From contig NZ_JOPJ01000006.1 in NCBI RefSeq assembly GCF_002153655.1, positions 248,001 through 312,000 on the forward strand: DNA of 64,000 bases, read 5' to 3'. This stretch comes from Acetobacter okinawensis (lineage in GTDB: Bacteria; Pseudomonadota; Alphaproteobacteria; Acetobacterales; Acetobacteraceae). Position 1 is the first letter of the stretch. Each line of letters begins with the position of its first letter. Both the position numbers and the translations under genes were made by a program. Positions 1 to 64,000 of the stretch are shown here, in pieces. Under the pieces are notes generated by a model. It was not told the origin of the DNA, made no database searches, and saw only the letters and a program-made list of their open reading frames with translations.

Positions 1-732
1 CAGGGCGGCTAGTCTGCCAGCTTCATGGGCAATGTTCTCCGCCACAGGGGCGGGTGCGAGTGTCAGGTCCAGAATGCCGTGCCAATGGTGGTTCAGAACC
101 GTGTCAAAGCAGCGGGTTGTGCCGTCTGTGCCGCGTGCGACCATCACGCTCAGCTCGCAGGCAAAATCAACCATGCCTTCGGCTACCAGCGGGTGGGGGG
201 CAAGGGCTGCAAACGCATCCTCCAGCTCCGCCTCGGAGTAAACGCGGCGCTGGCCCTTGCCATCGTACCCGTTACGGGTGGTCTTGAGAATGAGCGGAAA
301 ACCCAGTTTGCGGGCGGCCTCATGCAGTGTGGCATGGTCTGTAACCGCATGCCACGGCGCCAGAGGCACACCAGCGGACGCCAGAAAGGTCTTTTCCGCC
401 AGCCGGTCCTGACTGATACGCAGGATATGGCCGGAGGGACGAACAGGGCAATGCCTGCTCAGCCGGTCCAGCGCATCGGCACTGATGTTCTCAAATTCGA
501 AGGTGACAACGTCAACCGCTTTTGCAAAGCTGTCCAGCGCTGCGGGGTCATCATACGCGCCAAGGGTTACGGCGTTGCAGACCTGAGCAGCCGGGCCGTG
601 TGCATCCTGTGTAAGAATATGTGTTTTATAGCCCAGTCGTGAGGCTGCTACGGCAGACATGCGGCCAAGCTGCCCCCCGCCCACAATGCCAATAACAGCA
701 TTGGGGGGCAGGGCTGCGGGTGTGTGGGTCAT
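1..732 (-). CDS. purK: N5-carboxyaminoimidazole ribonucleotide synthase, partial (3' end outside window)
   Basis: PurK uses ATP and bicarbonate to carboxylate aminoimidazole ribonucleotide on N5 in de novo purine synthesis; PurE then moves the carboxyl group. The reverse-strand frame opens at the ATG at 730-732 and stays open to the window edge, giving 244 residues of a family usually about 350-390 long. The N-terminus has the dinucleotide-like loop GGGQLGRM at about residues 17-24 followed by ATP-grasp sequence (for example [12 protein letters not shown]). The start codon overlaps the purE stop as ATGA, so the two are translationally coupled. The C-terminal third is not visible. Confidence 0.93.
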
Positions 733-1322
733 TCGTTTTCTGTTACCGGAGTATCTGCAACCGATGCGGTCTGCACCGCGCGCCATGCGTCCAGCCGTGC
801 GGCCAGTTCGGGGTTTTGCAGGGCCATAATGGAGGTTGCCAGCAGGGCAGCATTTTTGGCCCCGGCAGCGCCAATGGCCAGTGTGCCAACCGGCACCCCG
901 CCGGGCATCTGCACGATTGAGAGCAGGCTGTCCATGCCCTTGAGTGCGCGGGATTCCACAGGGACGCCCAGCACCGGCAGGCGGGTCCATGCTGCACACA
1001 TGCCCGGCAGATGTGCAGCACCACCAGCGCCAGCAATAATCACGCATAACCCGCGTTCTGCCGCCGTGCGGGCATAGTCAGCCAGCCGGTCCGGGGTACG
1101 GTGGGCGGACACGATACGCGTTTCGTGCGGAATTCCAAATTCGTTCAGAATGGCATCGGCGTGGCGCATGGTTTCCCAGTCAGACTGGCTTCCCATGATA
1201 ATGCCGACCTTGGGGGCGGCGTTGGCCGTGCTGCTGTCTGCCGTGTGGGTGGTGGTGGTCTGGGGGGCTGTTGTGTTCACAGGGGTAGGGTATCCGGTCT
1301 TGCTTGTCTGGTCCTGTTGCAA
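729..1322 (-). CDS. purE: N5-carboxyaminoimidazole ribonucleotide mutase
   Basis: PurE converts N5-CAIR to CAIR, the step after PurK. The 197-residue product has the class I PurE hallmarks: [10 protein letters not shown] at 40-49, SAHRTP with the catalytic His74, and [11 protein letters not shown] at 97-107. The core is preceded by about 37 low-complexity, Thr-rich residues that are not part of the fold, so the start is uncertain. The longest frame begins with a TTG two bases after the preceding stop; a GTG at about 1277 would give a more usual 182 residues. The 3' end overlaps the purK start as ATGA. Confidence 0.93.
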
Positions 1323-1324
1323 AG

Positions 1325-1531
1325 TCAGGCAATATTGTCGGGTATCAGTTGGCTTTCAACCCGTGTTATGCGGTCTTTGAGCAGTAATTTCCGTTTTTTG
1401 AGCCGTTGAAGGTACAGCTGGTCGATAAAAGTTGTCTCGTTGGTCATCCTGTTGATGACCGTATCCAGATCCCGATGCTCGCTTCGCAGTTCAAGAAGTT
1501 GCCCCAGTAGTGACTCGCGGTCTTGCATCAT
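1325..1531 (-). CDS. DUF465 / YdcH-family small protein
   Basis: This 68-residue, highly charged helical protein contains two helices with many Leu, Arg and Glu residues (for example [15 protein letters not shown] and [15 protein letters not shown]). That is the pattern of the DUF465/YdcH family, whose function is unknown. The start was chosen at the double ATG (1529-1531) because a GGGAGA Shine-Dalgarno lies just upstream; the open frame extends further without good initiation signals. It ends immediately before purE, so it is probably co-transcribed with purEK. A second DUF465-like gene lies on the opposite strand about 230 bases away. Confidence 0.8.
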
Positions 1532-1719
1532 GGCGCTGGTTCTCCCTGTGTGCATCTGACTCGTGCATTCAATCGGATGGTCTGTTGTCGCACTTATGCT
1601 GCGGTTTACCAACCATGCATTGCCAAGCCAGTATGCGCAAACAGGAAAAAGTTCCATGTGTGCAGCGCATATCGGTATTCGGTGGAATATGAAAATAGCA
1701 TGAAATTTTTGGCCGTCTG

Positions 1720-1731
1720 TACGCTAGCGTA
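1720..1731. promoter_or_regulatory. 12-bp perfect palindrome in divergent intergenic region
   Basis: TACGCTAGCGTA is a perfect dyad in the 229-base region between the two divergent DUF465 genes, about 30 bases before the plus-strand start. It could be an operator or chance. The rest of the region shows no other structure that I can support. Confidence 0.3.
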
Positions 1732-1760
1732 AAAGAGTCACTAACCGAATGGAGGCAGCC

Positions 1761-1925
1761 ATGGCGCGCCTAGCAAGGATAGAGTCCCTCAAACATCGCC
1801 ATTTCCATATTGACCAGAAAATTGCTTCCGAAGGGGGCAGGCCCAGACCGGACGAGCGGGTTCTGATGTGCCTGAAGCTGCAAAAGCTCAGGATCAAGGA
1901 AGAAATAGAGCGGCTGGCGGGCTAA
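1761..1925 (+). CDS. DUF465 / YdcH-family small protein
   Basis: This 54-residue basic helical protein begins MARLARIESLKHRHFHIDQK and ends in a charged helix, KLRIKEEIERLAG. The LxxxHxxID pattern followed by a Lys/Glu helix is typical of DUF465/YdcH proteins, which are short and of unknown role. The start has a GGAGG Shine-Dalgarno at 1751-1755, five bases before the ATG. It is divergent from the other DUF465 gene and convergent with the trcR-like gene, with a strong hairpin between them. Confidence 0.8.
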   Translation: MARLARIESLKHRHFHIDQKIASEGGRPRPDERVLMCLKLQKLRIKEEIERLAG

Positions 1926-1936
1926 AAACGCAACGT

Positions 1937-1976
1937 GGTTCAGCCTGCCGCATGTGCGCACGTGGCAGGCTGAACC
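1937..1976. terminator. bidirectional hairpin terminator
   Basis: A perfect 13-bp stem (1937-1949 with 1964-1976, GGTTCAGCCTGCC) and a 14-base loop lie between two convergent genes. Weak T-rich sequence follows on both strands, so termination in both directions is likely. Confidence 0.75.
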
Positions 1977-1985
1977 GGTAGGATT

Positions 1986-2576
1986 TTATTCAGCAGAAAA
2001 ATCAAGATCGCCCGCGTCCAGTGCCGGTACCGGGATTTCCGCCCCTTCACGCTCAAGGCGTGCATTGGCATCGGCTACGGCTGCGTTCAGGTCGGTCTGG
2101 CTACACAGGCCAACGGTCACCGGGTCACGCGGTTTGATGTTGGGTGTGTTCCAGTGTTGCTTGTCACGCACCTTGGCAATGGTGTCCTTGGTGGTGCCCA
2201 GCAGTTTAACAATCTGCTGTTCGCTCAGCTGTGGGTAGTTGCGCAGCAGGAAGGCAATGCCGTCCGGACGGTCATGGCGTTTGGCAACCGGCGTATAGCG
2301 CGCCCCCTTTGAGCGGCGGCGTACGGGGTTGTTGGTGGCCAGAATTTTCAGCCGTGCGGTGGGCGTGGCCTCACAACGGCGAATTTCTTCAATGGCAAGC
2401 TGGTGGTTGGCAACGGGGTCGTACCCGACAATGCCCTGAGCGACCTCACCATCGGCAATGGCCTGCACTTCCAATGGGTGCATCCCGCAAAAAGCGGCAA
2501 TCTGTTCAAAGCTGAGCGCGGTCTTTTCGATCAGCCACACAGCGGTTGCTTTTGGCATCAAGGGTAAGGTCGTCAT
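1986..2576 (-). CDS. trcR: cell-cycle transcriptional regulator TrcR-like (DUF1013)
   Basis: The 196-residue product matches the DUF1013 family restricted to Alphaproteobacteria, annotated as TrcR after its Caulobacter member. It begins MTTLPLMPKATAVWLIEKTALSF, has an FCGMHPLEVQAIADGE segment and a helix-turn-helix-like region (LSEQQIVKLLGTTKDTIAKVRD, about residues 115-140). The start at 2576 is preferred over an upstream in-frame start because the MPKATAVWL block is the conserved N-terminus of the family. It is a single gene bounded by a terminator downstream. The DNA-binding role is inferred from the family and was not demonstrated here. Confidence 0.82.
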   Translation of the reverse strand: MTTLPLMPKATAVWLIEKTALSFEQIAAFCGMHPLEVQAIADGEVAQGIVGYDPVANHQLAIEEIRRCEATPTARLKILATNNPVRRRSKGARYTPVAKRHDRPDGIAFLLRNYPQLSEQQIVKLLGTTKDTIAKVRDKQHWNTPNIKPRDPVTVGLCSQTDLNAAVADANARLEREGAEIPVPALDAGDLDFSAE

Positions 2577-2782
2577 TTGGCTTCTATCCTGTCGTCGGGC
2601 GGCGCTCACGCAGGCACCGGTAAAATTGACGGCCTGGAACCTCTTCCGAAGCCTGCGTGCCTGCCGACGCGCATCTATGCCCCCGATATGGAGGGAGCAG
2701 CCTGCTCAGGTCAAGCCGCAAAAGCACAACAAAAGAGGGAGAAAGCTGAGTTCCTCCCCCTTATTGGGTTTATACGGCGGGT

Positions 2783-3328
2783 TCAGGCCGCATTTGGCAC
2801 GGGCGGGTTGCGTGCGGTATCGGTTGTTACAACCGTTGGGTTAGGGGCAAAGGGCGCACCAGTTGGCCGGGGCTGCCCGGCGGATGTCGCTGCGGGTTGG
2901 CTTGTGCTTTGCCCCGCATTGACCGGAATACGCCGTGGTTTGAGTGCCTCGGGCACAATCTGGCGGACACTAATGCGGAGCAGGCCGTTATTCATGTCCG
3001 CCCCCGTGACCTCCACGTGGTCAGCCAGCGCAAAGCGGCGCTCAAAGGCGCGGCGGGCTATGCCGCGGTGCAGCACTTCGCCCTCGTTCTGTGGGGCGCT
3101 TACACGGCCGGACACAACAAGTGTGCCGTCCTGGACCAGCAGTTCAATATCTTCCGGTGCAAAGCCCGCGACCGCCATGGTCAGGGCGTAACTGTCGCTC
3201 CCGGTCTTGGCAATGTCGTAAGGGGGGTAGCTGGGTGTGCCGGTGTTGCGGGCTGCGGTGTCCATAACCTGTGCCAGACGGTCAAAGCCGATGGCGGTAC
3301 GGAACAGGGGCGCAAAATCGTAAGTCAT
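2783..3328 (-). CDS. small heat-shock protein, Hsp20/alpha-crystallin family
   Basis: This is an ATP-independent holdase of 181 residues. It starts MTYDFAPLFRTAIGFDRL, the IbpA-type N-terminus. An alpha-crystallin domain at about residues 35-130 contains YALTMAVAGF, GTLVVSGR, the RGIARRAFERRF strand and NGLLRISV. The last 45 residues are a Pro/Ala/Thr-rich tail, longer than usual for IbpA-type proteins (about 140-160 residues). The 5' leader folds into a ROSE-like hairpin that buries the Shine-Dalgarno, so translation is probably heat-controlled. It lies downstream of rpmE but is separated from it by a terminator. Confidence 0.93.
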   Translation of the reverse strand: MTYDFAPLFRTAIGFDRLAQVMDTAARNTGTPSYPPYDIAKTGSDSYALTMAVAGFAPEDIELLVQDGTLVVSGRVSAPQNEGEVLHRGIARRAFERRFALADHVEVTGADMNNGLLRISVRQIVPEALKPRRIPVNAGQSTSQPAATSAGQPRPTGAPFAPNPTVVTTDTARNPPVPNAA

Positions 3329-3332
3329 GTGG

Positions 3333-3368
3333 AACCTCCTCGTTCAGCAAGGTTCTGCCGCTGAGCAG
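3333..3368 (-). promoter_or_regulatory. ROSE-like RNA thermometer in the hsp20 leader
   Basis: On the minus strand, AACCUUGCU pairs with AGGAGGUU across the loop GAACG. This sequesters the whole AGGAGG Shine-Dalgarno four to five bases before the ATG. The pairing leaves a single bulged G inside UUGCU, the diagnostic feature of ROSE thermometers. A second small hairpin (CTGC-TCAGCG-GCAG, 3355-3368) lies directly upstream. ROSE elements are known before ibpA/hsp20 genes in Alphaproteobacteria, so position and structure agree. Confidence 0.72.
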
Positions 3369-3447
3369 GTCCCATAAAGGCGGCCTGTCGGGGGCAGTTC
3401 TGTCTGGCTGACCCAATGGGGCGTCAACCATGCTCCAAACGTGGAAA

Positions 3448-3477
3448 GCCCCGCCTCCTTTTTCAAGAGGGCGGGGC
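3448..3477 (-). terminator. rho-independent terminator of rpmE
   Basis: An 8-bp GC-only stem (GCCCCGCC with GGCGGGGC) lies 27 bases after the rpmE stop, with only a short T run after it. It separates rpmE from the hsp20 leader. Confidence 0.7.
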
Positions 3478-3503
3478 CACAGACACACAACAGGACTGAA
3501 AGA

Positions 3504-3734
3504 TCAGCCCTTGGAACGGGTGCCAATACCTGCAAAGCGCTTGTTGAACTTGGCGACCTGGCCCCCGGTGTCCATGATGCGCTGAACGCCGGTCCACGCC
3601 GGATGGGACTTGGTGTCAATGTCCAGACGGATGGTGTCACCAGCTTTGCCGTAGCAGGAGCGGGTGGTGTATTCCGTGCCGTCGGTCATGATGACGGTGA
3701 TTTCGTGGTATTCGGGGTGAATGCCGGACTTCAT
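3504..3734 (-). CDS. rpmE: 50S ribosomal protein L31
   Basis: The 76-residue protein begins [19 protein letters not shown] and contains the L31 core with [22 protein letters not shown] and FNKRFAG. It has one cysteine (SCYGK) and lacks the paired CxxC zinc ligands of zinc-binding L31, so it is the zinc-independent form usual in Alphaproteobacteria. It is transcribed alone, with a sigma-70-like promoter and a short leader hairpin upstream and a terminator downstream. Confidence 0.97.
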
Positions 3735-3763
3735 GGGGCAGGTCTTTCTTTACAGCATACGAA

Positions 3764-3783
3764 GGCCCGATACCGACCGGGCC
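3764..3783 (-). promoter_or_regulatory. leader hairpin upstream of rpmE
   Basis: GGCCCG (3764-3769) pairs with CGGGCC (3778-3783) around an 8-base loop, about 30 bases before the rpmE start and just after the predicted transcription start. It could be a ribosomal-protein leader or only a stabilising 5' hairpin. Confidence 0.35.
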
Positions 3784-3794
3784 GAATTGCCGTG

Positions 3795-3823
3795 CATATA
3801 ACGGTATGCGCGAGCCGGATCAA
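3795..3823 (-). promoter_or_regulatory. putative sigma-70 promoter of rpmE
   Basis: On the minus strand, TTGATC (-35, 3818-3823) and TATATG (-10, 3795-3800) are separated by exactly 17 bases. Transcription would start near 3788 and give a leader of about 50 bases. Confidence 0.45.
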
Positions 3824-3973
3824 CCGTTGATTGCGTATCTTTTACCCCTGATCGGCGTTCTGCCGTGGCTTTTGCGGAGCTTGCGTGCAGGGTGCGGGTA
3901 CAGGCTGTGCTGTTTACTGGCCCGTGACACAAAGATTTTTTAATGTTTCGACAAGTAAGACTTGAGAAACAGC

Positions 3974-3994
3974 AACTCTGGCGGATACAGAGTT
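3974..3994. promoter_or_regulatory. inverted repeat upstream of mscL
   Basis: AACTCTG and CAGAGTT form a perfect 7-bp dyad with a 7-base spacer, 45 bases before the mscL start and just upstream of an AT-rich TATAAAAT stretch that may be the -10. The rest of the 300-base rpmE-mscL interval shows only the rpmE promoter and leader described separately. Confidence 0.35.
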
Positions 3995-4038
3995 GAATAT
4001 CTTTTGTATAAAATCCGATCAAAACAGGACAATAATTT

Positions 4039-4530
4039 ATGGCTGACCTTAAAACTGACCTCAAGGCGCATGTGCGCGCACCAAGCTGGGTAGGTGAATT
4101 CCGCACCTTTATCATGCGTGGCAATGTGGTCGATCTGGCCGTTGGTGTGGTCATTGGTGCCGCGTTTACGGGCATTGTGAACAGTCTGGTCAAGGATGTG
4201 TTCAACCCGGTCATCGGTCTGCTGGTCGGCGGGATTGATTTTTCCAATCTGTTCGTCACCCTTAAAGGCCCGCACGAGACAACGCTGGAAGCTGCACAAA
4301 AGGCAGGGGCTGTTACCCTTAACCTTGGCCTGTTCGTAAACGCCGTTATCCAGTTCCTGATTGTGGCCATGGCCATTTTCTGGATGGTCAAGGCTTTGAC
4401 CCGCCTGCATGTGCGTGAAGAGGCAAAGCCCGCAGCACCTCCCGCCCCCAGCCCGACGGAAGTGCTCCTGACCGAAATCCGTGATGAACTTGTTGCGCGG
4501 AACAACGCGCAGTCCACTACTCAGGGCTGA
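4039..4530 (+). CDS. mscL: large-conductance mechanosensitive channel
   Basis: MscL is the inner-membrane safety valve that opens under hypo-osmotic tension. The 163-residue protein has the family signature FRTFIMRGNVVDLAVGVVIGAAF at about residues 22-44 (start of TM1 with the conserved Gly/Asn pore residues). A periplasmic loop and TM2 (LFVNAVIQFLIVAMAIFWMVKAL, about residues 98-120) follow, then a cytoplasmic charged helix (TEVLLTEIRDELVARN). It is slightly longer than the usual 130-150 residues because of an Ala/Pro linker before the C-terminal helix. It is monocistronic, with a lipoprotein gene about 90 bases downstream. Confidence 0.98.
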   Translation: MADLKTDLKAHVRAPSWVGEFRTFIMRGNVVDLAVGVVIGAAFTGIVNSLVKDVFNPVIGLLVGGIDFSNLFVTLKGPHETTLEAAQKAGAVTLNLGLFVNAVIQFLIVAMAIFWMVKALTRLHVREEAKPAAPPAPSPTEVLLTEIRDELVARNNAQSTTQG

Positions 4531-4619
4531 GGTACAGGCAGGCTTGTCAACACGGGTTGCGCCTTGGTGGTGTGTAGCCCGTGTTTTCGGCTGGTGGAAT
4601 ATGGGCTAGGCTTCTCACC

Positions 4620-5018
4620 ATGATGCGTCCTGTATTCCATTTTGCCCGTAAAGCGCCGTTTTTTGCCGCCATGGCTGGCTTGGCCGCCCTTGCGGGGTGC
4701 CAGAGTGCACCATACCAGCTCCGGGTGGAGCAGACCCCCAGTACGCTGCTTTATAGTTACGCCATAGCCAACGGCATGGCTCGCGGGCAGTTGATGAGCG
4801 GCACCATGACCTTGCCGCAGATTGTCAATATAGTGACGGCAGACCGTGCGGCTCTGGGAGCCATTCTGCTTTTTCGCGACCATCCAAACAACAGCACGCT
4901 CATTGTGGCCGGACAGAAGGTGGAAGATTTTTTGGCAACGCTTGACCAGCCCGATACGCCGGGCCGCAGCGTTGTGATGTTGCCAGCGGGTGCTTCCTCT
5001 CCGCCAACTGGCCGATAA
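4620..5018 (+). CDS. putative lipoprotein of unknown function
   Basis: From the ATG at 4620 the product is 132 residues with a lipoprotein signal peptide: basic MMRPVFHFARK, hydrophobic FFAAMAGLAAL, then the lipobox LAGC (Cys near residue 27). The mature part (YQLRVEQTPSTLLYSYAIANGMARG, then a helical region ending in TLDQPDTPGRS) resembles no family I can name. The longer upstream frame would bury the signal peptide, so the double ATG is preferred. It lies between mscL and a bidirectional terminator shared with secF. Confidence 0.7.
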   Translation: MMRPVFHFARKAPFFAAMAGLAALAGCQSAPYQLRVEQTPSTLLYSYAIANGMARGQLMSGTMTLPQIVNIVTADRAALGAILLFRDHPNNSTLIVAGQKVEDFLATLDQPDTPGRSVVMLPAGASSPPTGR

Positions 5019-5023
5019 GGCAT

Positions 5024-5059
5024 AAAAAAACGGAGCCATCTGATGGCTCCGTTTTTTTA
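5024..5059. terminator. bidirectional rho-independent terminator
   Basis: The stem ACGGAGCCA/TGGCTCCGT is flanked by seven A on the left and seven T on the right, between the convergent lipoprotein gene and secF. It has the classic form for both strands. Confidence 0.9.
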
Positions 5060-5078
5060 TGTTCAGGGCAGTTCGCTC

Positions 5079-6026
5079 TCAGGTCGCGGGGGTTGCGGCC
5101 TTGCCGCTTTTCGCACCCCGTTTCAGGCGGCCTTCTCCCATGAACAGCAGTAGCGGTGCTGCAATAAAGATGGAGGAGGACGTACCAACAACAATGCCAA
5201 ACAGCATGGTCCATGCAAAACCCGACAAGGTCGCCCCGCCCCACAGAGCCAATGGCAGAGATGCCAGAAAGACCGTGGAGGAGGTCCCCAGTGTGCGGTT
5301 CAGCGTCTCGTTAATGGACAGGTTTATCAGGTCGATGAGCGGCATGGTCCGGTATTTGCGCAGGTTTTCACGCACGCGGTCATAGACCACCACCTTGTCA
5401 TTGGTAGAGTAGCCCAGAATCGTCAGAATGGCGGCGACCATGACCAGATCAAACTCAAAGCCGGTAATCACCAGAAAGCCGACTGTCTTGGTCAGGTCGA
5501 GCACCAGCGTGATCACAGCACTCAGTGCGAATTCCCATTCGAACCGGAACCAGATGTAGCCCAGAATCATGGCAAGGCTGAGGGCAAGAGCCAGCATACC
5601 ATTGCGGAACAGCTCGGCCGAGACCGAGGCCCCCACCGCATCAGCACGCAGGATGGTGGTGCCGGGCAGGGCCTCTGCCACGGTGTGGCGCACCTTGTCC
5701 ACAATGGCCTGCGTATCCTGCTCCGAGCCTGCATCCAGGCGGATCAGCACGTCATTGGCCGAACCAAAGGATTGGAAGGAGGCATGCTGCACCCCGTGTT
5801 CGGCCAGAGCCGTACGGATTTTGGCAAAGTCTGCCGGGCCGGTGGTCTGGGCTTCCACCACAATCCCGCCCCTAAAATCCAGCCCCAGTGTCAGACCGGG
5901 GTGGAAGAACAGAACGAGTGATGCCAGCGAGAGCACGGCCGAGACGATCAGCCCCATATAGCGGCCGCGCATGAAGTTGATGTGCGTATCCTTGCGGACA
6001 AAACGCAGAAGAGGACGTCCGAACAT
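5079..6026 (-). CDS. secF: protein translocase subunit SecF
   Basis: SecF with SecD uses the proton motive force to complete Sec-dependent export. The 315-residue protein has TM1 (LIVSAVLSLASLVLFF, about residues 26-41), the FRGG motif (LDFRGGIVVE, about 49-58), a periplasmic P1 domain and five further TM helices. These include GYSTNDKVVVYDRVRENLR, the conserved TM4-5 motif with catalytic Asp and Arg, and the family-typical LNRTLGTSSTVFLASL. It follows secD by 18 bases, an ordinary secDF operon. The yajC usually found upstream of secD is not in this window. Confidence 0.98.
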   Translation of the reverse strand: MFGRPLLRFVRKDTHINFMRGRYMGLIVSAVLSLASLVLFFHPGLTLGLDFRGGIVVEAQTTGPADFAKIRTALAEHGVQHASFQSFGSANDVLIRLDAGSEQDTQAIVDKVRHTVAEALPGTTILRADAVGASVSAELFRNGMLALALSLAMILGYIWFRFEWEFALSAVITLVLDLTKTVGFLVITGFEFDLVMVAAILTILGYSTNDKVVVYDRVRENLRKYRTMPLIDLINLSINETLNRTLGTSSTVFLASLPLALWGGATLSGFAWTMLFGIVVGTSSSIFIAAPLLLFMGEGRLKRGAKSGKAATPAT

Positions 6027-6044
6027 AAGTAGCGCCTCGTTTCT

Positions 6045-7604
6045 TCAAACAGGCAGGCTGGTGGGGCGCGTACGCGCGTACCAGCGGGCCATAAGCATGC
6101 GGGAGAGCAGCAGGGTGGTGAACAGGGTGGTCACAATGCCAATGGTAATGGTGAGTGCAAACCCACGGACCGGGCCTGTGCCAAACACAAACAGCATCAC
6201 ATGGGCCAGCAGGGCCGTGGCGTTACTGTCCACAATGGTGGATGTTGCTTTTTCAAACCCTGTCTGCATCGCGGCCAGTGGGGTGCGCCCACGGCCGATT
6301 TCCTCGCGGATGCGTTCGTTAATAAGGATGTTGGCGTCCACGGCCATACCGAGTGTGAGTAGCATGCCCGCCATACCCGGCAGGGTCAGCGTGGCCTCAA
6401 AGAGCGAGAGAATGGCTACCATCAGCACAAGGTTGGCTAGCAGGGCAAAGTCCGCGTACCAGCCAAAGCGGCCGTAGAACAGCACCATAAAGACCACGAC
6501 CATAACAAAGCCGACAGCAAGGCTGATCATCCCTGCGCGGATGGAGTCCGCCCCCAAGGATGGGCCAATGGAGCGCTGCTCAATAACGCTCAGCGGGGCG
6601 GGCAGTGCGCCTGCGCGCAGCATAAGGGCAAGGTCTGTTGCCTTCTGGGCATCAAACCCGCCGGTAATCTGGCCATTGCCCCCGGTTATGGGGCTCATGA
6701 TCACCGGAGCTTCGATAATCTTGTTATCCAGCACAATGGCGAATCGCTTGCCCACATTGGCCTGCGTCACGGCAGCAAAAGCGTGTGTGCCAATCGAATC
6801 GAAAGAGAAGCTGACCGCCCATTTGCCGCTCTGCTGGTCAATGACCGCTCCTGCATTGGTCAGGTCGGAGCCATCGACATCCACATGGTCAAAAACGGGC
6901 AGGGGGCCACCGTCCGCCGGGTCGGCCATCTGGAGCAGGCTCACACCCTGTGGTGGGTAGGTTGCGTGCAGCGGATTGGCGTCTACCAGATGGAAGCTCA
7001 TCTTGGCAGTGGTGCCCAGCAGCGCCTTGATCCGGTCCGGATCGCTGATGCCGGGGAGTTCCACAACAATGCGGTCATCACCCTGACGGGTAATTTCGGG
7101 GTCAACGGCGCCTGTGCCGTCAATACGGCGGCGCACGATTTCGATCGACTGGGTAACGGCCTCACGCGCACGGGTGCGAATGGATTCGGGTGCCAGCACC
7201 AGAGCAATGCTGCCATCTTCACGCTTGCTGACGCTGAACTCGTTTGTAACGGCGCGGGGCAGGGCGTTCAGGGCCGCCACATCCGCATCAGCCTCGGCTG
7301 CGGAGCGGGGGGTAAAGGTGATGGTGGCCTTGGCCGCATCGACCGTAATGTTCTGGTAGCCCAGATGCGCACCAAGCAGCGCATCGCGCATGTTCTCGGA
7401 GAGGGTCTGCAACCTGTCATGGGTCAGGCTTTGCAGATCAACCTGCATGAGCAGGTAGGAACCGCCCCGCAGATCCAGTCCAAGATGGATCTGTCGCCAT
7501 GGTATGGAAGGGAGCGGCTTGCGCATGCCGTTGGGCAGGCACAGCAGCAGGCCTAAAAGGCATACGCCCAGTACCGAGGCCAGTTTGAGGCGGCTGTAAT
7601 ACAT
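6045..7604 (-). CDS. secD: protein translocase subunit SecD
   Basis: SecD is the partner of SecF in proton-driven protein export. The 519-residue product has an N-terminal TM segment (LASVLGVCLLGLLLCLP), the GLDLRGGSYLLMQVD motif near residue 41, a large periplasmic domain and a C-terminal RND-like bundle of six TM segments. The bundle carries MAVDANILINERIREEIGRG, with the proton-path Asp. The ATG at 7604 is chosen over a GTG six bases upstream; AGGTG precedes it. The 250 bases upstream contain no other gene I can support. Confidence 0.98.
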   Translation of the reverse strand: MYYSRLKLASVLGVCLLGLLLCLPNGMRKPLPSIPWRQIHLGLDLRGGSYLLMQVDLQSLTHDRLQTLSENMRDALLGAHLGYQNITVDAAKATITFTPRSAAEADADVAALNALPRAVTNEFSVSKREDGSIALVLAPESIRTRAREAVTQSIEIVRRRIDGTGAVDPEITRQGDDRIVVELPGISDPDRIKALLGTTAKMSFHLVDANPLHATYPPQGVSLLQMADPADGGPLPVFDHVDVDGSDLTNAGAVIDQQSGKWAVSFSFDSIGTHAFAAVTQANVGKRFAIVLDNKIIEAPVIMSPITGGNGQITGGFDAQKATDLALMLRAGALPAPLSVIEQRSIGPSLGADSIRAGMISLAVGFVMVVVFMVLFYGRFGWYADFALLANLVLMVAILSLFEATLTLPGMAGMLLTLGMAVDANILINERIREEIGRGRTPLAAMQTGFEKATSTIVDSNATALLAHVMLFVFGTGPVRGFALTITIGIVTTLFTTLLLSRMLMARWYARTRPTSLPV

Positions 7605-7860
7605 TCTCACCTGATCGCTTGCAGTTTTGCTGCCCGGAACATGCCGCCCAACCCCAACAGATGCAACCCGTTCGCGCGTTTATGGGTGGATTACCGTGCT
7701 TTTTCGTTCATTTCGCGTGGCTCTGGCGCATCACCCGGCGGCAAATGGGGGTGGGCATGGCAGATGTGCCGCAACAGGGCGGCTTGTTTGCATTCGGGTG
7801 TGGGCCTGCTACGCCTTGATGGGGCCAAAAACTGGCCACATCAGGCAAGGGCGGTAACAG

Positions 7861-8841
7861 ATGAGCACAACGCTGCGTGTAGGGGTTATTGGGGCAGGGC
7901 ATTTTGGGCGGTACCATGCCCTGAAAATACGCGACGTACCGGGCGAGAGCCTGTCCGGCCTGTTTGACCCAGACCCCGCCCGTGCCCAACTTGTTGCGCG
8001 GGAGGCAGGCTGCCCCGCCGTTGCGGACGTGGATGCCCTGCTTGCCCAGTCCGATGCTGTGGTGGTGGCGGCTCCTGCGGAATTTCATTTCGATCTGGCC
8101 GTGCGCGCATTGCGGGCAGGGCGGCATGTGCTGGTGGAAAAGCCGGTGGCGGCAACGCTTGAGCAGGCGGACATGCTGGTCACGCTTGCGCAGCAGAGTG
8201 GGCTTGTCTGCCAGGTCGGGCATCTGCTGCGCTATTCCGCCGAGCATGAGGCCATAACCCGGCGCATTACCCGGCCACTCTACATAGAGGCCACGCGCAT
8301 AGCGCCCTACAAACCGCGTGGGACGGATGTGTCGGTTATTCTGGACCTGATGATCCATGATCTGGATCTGGTTCTGGCCATTGTGGACAGCCCTATTGCG
8401 CAGGTGGATGCGCTGGGTGCGGCGGTCAGCTCCGCTCATGAGGACATCGCCAATGCGCGCGTACGGTTTGAAAACGGCTGCGTGGCCACCATTACCGCCA
8501 GCCGCATATCGCTCAAAACCGAGCGGCGGATGCGCCTTTTTTCCGAAGAAGGGTATCTGTCCGCCGATTTTGTAAAGCGGGAGTTGAGCATGATCGGGCG
8601 CGAGCGCGGTCTGCCGCTGCCGGGCACCGATGGCTTCCGGCGTGAGAGCATAAGCTGGAAGGAGCATGATTCGCTGTTTGCGGAGCATCAGGCGTTTGTT
8701 GCCTCCTGTGTGCATGGGGCCCCCGTTGTGGTGGATGCGCTGGCCGGGCGGCGCGCTCTGGCCGCGGCTCTGGCCGTGGCGGATGGTATTGCCTCCTCGC
8801 GCGCTCTTATGGAGCAGTCCGGGCTGATCCGGGGGCGTTGA
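7861..8841 (+). CDS. Gfo/Idh/MocA family oxidoreductase
   Basis: This is a 326-residue NAD(P)-dependent sugar dehydrogenase-like protein. The N-terminal Rossmann fold is clear: VGVIGAGHFGRYHALK at residues 7-22, then VEKPVA at about 95-100 with the family Lys. A C-terminal alpha/beta domain contains LMIHDLDLVLAI, where the His-Asp pair takes the catalytic-histidine position. The substrate cannot be read from sequence. GnnA-type enzymes of lipid A precursor synthesis belong to the same superfamily, but no lpx genes are adjacent. It is a single gene divergent from secD and upstream of nrdAB. Confidence 0.85.
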   Translation: MSTTLRVGVIGAGHFGRYHALKIRDVPGESLSGLFDPDPARAQLVAREAGCPAVADVDALLAQSDAVVVAAPAEFHFDLAVRALRAGRHVLVEKPVAATLEQADMLVTLAQQSGLVCQVGHLLRYSAEHEAITRRITRPLYIEATRIAPYKPRGTDVSVILDLMIHDLDLVLAIVDSPIAQVDALGAAVSSAHEDIANARVRFENGCVATITASRISLKTERRMRLFSEEGYLSADFVKRELSMIGRERGLPLPGTDGFRRESISWKEHDSLFAEHQAFVASCVHGAPVVVDALAGRRALAAALAVADGIASSRALMEQSGLIRGR

Positions 8842-8925
8842 AAAAAGAGGGCGCTGAGGAAGCGGGAGGAAACAGCCGTTTTTGAAAGAGCAAGTCTAAA
8901 ATTGGTCAAATTGGGCAAAAAAAAA

Positions 8926-8973
8926 TCTAGATATGGGGGCAAAGTAGAGTAAGAAACGCGACATATGGTGTGT
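8926..8973. promoter_or_regulatory. possible pair of NrdR boxes upstream of nrdA
   Basis: Two degenerate matches to the NrdR box (ACAC-ATAT-GTGT type) have their ATAT cores at 8931-8934 and 8963-8966, exactly 32 bases apart. That spacing of about three helical turns is expected for NrdR pairs. The downstream copy (ending ATATGGTGTGT) is fair; the upstream copy is weak. Confidence 0.3.
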
Positions 8974-9031
8974 CTGGCCAAGCCACGGCACAAACCCCAT
9001 CATCGTTCGTAAAAACCGGAGAGCAAGAGCC

Positions 9032-10969
9032 ATGAGTCTGATCGACGTGCATGAGAATGACGTTCGTCGTTCCCATTCAGGAGCATCAGGCTCGGTGGAG
9101 GAGCCGGACCTGTTTGGCGCGGAGCAGATGCCGGATATGGTGCAGCTGCCCGGCCACCATCAGGTGCGTGTGGATCGCTCGCGCGATGCGCTGCTGACCC
9201 TCTTTGGCAAGGCCACGCTGGATAACCGCTACCTGCTGCCTGATGAGAGTTATCAGGACCTGTTCGGGCGTGTCGCGTCTTATTACGGGGCCGATGCAGC
9301 TCATGCCCAGCGGATTTATGACTACATCAGCCGCCACTGGTTCATGCCTGCAACGCCTGTGCTCTCCAACGGTGGTACAACGCGCGGCCTGCCCATTTCG
9401 TGCTTTCTCAACGAAGCGAATGACAGCCTCAAGGGCATTGTCGATCTGTGGAACGAGAATGTGTGGCTGGCCAGCAAGGGCGGGGGTATTGGCTCGTACT
9501 GGGGCAACCTGCGTTCCATTGGCGAGAATGTGGGCCGTAATGGCAAAACATCGGGGGTTATTCCCTTTATCCGCGTGATGGACAGCCTGACTCTGGCCAT
9601 CTCTCAGGGTTCGCTGCGCCGTGGGTCGGCGGCAGTCTATCTGCCGGTCTGGCACCCCGAGATTGAAGAGTTCATAGAAATCCGGCGCCCAACCGGGGGG
9701 GACCCCAACCGTAAGGCGCTTAATCTGCACCACGGTATTCTGGTGTCCGACGCGTTCATGCGCGCGGTGGAAACAGATTCGGAATGGGCGCTACTCTCCC
9801 CCAAAGACAACTCGGTTATCCGCAAGATTTCGGCGCGCGGGCTGTGGATTCGTATCCTGACCGCGCGTATGGAGCAGGGCGAGCCTTATATTGTTTACTC
9901 CGACCACGTAAACAACGCGCGCCCCGAGCACCACAAGCTGGCCGGGCTGGAGGTCAAAACCTCCAATCTGTGCTCCGAAATTACGCTGCCCACGGGCATA
10001 GACCATCACGGCAAGGCGCGTACGGCGGTGTGCTGCCTGTCCTCCCTCAACCTTGAGACATGGGACGAGTGGTCGGATAATCCTCAGTTCATTGAGGATG
10101 TCATGCTCTTCCTCGATAATGTGTTGCAGGACTTTATCGACCGCGCACCCGAGGATATGGAGCGGGCCAAATACGCGGCCATGCGCGAGCGCTCCGTGGG
10201 GCTGGGGGTTATGGGCTTCCACTCCTTCCTTCAGGCCAAGAACGTCCCGTTCGAGAGCGTGATTGCCAAGGTCTGGAACCGCAAGATTTTCAAGCACATC
10301 CGTGAGCAGGCAGATGCGGCCTCCCGCCATCTGGCCGATCTGCGCGGTGCCTGCCCCGATGCTGAGGAATATGGCGTCAAGGAACGCTTTTCCAACAAGA
10401 TGGCCATTGCCCCCACGGCTTCCATCTCCATTATTGCAGGCAATGCCAGCCCGGGGATCGAGCCGATTGCGGCCAATGTGTTCTTGCAGAAAACCCTTTC
10501 CGGCTCATTTACGGTGCGCAACCGCCACCTGCAGAAGCTGCTGGAAGAAAAAGGGCAGGACACGCCGGAGGTATGGTCCTCCATCACCACCAGCAAGGGG
10601 AGCGTGCAGCATCTGGATTTCCTGACCCAGCAGGAAAAAGATGTGTACAAAACGGCGTTTGAGCTGGACCAGCGCTGGGTGGTGGAACATGCCGCCGACC
10701 GGCAGCCCTTCATCTGTCAGGCGCAGTCGGTCAACCTGTTCCTGCCCGCAGATGTGCATAAGCGCGACCTGCACCAGATCCACTATCAGGCATGGAAGAA
10801 GGGGCTGAAGTCCCTCTATTACTGCCGCAGCCTGTCCATCCAGCGGGCGGATACGGTGAGCAACGTGCTCAGCAAGTCCGAAGTTCTGGGGGCAGGTGTT
10901 GCCGAGCAGGCGGCAGCCGAACATGCCGCTGCTGGCAATAATTATGACGAGTGCCTGGCCTGCCAGTAA
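9032..10969 (+). CDS. nrdA: ribonucleoside-diphosphate reductase, alpha subunit (class I)
   Basis: The catalytic subunit reduces ribonucleotides to deoxyribonucleotides. Key residues are visible: SCFLN with Cys124 (redox partner), TSNLCSEI with Cys314 (thiyl radical) and Glu316, a second redox cysteine in AVCCLSSLN (about 335), the radical-transfer pair KSLYYCRS near residue 608, and the C-terminal shuttle CLACQ (641-645). At 645 residues it is about 115 shorter than E. coli NrdA. After a low-complexity leader it starts directly in the ten-stranded barrel region, so the N-terminal ATP-cone that senses dATP is absent. GGAG precedes the ATG by about ten bases. nrdB follows after 79 bases. Confidence 0.96.
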   Translation: MSLIDVHENDVRRSHSGASGSVEEPDLFGAEQMPDMVQLPGHHQVRVDRSRDALLTLFGKATLDNRYLLPDESYQDLFGRVASYYGADAAHAQRIYDYISRHWFMPATPVLSNGGTTRGLPISCFLNEANDSLKGIVDLWNENVWLASKGGGIGSYWGNLRSIGENVGRNGKTSGVIPFIRVMDSLTLAISQGSLRRGSAAVYLPVWHPEIEEFIEIRRPTGGDPNRKALNLHHGILVSDAFMRAVETDSEWALLSPKDNSVIRKISARGLWIRILTARMEQGEPYIVYSDHVNNARPEHHKLAGLEVKTSNLCSEITLPTGIDHHGKARTAVCCLSSLNLETWDEWSDNPQFIEDVMLFLDNVLQDFIDRAPEDMERAKYAAMRERSVGLGVMGFHSFLQAKNVPFESVIAKVWNRKIFKHIREQADAASRHLADLRGACPDAEEYGVKERFSNKMAIAPTASISIIAGNASPGIEPIAANVFLQKTLSGSFTVRNRHLQKLLEEKGQDTPEVWSSITTSKGSVQHLDFLTQQEKDVYKTAFELDQRWVVEHAADRQPFICQAQSVNLFLPADVHKRDLHQIHYQAWKKGLKSLYYCRSLSIQRADTVSNVLSKSEVLGAGVAEQAAAEHAAAGNNYDECLACQ

Positions 10970-11048
10970 GGGCTGGCCGGTCGGTATCTGTTTTTTTTTA
11001 GAAGGTGTGCGGCGCCTCCGCTGGGGGCACCCGCCCGATGGAGGCACA

Positions 11049-12068
11049 ATGAGCGAGCACAAAGCCGGACAGCAGGAGCAGCAGGAGCAGCGTTTTGACC
11101 TGCTTACAGCCAACCCGGTGTACAAGCCGTTTCGGTACCCGTGGGCTTATGATGCATGGCTGACGCAGCAGCGTGTGCACTGGCTCCCCGAGGAAGTGCC
11201 TCTGGCGGATGACGTCAAGGACTGGCACCGCGTGCTCAACGAGAGCGAACGCCACCTTGTAACCCAGATTTTCCGCTTCTTCACCCAGTCGGATGTGGAG
11301 GTGAACAACTGCTACATGAAGCACTACAGCCGGGTGTTCAAACCCACTGAAGTGCTGATGATGCTCTCTGCCTTCTCCAATATCGAGACCATCCATATTG
11401 CCGCGTACAGCCATCTGCTGGATACGCTGGGCATGCCGGAGGAAGAGTATTCCGCTTTCCTTAAGTACAAGGAAATGAAGGATAAATACGATTACATGCA
11501 GTCCTTCAACGTGGACAGCAAGCATGAGATCGCAAAGACTCTGGCAGCTTTTGGCGCGTTTACGGAAGGGCTACAGCTTTTTGCCTCGTTTGCGATCCTG
11601 CTCAATTTCCCGCGTTTTAACAAGCTCAAGGGCATGGGGCAGATTGTGTCGTGGTCGGTGCGTGATGAGACCCTACACTGCCTGTCCATCATCCGTCTGT
11701 TCCGAGTGTTTATTCAGGAAAACCCCCATATCTGGACAGCAAAGCTGCAGCAGGAACTGACAGATATCTGCAAAACCATTGTTGAGCACGAGGAGGCCTT
11801 TATTGACCTCGCGTTTGAAATGGGGCCGGTGGAAGGGCTGGATGCGGCTCAGGTCAAAACCTACATCCACTTTATTGCCGACCGCCGCCTGACCCAGCTT
11901 GGGCTGGACCCGGTTTACAACACAACCACAAACCCGCTGCCGTGGCTGGACGACATGCTGAATGCGGTTGAGCACGCCAACTTCTTTGAAAACCGCTCGA
12001 CCGAATACAGCCGCGCCTCCACCATGGGAACGTGGGAAGAAGCGTTTGAAAGCTCGGTCTTCGCGTAA
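11049..12068 (+). CDS. nrdB: ribonucleoside-diphosphate reductase, beta subunit (class I)
   Basis: The radical-generating subunit is 339 residues long. Diiron ligands and the radical tyrosine are readable: Asp82 region (FFTQSDVEVNN), Glu113 and His116 with Tyr120 in NIETIHIAAY, a Glu in TEGLQLFASFA, and Glu/His in RDETLHCL. The tyrosine aligns with E. coli Tyr122, so this should be a tyrosyl-radical enzyme. No ATP-cone is attached at the N-terminus, in contrast to the NrdB proteins that carry one. The start at 11049 begins MSEHKAG; an earlier in-frame start would overlap nrdA. Confidence 0.97.
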   Translation: MSEHKAGQQEQQEQRFDLLTANPVYKPFRYPWAYDAWLTQQRVHWLPEEVPLADDVKDWHRVLNESERHLVTQIFRFFTQSDVEVNNCYMKHYSRVFKPTEVLMMLSAFSNIETIHIAAYSHLLDTLGMPEEEYSAFLKYKEMKDKYDYMQSFNVDSKHEIAKTLAAFGAFTEGLQLFASFAILLNFPRFNKLKGMGQIVSWSVRDETLHCLSIIRLFRVFIQENPHIWTAKLQQELTDICKTIVEHEEAFIDLAFEMGPVEGLDAAQVKTYIHFIADRRLTQLGLDPVYNTTTNPLPWLDDMLNAVEHANFFENRSTEYSRASTMGTWEEAFESSVFA

Positions 12069-12085
12069 AGCGGGGCTGGGCTTCC

Positions 12086-12844
12086 TTACAGGCCGGGCAG
12101 GGCCGTGCCGTTTTCCAGCACGTCGCGTGCCTGCGGCGTAAAGGCTCCGTCCGCCTCATGCAGGGTGAGCCCGGCCAGGACACGGGCCGGGCTTTTAACG
12201 CCCAGACGTGCCTGCACAAGCAGGATACGCGCCTCGCGGTCTGTTTTGGGCCAGAAGGGGTAGAGTGTTATCCCACCAAAACCATTGGCGCTTAACTCAG
12301 CAACAGCTCTGTCTGTCAGTGCGGTGGGGAGGGCGAGTGTCAGGCTGCCTTTGTGGCGCAGGATGGACGCAGCCCCCTTAACCCATAAAGGCAGGGTGTG
12401 CATGCCCATTCTACGGGCAAGGTCGCGCCGGGGCTCGGGCGAGGCAGTGCCCGTGGTGGCGTGCCACGGTGGGTTGGTCATGCAGTGGTCAAAGCGCAGG
12501 TGCTCTGGCACCCCTTCGGGGAAAGATGCACCAAGAATGCTGACCTGCTCTTTTTTGTTGGCCAGCAGGTTGGTGCGGGCCAGTTCGGCTGTTTCAGAGT
12601 CTTTTTCTATGCCGGTGCCATGCAGGTCTGGTACGCGGTGCATCAGGCATAACAGCCCTGCACCTGCGCCGCAGCCGACCTCAAGCACATGCTGGCCATG
12701 GCGGGCAGGTACGGCAGCGGCCATAAGAATAGGCTCAAGCCCGGTCCTGTAGCCTTGCTGGAACTGGCTATAGGCGATACGTCCACGCAAAAGCGTGCCG
12801 TGCGAGGTAGCAGGAAGGTGGCTTGATGGTGCTTGTTGCATCAT
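12086..12844 (-). CDS. TrmN6-like tRNA (adenine-N6) methyltransferase
   Basis: This is a 252-residue SAM-dependent methyltransferase. Motif I is VLEVGCGAGAGLLCL at about residues 53-67, and the N6-amino methyltransferase catalytic motif is NPPW (DHCMTNPPWHATTG, about 120-133). N-terminal RGRIAYSQFQQGYRTGLEPILMAA is typical of the YfiC/TrmN6 family that modifies A37 of tRNA(Val); the exact target here is inferred. It is convergent with nrdB and divergent from the polyprenyl synthase gene. Confidence 0.8.
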   Translation of the reverse strand: MMQQAPSSHLPATSHGTLLRGRIAYSQFQQGYRTGLEPILMAAAVPARHGQHVLEVGCGAGAGLLCLMHRVPDLHGTGIEKDSETAELARTNLLANKKEQVSILGASFPEGVPEHLRFDHCMTNPPWHATTGTASPEPRRDLARRMGMHTLPLWVKGAASILRHKGSLTLALPTALTDRAVAELSANGFGGITLYPFWPKTDREARILLVQARLGVKSPARVLAGLTLHEADGAFTPQARDVLENGTALPGL

Positions 12845-12874
12845 TGTATCTGGCTGGCTTGAATGTGTTGGTGC

Positions 12875-12905
12875 TTGACCGTTTTTCAGGTGCCTCGCAT
12901 ATAAG
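12875..12905 (+). promoter_or_regulatory. possible promoter of the polyprenyl synthase gene
   Basis: TTGACC (12875-12880) is followed after 19 bases by TATAAG (12900-12905). The -35 is good, but the spacing is longer than ideal. Confidence 0.3.
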
Positions 12906-13008
12906 AGAACGTCAACTCATCCCATGGCCGGGGGAATAGCATTTGGGTGTTGCAGTCAGTCTGTCGGAAAAGGACAGCACCGCGAGCCAGGATGGATCTG
13001 GAGTTTCT

Positions 13009-14013
13009 GTGAGTAAACCAGGGGAAGCTGGCCTTAGAGCGCTGGCTGATTATCTTGCTACGGACATGCAGGCCTGCAATCAGGTCATTGTGGACCGTAT
13101 GCAAAGTTCTGTTGCACTTATTCCGCAGTTGGCGGCCCACCTTGTGGCCGCTGGCGGCAAGCGTCTGCGGCCGCTGCTAACGCTCGCCTCCGCACGTCTG
13201 TGTGGCTACAACAATCAGGACGGGCGCATGCGGCATGTGGAAATTGCCGCCTGTGTTGAGTTCATTCATACGGCCACGCTGCTGCATGATGATGTTGTGG
13301 ACGACAGCCAGTTGCGGCGTGGCCTTGCCAGTGCAAACGCCATTTTTGGCAACAAGGCGTCTGTTCTGGTGGGGGACTTCCTGTTCGCCCGTGCATTCCA
13401 GATTCTGACAGCCGATGCCTCGCTGGATGTCATGGCGATTCTCTCCGCTGCGTCCGCAACGCTGGCAGAGGGTGAGGTCATGCAGATGACCACACAGAAT
13501 GACCTTTCCACATCTGTTGACCAGTATCTTCAGGTTATTTACGGCAAAACTGCGGCGTTGTTTGCCGCAGCCTGCGAATCCGGTGCCGTTCTTGGTGATG
13601 TCACGCCGCAGGCGCGCGAGGCCCTGCGCGTTTATGGCGCCAATCTGGGCATGGCCTTCCAGCTTGTGGATGACGCGCTTGATTACTCAGCCGATCAGGC
13701 TGTGCTGGGTAAGGAAGTGGGGGACGATTTCAAGGAAGGCAAGGTCACTCTGCCGGTTCTGGCGGCCTATGAGGCCGGGAGCGAGGAGGACCGGGTTTTC
13801 TGGCGGCGTGTGATCGAGGAATGCGAACAGCAGCCAGAAGATCTGGACGCTGCATTGCTCCGTATTGCCCAGACCAATGCCATTGGCATTACCCTGAGCA
13901 AGGCGGAAGACTACGCAACTCTGGCCCGTCAGGCTTTGCAGGATTTTCCTGATAATGATCTCAAGGCCATTCTGCTTGAGACGGCCAGCTACTCCGCAAG
14001 CCGCGCCAGCTAG
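13009..14013 (+). CDS. ispB: trans-polyprenyl (octa-/decaprenyl) diphosphate synthase
   Basis: The enzyme extends farnesyl diphosphate with isopentenyl diphosphate to make the ubiquinone side chain. Both aspartate-rich motifs are present: LLHDDVVDD (first DDxxD) and LVDDALDY (second). GGKRLRPLLTLASARL, the substrate-binding loop, is near the N-terminus. The GTG at 13009 has a GGAG five bases upstream and gives 334 residues; the frame stays open to a TTG at 12943 (356 residues), which adds a low-complexity leader. Chain length cannot be fixed from sequence, although acetic acid bacteria use Q9 or Q10. Confidence 0.92.
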   Translation: MSKPGEAGLRALADYLATDMQACNQVIVDRMQSSVALIPQLAAHLVAAGGKRLRPLLTLASARLCGYNNQDGRMRHVEIAACVEFIHTATLLHDDVVDDSQLRRGLASANAIFGNKASVLVGDFLFARAFQILTADASLDVMAILSAASATLAEGEVMQMTTQNDLSTSVDQYLQVIYGKTAALFAAACESGAVLGDVTPQAREALRVYGANLGMAFQLVDDALDYSADQAVLGKEVGDDFKEGKVTLPVLAAYEAGSEEDRVFWRRVIEECEQQPEDLDAALLRIAQTNAIGITLSKAEDYATLARQALQDFPDNDLKAILLETASYSASRAS

Positions 14014-14055
14014 GTTGCGGCGGCCTGTTTGACAGCTCCCCGAATGTTCCGGTGT

Positions 14056-14919
14056 TCAGGCCGGGCAGGACGGGGTGGCAGTCTGATCATCCCATAAACA
14101 GATGTCATTAAAACCGTAGGCGGGGAGTTGTGCCGCCAGTGCCTGTGCATCCTGCGGGCGAGCGGTAAAAAATGCCTGCTCGGGGCGGCGTGCGCTGTCG
14201 GCTGCTATTGGCGGCAGGGTTTGCAGGACCGTGCATGTCTGGCGGGCTACAGCGCCCGCCGGGTCCAGCCAGCTAATGCCCGGTGGTGCCAGCTTGCGGA
14301 GCAGGTCCAGTACAAAGGTGTAATGGGTGCACCCCAGCCCTATTGCATCCAGCCGTGCGGAATCGGGGTGCTGGAACAGCCCCTCAATATCTTTGTAAAT
14401 GGCGTGCTCAGAAACACTCTGTCCCCGAAAAACCTGCTCCGCGTAGCTTGCCAGATGGGGGGCCGCGTGGGCGATCAGGGTGCATTGTGGCGCGTAAAGC
14501 GCATGCAGGCGGGACAGATACGGGCGGCGGATAGTCGCCCGCGTGGCCAGCAGGCCAATAACACCGGTTTTTGTCTGGCGTGCCGCCCAGCGAATGGGGG
14601 GGACGCAGCCAATAAACGGAACAGTGGGACATGCTGCGCGCAGGGCATCCAGCGCCAGCGTGCTGGCCGTATTGCACGCAATAATCACAGCCTGAGGCCG
14701 CAGACGGGCAACAGCAAGGCAGATAAGGGAGATAATGCGCTCGGTAAGGAGCGCATCATCTTGTTCGCCGTAAGGAAAAACAGCCGTGTCGGCCAGATAA
14801 TCCACCCGGATATGGGGGGAGAGTGCCCGTATGGCCCGCACAATGCCCAGTCCACCAATGCCTGAATCAAACGCCAGAACACGGTAGGGAGCAGACAAGG
14901 CGGGGCCAGACGTGTGCAC
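14056..14919 (-). CDS. murI: glutamate racemase
   Basis: The enzyme makes D-glutamate for peptidoglycan. The 287-residue protein has the two catalytic cysteines, Cys82 in ACNTAST and Cys197 in GLGCTHY, plus FDSGIGGLGI at residues 17-26 with the conserved Asp/Ser. The start is a GTG five bases after the pyrE stop, so the two are probably co-transcribed. The gene is convergent with ispB. Confidence 0.95.
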   Translation of the reverse strand: MHTSGPALSAPYRVLAFDSGIGGLGIVRAIRALSPHIRVDYLADTAVFPYGEQDDALLTERIISLICLAVARLRPQAVIIACNTASTLALDALRAACPTVPFIGCVPPIRWAARQTKTGVIGLLATRATIRRPYLSRLHALYAPQCTLIAHAAPHLASYAEQVFRGQSVSEHAIYKDIEGLFQHPDSARLDAIGLGCTHYTFVLDLLRKLAPPGISWLDPAGAVARQTCTVLQTLPPIAADSARRPEQAFFTARPQDAQALAAQLPAYGFNDICLWDDQTATPSCPA

Positions 14920-14924
14920 GGTTG

Positions 14925-15677
14925 TTATTTGTCCTTGCGGGCCTTGAACTCAGCCGCTTCTTCAAGGCTGCCAACACCACCACGGCGGGCGGACCAGCCA
15001 CAGGGGTCTTCCAGAAAACGCCGGACTTCGGACGCAGCTTCTTCAGAGAAGTAAGGGCGGCTTGAGCAGGCTTCCAGCACATCCCACCATGTGCACAGGG
15101 AGTGCAGGGCCACGTTCATGTCCGTCAGGGTCTGCTGGGCCCCGGGGAAAACGCCGTAGTAGAACACCACAAAGGCATGGTTCACAATGGCGCCTGCATT
15201 GCGCAGGGCATTGGCGAACTGCACCTTGGAGGCGCCATCGGTAGTCAGGTCTTCTACCAGCAGGGTCCGCATGTTTTCGGGCACATCGCCTTCAATCTGG
15301 GCGTTGCGGCCAAAACCTTTGGGTTTTTTGCGCACATAGGCCATAGGCAGCAGCATGCGGTCTGCCATCCATGCCGCAAATGGAATACCGGCTGTTTCGC
15401 CGCCGACAATGGCCTCAAGGCTTTCGTAGCCTACGTGGCGACCGATTTTTTCCACACCCAGTTCCACAATTTTGGCGCGGGCGCGGGGGAAGAAGATAAT
15501 CCGGCGGCAGTCAATATAAACAGGGGACTTCCAACCCGATGTCAGGGTGTAAGGCTCTTCGGGGCGAAAGTTGACTGCCTTGATTTCAAGCAGCAGGCGT
15601 GCGGTGGTGAGGGCGGCATCACGATCCCATTCGCTGGTCTCTCCAGTGGGAGAGGCAATGCCTGCTGGCGACATCAT
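14925..15677 (-). CDS. pyrE: orotate phosphoribosyltransferase
   Basis: The enzyme joins orotate and PRPP to form OMP in pyrimidine synthesis. From the ATG at 15677 it is 250 residues. TSGWKSPVYIDCRR is the family N-terminal block, YVRKKPKGFGRNAQIEG is the catalytic loop and TLLVEDLTTDGASK is the PRPP-binding motif. The start follows AAGGAA by six bases; the frame extends 25 residues upstream without a good ribosome site. It lies directly before murI. Confidence 0.95.
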   Translation of the reverse strand: MMSPAGIASPTGETSEWDRDAALTTARLLLEIKAVNFRPEEPYTLTSGWKSPVYIDCRRIIFFPRARAKIVELGVEKIGRHVGYESLEAIVGGETAGIPFAAWMADRMLLPMAYVRKKPKGFGRNAQIEGDVPENMRTLLVEDLTTDGASKVQFANALRNAGAIVNHAFVVFYYGVFPGAQQTLTDMNVALHSLCTWWDVLEACSSRPYFSEEAASEVRRFLEDPCGWSARRGGVGSLEEAAEFKARKDK

Positions 15678-15947
15678 GGCAGATTCCTTGAGGTTAGGGT
15701 GGTTGAAGTCGCATTGGCATACCCCTAGCCGTGCCGAAAATCCATGCCTCATCGCCGGGTATATGTGATTTGCTGCCCGATACAGGGCGGGAAAAGGCGC
15801 AATGAGCCAGAACTATGGAAAGCCAGCATGTATCAGCGGGTTGTGATTTTATGTGTAAAGTAAATTACAACTTAATCCTTGCGTCAGTTAAAGATGTGGC
15901 GTCTAATCGCGCAAGTTGAGATTGGTTATCAGTTAAAGGTCAATGTC

Positions 15948-16187
15948 GTGGCTATAGAAGCAAGTCGGATCGCACGGAAATGCGAGCGGGCCGTCATCAC
16001 GGCTTACACGGAACTGCGCGAAGTGGGGACGGAAGACGTTACGGCGTTTAATGCCTGCACCACCCTTTACCGCATCCACCACCCCGAATCGTCGTTGAGT
16101 GAAGCACGTATGCTGGTCTCCGAATGGATTGACCACCACATGGTACGCAAGGCCGATGGCCCCACGGCAGGCTGCAACTGCGCCTGA
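15948..16187 (+). CDS. small conserved-looking protein of unknown function
   Basis: This is a 79-residue, mostly helical acidic/basic protein (AIEASRIARKCERAVITAYTELREVG, then EARMLVSEWIDHH) with three cysteines, two of them in the C-terminal CNC. I do not recognise the family. The GTG at 15948 is supported by AAAGG eight bases upstream; the open frame continues to a TTG at 15879. A good terminator follows within 50 bases, which supports a real transcript. The 270 bases between it and pyrE hold no other feature I can name. Confidence 0.6.
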   Translation: MAIEASRIARKCERAVITAYTELREVGTEDVTAFNACTTLYRIHHPESSLSEARMLVSEWIDHHMVRKADGPTAGCNCA

Positions 16188-16235
16188 AAAGCCGAACCCG
16201 GCCACGTAGCTGGTGTGGCAGGTTAAATGACTGTG

Positions 16236-16274
16236 GCGGATGCCCATGCCGAGCATGAGCATCCGCTTTTTTTT
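16236..16274 (+). terminator. rho-independent terminator
   Basis: The stem GCGGATGC/GCATCCGC has an inner CATG pair and is followed by eight T. It ends the small unknown gene. Confidence 0.9.
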
Positions 16275-16325
16275 ATGCTCTACAACGGATGGAAAGCTGC
16301 TGGGTTTGCTAACCCCATAAAAAAA

Positions 16326-16357
16326 GTCTGGCCCGTATTGCTACGGGCCAGACTTTT
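16326..16357. terminator. terminator downstream of gltA
   Basis: A perfect 12-bp stem (GTCTGGCCCGTA / TACGGGCCAGAC) with a four-base loop is flanked by A and T runs. It is placed after the gltA stop and can act on both strands. Confidence 0.9.
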
Positions 16358-16381
16358 ACAGACTACCGGGTGGTCTGATGT

Positions 16382-17692
16382 TCAGCGTTTGTCAAAAGCC
16401 ACAAAATCCCGCTCCGTCGCACCCAGATACAACTGGCGTGGCCGGCTGATGCGCTGGCCCGGTTCCTCAATCATTTCTTTCCACTGGCTGACCCAGCCGG
16501 TCGTCCGGGCCACGGCAAACAGCACGGTGAACATGCTGGTGGGAATGCCCATGGCCTTGAGGATAATGCCGGAATAGAAATCCACATTCGGGTAGAGCTT
16601 GCGCTGCACAAAGTAATCATCGCTCAGGGCAATGTTTTCCAGCTCAACTGCCAGATCAAGCAGCGGATCATCCTTGATGCCCAGTTCCTTGAGCACTTCA
16701 TGGCAGGTTTGCTGCATGATTTTGGCGCGCGGGTCAAAGTTCTTGTACACGCGGTGGCCAAAGCCCATGAGCTTGACGCCACTGTTCTTGTCTTTGACCT
16801 GAGCGATAAAGCTGGGAATATTTTCCTTTTTGCCAATATGGGCCAGCATTTTCAGCACGGCTTCGTTAGCACCACCATGGGCAGGCCCCCATAGGGCGGC
16901 AATCCCGGCGGCAATGCAGGCAAAGGGATTGGCCCCGGTGGAGCCCGCCAGACGCACGGTGGAGGTGGAGGCATTCTGCTCATGATCGGCATGCAGGATC
17001 AGGATCCGGTTCATGGCGCGGGCCAGAACAGGGTTGACCTTGTAGGGTTCGGACATGCGCGCGAACATCATGGACAAAAAGTTTTCCGCGTAATTCAGGT
17101 CATTGCGCGGGTAAATAAAGGCATCGCCCTGCGTATATTTGTACGCCCATGCCGCAATGGTCGGAATTTTGGCAATCAGGCGCATGGCCGCGAGTTCGCG
17201 GTTTTCGGGAATGGCAATGTCGCTGGCGTCGGGGTAAAAAGCCGAAAGAGCGCCAACCGTGCCACACAGAATTGCCATTGGATGCGCATCACGCCGGAAA
17301 CCGTTGAAGAAGTTACGGATCTGCTCATGGAGCAGGGTGTGGTTGGTCAGCGTGGAAGAAAACGTATCGTACTGCGCTTTGTTGGGCAGTTCACCATTGA
17401 GCAGGAGGTAGATCACCTCTTCGTAGGATGCGTTTTCCGCCAGTTGGGCAATGGGGTAGCCACGGTGCAGCAGAACACCTTTATCGCCGTCAATAAACGT
17501 GATCTTGCTGTTGCACGAGGCCGTCTCGCCGTAACCGGGGTCAAACGTGAACACTCCCAACTCTGCGGGCAGTTTACGAATATCGATGACATCCGGCCCA
17601 AGTTTGCCAGAAAGTACGGGCATCTCGGCGGTTTTGCCACCGATCGAAATGGTAGCGGTGGACTGCTTACCCTCGTTCTGCGACACGCTCAT
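16382..17692 (-). CDS. gltA: citrate synthase (AarA of the acetate-resistance locus)
   Basis: Citrate synthase condenses acetyl-CoA with oxaloacetate. The product has 436 residues, the size of the hexameric type II enzyme and of Acetobacter aceti AarA. Catalytic blocks are visible: [11 protein letters not shown] (oxaloacetate-binding His), [14 protein letters not shown] (catalytic His), and [10 protein letters not shown] with a downstream Arg. In Acetobacter aceti this gene (aarA) lies next to aarC and is needed for acetic acid resistance. Here it is last in a minus-strand series after sixA, whose stop is 150 bases upstream, so a promoter of its own is likely in that gap. Confidence 0.97.
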
Positions 17693-17795
17693 GGTGTTTC
17701 CTTTTGCATAATGGGGTCACGGTCGCGGCTGCGGCCTGCTGTTTGAGTGTTGTCTCCCATTCGAGAGCAAACAAAAAGGTTCATCCCGATAAACC

Positions 17796-17811
17796 GCGCG
17801 TTATCACGCGC
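17796..17811. promoter_or_regulatory. dyad upstream of gltA
   Basis: GCGCGT-TATC-ACGCGC is a perfect 6-bp inverted repeat about 105 bases before the gltA start. It overlaps the sequence between a TTGAGC and a TTTATC that could form a weak promoter. It may be an operator. Confidence 0.3.
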
Positions 17812-17842
17812 TCAAGTCGGCAGAAAACCGGGGTTTTTTATC

Positions 17843-18388
17843 TCAGGGTCGCGTGAATGTGTGCAAAATCAGGTCCATGTCGCAGCCGTTGGCCCATGAG
17901 CTCTGGTCGGGAGTTACGTCGCTGCCATGCATTTTGAACACGGCGAGCGAGCCGGGTGCGAATCCCTGATCAAGGGTTTCGTTCTGGCTGTCGAGCCCAC
18001 GGGCAAACTCGGAAATGCCGGGGTTATGCCCGATGAGCAGAACGGTGCGCGCCTGTTCTGGCAACTGCTGTAACGCCAGAGCCAGTGCGCTCGGTGTGGC
18101 CTCGTATATTTCGGGGCATATATGCACATGGGCCTGCGTGCTGGCGTGTTGGGCACTCTGTATACCCGCGAGTGTCTGCCGGGTGCGTATGGCCGGGCTG
18201 CACAGGACCGTATCGGGGAGCAGGTTATTGTCCCGCAGCCAGATGCCGCAGCGCATGGCGGCCTGCTCTCCATCCTGTGTCAGAGGGCGGGCCATGTCGG
18301 ATTCGGGAGAAAAATTGCCCAGATCCGGTTGTGCGGCCTCGGCATGACGGAGGAGAATAAGGCGGCGGGGCGTAGGAACAGCGCACAT
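17843..18388 (-). CDS. sixA: SixA-like phosphohistidine phosphatase
   Basis: This histidine phosphatase superfamily protein has 181 residues. LILLRHAEA at residues 10-18 carries the phospho-accepting His, TRQTLAG follows, and LLIGHNPGI at about 117-125 gives the second catalytic His. SixA enzymes remove phosphate from phosphohistidine proteins; the substrate here is unknown. It starts 14 bases after the chorismate mutase gene and ends 150 bases before gltA. Confidence 0.9.
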   Translation of the reverse strand: MCAVPTPRRLILLRHAEAAQPDLGNFSPESDMARPLTQDGEQAAMRCGIWLRDNNLLPDTVLCSPAIRTRQTLAGIQSAQHASTQAHVHICPEIYEATPSALALALQQLPEQARTVLLIGHNPGISEFARGLDSQNETLDQGFAPGSLAVFKMHGSDVTPDQSSWANGCDMDLILHTFTRP

Positions 18389-18402
18389 AAGATCACATGA
18401 GG

Positions 18403-18726
18403 TTATGGTGTGGAGGAGGCAGGGGACGCCGACTCAAGGGCTATGGCCTCATGGTGGCGAATGACTTCGTGGATGATGAAGTTGAGAAACTTCTCCGCAA
18501 AGTCGGGGTCCAGATGCGCGTCTTCGGCCAGTTGGCGCAGGCGTGCGATCTGCTGTGTCTCCCGCGCCGGGTCAGCGGGGGGGAGTTTGTGGAGCGCTTT
18601 AAGCGCACCAACAGCTTTGGTGCAGCGGAAGCGCTCGGCCAGCATGGCAACAAGGGCTGCATCAATATTGTCTATGCTGCGGCGGAGGTCCTGCAGGGCT
18701 TCCGGGGGGCACGGCTGGTTTGTCAC
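18403..18726 (-). CDS. chorismate mutase, AroQ class
   Basis: This is a 107-residue monofunctional chorismate mutase, which converts chorismate to prephenate for Phe and Tyr. The all-helical AroQ pattern is visible: LRRSIDNIDAALVAMLAERF with the conserved Arg, then KAVGALKALHKLPPADPARETQQIARL and a third helix FAEKFLNFIIHEVIRHHEAI. The start is a GTG with weak upstream signals. It lies between the metallophosphatase gene and sixA, probably in one transcript. Confidence 0.9.
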   Translation of the reverse strand: MTNQPCPPEALQDLRRSIDNIDAALVAMLAERFRCTKAVGALKALHKLPPADPARETQQIARLRQLAEDAHLDPDFAEKFLNFIIHEVIRHHEAIALESASPASSTP

Positions 18727-18795
18727 GGTGATCTGGGTCTCTGGCTGCTGGGGAAAAACATTATGGAGGCGTTATAAACGGGTCACGTCCAAACG

Positions 18796-19548
18796 TTAAC
18801 AGACATAAGCTGTTTCTTCCACAGGTGGAAAAGGCAGGTCCACCCATGCCAGATGTCCGCCTTTGCCAGCCCCCGTATCCACAAAGATAGCCCGCCCACC
18901 GGCCCGGCCCGGAATGGTCAGTGGGCAGCCATTGGTCGAGCGCTGGTCATGCCCGCAGTAAACAGTATAGCCGTTGGGAATATGGTTGACCCAGTTGAGC
19001 GTGCGCTCGGGGTAGCCATCGGCCTGCATACGGTTTGTGGTCTCGCCAAACAATGCGCGGGAGAGCAGGTAGGTTACGCGCGCCAGCGGGGGTGGGGGCG
19101 GCTCGTTCAGCATATGTGGCTCAAACGCGCCGTGCACAAAAATGGTCCTGCCCATGACCAGCCATGCCGGGGCCTGCTCAAGTGCTGGCAGTACATCGCG
19201 CAGCACATCCGCATTGTCCGGGGCCATGAGCTGGGCCAGCGTGTCGTCCAGATGGGGGGATGAGCGGAGTTTTTTGCCCATGAGCGCCCGGCCAAGCTTG
19301 CGGTCGTGGTTGCCAATCAGGAACAGGCCGCGCCCTTCGCGCTTGACCTGCAACATCAGGCGCAGAACGCCAGCACTGTCTGGCCCGTAATCCACCAGAT
19401 CTCCCAGCTGGATGATAAAACGGTCCGTGGCTATGGCATGGCGGAAGGCTTCTATATCCCCATGCACATCGCCCACAATGCGGAGTCCTTTTCGCATTGC
19501 GTTCTTCACGTTTTCGTCATGCAGGGTATCCGTGAACATGCCATCCAT
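18796..19548 (-). CDS. metallophosphoesterase (calcineurin-like / ApaH-PrpE type)
   Basis: The 250-residue protein has the complete metal-binding set: GDVHG (26-30), GDLVDYG (49-55), GNHD (79-82), VHG near 139 and CGHDQ near 199-203. This arrangement is shared by Ser/Thr protein phosphatases, ApaH and PrpE, so the substrate is undetermined. The ATG at 19548 is used; another ATG three codons later is possible. It heads the minus-strand group metallophosphatase, chorismate mutase, sixA, gltA and is divergent from aarC. Confidence 0.88.
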   Translation of the reverse strand: MDGMFTDTLHDENVKNAMRKGLRIVGDVHGDIEAFRHAIATDRFIIQLGDLVDYGPDSAGVLRLMLQVKREGRGLFLIGNHDRKLGRALMGKKLRSSPHLDDTLAQLMAPDNADVLRDVLPALEQAPAWLVMGRTIFVHGAFEPHMLNEPPPPPLARVTYLLSRALFGETTNRMQADGYPERTLNWVNHIPNGYTVYCGHDQRSTNGCPLTIPGRAGGRAIFVDTGAGKGGHLAWVDLPFPPVEETAYVC

Positions 19549-19633
19549 ACCTGTTCTTTTCTTACCTTCATGTAGGCTTTTCGAGCGAAAACAGGAACGG
19601 TTCTGGCAAGTTTTTTTTGGAAGGGGCATACGC

Positions 19634-21366
<1,733 letters not shown>

Positions 21367-21392
21367 TCGCGGCAGGCAGGATCGTGCTTCAG

Positions 21393-21427
21393 GCCCCCAT
21401 CCTTGCAAGCAGGGTGGGGGCTTTTTT
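21393..21427 (+). terminator. rho-independent terminator of aarC
   Basis: The hairpin GCCCCCATCCT / AGGGTGGGGGC is followed by TTTTTT, 27 bases after the aarC stop. Confidence 0.9.
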
Positions 21428-21445
21428 ATGGGGCGATATTGCCCG

Positions 21446-22222
21446 TTATTCGGAGTGGGTCAGCGCGGAGGACGGCAGCGTCAGCGACGTAGTCAGCTGG
21501 TAGGGCTGGTGCGTGATGACAATATCGACAGGCCGGTTTGCCAGAAAGTCAGCCGTAGAGACTTTGGCGGAGGGAGTATCGGTAATAATAGCCTGCGCAT
21601 CCCGGTGCACCATTGAAAACAGGCTTGGTGCTGCGGAGGGGGAAAGATAAGCCGCGTAAGGGTGATGCCCCGCTATGCGGTGCGCATTATAGGCATCCCG
21701 CTCGGAATTGATGGGGATGGCGACCATAACCTTGGAATCGGCCTGAAGAACGGCAGCCGTGCTTTTGTAATCCGCAGGAACAAAAATGACCCGGTCACGC
21801 ATATGGGCCTTGGTGACTTCAAAAGCGACTTCCAGCGGGTTGGCGTCATGCAGGTCGAGCATGAGCAGTGTGTTGGAGTGGCGGGCCGTATCGAGCACAC
21901 TGGCCAGAGTGCTGCTGCCCGGCTCCACGGCAACCTGCCCGTTTGCGCCACTTGTCAGGCCAAGGCGCACCATACCCGGCTGCCCAATGGAAGATACGGT
22001 GGCAGCCTGTGCAACATTTTGCGTGCCACTATTGCTGGCGCACACAATAAGCCCATGGTGAATGCGCGCCATAATGCCACTGGTCTTGGTGTGGTGAATG
22101 GCCAGTACTGCAATGGATGCAGCACACAGGGTCGCAGCAAAGGCAATTTTTTTCAAACATCTGTGCGAGGTTGTGGCACCACAGCAGACAGATATGTCAG
22201 CTCCCTTTTCAGGATATGACAT
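21446..22222 (-). CDS. membrane-anchored protein of unknown function, GDPD-like
   Basis: This is a 258-residue protein with one N-terminal membrane segment (IAFAATLCAASIAVLAI, about residues 43-59) and a periplasmic remainder. The part LLMLDLHDANPLEVAFEVTKAHMRDRVIFVPADY, then a short Ile/Val strand and ITDTPSAKVSTADFL, resembles the second half of glycerophosphodiester phosphodiesterase barrels. The N-terminal HRG catalytic motif is not visible, so activity is doubtful. The ATG at 22222 lies inside the 3' end of smc (14-base overlap), which implies translational coupling. Confidence 0.6.
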   Translation of the reverse strand: MSYPEKGADISVCCGATTSHRCLKKIAFAATLCAASIAVLAIHHTKTSGIMARIHHGLIVCASNSGTQNVAQAATVSSIGQPGMVRLGLTSGANGQVAVEPGSSTLASVLDTARHSNTLLMLDLHDANPLEVAFEVTKAHMRDRVIFVPADYKSTAAVLQADSKVMVAIPINSERDAYNAHRIAGHHPYAAYLSPSAAPSLFSMVHRDAQAIITDTPSAKVSTADFLANRPVDIVITHQPYQLTTSLTLPSSALTHSE

Positions 22223-25200
22223 GAGTGGGTTCCTTGTCCTTCTGGCCGACCATGGAAGCCGCTTTAGCCAGATCAACAGAAAGAACGCGGCTTACTCCGC
22301 GCTCCTGCATGGTTACACCAAAAAGCTGGTCCATATGGGCCATAGTGAGCTGGTGGTGTGTCACAACCAGAAAACGCGTACCGGCTTCTGCCACCATGTC
22401 GGCCAGCAGGGCGCTAAAGCGGCCTACGTTGGCGTCATCCAGTGGGGCGTCCACTTCGTCCAATACGCATATCGGAGCAGGGTTACAGCGGAAAACGGCA
22501 AAAATCAAGGAAAGGGCGGTTAAAGCTTGTTCACCTCCGGAGAGGAGGGAGAGTGTGGCCAGTTTTTTACCCGGCGGCTGGGCATAGATTTCCAGCCCCG
22601 CTTCCAGCGGATCATCACTGCCGACAAGGCCCAGATGCGCACGCCCCCCGCCAAACATGCGGGTGAAAAGGGACTGAAAATGCTGGTCAACCTGTGTGAA
22701 CACGGCCATTAGCCGCTCCCGGCCTTCCTTGTTGAGCGCGCCAATGGAGCCGCGCAGCCGGTTTATGGCCTCTTCCAGGTCGGTCATTTCGGCCCCAAGG
22801 GTCTGGGCCTGGGTGGAGGCTTCCTCCGCCTCCAGCTCGGCACGCAGGTTGACCGGCCCCATGTCATCACGCTCGCGGCTCAGGCGGGCAATCTTGCGGC
22901 GTAGGGAGGTCTCGGCCCCTTCCGTCAGGTCCGTGGTGGGCTGTCTGGGCGGGGCGGGTGAGTCGGCCAGAAGCTGGTCCAGAATGGCCTGCGCCTGCTC
23001 GCTTTTGCCTTCGGCCTTGAGCAGGTTCTCACGCGCAGTGGCCAGTTCTCCCTCGGTCTTGCGGCGTTGCTCATGCGCATTGTTCAGGGCCGCTTCGGCT
23101 TCGGCGCGCAGGCGGTCAGTCTGGGTAAAGTGTTCTTCAGCCTCTTCCAGCGCGGCCAGTGTGCTGGTTTTTTGCTGTTGGGCCGCAGTGGGGAGGGCTG
23201 AAACCCGGTTATGGTTGGCGCGTGCGCTCTCCAACCGTTGGAGGGCGTTGGCGTTGTCCGCTTGGGCTACGGATTCACGCGCGCTCCATTCGGCCTGTGC
23301 GGTTTCCAGTGTGCTGAGCCGCTCGACCAACGTGCCAGATTCGGCCTGAAGAGCAGCCCGTAGTTCGCGCGCTTTATCCAGCTCTGCCAGCAGGTCAGCC
23401 CGCTGGGTGTGCAGGTTTTCCAACCGGGTCTGTGCATCTGCGGGAATGGCAGCCAGTGCGGCTTCCAGAGCGGCACGGGCGGCATGGAGGTGCTGTTCGG
23501 CATCCGCATGGTCTGTGTGCAGTTCTGCCTGCCGTGGGGTCAGGCCCGCCAGACGGCTGCGCAGGGTCAGAGCCTGCTCCTGCAAGGTTCGGTACGCCTG
23601 TGCGGTCAGGCTGACCTGCTCATCTGCGGCTGTGGTAATCCGGGTTGCGTCCTGTAGGGCCGCATTGGCTGCATTCAGTCTGCTCTGGGCCTCGCGCAGG
23701 GCATCTTGTGTCTGCTGCACGGACTGGGCCGAAGCCAGCTTGCCTTCAAGCTCGGAGACAGAGGTGGCCTCGGTCGCCAGATTATGCCGCAGGCGTTCAA
23801 GCTCCGGGGTTAGTGTGTCCAGCCGGGTTGTGGCGGAGGCATGCTGCTGCCGGGTCTGGGCGAGCTTGTCGTGCGCGGTCTGTGCTGCGGCCTGCGCCTG
23901 CTTGAAAGCCGCATGCGCCTGCTGCTCGGCAGCCTGTGCCGCGGTGTTTTTGTCCCGTGTGAGAGCGAGTGCTGACTGGATGTCCTGTAGGGATGGCAGG
24001 CTCTCATACGTGCTTAGGGCACTAGCCAGTGTCGCCTGCGATTCGGTCAGGGCGGATTGTGCACGCTCATGCTGGGGCAGTATGGCGTCCAGCCGGGCGC
24101 GGTACGAGGCATGGCGGCGCTCTGCCTCGGTCTCCTGCGCGCGAGCTTTTTGCAGGGCCTGTTCCTGCGTGTGCCGTGTGGTCCGGAGTTCCGCCAGCAG
24201 GGATTCATTGGTCTGCACGGCTGTGGTGCAGGTGCTCACATGCTCCTGTGCTGCGGGCAGGTCGGCCTGCAGGGCCGTAATACGTAACTGTGTTTCGCGC
24301 AGGACGCGGCGTTGGGCCAGCCTGCGGGCGGCTGTGCTGGTTCTGCCCGCATGGGCGTAAAAACCATCCCATCGCCACAGGTCCCCCGCGACCGAGACAA
24401 GGCATTGCCCCGGCACCAAAGCCTGCTGGAGTGCGCGAGCGTCTGCACCATCAGGCAGTAGTCCGGTGGACAGCAGCACCCGGTCAAGCTCCGGTGGGGC
24501 TGTTATGTGGGCTTTAAGCGGCTGTGCACCACCGGGTAGGGGCGGCAGGGGCGTGGAGGGGAGGAGTCTCCAGCCCTGTGTGGCGGCGGGGTCTGCCGGG
24601 GCATCCAGCCCTTCGGCCAGCGCGGCGGCCAATGCGCTCTCATATGCCTCGGGCACCGTGATCTGGGCAGAAACCGGGTTTTCCGCCGCATCACTGTCCT
24701 GCCCCAGTGCCTGATCCAGCCCTTCGGCCTGTGCCTGTAGGCGGGTCAATTCGGTCTGGAGCGTGCTGTGCGCCTCACGCGCGCTGTTTTGCCGGGCTTT
24801 GTGGTCGCTCAGCGTCTGTTCGGCCTGCTCCAGTGCGGTACCCGTCTGGGCCAGTGCATTTTCATGTTCAATGCGGGCCTGCTTGGCCTCTGCCACAACG
24901 GTGTCGGCAATAGCCTCGGCCCGGACCTTGTCCAACTCGCGCGTCAGGGCCTCTGCCTCAAGCTGGGCGCGCTGTTGCGTTGTGCGGGCTGTACGCAGGG
25001 CCTCGGCCACGCTGCGCTGGTGTGCTTCGGCCTCCTGCGCGTTCCGGCTGGATTCAGTAAACTCCGTGCTGGCTGCGCGGCGTTCTGCCTCAGCTTTTTC
25101 CTGCGTGTGGCTGGCCTGTTCCAATGCAGCCGTTGCGTGCTCGCTCTGTGTCTGCAAGGTCGTCAACAGCTCTGGGCTGACGCGTGCGGCCAGTGCCTCC

Positions 25201-26756
25201 GCATGGCGTTTTTCGGCCACGTTCAGCTCGGCTTGCAGGGACTGCATGCGTTGGCGGGCCTGCTGTAGATTTTTTTGCTGCGCGTCCTGTGCCGTCTGCG
25301 CGGCCTGTGCATTGTTCTGGGCAATGGGCAGGTCAATTGCGCATTGTCCGTAAAGGCGTTCAGCCTCCTCCTGCGCAGTTTTTGCCGCCTGCTGGGCAAG
25401 GACTGCCTGCTCGGCGGAGTGCTGCGCCGTGCTCAACGCCTGTTCGGAAGGAAGTTGCCCCTCCAGTTCCGCCAGTTCGGCCTGAATGGCACTGAGCGCC
25501 TGAGACACCCGCTCATGTCGACTGCGGGCGCTGTCAAGCCCTTCTTCTGCCCGCTCTTTGCCTGCATGGGCTGCGTTTAACTCGGCTGTCAGCCCGGCTA
25601 GTGCCTGTTCGGTCTTCGCCTGCCGGGTACTCAGGTCGCGTAGCTGCTGTTCGGCCTCGGCTGTGCGGGAAGGCAGGGAGTTCCGGGCGGCCAGAACTTC
25701 GGCCATGTCTGCCTTCAGGCGCTCCAGTGTGGCCAGTACGTCCTGCAGGCGGGTCTGGGCGGCCTGAGCATCGCTCTCGTGCTGCTGGAGCAGTTCGGCT
25801 GCGGCCTGAGCCTGCGCTGCTGCGCGCTCTTCCTCCCGCACGACTCCTTCGGCCAGAACGCGGCACCGTTCGAGCGCTGTACGGGCCAAATCGGCTTTTT
25901 CGCGCAGGGCGGGCAGGGCCTTGGTGGCTTCAAATTCAGCCAGTACGGCGGTTTCTGCAGTTTCTTCGTGTTCGCTCAGGCTTTTGCGCGCCTGTGCTGC
26001 GGTGGTGGCTGCACGCTCTACGGCCAGTCTGGCGCGTGCATGCAGGACCGCGAGCAATTCGGTTTCCGCCTCTCTCAGCGCTGCGGAAATTTCGCGGTAG
26101 CGTGTGGCCTCGCGCGATTGTTCGGCAAGGCCGTTCAGCCGCTCGGTCAGTTGCACGCGGCGGTCTTCGGCGCGGGTTAAGTTGCCTTCGGTTGCGCGGA
26201 GTTTGATCTCGGCTTCATGCCTGCGGGCGTGCAGGCCGGTAATGCCTGCCGCTTCTTCCAGAATGCTGCGGCGCTCTTCGGGTCTGGCACCCACCAGCAT
26301 GGCCACCCGGCCCTGACTGACCATGGCGGAGGAGCGCGCCCCCGATGCCAGATCGGCAAAAAGGGTCTGCACATCGCGCGCACGCACGGGGCGGCCATTA
26401 ATGCGGTAATCGCTCCCTGACCCGCGCTCGGCTCTGCGGGTAATCTGGAGTTCATCCAGATCTGCAAAGGCCGCAGGGCCAAAACCCTTTGTGCCTTCCA
26501 GTGTTACAGTGACCTCGGCCAGTGAGCGGGCTGGCCGCCCGGCTGTGCCTGCAAAAATAAGGTCATCCATTTCCCCCCCACGCAGGGAGCGGGCGGAGGA
26601 TTCGCCCATAACCCAGCGTAGTGCTTCCACCACGTTGGATTTGCCGCAGCCGTTGGGGCCTACAACGCCGGTCAGTCCGGGGAGTAGCTCCACGGTTATG
26701 GGGTCGGCAAAGCTTTTGAACCCCACAATGCGGAGGCGAACAAAACGAACCGTCAT
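22209..26756 (-). CDS. smc: chromosome segregation protein SMC
   Basis: SMC is the condensin ATPase that organises newly replicated DNA. Walker A is GPNGCGKSN at residues 33-41. The signature LSGGEQALTALSLIF and Walker B VLDEVDAPLDDANV lie near the C-terminus. A hinge-like globular stretch falls mid-protein (VPEAYESALAAALAEG, then FYAHAGR). Between them are two very long Ala/Gln/Glu-rich coiled coils. At 1515 residues it is about 330 longer than usual SMC proteins (about 1150-1190), the extra length lying in the coils. dsbA-like precedes it by 47 bases. Confidence 0.97.
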   Translation of the reverse strand: MTVRFVRLRIVGFKSFADPITVELLPGLTGVVGPNGCGKSNVVEALRWVMGESSARSLRGGEMDDLIFAGTAGRPARSLAEVTVTLEGTKGFGPAAFADLDELQITRRAERGSGSDYRINGRPVRARDVQTLFADLASGARSSAMVSQGRVAMLVGARPEERRSILEEAAGITGLHARRHEAEIKLRATEGNLTRAEDRRVQLTERLNGLAEQSREATRYREISAALREAETELLAVLHARARLAVERAATTAAQARKSLSEHEETAETAVLAEFEATKALPALREKADLARTALERCRVLAEGVVREEERAAAQAQAAAELLQQHESDAQAAQTRLQDVLATLERLKADMAEVLAARNSLPSRTAEAEQQLRDLSTRQAKTEQALAGLTAELNAAHAGKERAEEGLDSARSRHERVSQALSAIQAELAELEGQLPSEQALSTAQHSAEQAVLAQQAAKTAQEEAERLYGQCAIDLPIAQNNAQAAQTAQDAQQKNLQQARQRMQSLQAELNVAEKRHAEALAARVSPELLTTLQTQSEHATAALEQASHTQEKAEAERRAASTEFTESSRNAQEAEAHQRSVAEALRTARTTQQRAQLEAEALTRELDKVRAEAIADTVVAEAKQARIEHENALAQTGTALEQAEQTLSDHKARQNSAREAHSTLQTELTRLQAQAEGLDQALGQDSDAAENPVSAQITVPEAYESALAAALAEGLDAPADPAATQGWRLLPSTPLPPLPGGAQPLKAHITAPPELDRVLLSTGLLPDGADARALQQALVPGQCLVSVAGDLWRWDGFYAHAGRTSTAARRLAQRRVLRETQLRITALQADLPAAQEHVSTCTTAVQTNESLLAELRTTRHTQEQALQKARAQETEAERRHASYRARLDAILPQHERAQSALTESQATLASALSTYESLPSLQDIQSALALTRDKNTAAQAAEQQAHAAFKQAQAAAQTAHDKLAQTRQQHASATTRLDTLTPELERLRHNLATEATSVSELEGKLASAQSVQQTQDALREAQSRLNAANAALQDATRITTAADEQVSLTAQAYRTLQEQALTLRSRLAGLTPRQAELHTDHADAEQHLHAARAALEAALAAIPADAQTRLENLHTQRADLLAELDKARELRAALQAESGTLVERLSTLETAQAEWSARESVAQADNANALQRLESARANHNRVSALPTAAQQQKTSTLAALEEAEEHFTQTDRLRAEAEAALNNAHEQRRKTEGELATARENLLKAEGKSEQAQAILDQLLADSPAPPRQPTTDLTEGAETSLRRKIARLSRERDDMGPVNLRAELEAEEASTQAQTLGAEMTDLEEAINRLRGSIGALNKEGRERLMAVFTQVDQHFQSLFTRMFGGGRAHLGLVGSDDPLEAGLEIYAQPPGKKLATLSLLSGGEQALTALSLIFAVFRCNPAPICVLDEVDAPLDDANVGRFSALLADMVAEAGTRFLVVTHHQLTMAHMDQLFGVTMQERGVSRVLSVDLAKAASMVGQKDKEPTHVIS

Positions 26757-26803
26757 ACAGATCTGCGTTTTTCTGGTCGGGAGGGCTGACTGTTAAAAAA
26801 CAG

Positions 26804-27424
26804 TCAGCTGGCCTTGGTCAGATATTTGACAAAATCGTCGTAGGAGAGGGCGCTGGACACCTGCTCCTTGTTGTTGAAGCGGAAGGTGGGCGTGGACTCT
26901 ATGTTGTATTTGTCCTGCGCTTCGCTCTGCTCGGTCATGATGAACTGGAGCAGCTTCTGGTCCGCTATGGCTTTTTCAAACGTTGCGGCGGGCATGCCAG
27001 CAAAAGCTGCCATTTTCTGGAGTTCGGCCTTGTGGTCCGCCTCGTTATTATAGGCCCAGCGGTCCAGGCTGGACAGCACTGCCGAGCAGAATGGCTCGTA
27101 CCGGTCTTCGGGCAGGGTGCGGGCTACCATGGCGGCAAGGGTTGCAAGCTGGTCGGTGGGGAAGTCGTGGAAGACGTAACGGATTTTGCCCGTATCAATC
27201 AGGTTTTTTTTGACCTGAGGGAAGGTCTCTTCCGCAAAGTGGGCGCAGTGGATGCAGGTCAGGGAGAACCATTCCTCCACCACAACCTTGGCATTCGGGT
27301 TGCCCAGAACGCGGGGGGTAAAGAGCGTATTGGGGGCATCGGCTGCAAAAGCTGCGTGCTGGAGTGCACCGGCGCTGAGTGCTGCACCCGTGGCGACAAG
27401 AAAAGAGCGACGTGTAAAGGACAT
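26804..27424 (-). CDS. DsbA-family thiol:disulfide oxidoreductase
   Basis: This is a periplasmic thioredoxin-fold protein of 206 residues. The N-terminus FTRRSFLVATGAALSAG with a final AFA-AD looks like a Tat-type signal peptide (twin Arg, cleavage near residue 29). The active site is CIHC in WFSLTCIHCAHF, and the cis-proline loop is STPTF. It belongs to the DsbA/Com1-like group with thioredoxin_4 architecture; whether it oxidises or isomerises cannot be told. The ATG at 27424 is preferred over a TTG three codons earlier that sits too close to the GGAAGG. smc is 47 bases downstream. Confidence 0.9.
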   Translation of the reverse strand: MSFTRRSFLVATGAALSAGALQHAAFAADAPNTLFTPRVLGNPNAKVVVEEWFSLTCIHCAHFAEETFPQVKKNLIDTGKIRYVFHDFPTDQLATLAAMVARTLPEDRYEPFCSAVLSSLDRWAYNNEADHKAELQKMAAFAGMPAATFEKAIADQKLLQFIMTEQSEAQDKYNIESTPTFRFNNKEQVSSALSYDDFVKYLTKAS

Positions 27425-27521
27425 GAAAACCAAGCCTTCCCGATCAATGGACCATAATTCTGGAAAACAGGGATGGCGGCAGAAAGAACTGCCGTCAACC
27501 TGTTGTTGAATGCCCAGCCCT

Positions 27522-28442
27522 TCAGGCCGATGGGCTGGGTGTGTTTTCCCCTTCGCTCACCAGCTTGCGGACCCGCACACGGCGGATGTGCCGTGCATCG
27601 GCATCCAGCACACGGAACAGGTAGCCGTTCTCATGTGTCAGCACCTCGCCGCGCGTGGGGACGTGCCCTGCCATACGGAAGACAAGGCCGCCAATGGTCT
27701 CGATTTCGGCCTCTTTTTCGCTATCGGTCAGAATCGGGCCAATTTTTTGCTCGAACTCTTCCACCGGGCAGCGGGCATCCACATCAAACGAGCCATCGGG
27801 GCGTGGGGTAATCAGCACGGCCTCTGGTTCGTCATGCTCGTCGGAAATATCGCCGACAATGGTTTCGATCAGGTCTTCAATGGTGACCAGACCGTCAATT
27901 CCGCCGTATTCGTCTATGACCAGTGCCAGATGCATATGGCGCTGGCGCATCTGCAACAAAAGGTCCAGCACGGGAATCTGCGGGGCAATGAACAGGGGCT
28001 GGCGGAGCAGGGGCTCCAGATTAAACGCCTCGCTGGTGCCAACATAGGCGATCAGGTCTTTAACGTGGATCATGCCCACAATGTCATCAAGCTGGTCGCG
28101 GTACACGGGCATGCGCGAGTGGTTCTCGCGCCGCATCATGGCAAGGGCTTCGTCCAGACTGATGGAAACCGGCATGGCCACAATGTCGGCCCTTGGCACC
28201 ATAACATCATCGGCTGAAATGTTGCGCAGGCGCAGGATGTTGGCGATGAGTGCCCGTTCCTGACGATCCAGTTCGGGTTTTTCGCCGTCTGGTGCGGTTT
28301 CATCCCCCGCTTCTGCGGCCTGCTGCACTAGGGCAGCAATGGAGCTGCGCAGCCCCCCCGTAGGTTTTTTGCGCTGAAAAAAAGAAAACAGGCCACGCCC
28401 GGAAGGGTCCGCCCGTTCGGCTGAGGTCTCGTGTTCACTCAT
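27522..28442 (-). CDS. corC: CorC/HlyC-type CBS-domain protein
   Basis: This 306-residue cytoplasmic protein has paired CBS domains (NISADDVMVPRADIVAMPVS to about residue 125, then LVIDEYGGIDGLVTIEDLIETIVGDI). A C-terminal CorC_HlyC domain (DGSFDVDARCPVEEFEQKIG and TIGGLVFRMAGHVP) follows. No DUF21 membrane domain is present, so it is the soluble CorC/YbeX type linked to magnesium and cobalt handling and, in ybeZYX operons, to ribosome maturation. The ATG at 28442 overlaps the ybeY stop. A GC-rich inverted repeat spans its stop codon (27513-27539) but lacks a T run. Confidence 0.92.
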   Translation of the reverse strand: MSEHETSAERADPSGRGLFSFFQRKKPTGGLRSSIAALVQQAAEAGDETAPDGEKPELDRQERALIANILRLRNISADDVMVPRADIVAMPVSISLDEALAMMRRENHSRMPVYRDQLDDIVGMIHVKDLIAYVGTSEAFNLEPLLRQPLFIAPQIPVLDLLLQMRQRHMHLALVIDEYGGIDGLVTIEDLIETIVGDISDEHDEPEAVLITPRPDGSFDVDARCPVEEFEQKIGPILTDSEKEAEIETIGGLVFRMAGHVPTRGEVLTHENGYLFRVLDADARHIRRVRVRKLVSEGENTPSPSA

Positions 28443-28981
28443 GACCGGGTCTTCCACGGGTTAGGCACGTGCATGCGCGCCAGAAGGCGGGATTCCAGCA
28501 TTTCCATTTCCCGCGCTTCGCCGGGGTGATGGTGGTCATAGCCTGCCAGATGCAGGCTGCCATGCACGACCAGATGCGCCAGATGGTGGCGCACCGGGCG
28601 GCCAGCCTTGCGTGCCTCACGCACCACAGTCTCAAGTGCCAGAATAATATCGCCCCCATCATAGCCCGGTGGGGGTTCAAAGGTCAGCACATTGGTGGGT
28701 TTGTGTTTGCCCCGGTGCCTGCCATTGAGCGTGCGCACCTCGCGGTCGGTCGCCAGAACAACGCTGCCGGGTGTCAGCCCGTAGTCCGCACAGGCCGCCA
28801 GAGCACGGCGAATGGTCTGCTCGGGGGTAGGGACGTGGGAGCGCCAGCGTGCGTCCCGGATCAGTATTTCCGGGACGCCGTGTGTCAGCGCGTCATGAAA
28901 ACCTTCCGGATACGGGTCTGTATCCACAGGGTCGGCCACCTCTTTGGTCAAGACGGGGCCAAGGCTACTTCGCGGTTCCAT
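28439..28981 (-). CDS. ybeY: endoribonuclease / rRNA maturation factor YbeY
   Basis: This metal-dependent RNase acts in 16S rRNA 3' processing and ribosome quality control. From the ATG at 28981 it has 180 residues. The zinc motif HGSLHLAGYDH at 140-150 (H-x3-H-x5-H) is complete, and NVLTFEPPPGYDGGDIILAL is the preceding conserved block. The longer open frame upstream runs antisense-free into phoH, but the usual N-terminus and the overlap with the phoH 3' end favour this start. It sits in the common phoH-ybeY-corC operon. Confidence 0.95.
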   Translation of the reverse strand: MEPRSSLGPVLTKEVADPVDTDPYPEGFHDALTHGVPEILIRDARWRSHVPTPEQTIRRALAACADYGLTPGSVVLATDREVRTLNGRHRGKHKPTNVLTFEPPPGYDGGDIILALETVVREARKAGRPVRHHLAHLVVHGSLHLAGYDHHHPGEAREMEMLESRLLARMHVPNPWKTRS

Positions 28982-30062
28982 TGTTCTCCTGACGACCCTT
29001 GTGGCGGGAGTGCCCTTTTTTATCAGCCGTCGTCGTTTTGGCATCATAAGCTTCAATAATGCGCGCGACCAGCTTGTGTCGCACAACATCTGCCGCCTCA
29101 AAACGGGAAATGGTAATTCCCTTAACGTTTTCAAGCGTATCCACCGCGTCCTGCAAGCCCGATGGTGTGTCATGCGGCAGGTCGATCTGGGTCAGGTCGC
29201 CGGTAACAACCATGCGTGAACCCGGCCCCAGACGGGTCAGGAACATTTTCATCTGCGCGATGGTGGTGTTCTGGGCTTCGTCCAGAATAACAAATGCGTG
29301 AGAGAGCGTGCGCCCGCGCATAAAGGCAAGTGGGGCAACCTCGATCTCGCCAGCGCTCATGCGGCGCATGACCTGATCGCCGGGGAGCATGTCATGCAGG
29401 GCGTCGTAGAGTGGGCGCAGGTAGGGGTCGATCTTGTCTTTCATGTCTCCGGGCAGAAAGCCGAGCCGTTCCCCCGCTTCCACCGCCGGGCGGGAGAGGA
29501 TGATCCGGTCAATGGAGCCTGCCAGCAGCAAAGAGACGGCCTGCGCCACCGCAAGATAGGTCTTGCCCGTACCTGCCGGGCCAATGCCAAATACCAGCTC
29601 CTTGCTGGCAAGGGCGCGCATGTAGGTGGCCTGTCCGGGGGAGCGTGGTTCTATATTGCCCTGACGGAGCCGGATAACGGGCAATGCCAGATCAGGGTTG
29701 GCAATGGGGGTTGCCGGAGCAACAGACAGGGGGAGGGTGGGTCTGCTTTCATGTACTCTGGACATGCGTATGGCCGCCTCTACTGCGCTGATGTCTATGG
29801 TCTCACCTGCTGCAAGTTTCTGGTACAGCAGGCTGAGTGTTGTGCGGGCAAGGGATGTGGCATCGGGCAGACCACGGATGGAAATGCGGTTGCCGCGCCG
29901 TGCAACGTCGACCTCCAGTCCTTCTTCCAGGCAGCGCAGGTGCCTGTCATGGTCACCGACCAGCCGGGCAAGAAGCGTGTTGTTTTCAAATTGCAGGGTT
30001 ACGGGCTGGACCAGCTCCGCAACCGCAGCGGAAGGAGGGGGGGACGTGCGCGTGGTGTTCAA
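28965..30062 (-). CDS. ybeZ: PhoH-family ATPase (YbeZ)
   Basis: This is a 365-residue P-loop ATPase that works with YbeY. Walker A is [13 protein letters not shown] at about residues 159-171, Walker B is FVILDEAQN, and [15 protein letters not shown] is the sensor region. The first 110 residues form the RNA-binding-like N-terminal domain. The only plausible start is a TTG that overlaps the miaB stop as TTGA, with GGAG about 11 bases upstream. The C-terminus is a Lys/His-rich tail. Confidence 0.95.
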
Positions 30063-31444
30063 GCGTATACATTCTCCTCTTCCAAAAGACCGCCCAGCGA
30101 GTTGGTCAGGCGTTCTGTAATATGGACTGGCACGGTCTGACCGATCAGGTGGTCAGGCCCGATCACATGGACCGGCTGGAGCCAGGGTGAGCGCCCCGTA
30201 ATCTGTCCGGGCTTGCGCCCTTTGCCAGTAAACAGGACAGGCACGGTCTTGCCAACCATGGATGCGTTGAACGCATCCTGCTGCTCGCGCAGGAGCTTTT
30301 GCAGGGCTTGCAGGCGGGCATCCTTGACGTCCTCTGGCACCTGCAGGGGAGCGCCTGCCGCAGGAGTGCCCGGACGTGGGGAATATTTGAACGAGTAGGC
30401 CAGAGCAAAGCCCACATCGCGCACAAGCTGCATGGTGGCCTCAAAATCCTCTTCCGTTTCACCGGGGTGACCGATGATAAAGTCGGAGGACAGGGCAAGG
30501 TCCGGCCTTGCCGCGCGCAGGCGGCGCACAAGGTCGCGGTATTCATCTGCCGTGTGGCCACGGTTCATGGCGCGCAGAATACGGTCCGAGCCGGACTGCA
30601 CGGGCAGGTGGAGGAAGGGCATGAGTGCGGGCAGGTCGCGGTGTGCTGCGATCAGCGCGTCGTTCATGTCCCTTGGGTGGGAGGTGGTGTAGCGGATGCG
30701 TGTCAGGCCGGGAATGTCGGCCAGCGCATAGGCAAGGCGTGTCAGGTCCCATACCGTGCCATCGGGGCCTTCGCCGTGATAGGCGTTTACATTCTGGCCC
30801 AGAAGGCTGATCTCGCGCACGCCGCTATCGGCCATGCGGCGTGCTTCGGCCAGAACGGACTGCACGGTGCGGCTGCTTTCCGCCCCACGGGTGTAGGGCA
30901 CCACGCAAAAGGAGCAGAACTTGTCGCACCCTTCCTGAATGGTCAGGAACGCGGTGTAATTGCCCGGTGTTTGCGGGGCTTCGGCCTCGGGCAGAAAGTC
31001 GAACTTCTGCTCGGCGGGAAAATCGGTCTCAATCACGGCGCGGCCTGCGCGGGCCGCACGGGCAACCATTTCTGGCAGGCGGTGGTAGGTCTGCGGGCCA
31101 AGCACAATATCCACATACGGGGCGCGGGCCAGAATTTCCTGCCCTTCGGCCTGTGCCACGCAGCCTGCCACGGCAATAATGGTCTGCTGCCCTTCCGCCT
31201 TGCGGGCTTCCTTGATAAGCCGCAGCCGCCCAAGTTCGGAAAAAACCTTTTCCGCCGCCCGGTCACGGATGTGGCAGGTGTTAAGGATAATCATATCCGC
31301 CGTATCGGGCGTGTCCACCGGCTGGTAGCCAAGTGGGCGCAGCACATCCCCCATGCGTGCACTGTCATACACGTTCATCTGGCAGCCCCATGTAATGACA
31401 TGCAGGGCGCGTGATGGTGCTGTGTGGTCGGGGGTTCGGGTCAT
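30059..31444 (-). CDS. miaB: tRNA-2-methylthio-N6-dimethylallyladenosine synthase
   Basis: This radical-SAM methylthiotransferase acts on A37 of tRNAs. The 461-residue product has the N-terminal UPF0004 domain with three cluster cysteines ([23 protein letters not shown]). The radical SAM motif is CDKFCSFC (CxxxCxxC), LGQNVNAY and LPVQSGSD follow, and a TRAM domain lies at the C-terminus. The ATG at 31444 has GGAG eight bases upstream, so it is preferred over one 30 bases earlier. It heads miaB-ybeZ-ybeY-corC, joined by overlaps. The 203 bases to plsC hold nothing I can identify. Confidence 0.96.
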
Positions 31445-31647
31445 GGCTGCCACTCCGCTCTGCCGCAGGCCCATTCCATACGGCGGAAAGAGGACATCAG
31501 GCGTGTGGCGGCGCAGGTCAAGCCTCTTTTCTCACGGCTTGCAGGTGAGCAGGGTGCAATTGTGCATAATAGGGGCCATGCCGTGCCTGACAGAGTGGTC
31601 TCCTGCCTTGAACAGTTGCCGAACCCGCATGAGTGCGTTTTCGCTGC

Positions 31648-32736
31648 TTATGTCCTCTTTTTGAATGAAGCAAAAAATGAGGTGGCTCTGTCAAGCAGCA
31701 GTTTTGTTTTCTTGATATGTGCTGGCAAAAAATTGGCGGGCAGGGTGGCCGGGTTGAACCGGCCGGGTTGGACGCGCGGCTCCCGGTTCTGGCGCAGGTC
31801 GGCGCAGCCATCGGCCACGGCCTTCCACGCCGCCTGTGCCAGCGCCTTGCGACTGGGGAACAGGTCCGGGTCCAGTGGTTCGTGCAGCACCACGGTTACG
31901 TGCGAGCGTTTGTGTTGCAGCAACTGCCACACATGCGGCCCCAGATCCATGTCCCCGTACCATGAGAAAACCGGACGGCGGAAGCGGGTTACCGGCAAGC
32001 CCTCCAGCGTGTCATAGACAAGGGATACAGGCTGGATAAGCGGTGCCATGCCGGGTTTGTAGGTTACGGGCAGCAGGCTCTGGTCCATGCCGTCCTTGAG
32101 CTTGGGCAGTTTGGCTATGGCAAAAAAAGCCGACATAAAAGGCAGAACACGCGAGCCGTCGGACGATGTTCCTTCGGGGAAGAGAATCAGGTTGTCCCCC
32201 TCCACCATGCGCTGGATCATCAGATCACGTTCACGACCGGTGGTGCTGCGCTGACGGCTGACAAAAATGGTCCGGCCAATATGGGAGACCAGCCCCATGA
32301 CCGGCCATTTTTCAATATCTCCCTTGGCCACAAAAACAGAAGGCAGCAGCGTGCCCAGCACAGGCACATCCACCCATGACATGTGGTTGGAAATATAAAT
32401 GACCGGCCGCTCACCCCGCTTGCGGGCCTGCAGCCCGCCGACCGTGCCAGCCCGTTTGCCGTGAACCGTAATGCGCAGGCCAATAATGCGGCACAGCATG
32501 CCCCAGATAACGCGGGTCCAGCGGATTTTGGCCGTGCCGGGCACAGGCAGCAGGCAGGCCTCAAACCCGACGGACAGGGGGACCCACACCAGCAGACCGA
32601 CCAGACGTATGGCCGAGCGGGCTTCCCCCACACGGCGGAACAGCACAGCGACCCACTGAGGGAGGGGGGAGATCGGGGCGGAGGCAGACGTGCCCGTGGG
32701 CAGGGGCTGCGTAGGTTGGTCAGGCTTGGTGCGCAT
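31648..32736 (-). CDS. 1-acyl-sn-glycerol-3-phosphate acyltransferase (PlsC family)
   Basis: This membrane-associated acyltransferase acts in phospholipid or lipid synthesis and has 362 residues. The catalytic HX4D motif is in YISNHMSWVDVPVLG at about residues 114-128, and the substrate motif is ILFPEGTSSDGSRVLPF at about 184-200. A hydrophobic stretch (AIRLVGLLVWVPLSVGFEACLL) lies near the N-terminus. It is longer than typical PlsC (about 240-260) because of a leader and a basic C-terminal tail. The acceptor lipid cannot be fixed from sequence. It is divergent from tamA. Confidence 0.88.
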   Translation of the reverse strand: MRTKPDQPTQPLPTGTSASAPISPLPQWVAVLFRRVGEARSAIRLVGLLVWVPLSVGFEACLLPVPGTAKIRWTRVIWGMLCRIIGLRITVHGKRAGTVGGLQARKRGERPVIYISNHMSWVDVPVLGTLLPSVFVAKGDIEKWPVMGLVSHIGRTIFVSRQRSTTGRERDLMIQRMVEGDNLILFPEGTSSDGSRVLPFMSAFFAIAKLPKLKDGMDQSLLPVTYKPGMAPLIQPVSLVYDTLEGLPVTRFRRPVFSWYGDMDLGPHVWQLLQHKRSHVTVVLHEPLDPDLFPSRKALAQAAWKAVADGCADLRQNREPRVQPGRFNPATLPANFLPAHIKKTKLLLDRATSFFASFKKRT

Positions 32737-32913
32737 GGTCCTGCTTCTGCCAGGGGCTGGCCGGGCAGGCCAAGGAACGGGCAGTAATGTGGAAGAAACA
32801 CATAAACATGGGCTCTCTTACCGCGAAGAGGGGTAAGGGGACAATCCATCGTGTGCGAAGGTTTTTTTGGCAGACAGACCCAAATTTTGTCATGGTAGGG
32901 TTATAGGCAGGGC

Positions 32914-34923
32914 GTGCGTATCAAAATCGGGTCTGGGCAACGGGCCACGCAGTGTTTTATTCAGCAATGGAACAGACTGGGAATAGTGGCCGTTTACAAC
33001 CGTAATATTCTGGGCAGGTTTACCGGGGTGGCGAATCGCCTTCTGGCGGGGGCCGCACTGTGGGGCGCGCTGACATATGGTGTGCATGCGGCGGACCCGC
33101 AGCCTTATGTCACCAGCCTTGCCCCCACAGGGCAGAGTGACCTTGATACGGCGCTCAAGGCCTCCTCCGACCTGCTGAGCCTGCAATCTACCCGTGCTGT
33201 TGGCCCCTTTGCGCTGGCCGGGCGTGTACGGAGCGAATACGACCGCCTGCAGGTGGCGCTGGAAAGCTGCGGATATTACGCAGGCAAGGTGCATATTCAG
33301 CTCCGCAGCGCCAAACAGGGCGTGACCATGGATGGCATGTCCACGGCTCTGGCCTCGTGGATAGAGAGTATCCCCGCGAACGAAAAAGTGGATATCAGCA
33401 TCAAGGTGGACAAAGGCCCGCTTTTTCATCTCGGGTCGGTCAAACTGGTGGAAAGTGCCACGGGCGTTGCCCCCCATCTGAGTGATGCGCAGACAAAGGC
33501 GTTTGGCCTGCATACCGGCCAGCCCGCCGTGGCGGCAGATGTGCTGGCGGCTGGTGGCCGCCTGCTGGATGCGCTGCGCGAGAGCGGGCATGCGCTGGCA
33601 CAGGTGGACAAACCCATGGCGTACCTGCGCCCGGCTACCAGAACGCTGGATATTGTCTACCCCGTGGTACCCGGCCCCGTGCTTGATATTGGCAAGATCA
33701 GTCTGGACGGGCTCAAACGGATGAACGCTTCGTTCGTACGCAGGCGGCTGACGGTGCATGAGGGCGAACTCTACCAGCCATCCAGTATTGAGGCCGCCCG
33801 GCAGGACCTGACATCGCTGGGTGTTTTCTCCAATGTTACAGTCAGGGATGCATCGGACAAGGCGGTCAATGGCACCATGCCGCTGGACTTTTCTTTTCAG
33901 GAGGGCAAGCGGCACGCCATTGGGGCGGAACTTGGCTATTCCACGGACCTTGGCGCACGCGTAGGCGCCATGTGGACCCACTATAACCTGCTGGGCAATG
34001 CTGAACGCCTGCGTCTGACGGCCCTGATTACCGGTCTGGGCGGCTCTGCCCAGCAGGGGCTGGGCTACGATGTATATGCCGATTTTTTCAAACCGGATTT
34101 TCTGGAATCCAAACAGAACCTCAATGCCCGGATCGAGGGATTGCGGCAGTTGTTCTGGTCTTACCGGCAGACAGCACTGCTGCTGCGCGGGGGCATTACC
34201 CGCCCATTGGCTAAGAACTGGACCGGCAACTTTGGTCTGGCCGCCGAGCAGGAGCGCATAGAACAGTTTGATGAAAGCCGCAGCTACACCATTCTGTCTG
34301 CCCCGCTTTCGGGCATGTATGACAACACAGGTGTGGGCAACCCCATAGAGCCTGCAACGCATGGTGTGCGGGCCAGCATCAACATCACGCCCTCGCTCTC
34401 TCTGGGCAGCAAGGGAGCGGGTGAGTCCTTTTTTGCGATCATGAACGCCACAGCCTCCACCTATGTGGACCTGCACAAGCTGGGCATAAGCCCGCCGGGG
34501 CGCAGTATTCTGGCTTTTCGCGGGACTATTGGCAGTATTCAGGGGGCGAGCACATGGGACATTCCCCCTGACCAGCGCATGTACGCGGGGGGGAGCGCGA
34601 CCGTGCGTGGTTACCGCTGGCAGGGGGTAGGGCCGCAGTATGGCAATACCAAATACGCCATTGGCGGCACGTCGCTGGATGCAGGAACGGTGGAATACCG
34701 GCAGCGCCTGTTCAAAAGTTTTGGCATGGCTGCCTTTGCGGATGCCGGGCAGGTGGGTAACAGCAGCATGCCCTTTACTGGCACCCTGCGCGTGGGTGCG
34801 GGTGGCGGGGTGCGGTATTACACGCCCATCGGGCCGATCCGGCTGGATGTGGCAGTGCCATTAAACCGTGCCCCACGTGGGGATGCGTGGGACCTGTACA
34901 TAGGGCTGGGGGAAACATTCTGA
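32914..34923 (+). CDS. tamA: translocation and assembly module outer-membrane protein TamA
   Basis: This Omp85-family outer-membrane protein works with TamB in envelope assembly. The product is 669 residues from the GTG at 32914. A signal peptide region (LLAGAALWGALTYGVHAAD) lies about 43 residues in, so a GTG at 32986 is a realistic alternative start; the upstream GTG has the better-spaced AGG. POTRA-like repeats occupy about residues 60-320, followed by a 16-strand barrel with the Omp85 signature VRGYRW near residue 565 and a terminal aromatic (GLGETF). It overlaps the tamB start. Confidence 0.93.
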   Translation: MRIKIGSGQRATQCFIQQWNRLGIVAVYNRNILGRFTGVANRLLAGAALWGALTYGVHAADPQPYVTSLAPTGQSDLDTALKASSDLLSLQSTRAVGPFALAGRVRSEYDRLQVALESCGYYAGKVHIQLRSAKQGVTMDGMSTALASWIESIPANEKVDISIKVDKGPLFHLGSVKLVESATGVAPHLSDAQTKAFGLHTGQPAVAADVLAAGGRLLDALRESGHALAQVDKPMAYLRPATRTLDIVYPVVPGPVLDIGKISLDGLKRMNASFVRRRLTVHEGELYQPSSIEAARQDLTSLGVFSNVTVRDASDKAVNGTMPLDFSFQEGKRHAIGAELGYSTDLGARVGAMWTHYNLLGNAERLRLTALITGLGGSAQQGLGYDVYADFFKPDFLESKQNLNARIEGLRQLFWSYRQTALLLRGGITRPLAKNWTGNFGLAAEQERIEQFDESRSYTILSAPLSGMYDNTGVGNPIEPATHGVRASINITPSLSLGSKGAGESFFAIMNATASTYVDLHKLGISPPGRSILAFRGTIGSIQGASTWDIPPDQRMYAGGSATVRGYRWQGVGPQYGNTKYAIGGTSLDAGTVEYRQRLFKSFGMAAFADAGQVGNSSMPFTGTLRVGAGGGVRYYTPIGPIRLDVAVPLNRAPRGDAWDLYIGLGETF

Positions 34924-37900
34924 TGCCAGACACAACGCCAGTGCCACCCCGCCCGTTCTGGCGGCGCGCCCTACGTCTGGCCCTTCTGGCTGTGGGTGCA
35001 CTGGTGGGGATGTGCGTGCTGGTGCTGGCCGTACTTCTGGTAGGGGCCAACACGGGGCCGGGGCGGCGTTTGCTGGTTCGCCAGACAGCGCTCCAGACCG
35101 GGGGGATGGTCACACTCACCGGCCTGTCTGGTCGTTTCCCTGATAATCTGCGGGTTGCAACCCTTGCCATCCGCGACAGGCAGGGGGTCTGGCTGACACT
35201 GCATAACGTGCGGCTGGACTGGTCCCCCATGGCCATGCTGTGGCGTCAGGCGCGTATTTACGCCTTTACGGCATCGGAGTTGGATATTCCGCGCCTGCCT
35301 GTGTCCGACACCACGCCACAACCTGTGCAGCAGACTGCCTCCGCCCCGTCGGCCCTGCGGTTGGGGGTGGACCTGCGCAAGCTGGAAATCGGGCGCATTG
35401 ACGTGGGCGCCCCCCTTGCCGGACAGGCTGCGAGTTTTAAGGTCAGTGGCCATGGCAGGCTTGCCAATATTGATCCATTGATCAATGGCCTGAGCCTGCC
35501 CCAACTCCCTTATTCGGACATCGCCCTTCAGGTCACGCGGCTGGGTGTTGCGGGGCAGGTCAGCCTTGCCACGGCAACGGGTGGGGGTAAGCTCTCCCTC
35601 CACCTGAGTGCGGATGAAGGGGCGGGTGGTTTTGCCGCAACCCAACTGGGCATACCGCAACTGGCCCCCATTGCGCTCAAGCTGGACATGCAGGGGCCTG
35701 TTACAGCGTCCACTTTGGGGTTTGATGCATCAGCCGGTGCCATAAATGCGCATGCACATGGCACGCTGGACCTGCTGGGGCAGCAGATGGCTGCGCTGGA
35801 AGTCTCTGCTCAGGCGCCACAACTCAGCCTTACGCCGGATGTGGGCTGGCAGTCCGTGCACCTTATGGCGAATCTGAACGGCAAAATGGCGGCCCCCCAC
35901 GGCAGTGCGCAGCTGGATGTGGACCAGCTTGCAGCCTCTGGCGTGCAGGTTGGCGCTCTCAAGCTGCATTTTACGGGAGAGGGCGGAGGTGCTGCTGCAC
36001 TGGCCGAGCAACTCCACCTGAGCCTGAGTGCTGCGGGGCTACGCCTGCCGGGCAAAGCCCCCACGGTGCTGGCTGGCGCTCCACTGGAGCTGGATGCACT
36101 GGCCCGCCCCACCGAGCGGGGCTTGCCGGTAACCTTTACGCTCCATCACCCCGTCCTCGCCCTTTCCGGTGCTGTGCAGGCAGCTTCTCCACAAAAGGGG
36201 ACACTCACGCTCAGCGTGCCGGACCTGTTGCCTCTGGGCGAGGCAGCAGGTGTTGCCCTGCGCGGTCACGCGGATATGAGCGCCCGGTTTGAGCGCCCGC
36301 TTAACCCGTTGGATAAAACGCAGCTTTCCGCCACCGGTACGCTGGCCATTACAGGGGGGCAGGCGCAGGCTGCGGGGCTGCTTGGAGCAGATGGCCATTT
36401 GGCGGTTGATGCAAGCCTGCATCCGCTACCAGCGCAGGGTGGCATGGCCGCAGGGCAGCAGCTTGACCTGTCCTCCCTGTCCCTGACCGGGCAGGCGCTG
36501 GATGCCAAGGCCAGTGGCAGCCTGCAAACAGGCCGGAGTATGGATTTTAACGCCAGTATTGGTCTGCCCGCGCTGGAAAAACTCGCACCGACCCTGCGTG
36601 GTGATGCCAATATAGTGCTGGCTCTCAAAGGGCCGTTGCAGGATTTTGTGGCAACTCTGGCGGCAAAGACCAATCTGGGTACGGCCACAATGCCCAAGGG
36701 TGCTCTGGCGCTGGATGCGTCCGTCATGCGCCTGCCCGCTACGCCGCAGGGCACACTGGCGCTGGAGGGCACGCTGGACCGGGCGCCAGCACAACTGAAT
36801 GTGGCCTTTGGGCAGACCGCTGACGGGACGCGGCGGCTCGACCTGCAAAAACTGCTGTGGAACAGCACAAAAGGGCAGGGCGCACTGGTGCTGGCCTCCG
36901 GGGAGGTCGTGCCGCAGGGGAGCCTTGACCTGACAATTGGCAAGCTGGCGGAGTACGGCCCCCTGATCGGCCAGAGTTTGAGCGGCGCGCTGGCGGCATC
37001 GGTCAAGACCAGTACGGCGGCGGACAAACCCGTTGTGGCACTCCAGCTTAAGGGCAATGTGGCAACGCCACAGCTCCGGGTGGGGTCAATTGCGCTGGCG
37101 GGCACGATTACAGACCCTGCGGCCCACCCCACGCCAGACCTGAGCCTGCGCCTTGGTGGTCTTTCGGTCGCCGGGGTTGGCGGGCAGGCGCTCCTGAGTG
37201 CCAAAGGGCCGGATACAGCTATGGTGCTGAACGCGCAGGTAGGGCCTGCAAGCTGGTCGGGCAGCCCCCTGATGCTGAATACGCAGGCTGTCCTGAACCT
37301 GCCGGACAAACAGCTCAGACTCCAGAAGCTGACAGTCACGGCAAAGCAGGAAACCTTGCGTTTGCAGGCACCTGTGCTGTTTTCGTTTGGGGATACGCTG
37401 GGCATGGACCGGCTGCGCGCCGTGCTGAGCACACCGGGCAGCCAGCCTGCTACGCTGGATGTGGCAGGGCGGCTGAAGCCAAGCCTGTCGGTTACGGCTG
37501 ATATCCGTAACGTAACACCGGCGCTGGCGCACCCGTTTATGCCAGACCTGCACGCCACGGGGGTTGTGTCGCTGGCTGCCAAACTCTCTGGCACGCTGGA
37601 TAATCCTGAAGGCCGGGTGCAGATCAATGGTAACAACCTGCGTATGGCCGACAGTTCCGCCGTGGCGTCTGTTCCGCCATTGCAGGTGGCTGCCACAGCC
37701 AATCTGGCCCATACCCGCGCGCAGGTGCAGGTGGATGCGTCAGCAGGGGAAAGGCTGGGGCTACAACTGCGCGGCAGTGCCCCCCTCTCCCGTACCGGAG
37801 CACTGGACCTGCGCAGCAATGGTCACCTTGACCTGAGCATTGCCAATGGTGTGCTCGGCGCGCAGGCACGGCAGGCGCAGGGGCAGGTGCGGATGCTCGT

Positions 37901-39134
37901 GCAGATCAAAGGTACGCCTGCGGCCCCAGCCGTTACCGGTGGGATAGACCTGATCGATGCGGATTTTCAGGATTTTGCTCAGGGTTTGCACATCAGCGCG
38001 ATCAACGGTCGTGTGGTGGGCGCGCAGGACCGGATTGTTATCCAGAACCTGAGCGCCAAGGCCGGGGCAGGCACACTCGGTGTGGCCGGGTTTGTGGGGG
38101 TGGCCATGCCCGGCATGCCCATTGACCTGCACGTGGTGGCCAAGGATGCACGCCCCGTGACCAGCGACCTGCTGACTGCCGTGCTCAATGCCGACATAGC
38201 CGTGCGTGGGCAGGTGCAGACCCGCATGGACGTAACTGGCGGCATTGACTTGCGGCGGGTGGAAATCAACATTCCCAATTCGCTCCCGGCTTCTGTCGCG
38301 CGTCTTGATGTTATTCGACCGGGGGAGGAAAAACAACGCGCGGAGGAGGCAAAGGCCGCCAGTGCGCATCAGTCTGTTATCGGACTGGACCTCCGTCTGG
38401 TCTCCCCCGGCAAATTTTTTGTGCGTGGGCATGGGCTTGATGCGGAAATGGCAGGCCGGCTGAATGTAACAGGGACCACACAGGCCCCTGTGGTTATGGG
38501 TGGGTTTGACCTCAAGCGCGGGAACTTTGATCTGGCGGGTATTTCGCTCAACTTCACCAAGGGGCGGGTGGGCTTTAATGGCTCGGGTGTTGGGCACAAG
38601 CTTGATCCAACACTGGATTTTGAGGCCGACCGTGCAGTGGACGGGCAGACGGCCATGCTCAAGGTCGGGGGGTATGCCAGTGCCCCCAAGATCAGTTTTG
38701 ATTCCATTCCCGCGCTGCCGCAGGATCAGGTTCTGGCCATGCTGCTGTTTGGTACCGATGCGCGCTCCCTGTCCTCCACCCAGATGGTGGAGGTCGGTGC
38801 GGCTCTGGCGACCCTGACAGGCCTAACCTCCTTTGACCCAATGGGCACCTTACGCAAAACCCTGCATCTGGACAGGCTGGCCGTAGGGGGCGGCTCGGGG
38901 GTCGGTAATGGGGGCACCAGTGTGGAAGCGGGCAAGTATGTCATGAAAGGGGTTTATGTGGGGGCCAAGCAGGCCACCTCGGGCTCCGGCACGCAAGCGC
39001 AGGTTCAGGTTGACCTGACCAGCCACCTCAAACTCAACACAACAGTGGGCACGGGTGGCTCTGTGACCGGCTTTACCACGCCGGAAAATGATCCGGGGAG
39101 CAGTGTCGGGCTTGTCTGGCAGTATCGCTACTAG
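34923..39134 (+). CDS. tamB: translocation and assembly module protein TamB (DUF490)
   Basis: This inner-membrane-anchored AsmA-like bridge protein spans the periplasm to TamA and has been implicated in lipid transport. It has 1403 residues from the ATG at 34923, which overlaps the tamA stop as ATGA. One N-terminal TM helix (LRLALLAVGALVGMCVLVLAVLLVG) is followed by a long repetitive beta-rich region. The C-terminal TamB domain includes VMGGFDLKRGNFDLAG, LPQDQVLAMLLFGTD and the C-terminal aromatic WQYRY. A GGGGGAA Shine-Dalgarno lies upstream. Confidence 0.95.
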   Translation: MPDTTPVPPRPFWRRALRLALLAVGALVGMCVLVLAVLLVGANTGPGRRLLVRQTALQTGGMVTLTGLSGRFPDNLRVATLAIRDRQGVWLTLHNVRLDWSPMAMLWRQARIYAFTASELDIPRLPVSDTTPQPVQQTASAPSALRLGVDLRKLEIGRIDVGAPLAGQAASFKVSGHGRLANIDPLINGLSLPQLPYSDIALQVTRLGVAGQVSLATATGGGKLSLHLSADEGAGGFAATQLGIPQLAPIALKLDMQGPVTASTLGFDASAGAINAHAHGTLDLLGQQMAALEVSAQAPQLSLTPDVGWQSVHLMANLNGKMAAPHGSAQLDVDQLAASGVQVGALKLHFTGEGGGAAALAEQLHLSLSAAGLRLPGKAPTVLAGAPLELDALARPTERGLPVTFTLHHPVLALSGAVQAASPQKGTLTLSVPDLLPLGEAAGVALRGHADMSARFERPLNPLDKTQLSATGTLAITGGQAQAAGLLGADGHLAVDASLHPLPAQGGMAAGQQLDLSSLSLTGQALDAKASGSLQTGRSMDFNASIGLPALEKLAPTLRGDANIVLALKGPLQDFVATLAAKTNLGTATMPKGALALDASVMRLPATPQGTLALEGTLDRAPAQLNVAFGQTADGTRRLDLQKLLWNSTKGQGALVLASGEVVPQGSLDLTIGKLAEYGPLIGQSLSGALAASVKTSTAADKPVVALQLKGNVATPQLRVGSIALAGTITDPAAHPTPDLSLRLGGLSVAGVGGQALLSAKGPDTAMVLNAQVGPASWSGSPLMLNTQAVLNLPDKQLRLQKLTVTAKQETLRLQAPVLFSFGDTLGMDRLRAVLSTPGSQPATLDVAGRLKPSLSVTADIRNVTPALAHPFMPDLHATGVVSLAAKLSGTLDNPEGRVQINGNNLRMADSSAVASVPPLQVAATANLAHTRAQVQVDASAGERLGLQLRGSAPLSRTGALDLRSNGHLDLSIANGVLGAQARQAQGQVRMLVQIKGTPAAPAVTGGIDLIDADFQDFAQGLHISAINGRVVGAQDRIVIQNLSAKAGAGTLGVAGFVGVAMPGMPIDLHVVAKDARPVTSDLLTAVLNADIAVRGQVQTRMDVTGGIDLRRVEINIPNSLPASVARLDVIRPGEEKQRAEEAKAASAHQSVIGLDLRLVSPGKFFVRGHGLDAEMAGRLNVTGTTQAPVVMGGFDLKRGNFDLAGISLNFTKGRVGFNGSGVGHKLDPTLDFEADRAVDGQTAMLKVGGYASAPKISFDSIPALPQDQVLAMLLFGTDARSLSSTQMVEVGAALATLTGLTSFDPMGTLRKTLHLDRLAVGGGSGVGNGGTSVEAGKYVMKGVYVGAKQATSGSGTQAQVQVDLTSHLKLNTTVGTGGSVTGFTTPENDPGSSVGLVWQYRY

Positions 39135-39155
39135 CTCTTCGCTGCCAGAGTGTGC

Positions 39156-39956
39156 TCAGTCCTGCTGGCCTATGTCCATGACCACGGGCACATGGTCGGA
39201 GGGGGAGGGCCAGTCCCGCATATCTTCCAGCACGGACATGCTGGCAAGGTCAGGCACCAGGTCGGGGGTGACCCATATGTGGTCCAGCCTGCGGCCCCGG
39301 TTGGACTTGCGCCAGTCCCGGTTACGGTAAGACCACCACGTATAAAGCTTGTCCGCAGGCGGCACAAAATGGCGCATGGCGTCCACAAAGCCGGTCTGCT
39401 GCCAGCGGTTCAGGCGCTCGGTCTCTGGTGGTGTGTGGCTGACAATCTTGAGCAGTTGTTTGTGGTTCCACACATCATGCTCAAGAGGTGCGATGTTAAA
39501 GTCCCCGACCAGCACCGTTCGCGCGGGTTTCTGCCCGGCAAACCACGTGGTCACTTCTTCCACAAAGGCAAGTTTGTGGGCAAATTTGGGGTTGATGGCA
39601 GGGTCTGGCTCGTCCCCTCCGGCGGGGACGTAAAAATCATGCACGGCTATATCCCCCCCCGGAGCATGAATGGTGGCGGCCACATGGCGGCAATCTTCCT
39701 GCCCATACCAGACCGGGGTATTCACGGCAGGTGTGAGTGGCAGGCGGGATAGAATGGCCACGCCGTTATAGCCCTTCATCCCCTTGTAGTGCAGGTGCTC
39801 AAAACCGAGCGCACGCACGCCGTCTTGCGGAAAAAGCGCATCAGGCACCTTTGTTTCCTGCAGGCAGACAACGTCTGGCTGCACGGTGGCACACAGCTTT
39901 TCCAGCAGTGGCAGACGCAGGCGGAGGGAATTGATGTTCCATGTCACAAGTCGCAT
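39156..39956 (-). CDS. xth: exodeoxyribonuclease III
   Basis: This AP endonuclease and 3' exonuclease of base-excision repair has 266 residues. Catalytic and metal motifs are MRLVTWNINSLR with Asn7, VCLQETK with Glu34, DFYVPAG, VGDFNIAP with Asp/Asn, RLDHIWVT and the terminal SDHVPV with the Asp-His pair. It is convergent with tamB (22-base gap) and divergent from the dipeptidase gene. Confidence 0.96.
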   Translation of the reverse strand: MRLVTWNINSLRLRLPLLEKLCATVQPDVVCLQETKVPDALFPQDGVRALGFEHLHYKGMKGYNGVAILSRLPLTPAVNTPVWYGQEDCRHVAATIHAPGGDIAVHDFYVPAGGDEPDPAINPKFAHKLAFVEEVTTWFAGQKPARTVLVGDFNIAPLEHDVWNHKQLLKIVSHTPPETERLNRWQQTGFVDAMRHFVPPADKLYTWWSYRNRDWRKSNRGRRLDHIWVTPDLVPDLASMSVLEDMRDWPSPSDHVPVVMDIGQQD

Positions 39957-40072
39957 GCGCAGGGCATGGCGTATTGCACCGGGCAGGGCAAGTAAAAAGA
40001 GGGCCCACTTCCCTGATGGAAACGGGGGAGGAGTCTTGCAATTTTCTGCGCCGCCCCCATGATATTAAAAGA

Positions 40073-41155
40073 ATGGATACCCAACGCACCCCGCCCGCCC
40101 CACCGCAGGCTGCCATAGACCTGCACCGTGCTCTCCTGACGCTGGATAGCCATATTGACATTCCATGGCCCGACAGGGCCGATGCGTTTGAAGATACGCC
40201 CCTACGCAAGGTGGATATGCCCAAAATGCAGCGCGGCGGCATGTCTGCCGGCTGCTTTGTGGCTTATACCGCACAGGGGGCGGTTACGGCGCAGGCGCAT
40301 GCACAGGTCCAGCAGGAGTGTCTGGCCATGCTGGACGCCATTAACACCATGCAGGGTACGCATAACGGGGTAACAGCGGCCGTGTGTTCGCGCGTTGCCG
40401 ATATACGTGCAGCCCATGCAAAGGGCGTGATTGCAGTTATTCCCGCAGTGGAAAATGGCTATGGCATGGGGGATGACCCGGCCATGCTGGACGCGTTTGC
40501 ACAGCGCGGGGCGCGGTATGTCACGCTGACCCATAACGGCCATAATGCGCTGGCCGATGCAGCCATCCATCGCCCCAGCCTTGGGGATACGCCACAAAAA
40601 CACGGTGGCCTTTCCGCCCTTGGGCGGGAGGCGGTGCAAAGGATGAACCGGCTGGGCCTGCTGGTGGATGTGTCCCACGCATCCAAACAGACCATGTTGC
40701 AGGCGGTTGCCGCATCCGCCACGCCAATTGTCGCCAGTCATTCCTGCGTGCGCACATTGTGCGACCATCCGCGTAATCTGGATGATGAGCAGCTGGACGC
40801 GCTGGGGGCCAGCGGCGGGTTGATCCAGATTACCGCCATGCCCGCATTCCTCAAACCAAAACCCGAGGAGGGTAGGCGCTCAGCCGGGGTGGCCGACCTT
40901 GTGGACCACATAGACTACGTTGTGCGCAGGCTGGGGCCTGCTTACGTGGGCATATCCTCCGACTTTGATGGCGGTGGCGCTCTGGAGGACTGGCAGGATG
41001 CCACGCAGGGGGCGAACATTACGGCCGAGCTGCTCCGCCGGGGGTATGACAGAAGCGAGATTGCAGCCTTTTGGGGAGAAAACTTTTTGCGGCTTCTGCA
41101 AAAGGCGGAGCAGGTTGCAGAACAAAGCGAGATTGCAGCCCATGTCGCGGACTGA
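40073..41155 (+). CDS. membrane dipeptidase, peptidase family M19
   Basis: This zinc dipeptidase of the renal-dipeptidase family has 360 residues from the ATG at 40073. Metal ligands are readable: DSHIDIP (His-x-Asp), IPAVENGYGMG with the bridging Glu, DVSHAS, ASHSCVR and SSDFDGGG. No signal peptide is seen from this start; the frame is open for 44 residues upstream, but that part looks non-coding and overlaps the xth leader. Substrates may include dipeptides or D-amino-acid-containing products. Its stop is followed by an AT-rich intergenic region. Confidence 0.9.
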   Translation: MDTQRTPPAPPQAAIDLHRALLTLDSHIDIPWPDRADAFEDTPLRKVDMPKMQRGGMSAGCFVAYTAQGAVTAQAHAQVQQECLAMLDAINTMQGTHNGVTAAVCSRVADIRAAHAKGVIAVIPAVENGYGMGDDPAMLDAFAQRGARYVTLTHNGHNALADAAIHRPSLGDTPQKHGGLSALGREAVQRMNRLGLLVDVSHASKQTMLQAVAASATPIVASHSCVRTLCDHPRNLDDEQLDALGASGGLIQITAMPAFLKPKPEEGRRSAGVADLVDHIDYVVRRLGPAYVGISSDFDGGGALEDWQDATQGANITAELLRRGYDRSEIAAFWGENFLRLLQKAEQVAEQSEIAAHVAD

Positions 41156-41160
41156 AAATT

Positions 41161-41375
41161 TTGTCCACTATTCCTCTTGACACGCCCTATTTTTAACAAA
41201 GAGTTCGAAAAAGCAAAGATGGGTTTAGAGTGCTAAAGAGTAAAACCCTTTTAAATCAAGGGCCTGGGTTGTTTGATTAAAAACTATGCAATCCGTTGGA
41301 AGGGCTGAAAATCTGCGGTTTGCACCCTTTCGGCCCCCCATCGTCCACAGAGTTATCCACAAAAACGGTGGATGA
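41161..41375. other. AT-rich intergenic region with a cluster of DnaA boxes
   Basis: Before uvrC lies a stretch that is much richer in A and T than its surroundings. It contains one perfect DnaA box TTATCCACA (41353-41361). Three 7-of-9 matches accompany it: TTGTCCACT (41161-41169), TCGTCCACA (41341-41349) and, on the reverse strand, TCATCCACC (41367-41375). The last three boxes crowd into 35 bases, and the perfect box forms an inverted repeat ATCCAC-N7-GTGGAT. It could be a replication origin element or a DnaA regulatory site; gene strand bias changes sign nearby. Confidence 0.45.
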
Positions 41376-41402
41376 AATTGATCGCCCCCCACAGAGCGCC
41401 AG

Positions 41403-43316
41403 ATGACTGCACAAAATTCGACACAGGATAACACGCCCGCACAGCCCGGCATGCCCTTGGATGCGCCGCTCAAGGGGGTGGAGGTCATACGCTTTGCCCT
41501 GCGCACAATGCCTTTTGCCCCCGGTGTTTACCGTATGCTCGGCAGCAAGGGGGAGGTGCTCTACGTCGGCAAGGCGCTCTCGCTCAAAAAGCGGGTGACA
41601 TCCTACACGCAGGTCGCCCGCCTGCCCGAGCGCCTGCGCCGCATGGTGTCGGAAACGGCTTCCATGGAAATCGTGACCACCCACACAGAGGCCGAGGCCC
41701 TGCTGCTGGAGGCCAACTACATCAAGCGGATGAAGCCCCGCTTCAATATTCTGCTACGTGATGACAAGAGCTACCCGTGGCTGATGCTGACCGATGGGCA
41801 GGCCTTCCCCCAGATTGCCAAGCACCGTGGCAAGGCGATCAAAGGAGCCAGCCTGTGGGGGCCTTTTGCCTCCGCATGGGCGGTTAACCAGACGCTTAAC
41901 CTGATCCAGCGCGTGTTTTTGCTCCGCTCGTGCGCGGACTCCGTTTTTAACAGCCGTACGCGCCCGTGCCTTCTGTTCCAGATCAAACGCTGCTCCGCCC
42001 CCTGTGTGGAGCGTATAAGCCAGCAGGACTACGGGCAACTGGTTGAACAGGCGCGGGATTTTCTCTCAGGCAAGGATTCGGCCCTGCGGGAGACATTGGG
42101 GGCCGATATGAACCGGGCGTCCGAGGCGCTGGATTTTGAGCGTGCGGCTGTCCTGCGTGACCGTATTCGCGCACTGGCGCAAATGCAGGAGTCCAGTGTG
42201 ATCAACCCGGCCTCTTTGCCCGAGGCAGATGTGTTTGGCCTGTGGCAGGAGGCGGGGCAGACCTGCATTCAGGTCTTTTTTGTGCGTGGCGGGCGTAACA
42301 ATGGCAGCCGCTCGTTTTTTCCCGCTCATGCGCAGGATGAGACGCCGGGGGATATTCTGGGTGCGTTTATTGCCCAGTTTTATGACGACAAACCCTGTCC
42401 TGCCCAGATTCTGGTGAACCATGCCCTGACCGAAAGCCCGTTGATGGCCGAAGCGCTTACGCTCAGGCGGGGCAGAAAGGTGGAAATTCTCAACCCCCAG
42501 CGGGGGGAGAAAAAGCAGGTGGTGGACCACGCCGTAAGCAATGCGCGCGATGCGCTCAACCGCAGGCTGGCCGAAACGGCAGGACAGGCCAGGCTGCTCC
42601 AGGGTGTTGCAGATGTGTTGGGCCTGGACCTCCCACCCGAGCGGATAGAAGTTTACGATAACAGCCACATTCAGGGTGCTCACGCCTACGGGGTCATGAT
42701 TGTGGGCGGACCAGAGGGTTTTAACCGCAAGGCATACCGTAAATTCCGCATTAAAGGCCCCATTACGCCGGGGGATGACTTTGCCATGATGCGTGAGGTG
42801 CTGGAGCGTCGCTTTGGCCGCGCCCTGCGCGAGGCAGAGGAGGGGGATACCTCCAACTGGCCCGATGTACTGCTGATTGATGGTGGGGCAGGGCAGTATT
42901 CCGCCGTGCGCGCGGTTCTGGATGATCTGGGTGTCACCGGCGTCAAACTTGTGGGGATTGCCAAAGGGCCAGACCGGGACGCAGGGCGGGAGTGGTTCCA
43001 TACCGACCACAGGGAGCCTTTTCAGCTCGAACCGCGTGATCCGGTTCTGTATTACCTGCAAAGGCTGCGTGATGAGGCACACCGTTTTGCCATTACCACC
43101 CACCGTTCAGGCCGCTCCAAGGCACTGGTTACGTCTGAGCTGGATGATATTCCCGGTATTGGGCCAGCACGCAAAAAAATGCTGCTCAATACGTTTGGTT
43201 CAGCCCGCGCAGTCAAGCAGGCCGGGCTGGAGGCGCTGGAGGCTGCACCGGGCGTAAGCCGCGAGATTGCACGGGCGGTTTATGGGCATTTTCATCCCGA
43301 CTGGACGGCTGACTGA
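41403..43316 (+). CDS. uvrC: UvrABC system protein C
   Basis: UvrC makes the dual incision in nucleotide excision repair. The 637-residue protein has a GIY-YIG domain ([20 protein letters not shown], about residues 39-58), a UVR helical hairpin ([19 protein letters not shown]), the RNase H-like C-terminal nuclease ([18 protein letters not shown], with Asp) and a helix-hairpin-helix tail ([16 protein letters not shown]). The N-terminal 25 residues are a low-complexity leader. pgsA follows after 124 bases, a common uvrC-pgsA pairing. Confidence 0.97.
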
Positions 43317-43440
43317 GTGCCGCCATTTTTTGTGTGTTGCAGATGGATGGCAGCCCTGCAGCGGAATTGTGCGCCAGTGACGACTTTGCGATAGGTCAAA
43401 CCATTTCAGTCTGGCGGGAAATGCGCTAGAATGCGTGGCA

Positions 43441-44010
43441 ATGTTAACAGACCTGCCCAACGTCCTGACCCTTTCGCGCATTGTGGCTATTCCCATTGTG
43501 GTTGGATTTGCCGCATGGGGAACGCCGCAAACAGACGCGCTTGCGTGTTTTTTGTTCATACTGGCAGGTATTACCGATTATTTTGATGGCAAGCTGGCGC
43601 GTTCACGCCACCAGCTATCCGACTTCGGGCGTATGTTTGACTCCATAGCCGACAAGCTGCTGGTCGGGGCCTGCCTTATGGTGCTGGCGGGCTTTGTGCG
43701 CCTTCCGTACCAGAGTTTATGGCCCGCCATTATCATCCTGTGCCGGGAAATTCTGGTGTCGGGCATGCGCGAGTATCTGGCCGAGCGGCGTGCAAGCCTG
43801 CCCGTAACCCGACTGGCAAAGTGGAAAACCGGGTTCCAGATGACTGCCATCGGCTTTTTGCTGGCAGGGGATGGTACAAGTGCTCTGCTGGGTATTGGCT
43901 GGTTGCCCGTTGCCCTGATCGGGGCTGTGCTGCTCTGGATTGCAGGCGTGCTGACAATCATTACCGGGTGGGACTACCTGAGCAAGGGTTTGCAGCACGT
44001 CGATCTTTAG
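43441..44010 (+). CDS. pgsA: CDP-diacylglycerol--glycerol-3-phosphate 3-phosphatidyltransferase
   Basis: The enzyme makes phosphatidylglycerol phosphate for anionic phospholipids. The 189-residue integral membrane protein has the complete CDP-alcohol phosphotransferase motif, DG-x2-AR-x8-G-x3-D-x3-D, in DYFDGKLARSRHQLSDFGRM and the following FDSIAD. About five TM segments are visible. The ATG at 43441 gives the usual MLTDLPNVLTLSRI N-terminus; a GTG two codons upstream is also open. It is downstream of uvrC. Confidence 0.96.
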   Translation: MLTDLPNVLTLSRIVAIPIVVGFAAWGTPQTDALACFLFILAGITDYFDGKLARSRHQLSDFGRMFDSIADKLLVGACLMVLAGFVRLPYQSLWPAIIILCREILVSGMREYLAERRASLPVTRLAKWKTGFQMTAIGFLLAGDGTSALLGIGWLPVALIGAVLLWIAGVLTIITGWDYLSKGLQHVDL

Positions 44011-44149
44011 CCACATCTGCCTTGAGCCGCATACCCTGCGCGACTGACCGGTTCCTCCGTGCTATGGGCGTACCCATACTGGTGGTGGGGCATGGGGCCA
44101 GCGTCATGGCTGGGCTTGCAGCACCTGTGGCGTAATGCGGAGTCTGGGT

Positions 44150-44683
44150 ATGAGAAAAGCCGCTCTTCTTGGAGTGTGCGTGCTGATGAGCGGATGCGCA
44201 GGCTTTGAGAAAGTCCTGTCCGACACACACACCTTCCCCGGAGAAAACCCCAACGCTCCAACTGGTGCGGACCTGAACATGCGGCGCGTACAGGGGCAGG
44301 CTGTCAGGGAGGTGCCCATATTGCCCCAAGGTGGCAACATATGGCCCGGCCCGCCCGACCCGCTACCAACGCTGGAAGATGTGGCCAGAGGCCGCGCTGG
44401 CAAACCAGCAGATGCGCAACTCCCCCCCACAGGGCCGCAACTCCCCGATGGGCAGGAAATGAGTATTGGCGAGCGCGCGAACATTCACAAAGGCGTTGTG
44501 GGCAACGGCCTGTATGGCGCGCCAGAACCGGGCCACGCCAGCACCCTGCCCACAGGGGGCGGCAAGCTTGCTGCCGCACCCATTGAAATTCCCAATGGTG
44601 ATGGCACCACAACGCTGGTCAATGCGGATGGCTCGCTCAGCACCATAGGCACCCCCAACCGCCGGCCTCTGCCATCGCATTAA
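44150..44683 (+). CDS. putative lipoprotein of unknown function
   Basis: The 177-residue product has a lipoprotein signal peptide (MRKAALLGVCVLMSGC, lipobox LMSGC, Cys16). The mature part is rich in Pro, Gly and polar residues, with no strong secondary-structure pattern until a short charged segment (MSIGERANIHKGVVGNGLYG). I do not recognise a family. The ATG at 44150 has GGAG seven bases upstream, better than an ATG five codons earlier. It lies 139 bases after pgsA and 79 before moaD. Confidence 0.7.
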   Translation: MRKAALLGVCVLMSGCAGFEKVLSDTHTFPGENPNAPTGADLNMRRVQGQAVREVPILPQGGNIWPGPPDPLPTLEDVARGRAGKPADAQLPPTGPQLPDGQEMSIGERANIHKGVVGNGLYGAPEPGHASTLPTGGGKLAAAPIEIPNGDGTTTLVNADGSLSTIGTPNRRPLPSH

Positions 44684-44762
44684 CATGCGACAGAACCATA
44701 GGGCGTATTCTATAAGGCAGGCTCCATAAGGGGCGCGTTAAGTCGGGGGTGATGGGGCGATT

Positions 44763-45026
44763 ATGGCAGAGCAGGTCACAGTCTTGTTTTTTGCAGCATT
44801 GCGCGAGCAGATCGGTCAGGAGAGCCTGAGCGTGAGCATTGCTCCGGGCGGTTTGTCCGTTAGGGCTCTACGTGCGCAGATTGAAGGGGCAAACCCCGCC
44901 ATAGCGCAGGCGCTGGCCGAACAGCCCCGGTTGCGTGTTGCGGTCAACCAGACGCTCAGCACCTTTGAACATATGGTCAAACCGGGGGACGAAGTGGCTT
45001 TCTTCCCTCCCATGACGGGGGGGTGA
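44763..45026 (+). CDS. moaD: molybdopterin synthase sulfur carrier subunit
   Basis: MoaD carries the thiocarboxylate sulfur used to build molybdopterin. It is an 87-residue ubiquitin-like protein beginning MAEQVTVLFFAALREQIG and ending in the obligatory Gly-Gly (FFPPMTGG), the site of adenylation and sulfuration. It is seven bases before moaE and forms an operon with it. Confidence 0.96.
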   Translation: MAEQVTVLFFAALREQIGQESLSVSIAPGGLSVRALRAQIEGANPAIAQALAEQPRLRVAVNQTLSTFEHMVKPGDEVAFFPPMTGG

Positions 45027-45033
45027 GCGGGTT

Positions 45034-45495
45034 ATGCCAGTCCATGTCCGTGTACAGGCCGCCCCTTTTGACGTGGGGCAGCAGACTGAACGCCTGAGTA
45101 CCCTGTCTCCCCATACAGGTGGTGTTGGGGTGTTTGTGGGGCAGGTCCGTGGCGGGCAGGGCCTTCGGGCGATGACCTTGGAGCACTACCCGGGCATGAC
45201 CGAGGCCAGCTTGCAGGCTCTGGCGCAGGAGGCCCTTGTTCGTTTTGAACTCACCGGCTGCACCGTTATTCATCGTATCGGGCGGCTGGAGATCGGTGCA
45301 GGCATTGTATTTGTCGGGGCCGCCGCAGCACATAGGGGTGCTGCCCTGACAGCAACCACCTTCCTTATCGACAGGCTTAAAACTGGCGCACCGTTCTGGA
45401 AGCGTGAAGAGTATGAAGATGGCCGCGCCATCTGGGTTGATGCGCGTGAAACGGATGAGGAAGCAGCACGTGCGTGGTTGACCCGTACCCCATAG
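45034..45495 (+). CDS. moaE: molybdopterin synthase catalytic subunit
   Basis: MoaE inserts two sulfurs from MoaD into precursor Z. The 153-residue protein has GGVGVFVGQVRGG (N-terminal strand and conserved Arg), LEHYPGM, the active-site segment VIHRIGRLEIG and the catalytic FWKREEYEDG with Lys and Arg. It is coupled to moaD upstream. moeA, needed later in molybdenum cofactor synthesis, lies 6 kb away in the same window. Confidence 0.97.
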   Translation: MPVHVRVQAAPFDVGQQTERLSTLSPHTGGVGVFVGQVRGGQGLRAMTLEHYPGMTEASLQALAQEALVRFELTGCTVIHRIGRLEIGAGIVFVGAAAAHRGAALTATTFLIDRLKTGAPFWKREEYEDGRAIWVDARETDEEAARAWLTRTP

Positions 45496-45585
45496 GTCTG
45501 TTGCCCACGCACGCCCTATAAAGGCAGGTGCCCCCGCCTAAAACCCCTGTCTTATGTAGCGCGCCGCATGAAGCGTGCAGCCAGA

Positions 45586-46863
45586 TTAAGCCTGATTGCC
45601 CAGCACGGTGTGGATTGTACGGCACAAAAAGGCCAGATCGTGCTCGCTTATGGTGAAGGCGGGGGTCAGATACACAATATTGCGGAAAGGCCGTATCCAT
45701 GCGCCATGGGCTACCAGTTGCTGGCGGAGCGCATCGGGGTTGGCAATGCGGTCCAGTTCCACAACGCCAATGGCGCCCAATGTCCGTACATCACGCACAC
45801 CCGGCAGGGACCGGCATGGCTCCAGCCACGTACTCATGCGTGCACTGATTGTAGCCACCTGCTCCAGTCTTGGTTCTGCCTCAAACAGGTCGAGCGATGC
45901 ATTGGCGCAGGCGCAGGCCAGTGGGTTGGCCATAAAGGTTGGCCCATGCATGAGTGCGTGCTCGGGGTTGTCGGACAAAAAAGCGTCAAAGACGTGTTTG
46001 CGCGCAATTGTGGCGGCAAGGGCCATGGTGCCCCCGGTCAGGGCTTTGGACAGGGTGATGATGTCCGGCGTAATGCCAGCCTGCTCGCAGGCGAACATGG
46101 TCCCTGTGCGGCCAAAACCCGTAAAAATTTCATCCAGAATGAGCAAGGTATCATAGCGGTCGGCTGCGGCGCGGACCGTGCGCAGGACCTCGGGGGTATG
46201 GAAGAGCATTCCCCCCGCCCCCTGCACCAGTGGCTCCATGATAATGCCTGCCAGTTCATGGGCATGGCTGGCAAGCAGGGACAAAAACGCCTGCGTGCTC
46301 GCGACATCTACCGGCAGCGGGGCAATGACATGCTCTGTCAGCGCAGGGCCGTACAGGTGGTGCATGCCTTCTTCAGGGTCGCAAATGGCCATGGTGGCCA
46401 GCGTGTCCCCATGGTAGCCACCATGGAAAGCCAGCATTTTGGTACGCTGGCGTTCCCCTTTGTTCAGTCGGTACTGGATAGCCATTTTCATGGCGACTTC
46501 CACCGCAACCGAACCCGAATCTGTAAAAAAGACGCGCTCCAAATCTCCGGGCAGCAGGGCGCACAAACGGCTGGCAAGGCGCAGGGCGGGCTCATGCACC
46601 ATGCCGCCAAACATGACATGCGGCATCACCTCAAGCTGGCGTGCAACGGCCTGTCGGATATGGGGGTGGTTATAACCGTGGCAGGCTGTCCACCATGCGG
46701 CAACGCCATCTACAAGTGTGCGTCCGTCTGTCAGGGTCAGGTGGCTCCCCTGTGTGCTTTGTGCTGCCAGTGGCGGGGGTGCACTTTGCATCTGGCTATA
46801 TGGGAGCCAGATATGGGGCAGGCCTTTCTGGTACCAGTCGGGCATGGAGGCAGGTGCGGGCAT
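45586..46863 (-). CDS. bioA: adenosylmethionine--8-amino-7-oxononanoate aminotransferase
   Basis: The PLP enzyme makes 7,8-diaminopelargonate in biotin synthesis, with SAM as the amino donor. The 425-residue product has DGVAAWWTACHGYNHP, FTDSGSVAVEVAMKMAIQY, AFHGGYHGDT, ILDEIFTGFGRTG and the PLP-lysine motif TLSKALTGGTMAL. The ATG at 46863 is taken as start because the frame upstream overlaps bioF. It is divergent from bioF across 58 bases that include a dyad. Confidence 0.96.
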   Translation of the reverse strand: MPAPASMPDWYQKGLPHIWLPYSQMQSAPPPLAAQSTQGSHLTLTDGRTLVDGVAAWWTACHGYNHPHIRQAVARQLEVMPHVMFGGMVHEPALRLASRLCALLPGDLERVFFTDSGSVAVEVAMKMAIQYRLNKGERQRTKMLAFHGGYHGDTLATMAICDPEEGMHHLYGPALTEHVIAPLPVDVASTQAFLSLLASHAHELAGIIMEPLVQGAGGMLFHTPEVLRTVRAAADRYDTLLILDEIFTGFGRTGTMFACEQAGITPDIITLSKALTGGTMALAATIARKHVFDAFLSDNPEHALMHGPTFMANPLACACANASLDLFEAEPRLEQVATISARMSTWLEPCRSLPGVRDVRTLGAIGVVELDRIANPDALRQQLVAHGAWIRPFRNIVYLTPAFTISEHDLAFLCRTIHTVLGNQA

Positions 46864-46890
46864 GCGGTGGTGTTCCTGTAGATGATTGAC

Positions 46891-46908
46891 CCGGAGAGCA
46901 GGCTCCGG
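46891..46908. promoter_or_regulatory. dyad in the bioA-bioF divergent promoter
   Basis: CCGGAG-AGCAGG-CTCCGG is a perfect 6-bp inverted repeat in the 58-base gap between the two divergent biotin genes. It does not match the BirA operator or the alphaproteobacterial BioR box (TTATCTATAA), so any regulator is unknown. Confidence 0.35.
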
Positions 46909-46921
46909 CACCACAGATGTC

Positions 46922-48121
46922 ATGACGCGGTTTGATAATCTTTTCCAGCAGGGACTGGCTGGTTTTGCAGCACAGGGGCGCATGCGCGCATGCAAACAGT
47001 GGCATGCGGCAGGGCCGGGGCTGTTGCAACATCCCGATACGGGGGCAGTTCTGGTCGATTTTTCGTCCAATGATTATTTGGGGCTACGTACCAACCCCCT
47101 GCTGAGTGCGCGGGGTATGGCATGGGCGCAGGCAGAAGGCAGCGGAAGTGGGGCCTCGCGGCTGGTCACAGGCACGCCGCCCCAGACCATGGCGCTGGAG
47201 CAGCGGCTGGCGAGCCTGAAAGGGATGGAGGCCGCCCGCATTTTTTCATCCGGCTGGCAGGCCAATGCCTCTGTTGTACCAGCCCTTGCCCGGCTTTCTG
47301 CTCAGGTTACGGGGGCTCCAGCCATTATTGTGGCGGACAGGTTCATCCATGCCAGCCTCTACCATGGGTGTGCTGCGGCAGGCGTGCGGCCAAAGCGCTT
47401 CCGCCATAATGATCTGGCACACTTGGATACGCTGTTGGGGCAGGAGAGTGGCGACGGCCTTAAAATCGTGCTGACCGAGAGCGTGTTCAGTATGGATGGT
47501 GACCGGGCGGACATAGAGCAACTGCGCGCCATAACCTTGCGGCACAATGCGTTTTTGTGTGTGGACGAGGCACACGCCACAGGCATTCTGGGTACGCAGG
47601 GCAAGGGGCTGGTCAACGGGCAGGCGGACCTTGTGGTTGCCACCTTCAGCAAAGCGCTGGGGGGGATGGGCGCTTTTGTGGCTGCGTCCGAAGCGGTGTG
47701 CCGCTGGCTGGATAATACGGCATCGGGCTTTATCTATTCTACCGCACCATCACCCATGGTGTTGGGGGCGGTGGACGCCGCACTGGACCTGTTACCCGGC
47801 ATGGCCGACCAGCGCGCGCATGTGGCAGGCCTTGCCAGCGCGTTCAGGCAGCGCATGGCGTGTGCCGGGCTGGATGTGGGGCTGTCTGCCACCCAGATTG
47901 TACCTGTGGTGGTCGGGGCCGAGCATACGGCACTGGCGTTGGCGCGGCTTGTGGAGCAGGCGGGCTTTCTGGCTGTTGCCATTCGTCCGCCAACGGTGCC
48001 TCCCGGTGGGTGCCGCCTGCGGGTGGTGTTCCATGCGCACCATACTGAAGCGCAGATGGAAGGGCTGGCAGCGGCCATTATTGAGGGCGTGGGTGCGTGT
48101 GCCGCGGAGATGAAGGGATGA
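46922..48121 (+). CDS. bioF: 8-amino-7-oxononanoate synthase
   Basis: The PLP enzyme condenses pimeloyl-ACP with L-alanine. It has 399 residues from the ATG at 46922, though no strong Shine-Dalgarno is visible. The fold-type I motifs are SSNDYLGL, GSGSGASRLVTGT, ESVFSMDGDRADI, VDEAHATGILG and the PLP-lysine motif ATFSKALGGMGAF. The stop overlaps the next gene as ATGA, so bioF, the esterase and bioCD form one operon. Confidence 0.96.
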   Translation: MTRFDNLFQQGLAGFAAQGRMRACKQWHAAGPGLLQHPDTGAVLVDFSSNDYLGLRTNPLLSARGMAWAQAEGSGSGASRLVTGTPPQTMALEQRLASLKGMEAARIFSSGWQANASVVPALARLSAQVTGAPAIIVADRFIHASLYHGCAAAGVRPKRFRHNDLAHLDTLLGQESGDGLKIVLTESVFSMDGDRADIEQLRAITLRHNAFLCVDEAHATGILGTQGKGLVNGQADLVVATFSKALGGMGAFVAASEAVCRWLDNTASGFIYSTAPSPMVLGAVDAALDLLPGMADQRAHVAGLASAFRQRMACAGLDVGLSATQIVPVVVGAEHTALALARLVEQAGFLAVAIRPPTVPPGGCRLRVVFHAHHTEAQMEGLAAAIIEGVGACAAEMKG

Positions 48122-48813
48122 GGCCCGTGCAGCCCGTTTTTGTGCATGGCTGGGGGTTTGGTCCGGATTTCTGGGCGCCGGTGCAGGCTGAGTTGGGGTG
48201 GGATGATGCGTTGACGCTGGATCTGGGGTTTGTGGGGCAGGCCCGTCCCGCGTCTTGCGCACTTGCCGCACAGCAGATGCAGGCTGCGCAGGCGCAGGGC
48301 GCGGCTCTTCTGGGGGTAGGGCACTCGCTGGGTTTTTTATGGCTGGCGCAGCATATGGACCTTTCTTGTGCAAACCGGTTGGTGGGGATTAACGCTTTTG
48401 CGGCCTTTGCTGCGCGTGAGACGTTTGCCAGTGGTGTGCCGGTGCGTGTTTTGCAGCGCATGCTCAAAGGGCTTGCCAATGCGCCAGAAAAGGTTCTGGC
48501 CGATTTTCGTGGTCTCTGTGGTGCAGAAGAGACTACCCGGTGCGGGCCTAATGTCCCCAACCTGCGTATCGGGCTTGACCTGCTGCTCACGGGCGATGTC
48601 CGGAGCAGGCTGGCCCATGCGGCGGAACCCTGCTGCGTGCTGGCAGCTCGGCAGGACCCCGTTGTTTCCACCGCCATGACGGAGGACAGTTTTGCGCAAG
48701 GTGAGGACATTCACTGGGTAGCAGGGGGGCATCTTCTGCCACAAACCCATGTGCAGGCCTGTGCGGCGTTCTTGCAATCGGCACGTAAGACAATGGAACA
48801 GGATGCGACATGA
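48118..48813 (+). CDS. alpha/beta hydrolase, probable pimeloyl-ACP methyl ester esterase
   Basis: The 231-residue protein has the oxyanion start VFVHGWGFGPDFW at about residues 7-19 and the nucleophile elbow GHSLG near 68-72. A late Asp (AARQDPVVS) and His (WVAGGHLLP) complete a Ser-Asp-His triad. Its place between bioF and bioC-bioD, with ATGA overlaps at both ends, matches the job of BioH, BioG and similar esterases that free pimeloyl-ACP from its methyl ester. It is shorter than E. coli BioH (256) and only broadly similar, so the exact subfamily is open. Confidence 0.75.
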   Translation: MRPVQPVFVHGWGFGPDFWAPVQAELGWDDALTLDLGFVGQARPASCALAAQQMQAAQAQGAALLGVGHSLGFLWLAQHMDLSCANRLVGINAFAAFAARETFASGVPVRVLQRMLKGLANAPEKVLADFRGLCGAEETTRCGPNVPNLRIGLDLLLTGDVRSRLAHAAEPCCVLAARQDPVVSTAMTEDSFAQGEDIHWVAGGHLLPQTHVQACAAFLQSARKTMEQDAT

Positions 48814-50228
48814 CTCAAAAGCCGCACAAAGAGCGCATACGCCACAGCTTTGACCGAGCCTCGGGGTACGATGGTGCAGCAACCGTACAGCGCCTTGCGG
48901 CCCGCCAGCTTGTGACCCGGCTTGCCAGTAGCCTGAACGGTCACTCCCCCAAGCGGATTCTGGAGATCGGGTGTGGCACGGGTCTGCTGACCGAGCAACT
49001 GGCCCGGCGCTGGCCTGACGCGCAGATTGTTGCGACCGATTTTGCGCCGCATATGCTTGAGCGCGCCAAAAAGAACGGTACGCCCAACACAGTGTTTGCA
49101 TGGATGGATGCGGCCAGTCCTACTGTTGAAGGGCCGTTTGATGTGGTCTGCGGCAATCTGATCATGCAGTGGCTGGAGCAGCCCGCAGCCGTGCTGGAGC
49201 GCCTTGGCGGGCTTTTGGCTCCCGGCGGCGTGCTGGCTGTTTCGGCCCTGCTGGATGGGACTTTTGCTGAGTGGAAAGCCGCCTGCGCGCAGGAGGGCGT
49301 GCAGCCCGCAACCCCATGCTACCCCGAAGCTGCAAGCATACAGCAGTGGGTACCATGGCTCTTTTCCGGCGTGTGGGAGGCGGAACGCTGCGTACAGGTT
49401 TTTGACTCCGGTCTGGCATTTGTACGCCACCTCAAAGCCACGGGAGCTTCGGTCCCTCAGCCGGGTAGCCAGCCTATGGGGGCAGGGGCGCTCCAGCGTG
49501 TGGCCCGCCGTCTGGAGCAGGGCGGAGGTGCTGTTACGTGGGAACTGGTTTATGGCTGTTTTCGCAAACCTGCCGTGGCGGGTGTGTTTGTGACCGGCAC
49601 GGATACGGGAGTAGGCAAAACACTGGTTTCGACCTGTCTGGTCCAGCGGTGGCAGGCGGCATACTGGAAGCCCCTGCAAAGCGGACTGGCGGATGAGGCC
49701 GGGGATACCACAACTGTGACCGATCTGGTGTCACAGGCAGAGTGCTACCCACCTGCGGGGGCATTTCAGGCGTCACTTTCGCCGCAGGCGGCCGCATTGG
49801 CGGAAGGGGTGGTTATTGACCCCGCGCACCTTGCCCTGCCCCAAACAGAGGCAGGCCGGGTGCTGGTGGTGGAAGGGGCTGGCGGGCTGATGGTCCCGGC
49901 AACCGACAGATTGATGATGCTGGATTTGGCAGCACTCTGGGGTCTGCCCGTGGTGCTGGTGGCCCGCAGCGGGCTTGGCACACTCAACCACACATTGCTG
50001 AGTTTGCAGGCTTTACGTAGCCGGGGTGTGGCGGTTGCCGGGGTTGTGCTCAATGGCCCGCGTAATCCGGCCAACAGCCAGACCATTGCGCAAAAAGGTG
50101 CGGTGCGGATTCTGGCTGAAGTGGAACACCTGCCCCAGATCACACCTGCTACGGTAGCGGAGCAGGCGGCTCTTTTTCCCTCATGGGCCGAGGTATGCGC
50201 TCAGGGCACTGGGTGCGAAACGCGATAA
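48810..50228 (+). CDS. bioCD: fused malonyl-ACP O-methyltransferase and dethiobiotin synthetase (BioC-BioD)
   Basis: One 472-residue frame carries two biotin enzymes. Residues 1-252 are a BioC-like SAM methyltransferase: IRHSFDRASGYDGAATVQ is the BioC N-terminus, LEIGCGTGLL (51-60) is motif I, and CGNLIMQWLEQP follows. Residues about 257-472 are BioD: P-loop GTDTGVGKT (263-271), catalytic Lys in WKPLQSG (287), VVEGAGGLMVP and GLGTLNHTLLS. The linker is only a few residues (FRKPAVAG). The junction falls near 49570. Both active-site sets look intact, so the protein could start and nearly finish the pathway. Confidence 0.93.
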   Translation: MTQKPHKERIRHSFDRASGYDGAATVQRLAARQLVTRLASSLNGHSPKRILEIGCGTGLLTEQLARRWPDAQIVATDFAPHMLERAKKNGTPNTVFAWMDAASPTVEGPFDVVCGNLIMQWLEQPAAVLERLGGLLAPGGVLAVSALLDGTFAEWKAACAQEGVQPATPCYPEAASIQQWVPWLFSGVWEAERCVQVFDSGLAFVRHLKATGASVPQPGSQPMGAGALQRVARRLEQGGGAVTWELVYGCFRKPAVAGVFVTGTDTGVGKTLVSTCLVQRWQAAYWKPLQSGLADEAGDTTTVTDLVSQAECYPPAGAFQASLSPQAAALAEGVVIDPAHLALPQTEAGRVLVVEGAGGLMVPATDRLMMLDLAALWGLPVVLVARSGLGTLNHTLLSLQALRSRGVAVAGVVLNGPRNPANSQTIAQKGAVRILAEVEHLPQITPATVAEQAALFPSWAEVCAQGTGCETR

Positions 50229-50243
50229 AAAACAGGGCAGGTG

Positions 50244-50270
50244 GTGTGCCTGCGCAAAAAGCAGGCGCAC
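50244..50270. terminator. hairpin between bioCD and lexA
   Basis: GTGTGCCTGC and GCAGGCGCAC pair around GCAAAAA. It lies between convergent genes; on the lexA strand a run of six T follows after about 13 bases. It is a moderate terminator candidate. Confidence 0.5.
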
Positions 50271-50285
50271 AACTGGCCCATGCTT

Positions 50286-50939
50286 TTAGTAATGGCGGAT
50301 CAGGCCTGCCAGATGTCCCTGAATTTGCAGGCGTTCGGCAGGGACAATCCGTGTTTCGTACCGAGTGTTTGCAGGTTCAAGTGCGATCATGTTGCCTTTG
50401 CGGCGCAGGCGTTTGAGCGTGACTTCCTGCCCGTCAATCAGAGCGACAACAATCTGCCCGTTTTCCGCCTGATCGGTTCTTTTTATAATCACCTGATCTC
50501 CGTCCAGAATTCCGGCTTCGATCATGGAATCGCCAGCAACTTCCAGCGCGTAGTAATCTCCGCTTCCCAGCATGTCAGCCGGGATGGAAAGGGAGCTGGA
50601 CGTATCCGCCATTGCCTCAATCGGCAGGCCAGCGGCTATGCGGCCGTATAGCGGAATTCTGGTCGTGTCCTGCTTTTGCCGTGCAAAGCTGCCACGAATG
50701 ACGTTGGTGGGGAGTTCCTCTTCCATTTCGGGGAGCTGGATCACCTCCAGCGCACGGGCGCGGTGGTGGTGGCGGCGCAGAAAGCCCCGTTCCTCCAGCC
50801 CCGAGATCAGGCGGTGGATGCCCGACTTGGAGCGCAGGCCCATGGCCTCACGCATTTCATCAAAAGAGGGGGAAAAGCCGGTCTGCTTGAGGTGCGAATC
50901 AATGAAAAGAAGAAGCTTGTGCTGTTTTCTGGTCAGCAT
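50286..50939 (-). CDS. lexA: LexA repressor
   Basis: LexA is the SOS master repressor, self-cleaving after RecA activation. It has 217 residues. The winged-helix N-terminus is [21 protein letters not shown] with [20 protein letters not shown]. The cleavage site is Ala103-Gly104 (RIAAGLPIE), the catalytic serine is Ser138 ([10 protein letters not shown]) and the general-base lysine is Lys176 (VTLKRL). A perfect GTTC-N7-GTTC box 50 bases upstream implies autoregulation. It is downstream of moeA. Confidence 0.97.
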
Positions 50940-50988
50940 GTCGCACCTCGGCCTGTCTGTTCGGAATGGAAGATAAAACTCACGATTT

Positions 50989-51003
50989 GTTCTATGTAAG
51001 TTC
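50989..51003. promoter_or_regulatory. SOS box (GTTC-N7-GTTC) of lexA
   Basis: GTTC-TATGTAA-GTTC matches the alphaproteobacterial LexA operator exactly. It lies 50-64 bases before the lexA ATG, in the 85-base gap to moeA. Confidence 0.85.
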
Positions 51004-51024
51004 TTGTTTTTGTCAATATAAAAT

Positions 51025-52221
51025 TCAGGGCAGGAGGAGGATACGGCAAGGTGTGCCCGCTTTTTGGGCACTGGCATGGGGGGCGCGCACGATTAGCGCC
51101 TGACTGTGGGCCAGACTGTTCAACTGTCCCGACCCCTGTAGCCCAAAAGGTGTCGCAAACAGGTGTCCTTCGTCATCGGTATGGAGCGTGGCGCGCAGGA
51201 AGTCCTGCCGCTCGTCATTCTCCTCCACATCCGCACCCAAAAGTGCGGGCTGTGTTTGCAGGGTGTCTGCTACCGGGCGGCCCATGAGTTTATGCAGGGC
51301 AGGGAGCACAAACACCATGCCGCAGACCAGTGCCGCAACCGGATTGCCCGGCAGGCCGAGCACGGGCATGCCGTTGAGTGTGCCGGACATGAGTGGCTTG
51401 CCCGGACGCATGGCTATTTTCCAGAAATTCTGGATAAGCCCCGCCTTTTCCAATGTCGGGCGGACCAGGTCGTAGGTGCCGACACTGGCCCCACCAATGG
51501 TGACAAGCATGTCCAGATCACGGATATGGGCAAATGCAGCCGACAGGGATGCCGCGTTGTCGCGTGCAACAGGCAGGATATGGGCCTCTGCGCCTTCCTG
51601 CCCCAGCAGGGCTGCGAGCATGAAGGAGGCGGAATTAAAAATGCCGTCCGGCGGTGCCGTATCCCCCGGGAGCAGAATTTCATCCCCTGTGGCTAAAATA
51701 CCCACCCGTGGGCGACGGACGACAGGGAGCCAGACCAGCCCGCCTGCGGCTGCCAGCCCGATGTCCCTTGCGCCGAGTCTGCTGCCAGCCCGGAGCAGCA
51801 CATCCCCTTGGGCAAAGTCCTGCCCCTGTGTGCGGATGTTCTGCCCCACGCTGGCGGTGCGGGTCAGGGTAACCTGCGCGCCCGCCCGCTCTGTGTTCTC
51901 CTGTATGACAATGCAATCCGCCCCGTTTGGTACCTGACTGCCAGTAAAAAGGCGGATACATTCGCCCGCACCCACAGTGCGGCTGGAGGGCCTGCCCGCA
52001 GGAGCCTCGTCTATAACCCGCAATATTGCGCCCTGTTGGGCATCTGCTGCCCTTACGGCATAACCATCCATGGCAGAAACATGAACCGGCGGGTTCGCCC
52101 TGCGGGCCTGCACGTCCTGTGCCAGAATGCGGCCGCATGCTGCGGTCAGGGCTACGGTTTCCTGCCCGCAGGAGGGCAGGTTTTCCAGAATTCTGGCCCG
52201 TGCGGTTGCCACATCCAGCAT
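51025..52221 (-). CDS. moeA: molybdopterin molybdenumtransferase
   Basis: MoeA inserts molybdate into adenylylated molybdopterin. It has 398 residues from the ATG at 52221, which has AAGGAG eight bases upstream; the longer frame lacks such a site. Typical blocks are [66 protein letters not shown] and the catalytic loop [10 protein letters not shown] with [10 protein letters not shown]. lexA follows 85 bases downstream. Confidence 0.96.
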
Positions 52222-52365
52222 GAATTCGTCTCCTTTTGGCGTTCGTGGCGCCATATTGATGTAAGAAAGCTTGACCTTTTGCCTTTGTATGCGCATTTTG
52301 CCGGCACTTGAACACCGCCGGAGCCGTATGGACCGGCTCTGTAAATATGTTCTGCTGAGGAAGTC

Positions 52366-52533
52366 ATGGCCAAGACCAACGTCATCAAGATCCGTCTCGT
52401 CTCGACGGCTGACACGGGTTACTTCTATGTGACCAAGAAAAATGCCCGCGCCCACACGGGTAAAATGGAACTGAAGAAGTACGACCCGGTTGCACGCAAG
52501 CACGTCGTATTCCGTGAAGCCAAAATTAAGTAA
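52366..52533 (+). CDS. rpmG: 50S ribosomal protein L33
   Basis: The 55-residue protein begins [20 protein letters not shown] and contains [20 protein letters not shown] and [10 protein letters not shown], the L33 family throughout. No CxxC zinc ligands are present. GAGGAAG precedes the ATG. It is monocistronic with a strong terminator 27 bases after the stop. Confidence 0.97.
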
Positions 52534-52559
52534 TTCTGGCGGCATCGGTAAAATAAAAA

Positions 52560-52586
52560 AACGGCGCTTTCGGGCGCCGTTTTTTT
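52560..52586. terminator. rho-independent terminator of rpmG (bidirectional)
   Basis: The stem AACGGCGC/GCGCCGTT with loop TTTCGG is flanked by A and T runs, between convergent rpmG and ftsB. Confidence 0.9.
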
Positions 52587-52642
52587 ATGCCTGATGGCCA
52601 GTATGGGAAGTGTGCCATGCGCAAAACGCATGGGGCAAAGCC

Positions 52643-52972
52643 TTAAAAAAGAGGGTCGCGCCGGTCGTAGGGAATAACCACGTCGTTGCGGTTGGCCATG
52701 TTCAGCATGGCGCGGGCGCGTTCGTCCAGAATGTCCGTATCCAGCGTATTCTCGCGCAGGCCGTTTACGCGGCGCTTCCATGCATTCTGCTCGGCCAGTG
52801 CGTCGGTCCGTGCCTGCTTTGCCTGCTCAAGCAGCCCAAGCTGCTGCTGGTAGGCCTGCATGCCATGGTCGCCCTGTGTGGCGTTCCAGCCAAAATAACC
52901 GGAAATGCTCAAAAATGCCAAGGGGGGCACCACAGCCCGCACCACGCGACGAAAGAAACGGCCAATCTGCAC
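52643..52972 (-). CDS. ftsB: septum formation initiator, FtsB/DivIC family
   Basis: This small bitopic division protein of 109 residues has a basic N-terminus, one TM helix (AVVPPLAFLSISGYFGW, about residues 13-29) and a periplasmic coiled coil (YQQQLGLLEQAKQARTDALAEQNAWKRRV). The conserved tail has LDTDILDERARAMLNMANRND. Its position directly after eno is the usual eno-ftsB arrangement. A terminator separates it from eno here. Confidence 0.9.
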   Translation of the reverse strand: MQIGRFFRRVVRAVVPPLAFLSISGYFGWNATQGDHGMQAYQQQLGLLEQAKQARTDALAEQNAWKRRVNGLRENTLDTDILDERARAMLNMANRNDVVIPYDRRDPLF

Positions 52973-53071
52973 TTTTGGTCAGCTCCTTGCCAGAGTCCGT
53001 GGTTACCAAGAGACATGAATACAGAGTAATGTCTAACCCATATTGCCCTGTGTGGGAAAGTGCGTTGCATA

Positions 53072-53106
53072 CAAAAAAAGCCGGTCCCCTGCATTTAGGG
53101 ACCGGC
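53072..53106 (-). terminator. rho-independent terminator of eno
   Basis: The minus-strand stem GCCGGTCCC/GGGACCGGC is followed by seven T, 50 bases after the eno stop. Confidence 0.92.
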
Positions 53107-53155
53107 CATGCTTAACTTTGCAAACAGGTGGGCAATGCCCCCCTGACTGCGGTTT

Positions 53156-54544
<1,389 letters not shown>

Positions 54545-54619
54545 CTAGTGGCAGCGTCTTGGGCTTTTCTGTCAACACTGCGTGTAAGAAAATACAGAGA
54601 AAAGGGTGTCTGTTCCCCT

Positions 54620-55096
54620 ATGAAGAAGCTTCCATTTCTGGGTGTGGTGCTGATGCTGGCGGGGGTTCTGCCCTATGTTTTATGCACATGCGCCATTGTG
54701 TTCTACGATTCCCGCGTGCCGGTGCCCAACCTGCTTATGGTCGATGTGCTGTACGGGGCAATCTGCCTTGCTTTTATTGGGGCGGTTCATTGGGGGCAGG
54801 CGCTGGAGCCCGAGCGCACCATTATTGTGGCATCTGCCGCCCGCACCGACCAGTTGCGCCTTATCCTTGGGGTTATCCCTGCGCTGGCGGGTTGGGTTGC
54901 GGCCTGCGTGGGGCAGATATGGCACCCCCTTGGCGGGGTTGCGGTGCTGGCTGTTGCGTTCCCTCTGGTCGCATTGGGGGAGCGGGCGGCGTGGCGGCGC
55001 GGATGGGTGCCTCCGGGTTATATGGGGGTGCGCTGGATTGTGACTGCGATTACAGAATGTTGTCTGCTTATGGTGCTGCTGGTTCGTTTTTTGTGA
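54620..55096 (+). CDS. DUF3429 membrane protein
   Basis: The 158-residue integral membrane protein has about four to five TM segments. LGVVLMLAGVLPYVLC and YGAICLAFIGAVHWGQAL are the pattern of the DUF3429 family (conserved GxVHWG), whose function is unknown. The ATG at 54620 starts directly at the first TM helix; upstream in-frame sequence of 60 codons looks non-coding. It is divergent from eno with a 183-base gap in which I find no clear promoter, and is followed after about 100 bases by thiO. Confidence 0.8.
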   Translation: MKKLPFLGVVLMLAGVLPYVLCTCAIVFYDSRVPVPNLLMVDVLYGAICLAFIGAVHWGQALEPERTIIVASAARTDQLRLILGVIPALAGWVAACVGQIWHPLGGVAVLAVAFPLVALGERAAWRRGWVPPGYMGVRWIVTAITECCLLMVLLVRFL

Positions 55097-55200
55097 ATGG
55101 CAGACAAGGAGCCGGTGCGGTAAAGAGTGTGCCGGGGATGTTATAACACGCAGGGGCGCGCAAGACGCGCATACCCGTGAGGAAGTGGAAAGCAGGACTC

Positions 55201-56184
55201 ATGAACGGCAAACCCCACATTCTGGTTAAAGGGGCAGGTGTGGCAGGGTTGACCGCCGCCGTAACGCTTGCAGAGCGTGGCGGGGTTGTGACCCTGTATG
55301 ACTGTGCGGACAGGGTAGGGGCCGGGGCATCGTGGATGGCGGGCGGCATGCTGGCCCCTTGGTGCGAGGCGGAGTCTGCCCCGGCGGAAGTCACGGCCCA
55401 GTCGGTCGATTCGGTGGATTGGTGGGCAAGCCACGTGCCCGGCGTTGTGCGTGAGGGCAGTCTGGTGCTGGCCCCCGCGCGTGACGTGGGGGAACTGGCG
55501 CGCTTTGGGCGGCGTACCTCTCATTTTCAGAACGTGGGAGAGGCTGATATTGCGCGCTTGGAGCCAGACCTTGCGGGGCGGTTTCAAAAAGGTCTGTTTT
55601 TTGCGGATGAAGGGCATGTAGACCCGCGCAAGGCACTGCCCGCTCTGGCAGAGTCTCTGGCGCGCTTTGGGGGGCAGGTGGTTGTGGCCCCAGCGCAGGC
55701 CCAGGATGAGGCGGCATTTGACTGGGTGGTGGACTGCACGGGGCTGAACGTGCGTGACCAGCTTGACCACCTGCGCGGTGTGCGGGGCGAAATGCTGCTG
55801 CTACGCTGCGAGGACGTTATTCTGCACCGGCCTGTGCGCATGTTGCATCCGCGCATTCCGGTTTACATTGTCCCGCGTGATAACCATGTGTTCATGGTTG
55901 GCGCCACCATGGTGGAAAGCGAGAATGCAGGCGGCATGACCGTGCGCTCCATGATGGAGCTTCTGAATTCCGCATGGACCCTGCACCCCGGCTTTGCCGA
56001 GGCTGAAATTCTGGAAATGGGGACAGGTCTGCGCCCCTCCTACCCGGATAATATGCCCCGTGTGGTGCAGCAGGGGCGGCATGTGTATGTTAATGGCATG
56101 TACCGCCACGGTTTTTTGCTCTCTCCCGCACGGGCAAGGGAGGCCGCAGACCTTGTTTTCGGGCCATCAAAGCCCAAGGAGTGA
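55201..56184 (+). CDS. thiO: glycine oxidase ThiO-type FAD oxidoreductase
   Basis: ThiO oxidises glycine to the imine used for the thiamine thiazole ring. The 327-residue protein has the FAD-binding Rossmann fold GAGVAGLTAAVTLAERGG at about residues 11-28 and the GxG of WMAGGMLAPWCE, a family mark. C-terminal RPSYPDNMPRVV and YVNGMYRHGFLLSPA complete it. The ATG at 55201 has AGGA upstream. It is first in thiO-thiS-thiG-thiE, with six bases before thiS. I see no TPP riboswitch before it. Confidence 0.9.
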   Translation: MNGKPHILVKGAGVAGLTAAVTLAERGGVVTLYDCADRVGAGASWMAGGMLAPWCEAESAPAEVTAQSVDSVDWWASHVPGVVREGSLVLAPARDVGELARFGRRTSHFQNVGEADIARLEPDLAGRFQKGLFFADEGHVDPRKALPALAESLARFGGQVVVAPAQAQDEAAFDWVVDCTGLNVRDQLDHLRGVRGEMLLLRCEDVILHRPVRMLHPRIPVYIVPRDNHVFMVGATMVESENAGGMTVRSMMELLNSAWTLHPGFAEAEILEMGTGLRPSYPDNMPRVVQQGRHVYVNGMYRHGFLLSPARAREAADLVFGPSKPKE

Positions 56185-56190
56185 TGCCCG

Positions 56191-56388
56191 ATGAAAATAA
56201 CCGTCAATGATGAGACACAGGAGGTGTCCGCCACGACCCTTGCCGGGTTGATTGATGAGCTGGGGTACGGCGGTGCGCGCATTGCCACCGCGCTTGACGG
56301 GCATTTTGTACCTAAGACCGAACGGTTGCGGGCCACGCTGGCAGCCGGTGCACGGGTGGAAATTGTTGCCCCTATGCAGGGGGGATAA
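56191..56388 (+). CDS. thiS: thiamine biosynthesis sulfur carrier protein ThiS
   Basis: This 65-residue ubiquitin-like protein provides sulfur for the thiazole. It begins [12 protein letters not shown] and ends in the functional Gly-Gly (VAPMQGG). It lies between thiO and thiG with gaps of six and five bases. Confidence 0.95.
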
Positions 56389-56393
56389 GGGAT

Positions 56394-57170
56394 ATGGCGG
56401 CATTGTTTTACGGGCAGGAACTCTCCTCCGCTCTTATGCTGGGTACGGCGCAGTACCCATCCCCCGAAATTCTGCGCGATGCGGTTCTGGCCGCACAGCC
56501 GGGCGTGCTGACCGTCTCGCTCCGCCGCGAATCTGCGGGGGAGCGGGCAGGGCAGGCGTTCTGGTCACTTGTGCAGGAGCTTGGTGTGCCGGTTCTGCCC
56601 AACACGGCAGGCTGCCACACAGTCAGGGAGGCTGTAACAACAGCCCACATGGCGCGTGAGGTCTTTGGGACAGACTGGATCAAACTGGAAGTGATTGGCG
56701 AGCTGGATACGCTCCAGCCCGATGTGTTCGGGCTGGTCGAGGCTGCGCGGATTCTGACGGAGGAAGGGTTCAAGGTGTTCCCTTACACAACGGAGGATCT
56801 GGTAGTGGCCGAGCGCCTGCTTGCCGCCGGGTGTGAGGTGCTTATGCCTTGGGGTGCTCCCATAGGGTCGGGCAAGGGGCTGAACAACCTGTTTGGCCTG
56901 CGGGCCATGCGCGCGCATTTTCCGTCCGTGCCGTTGGTGGTGGATGCGGGCATTGGTGTGCCCTCCCACGCAGCACAGGCGCTGGAATTGGGGTATGATG
57001 CGGTGCTGATCAATACCGCCGTGGCCAAGGCGGGCGACCCGGTTGCCATGGCGCGGGCTTTTGGGCTGGCGGTGCAGGCCGGCACGCTCGCACGGCAGGC
57101 AGACCCGATGGAGGCGCGGGATATGGCAGCCCCTTCCACCCCCGTTGCGGGAAAGGCATTTTTGGGATGA
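56394..57170 (+). CDS. thiG: thiazole synthase
   Basis: ThiG joins DXP, dehydroglycine and the ThiS thiocarboxylate into the thiazole phosphate. The 258-residue TIM barrel has [21 protein letters not shown] with the Schiff-base Lys, [13 protein letters not shown] and [19 protein letters not shown]. Its stop overlaps the thiE start as ATGA. Confidence 0.97.
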
Positions 57171-57772
57171 GCGCATTACCGCAAAAATTCTATCCGGTTG
57201 TGGATAGTGCTCTGTGGGTTGACCGGCTAGGCGCGGCTGGGGCCCGTTTTATCCAGCTCCGGGTCAAGGACCTGCCAGAAGCCGAGTTGCGTGCACAGGT
57301 GCGTCAGGCGCGCGATTATGCGGCGCGGCATGGGGTTTGCCTTGTGCTCAATGACTTCTGGCAACTCGCGCTGGAAGAGGGCGTGTCCTACATCCACCTT
57401 GGGCAGGAAGACCTGGATACAGCGGATATGTCTGCCATTCGCAAAGGCGGATTGCGCGTTGGCATCAGCACCCATTGTCATGAGGAACTGGAGCGCGCCC
57501 TGAGCTTTAACCCCGATTACGTGGCGCTGGGACCCATATGGGAAACCCGGCTTAAAAAAATGGCCTTTGGTCCGCAAGGCGTGGAAAAACTGCGGGACTG
57601 GAAGCAGCGGATCGGGGACATGCCTCTGGTGGCCATTGGTGGCATTACACTCCAGCGCGCACCTTTGTGCCTGAATGCCGGGGCAGATTGCGTATCCGCC
57701 GTATCCGCCTTTACCCAGCATGCAGACCCCGAAGGGCAGGTCAGGGCATGGCAGGCGGCAACCGGGGGTTGA
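57167..57772 (+). CDS. thiE: thiamine-phosphate synthase
   Basis: ThiE couples the pyrimidine and thiazole phosphates to thiamine phosphate. The 201-residue barrel has FIQLRVKD (phosphate/pyrimidine contacts), [16 protein letters not shown] and [11 protein letters not shown]. It starts within the thiG stop codon and ends the thiOSGE operon, convergent with recG. Pyrimidine genes (thiC, thiD) are not in the window. Confidence 0.95.
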
Positions 57773-57799
57773 TCTGCTACGGGTCGCGGGCCTGCTCTG

Positions 57800-59995
57800 T
57801 TAGCCGCCACTAAAAATGCGGGCGGCATCGGCCTTGCCAAAAAAGGTTAAAAGCACGCGGGCAGAGGTGGGCAGGCGGTAGGTGCCCGCAGGGCTTGTCT
57901 GCATATCTGGCAGAATACGCTGTGCTTCGGCATGGGCGGTGTCCAGTAGTAGATCAACCAGAATTTCCGGCGCCATACGGTATTCGGGCAGGCCGGACTG
58001 CCTGCGTCCCGTGGCTTCCCCCCCACCGCGCAGGCGGAAGTCCTCATCGGCAATTAAAAAACCATCTTCGGTCTCGCGCAGGCAGGCCAGCCGCCTGCGG
58101 GCTGTCTGGCCTAGTCCTGCGTCATGGAGCATCAGGCAGAATGATGCCTTGGAGCCACGGCCTACGCGCCCACGCAACTGGTGGAGCTGGGCCAGCCCAA
58201 ACCGTTCGGCATGCTCAATGACCATAATGGTGGCGCTGGGTACGTCCACGCCAACCTCGATCACGGTCGTGGCGACCAGAATACGGGTCCGGCCTTGGGC
58301 AAAGTCCTGCAAGGCCTGCTCACGCGCGTTTGTGTCCTGCCGTCCGTGGGCAAGGCCCACCAGATCACCAAACCGGTCTATGAGCACGGCCTGTCGGGCC
58401 TCGGCTGCGGCAATGTCGAGAGCCTCACTCTCAGAGACAAGGGGGCAGACCCAGAATATCTGCGCCCCGGACTCAAGGGCGCGGGCAATCCCGTCGAGAA
58501 TATCGTCCATGGTGTTCAGGCTGTGCAAGGACGTGCGGATGGGCTTGCGTCCTGATGGTTTGCCCTCCAGTCGGCTGACCTGCATATCCCCGAACTGGGT
58601 CAGGAGCAGGGTGCGCGGGATGGGGGTTGCCGTCATGACCAGCATGTCTGCCCGGTGGCCTTTTTCCACTAGTGCCAACCTCTGGTCCACGCCAAAACGG
58701 TGTTGTTCATCCACCACCGCCAGTCCCAGATCGGCAAATTTTACGCTCTCCTGCACCAGCGCGTGGGTCCCCACCACCAGCCGTGCCGTGCCATCCGCCA
58801 TGTCTGCAAGTGCCTGCTTGCGGGCCTTGCCTTTGACCGAGCTGCACAAAAAGGCCACTGGCACGGGCGAGAGGCGGGTAAATGTTGCAGCATGCTGGCG
58901 GGCCAGAATTTCGGTCGGGGCCATAATGGCCGCCTGTGCACCAGCTTCTGCCGCACGGAGCATGGCCAGCAGGGCGACAAGAGTTTTACCTGCTCCCACA
59001 TCCCCTTGCAGGAGCCTGCTCATACGGTGGGGGGCGGCCATGTCTGCCTCAATCTGGCGCAGCACATGGGCCTGCCCGGACGTAAGGGGGTGACCAAAGG
59101 CGGCCAGAGCCTGCTTTTGCAAGGAACCGTTGCCTTGCAGGCTGCGGCCGGGGCGTTTGCGGCTGGCCTGCTGGGCTATGCGCATGGCGAGCTGGTCGGC
59201 CAGAAGTTCATCACAGGCCAGCCGGGCCTGCGCACGGGCGCGCGCAGCCTGCCAGTCCTGCCCGCTGTGGCTGTCGGGGATGCTGTCTGGCCTGTGCATC
59301 CATGCGAGTGCGGTTGCAAAATCTGGCCAGTCTTTTTGTGTAATCAGGGCAGGGTCATGCCATTCGGGCAGGTCGGGGGGCAGCAGGGCCAGCGCTGCGG
59401 TCATGGCTTGGCGGACCTGCCCGGCAAACAGCCCAGCCGTTAAGGGCCATACCGGGTCCAGCAATGGAATACGCTCCATCTGGCGTGCGGGGAGCAGGTA
59501 GTCGGGGGAGGTCATGCATAGCTTGTCCCCAAACCGTTCTATTTTGCCCGAAACGGCAATCTGCGCCCCGCAGGTGGCCTGTTTGGCCTGCCATGGAGAA
59601 AAAAAGGCGATCTCCAGCAACCCGCTTTCATCCGAGAGGGTCGCCCGCCATGGCTGGCGGGTGCGTGGCGCGGGGGCGCGTACATCCAGCACCGTGCCGC
59701 AAACTGTTGCAATTGTGTCAGCCCTGAGTTGTGCAAGAGAGGGGCGCAGGCGCCGGTCCGTTACACTTTCTGGCAGGCAGAACAACAGGTCGATGACCCG
59801 TGACCCACCGGCAACTTTGGCCAAAAGGCGCGCGCGTGTCACATTAACGCAGCCCAGACTGTCCATCGGGGCCAGCAGGGCAGCAAGGGCAGGCGCATTT
59901 GCCCATTGCGGAACCGAAGCGGATGTGAAGGATGGGGGGCTGGACACGGACGGTAGACAGGCCTCTGTTTGCAGGCTGACAGACAGGAACAGCAC
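57800..59995 (-). CDS. recG: ATP-dependent DNA helicase RecG
   Basis: RecG regresses stalled forks and branch-migrates junctions. The 731-residue protein has a wedge/OB domain (about residues 80-180), Walker A GDVGAGKT, Walker B in the RecG form VVDEQHRFGV, the TATPIPRT motif III and the C-terminal QLRGRVGRG motif VI with IEVGVDVPSAT. The start is a GTG, 20 bases from the divergent sdhE start, with a low-complexity first 30 residues, so an internal start cannot be excluded. Confidence 0.96.
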   Translation of the reverse strand: MLFLSVSLQTEACLPSVSSPPSFTSASVPQWANAPALAALLAPMDSLGCVNVTRARLLAKVAGGSRVIDLLFCLPESVTDRRLRPSLAQLRADTIATVCGTVLDVRAPAPRTRQPWRATLSDESGLLEIAFFSPWQAKQATCGAQIAVSGKIERFGDKLCMTSPDYLLPARQMERIPLLDPVWPLTAGLFAGQVRQAMTAALALLPPDLPEWHDPALITQKDWPDFATALAWMHRPDSIPDSHSGQDWQAARARAQARLACDELLADQLAMRIAQQASRKRPGRSLQGNGSLQKQALAAFGHPLTSGQAHVLRQIEADMAAPHRMSRLLQGDVGAGKTLVALLAMLRAAEAGAQAAIMAPTEILARQHAATFTRLSPVPVAFLCSSVKGKARKQALADMADGTARLVVGTHALVQESVKFADLGLAVVDEQHRFGVDQRLALVEKGHRADMLVMTATPIPRTLLLTQFGDMQVSRLEGKPSGRKPIRTSLHSLNTMDDILDGIARALESGAQIFWVCPLVSESEALDIAAAEARQAVLIDRFGDLVGLAHGRQDTNAREQALQDFAQGRTRILVATTVIEVGVDVPSATIMVIEHAERFGLAQLHQLRGRVGRGSKASFCLMLHDAGLGQTARRRLACLRETEDGFLIADEDFRLRGGGEATGRRQSGLPEYRMAPEILVDLLLDTAHAEAQRILPDMQTSPAGTYRLPTSARVLLTFFGKADAARIFSGG

Positions 59996-60015
59996 CGGTA
60001 TAGGACAGCAACGCC

Positions 60016-60345
60016 ATGCAACACAATTTTACAACGCCTTCCGACACACTTTCTTCCCATGCCGCCGACGGATCGGAAGATACCCTTGCCGCCCGCCGCC
60101 GCCGGCTCAAATTCCGCGCCAATCATCGTGGGACGTTTGAGACCGATATTCTGATCGGTGGTTTTGTAGAGGATACGGCAGACAGCCTGAGCGCCACGGA
60201 ACTGGCGGATATGGAAGCCATACTCGAAATGCCCGACCCCGACCTGACGGACTGGCTGTTCGGCCGCCTGCCTCTGCCGGAGGAAAAAGCGACCCCCATG
60301 CTGCGGCGCATGGTTGAGGCATGCCGCGCAAAATGCGGAAAATAA
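60016..60345 (+). CDS. sdhE: succinate dehydrogenase assembly factor SdhE
   Basis: SdhE promotes covalent flavinylation of SdhA. The 109-residue helical protein has the RGxxE motif, R38-G-T-F-E42, in RANHRGTFETDILIGGF, and the second conserved block LEMPDPDLTDWLFGR. The N-terminal 25 residues are an extra leader. It is divergent from recG and 49 bases before mfd, the common recG-sdhE-mfd arrangement. Its presence implies a functional succinate dehydrogenase, consistent with the AarC cycle. Confidence 0.94.
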   Translation: MQHNFTTPSDTLSSHAADGSEDTLAARRRRLKFRANHRGTFETDILIGGFVEDTADSLSATELADMEAILEMPDPDLTDWLFGRLPLPEEKATPMLRRMVEACRAKCGK

Positions 60346-60394
60346 ACCATTTTTGCATGCTAAAAAATCAGGCAAAACAAGAGAAACAGGGCAG

Positions 60395-63300
60395 ATGACA
60401 GCAGACACAGGCGCCGTATCAGATCGTCGGATCGCCACCATTTGGGGTGTGCCGGAGGGGTATGACGCCCTTTTGCTTGCGCGGCGCGCGCGTGAGCACT
60501 CAGGGCCCTTGCTGCACATAGCCCGTAATGATGCGTCCATGGCCCGGCTGACGGACATGCTGGCGTTTGTTGCGACCGATGTGGAGGTACTGCGTTTTCC
60601 CGCATGGGACTGCCTGCCATACGACCGGGTTTCTCCCAACCCCACCATTGTTGCCGAGCGGGTGGCAACCCTGACCCGCCTGCTTGAAGCATCGGGCGGT
60701 AAACCGCGCCTTGTGCTGACCACGGTCAATGCCGCGCTCCAGCGCGTGGCCCCGCGCAAGACGTTTGAGGGGCAATCCCTGAGCATTCGCACGGGGGAAA
60801 GCCTTGACCAGTCCCTGCTGATCGACCTGCTGATCGCCAATGGTTACACCCGCACCGATACGGTGATGGAGGCCGGGGAGTTTGCCACCCGTGGGGGTAT
60901 TTTTGACCTGTACCCCGCAGGTGCGCCCGAGCCCGTGCGCCTCGACCTGTTTGGGGACGAGGTGGAGAATATCCGTGCGTTTGACCCCGGCACCCAGCGC
61001 TCGACCGATAAGCGCGATGGGCTGGTGCTCTGCCCCGTGTCCGAGTTTTCGCTCGATAGTGCGAGTATCTCCCTGTTCCGCACGGGCTGGCGTGATGCAT
61101 TTGGCCCTGCTGCGGCCTCCGACCCGTTGTACGAACATATTTCCGATGGTCGCCGCTACCCCGGTATCGAGCACTGGCTGCCTCTGTTCCATGATCATTT
61201 GGAAACACTGTTCGATTACCTGCCCGGCGCCTCTCTCTCGCTCGATTATCAGGTCGAGGAGGTGCTGGCGGCGCGGCTGGATATGATTGCCGACCATTAT
61301 CAGGCCCGCAAAATGCCGGTCCGGGAGGGGGAAACACCATATCGCCCCCTGCCGCCGCACCTGCTGTACATGGACCTCAAGGGGTGGGAGGCAGCTGTTG
61401 CACGCCTGCCTGCCGTGGCCTTTAGCCCTTACGCACAGCCCGATGGCGCAGGTGGTGTGGATGTTGGTGGCAGACCGGGCAAAATGTTTTCCAAGATCGT
61501 GCCCGGAGCCCAGCGCGAGCAGGTGTTCTCCCTGCTCGGTGAGCAGGTGCGTGAGTGGGCGCAGGTCAAGCGCCGGACTTTTGTAGCCGCATGGAGCAAG
61601 GGCTCGCGCGAGCGTATTGGGGTTCTGCTACGCGAGCACGGCGTGGCGACGGATACGTTCGAGACATGGGAGCAGGCGCGCAAGGCCAAGGCTGGCCCTG
61701 TGGGTTTGTTGACCCTTGGGCTGGAGCGCGGCTTTGTGGCGGAGGATCTGGCGTTTGTTTCCGAGCAGGACCTGCTGGGTGAGCGCATTGGCCGCCCGCC
61801 GCGCCGCCGCCGCCGGGCGGACGAACTGATTGCCGAGGCCAGCGAACTCTCAGCCGGGGACCTGATCGTACATCAGGACTACGGTATTGGTCGGTATGAC
61901 GGGCTGGAGACGGTCAGCGTTGGTGTGGCCCCGCATGACTGCCTGCGTCTGCTGTACGATGGTGGGGAAAAACTCTACCTGCCAGTAGAAAACATAGAAC
62001 TGCTCAGCCGCTTTGGCTCGGATCAGGCTGGTGTGTCGCTCGACCGGCTGGGCGGTGTCGCCTGGCAGAACCGTAAATCCCAGATGAAGAGCCGCATCCG
62101 CAATATGGCGGGTGAACTCATTCGTACCGCAGCGGCGCGCGCACTCAAGGAAGCACCAGAGCTGCTGCCGCCCGAAGGCCTGTGGGATGAATTCTGCGCC
62201 CGCTTCCCCTTTGTGGAAACGGAGGACCAGTCCCGCGCCATAGTTGACGTGCTGGAGGATATGGCCTCGGGCAGACCCATGGACCGGCTGGTCTGTGGTG
62301 ATGTGGGCTTTGGCAAAACCGAGGTGGCACTGCGGGCCGCGTTTGTTGCGGCCATGTCTGGTGGTCAGGTGGCGGTTGTTGTGCCCACTACGCTGCTGGC
62401 CCGCCAGCATTACCGCACGTTTGCTGCCCGTTTTGAGGGCTTTCCCATAAAAGTGGCCCAGCTTTCGCGCATGGTTACCGGCAAGGATGCTACTGAGGTG
62501 CGTAAGGGGCTGGCCGATGGTAGCGTGAATGTGGTGATCGGCACCCATGCCCTGCTGGCCAAGACAGTCAGTTTTGCATCACTCGAACTGCTGATTATTG
62601 ATGAAGAACAGCATTTTGGCGTGTCGCATAAGGAAAAGCTGAAAGCCCTGCGCGAGGATGTGCATGTGCTGACCCTGTCCGCCACACCCTTGCCCCGTAC
62701 GCTCCAGCTTTCGCTCTCGGGTGTGCGGGAGATGAGCCTGATTGCAACCCCACCAACGGACCGCTTGGCCGTGCGGACGTTCATCATGCCGTTTGACAGC
62801 GTGGTGATCCGCGAGGCTATCCAGCGTGAGCGCTTCCGGGGTGGGCAGATTTTCTGCGTGGCTCCGCGCATTGAAGACCTGGACCAGATGGCCGAGCGTC
62901 TGGCCTCGATTGTACCCGATGCCCGGCTGGTGCAGGCACATGGGCGGCTGTCCCCCACGGAGCTTGAGCGGGTCATGACCGAGTTTTCCGATGGTCAGTA
63001 TGACATCCTGCTCTCCACCAATATTGTGGAAAGCGGGCTGGACATGCCTGCGGTCAACACGCTTATCATCCACCGGGCCGACATGTTCGGTCTGGGGCAG
63101 CTCTACCAGCTGCGTGGTCGCGTGGGGCGTGGCAAACAGCGTGGTTACGCGTATCTCACATGGCCGCAGACACACGTACTGTCCCCTTCGGCTGAAAAAC
63201 GGCTGGAGATCATGCAGACGCTGGATACGCTGGGGGCGGGCTTTACGCTGGCATCGCACGACCTTGACCTGCGTGGTGCGGGCAACCTGCTGGGTGACCA

Positions 63301-63871
63301 GCAATCCGGCCATGTGCGTGAGGTGGGGATAGAACTGTACCAGCAGATGCTGGAAGATGCCGTGGCGGACCTGCGCTCCGATACAGGGCGGAATGCGGAG
63401 GATGACCGGGGCTGGACCCCCAATATTGTTATGGGTCTGCCAGTCCTTATTCCCGATGCATACGTGCCGGACCTGCCGGTGCGTCTGGGTCTTTACCGTA
63501 GAATCAGCGCGTTGGCCTCGGATGCTGAGCTTGAAGCTATGGAGGCGGAACTGGTTGACCGCTTTGGCTCAGTGCCGGATGAGGTCAAAAACCTGCTGAA
63601 TATCGTTGATCTTAAAAGACTTTGCCGTCAGGCTGGGGTGGAGCGGGTGGAGGCAGGCCCCAAAGGCATGGTGCTCCAGTTTCGCAACAACAGCTTTGCC
63701 AACCCGGCAGGGCTGGTGCAGTGGATGGGACGCTGGAAAGATGGCGTGGTACGCCTGCGCCCGGACCACAAAATGGCCGTTGTGCGGGAGTTGACCAACG
63801 TGCAGCGCATAGATCTGGCCCGCAAGGTGCTCCGGGAACTTGCCAACATGTGCACGCGTGAAATGGCCTGA
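60395..63871 (+). CDS. mfd: transcription-repair coupling factor
   Basis: Mfd releases stalled RNA polymerase and recruits UvrA. The 1158-residue product has UvrB-homology N-terminal modules, the RNA-polymerase-interaction domain (DLIVHQDYGIGRYDGL, about residues 485-500), Walker A CGDVGFGKTEVA, Walker B IIDEEQHFGV, TLSATPLPRTLQLSL and QLRGRVGRGKQRGYAYL, then the TRCF C-terminal domain. The ATG at 60395 follows AGGG; upstream in-frame sequence overlaps sdhE. Confidence 0.97.
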   Translation: MTADTGAVSDRRIATIWGVPEGYDALLLARRAREHSGPLLHIARNDASMARLTDMLAFVATDVEVLRFPAWDCLPYDRVSPNPTIVAERVATLTRLLEASGGKPRLVLTTVNAALQRVAPRKTFEGQSLSIRTGESLDQSLLIDLLIANGYTRTDTVMEAGEFATRGGIFDLYPAGAPEPVRLDLFGDEVENIRAFDPGTQRSTDKRDGLVLCPVSEFSLDSASISLFRTGWRDAFGPAAASDPLYEHISDGRRYPGIEHWLPLFHDHLETLFDYLPGASLSLDYQVEEVLAARLDMIADHYQARKMPVREGETPYRPLPPHLLYMDLKGWEAAVARLPAVAFSPYAQPDGAGGVDVGGRPGKMFSKIVPGAQREQVFSLLGEQVREWAQVKRRTFVAAWSKGSRERIGVLLREHGVATDTFETWEQARKAKAGPVGLLTLGLERGFVAEDLAFVSEQDLLGERIGRPPRRRRRADELIAEASELSAGDLIVHQDYGIGRYDGLETVSVGVAPHDCLRLLYDGGEKLYLPVENIELLSRFGSDQAGVSLDRLGGVAWQNRKSQMKSRIRNMAGELIRTAAARALKEAPELLPPEGLWDEFCARFPFVETEDQSRAIVDVLEDMASGRPMDRLVCGDVGFGKTEVALRAAFVAAMSGGQVAVVVPTTLLARQHYRTFAARFEGFPIKVAQLSRMVTGKDATEVRKGLADGSVNVVIGTHALLAKTVSFASLELLIIDEEQHFGVSHKEKLKALREDVHVLTLSATPLPRTLQLSLSGVREMSLIATPPTDRLAVRTFIMPFDSVVIREAIQRERFRGGQIFCVAPRIEDLDQMAERLASIVPDARLVQAHGRLSPTELERVMTEFSDGQYDILLSTNIVESGLDMPAVNTLIIHRADMFGLGQLYQLRGRVGRGKQRGYAYLTWPQTHVLSPSAEKRLEIMQTLDTLGAGFTLASHDLDLRGAGNLLGDQQSGHVREVGIELYQQMLEDAVADLRSDTGRNAEDDRGWTPNIVMGLPVLIPDAYVPDLPVRLGLYRRISALASDAELEAMEAELVDRFGSVPDEVKNLLNIVDLKRLCRQAGVERVEAGPKGMVLQFRNNSFANPAGLVQWMGRWKDGVVRLRPDHKMAVVRELTNVQRIDLARKVLRELANMCTREMA

Positions 63872-63909
63872 ATAGCAGGCCGCACGGCTCTGTTTTTAAA
63901 ATATAAAAA

Positions 63910-63942
63910 CCCCTGCGCATGTTTGAGTTACATGCGCAGGGG
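63910..63942. terminator. bidirectional terminator after mfd
   Basis: A perfect 13-bp stem (CCCCTGCGCATGT / ACATGCGCAGGGG) with a seven-base loop has T-rich sequence on the minus strand and a weaker one on the plus strand. It separates mfd from a convergent gene at the window edge. Confidence 0.88.
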
Positions 63943-63948
63943 GGGCAG

Positions 63949-64000
63949 TTATTTTATGGGGAGCGGAAAGCCGTTCACGGTCAGCACGCCACCCGTCCAT
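63949..64000 (-). CDS. C-terminal fragment of an unidentified gene running off the window
   Basis: A minus-strand frame ends in TAA at 63949-63951 and encodes a tail reading TGGVLTVNGFPLPIK. The terminator directly after it supports a real gene that enters from beyond the window edge. Too little is visible to name it. Confidence 0.35.
   Translation of the reverse strand, partial: WTGGVLTVNGFPLPIK

Follow-up and report, generated by a model that had tools for sequence, protein, structure and literature searches.

The DNA analysed here is a stretch of 64,000 nucleotides from Acetobacter okinawensis (hereafter the window), which holds a group of biotin genes centred on bioCD (48810..50228, forward strand), a single ORF predicted to encode a BioC-BioD fusion protein. 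Upstream of this ORF lies bioF (46922..48121, forward strand, with a likely ATG at 46922), for which TIGR00858 was the best model with 359.2 bits, a score below its cut-off of 426.45. The bioA gene (45586..46863, reverse strand, start codon estimated; PRK05964, 589.9 bits, cut-off 494) is divergent from bioF. The bioCD ORF is directly preceded by a gene for an alpha/beta hydrolase (48097..48813, forward strand, start codon uncertain; Abhydrolase_6, 30 bits, cut-off 26.3), the stop codon of which overlaps the bioCD start codon as ATGA (48810-48813). This hydrolase is likely a pimeloyl-ACP methyl ester esterase, and among the NCBIfam models it showed a weak match to BioH (47.7 bits against a cut-off of 206.95). 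A 33% relative of it occupies the same position in Magnetospirillum fulvum, and an alpha/beta hydrolase is also found there in Azospirillum. It may represent an unnamed, divergent type of operon esterase. The Azospirillum counterpart gave no NCBIfam match at 1e-12. Downstream of bioCD, lexA lies on the opposite strand, and bioB (409 bits) was found elsewhere on the same contig. A promoter scan detected no promoter-like site and a terminator scan gave no usable candidate.

The bioCD ORF runs from ATG to TAA and encodes 472 amino acids. In the preliminary description it had been read as BioC and BioD in one uninterrupted frame with the motifs of both, and this was borne out: its 472 codons contain no internal stop, both protein families match, and all of the quoted motifs were found. 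The predicted BioC domain (malonyl-ACP O-methyltransferase) occupies residues 13-253 (48846..49568), as indicated by TIGR02072, an alignment with Escherichia coli BioC and a Foldseek search. It contains LEIGCGTGLL (residues 51-60, 48960..48989), presumably the SAM-binding motif, as it had been named previously. The predicted BioD domain (dethiobiotin synthase) occupies residues 258 to approximately 464 (49581..50201) on the basis of PF13500, TIGR00347 and solved BioD sequences, and contains the P-loop GTDTGVGKT (residues 263-271, 49596..49622) and WKPLQSG (residues 286-292, 49665..49685), the KP..SG of which corresponds in alignment to KPVASG in the E. coli protein. Counted between the last glycine of BioC and the first glycine of BioD, the junction between the two comprises the eight residues 250-257 (49557..49580).

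BioD closes the ureido ring of dethiobiotin, using ATP and CO2. The BioD half of the protein passed the cut-off of the NCBIfam model TIGR00347 (residues 260-415, 138.3 bits, cut-off 83.3) and matched the Pfam model AAA_26 (PF13500; residues 258-447, 197.8 bits, cut-off 27). Residues 260-443 share 31% identity with E. coli BioD, and the alignment showed the P-loop, KP..SG and EGAGG motifs all present as in that protein. Seven solved BioD sequences also matched this half, with values of 7e-14 to 4e-13. Dethiobiotin synthase activity is thus predicted for it from sequence. Within the whole genome the bioCD frame was the only match to TIGR00347; a second AAA_26 match was found elsewhere (67.4 bits), at which TIGR00347 gave no match. 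Among the best 50 structure matches listed by Foldseek and VIA-align no BioD chain appeared, these places being taken by the BioC half. An AlphaFold model of the protein was built from a shallow alignment of eight sequences (mean pLDDT 69.6), and its BioD half is too weak for domain contacts to be judged.

BioC methylates the free carboxyl group of malonyl-ACP with S-adenosylmethionine, after which fatty acid synthesis builds the pimelate chain. TIGR02072 covers the BioC half over the whole length of the model at 167.7 bits, short of the curated 184.95-bit cut-off; it is the top NCBIfam methyltransferase model for this half, with the next one scoring approximately 97 bits lower. Pfam models of class I methyltransferases match within residues 30-180, and residues 6-249 share 27% identity with E. 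coli BioC. Four other fused proteins scored 156.8-167.0 bits against TIGR02072, such that the BioC halves of all five fused proteins scored fall below the cut-off. The separate BioC of M. fulvum also does so, and that of E. coli passes with 259.6 bits. The solved BioC structures 8x8j and 8x8i were ranked 1-5 and 7 by Foldseek for the AlphaFold model, and in VIA-align they reached a Z of 21.3, tied with other methyltransferases (Z of approximately 21), so the fold by itself does not single out BioC. The identity of this half as BioC, with a predicted activity, is drawn from the margin between the models, the E. coli alignment, the Foldseek ranking and the biotin gene neighbourhood.

The distribution of the fused form was studied in sets of genomes of increasing breadth. 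The closest named relative is A. okinawensis (97%), and A. lambici and A. syzygii also carry the fusion. In the genus Acetobacter all 49 genomes matched, and in 47 of them a single frame on a single contig covers both domains (36 checked by script, 11 resting on the match table); in the remaining two (G027 and G043) the gene is broken at contig ends, with the BioC end still joined to BioD. The sample of the family Acetobacteraceae (n = 397, four candidates scored per genome) yielded matches at 1e-15 in at least 167 genomes. At least 80 matches spanned both domains, three of them with an intergenic stop, which leaves the fused form in at least 77 of the 397 genomes and at least 17 genera. Of these 77, 42 were checked by script, including at least one per genus, and 35 rest on the match table. 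The table gives a stop within five of the 77, of which the three checked by script proved to be one frame; the other two, G401 and G319, rest on the table. In the order sample (n = 299) only members of the Acetobacteraceae were listed.

Outside the family, four spanning matches were found in the class sample (n = 385) and ten in the phylum sample (n = 398), each with a stop, and hence no uninterrupted frame was seen in either. Two-piece matches in these two samples were read in part and the samples missed the fusion of Azospirillum, so absence of the fused form elsewhere is not shown by them. The Azospirillum fusion was found in a search of plasmids, where 80% or more of the query lies together in seven of 199 matching records, all seven from Azospirillum. 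Inspection of four of these, which are megaplasmid records, showed one gene of 469-473 codons with an alpha/beta hydrolase gene and bioA on either side; its annotation in all four is dethiobiotin synthase only, the BioC half being unnamed. In Azospirillum brasilense Sp7 (L222, 3941-5350) the megaplasmid carries a complete operon, bioF-hydrolase-bioCD-bioA-bioB. Four phage records matched, none of which covers 80% of the query. Proteins with BioC followed by BioD, the taxonomic range of which the preliminary description had proposed to map, therefore occur in Acetobacter, in many of its relatives (at least 17 genera of the family) and in some Azospirillum. It had also been asked whether this copy alone might be fused among close relatives with separate genes; the relatives proved to be fused as well, and the separate pairs within the family belong to nested lineages. 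An artefact of sequencing or assembly in the A. okinawensis genome is refuted, with next to no probability left to it, since 47 of the 49 Acetobacter genomes share the frame, as do A. okinawensis, A. syzygii, A. lambici and the four Azospirillum records.

Both halves of the protein are under purifying selection. In comparisons with three Acetobacter species, dN/dS was 0.14-0.20 for the BioC half and 0.09-0.14 for the BioD half, with dS near saturation in one of the three, and for a stretch of ten residues at the junction two comparisons could be computed, with values of 0 and 0.09. Retention of the frame in at least 17 genera together with these low values points to more than chance. They also bear on the suggestion that the frame has been kept with one half, BioC or BioD, as a non-working passenger. 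The BioC score under the curated cut-off would fit such a loss, but selection acts on both halves, both models are matched over their whole length, the top Foldseek match is a BioC, and the BioD model matches nothing else in the genome; a passenger half is accordingly very improbable. It should be noted that, with BioC below the cut-off in all five fused proteins scored and the Sp7 gene named as dethiobiotin synthase only, bioC may be wrongly reported as missing, and pathway reconstructions may wrongly score such bacteria as being without it.

Separate, adjacent bioC and bioD genes were found in eight genera of the family (g10, g32, g46, g54, g61, g66, g70 and g101), and in separate relatives the two genes mostly overlap or lie a few bases apart. 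This fits the suggestion of the preliminary description that the fusion arose through a lost stop between adjacent genes. Some other arrangements were also observed. In g68 and g81 (L124-L127) bioC was found with an esterase gene and no bioD within the fetched stretch, and in g80, g49 and g43 (L121-L123) bioD was found, with bioF in two of the three, and no bioC within the fetched stretch. In genome G182 (L128, L216) the rpoB match is split into two pieces that overlap, and bioD appears to have a broken frame, which suggests that this assembly has frameshift errors.

Alignment showed that the junction is exactly eight residues long in 58 of 68 fused proteins and in 12 of 17 genera, and ten residues long in Azospirillum. 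In the separate pairs the BioC tails range from 4 to 27 residues and the BioD leads from 2 to 24, where these could be anchored and with start codons guessed; for L006, L007 and L055 the BioC tail was unanchored and left out, and L055 and L056 lack an ATG for the BioD lead. A largely uniform eight-residue junction against such ragged separate tails favours a single origin. In g32 and g101 (L102-L108, L114 and L115) the BioD lead comprises 14-19 residues before the first strand and is mostly proline-rich in all nine loci, and may be the remnant of an earlier linker. Leads of 2-5 residues are usual in the other separate BioD proteins, with 9 in g46, 12 in g10, 13 in g66, 22 at L053 and 24 in g70 (starts guessed).

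An internal start of bioD at the junction was considered and rejected. Of the 68 fused genes, one has a Shine-Dalgarno-like motif ahead of the junction, a lower frequency than before random codons in the same frames (111 of 1360); at the bioD start of separate genes such a motif is present in 21 of 33. In the 66 fused loci for which junction codons could be counted (two of the 68 were missed by the search pattern), the first junction position is a valine codon in 59 and GTG in 30, where the share of GTG among all valine codons is 0.47. An ATG within 16 codons around the junction was found in two of these 66. With no sign of a start at the junction, the cell probably produces BioD solely in its fused form.

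The history of fused and separate genes was followed in two types of tree. In an RpoB tree of 59 of 60 genomes (G182 being left out due to its rpoB match in two pieces), the separate genera fall in three places among the fused genera, namely g10, g46 and a clade of six genera. Four changes between fused and separate states suffice to explain this tree, in which g68 and g81 were included but uncounted, or five if these two, with bioC but without adjacent bioD, are treated as a third state. The deep forks that decide this count have middling support (88/89, 91/80 and 94/90). A tree of the BioC and BioD protein sequences with 83 rows, reduced from 102 by removal of 12 near copies and seven long or odd rows, one of which was the fused L081 from g31, also gave four changes and placed Azospirillum beside the whole family with a support of 90/92. 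Six changes were counted in a fuller, quick tree of 98 rows. A single clade of all fused proteins was rejected in an AU test (log-likelihood 100.4 lower, p-AU 0.0001), in which the labels fused and separate were assigned by gene structure and the trees had already been inspected beforehand.

The simplest history, and the preferred and most likely one, would be a single fusion followed by about three fissions, the number of events being taken from the trees. Neighbouring, overlapping bioC and bioD genes would have lost the intervening stop once, at the base of the fused lineages of the Acetobacteraceae or earlier, perhaps before the split from Azospirillum. At equal cost, the four changes could also be a fusion, a fission, a re-fusion in the group of g23, g26, g37, g79, g9 and g85, and a fission in g46. 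Within this group the junctions are of six residues in g9, g23 and g85, nine in g37 and g79, and eight in g26. For Azospirillum, the ten-residue junction and its placement with a support of 90/92 make an independent fusion or a transfer conceivable, and its form may be the product of either. A history with no fission at all, in which separate ancestral bioC and bioD genes fused many times independently, is unlikely. A small change would be enough for each such fusion, given that the genes overlap or almost touch in most separate relatives, and junctions of 6, 9 and 10 residues do exist; but on the RpoB tree eight separate fusions would be needed within the family, and the same eight-residue junction occurs in 12 of 17 genera despite the variable tails of the separate proteins.

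BioC stands at the start of the biotin pathway and BioD catalyses the penultimate step near its end. Taken together, the gene, domain and tree data make it likely that bioCD encodes a working bifunctional enzyme that supplies both activities, here inferred from sequence, in a 1:1 ratio and descends from an old single fusion which was later split in some lineages. The BioC half would methylate malonyl-ACP at the entry of the pathway and the BioD half would form the dethiobiotin ring near its end, with one translation start in the bioF-esterase-bioCD operon fixing the two at 1:1. As their steps are not consecutive, direct transfer of an intermediate between the halves is impossible and the fusion most likely provides no substrate channelling. 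Its benefit is most likely a fixed ratio of the enzymes, or else the fusion is simply harmless. It may, as the preliminary description suggested, balance the entry of the pathway with late flux.

BioC is costly to the cell, since it diverts malonyl-ACP. It might be imagined that the halves are coupled by contact, such that the BioC half responds to the state of the BioD half, which would link the entry of the pathway with its exit. The short junction of conserved length would suit such coupling, but several lineages keep bioC and bioD as separate genes, and the idea is rather improbable. The same low probability is given to its extension, in which the BioD half of an old, hidden fusion restrains the costly BioC half and the re-split lineages had to replace this control; if true, sister lineages with the fused and the split form, nested as they are, would provide a natural experiment on the fusing of non-consecutive enzymes. 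The existence of fused and split sister lineages makes the effect of the fusion testable with natural proteins.

The enzymes themselves are ordinary, but their old pairing is unusual and the record of fusion and fission is instructive. The pairing had been called unusual in the preliminary description; the fusion is real, and no paper describing it was found among the open-access literature matches listed. In the main text of a survey of gene fusions, the word "biotin" occurs 0 times (PMC4921024). In a symbiont of planthoppers belonging to the Acetobacteraceae, the term bioCD denotes two pseudogenized genes (PMC11264691). In E. coli the same two enzymes are encoded in the same gene order, but as two proteins, with an overlap of eight bases between bioC and bioD. 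Among the loci of relatives compared, only one separate pair comes from a named organism, M. fulvum, which has the cluster bioF-esterase-bioC-bioD-bioA. Its order from bioF to bioD is alike and bioC and bioD overlap as ATGA, but it makes two proteins and its bioA follows bioD, whereas bioA is divergent in A. okinawensis.

Natural fusions of biotin enzymes include a bifunctional BioA-BioD (DAPA aminotransferase-dethiobiotin synthetase) in plants and fungi (PMC10829540). Here too BioD is joined to a second biotin enzyme in a bifunctional protein, but the steps are consecutive, the organisms are eukaryotic and the partner is another one (PMC10829540). The BioG-BioC fusion of Bacteroides fragilis was shown to replace both of the corresponding E. 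coli functions, in a paper where fused enzymes are said generally to catalyse consecutive steps (PMC3494674). BioC-BioD adds a pair from the entry and the penultimate step to these natural fusions, contrary to that rule (PMC3494674). It resembles BioG-BioC in being a natural fusion of BioC with a biotin enzyme encoded by a neighbouring gene, the steps of which are not directly consecutive (PMC3494674). The B. fragilis protein differs in that its partner is the esterase BioG, its halves are separated by a gap of ten residues, mostly alanine and proline, and five other Bacteroides are reported with separate proteins (PMC3494674).
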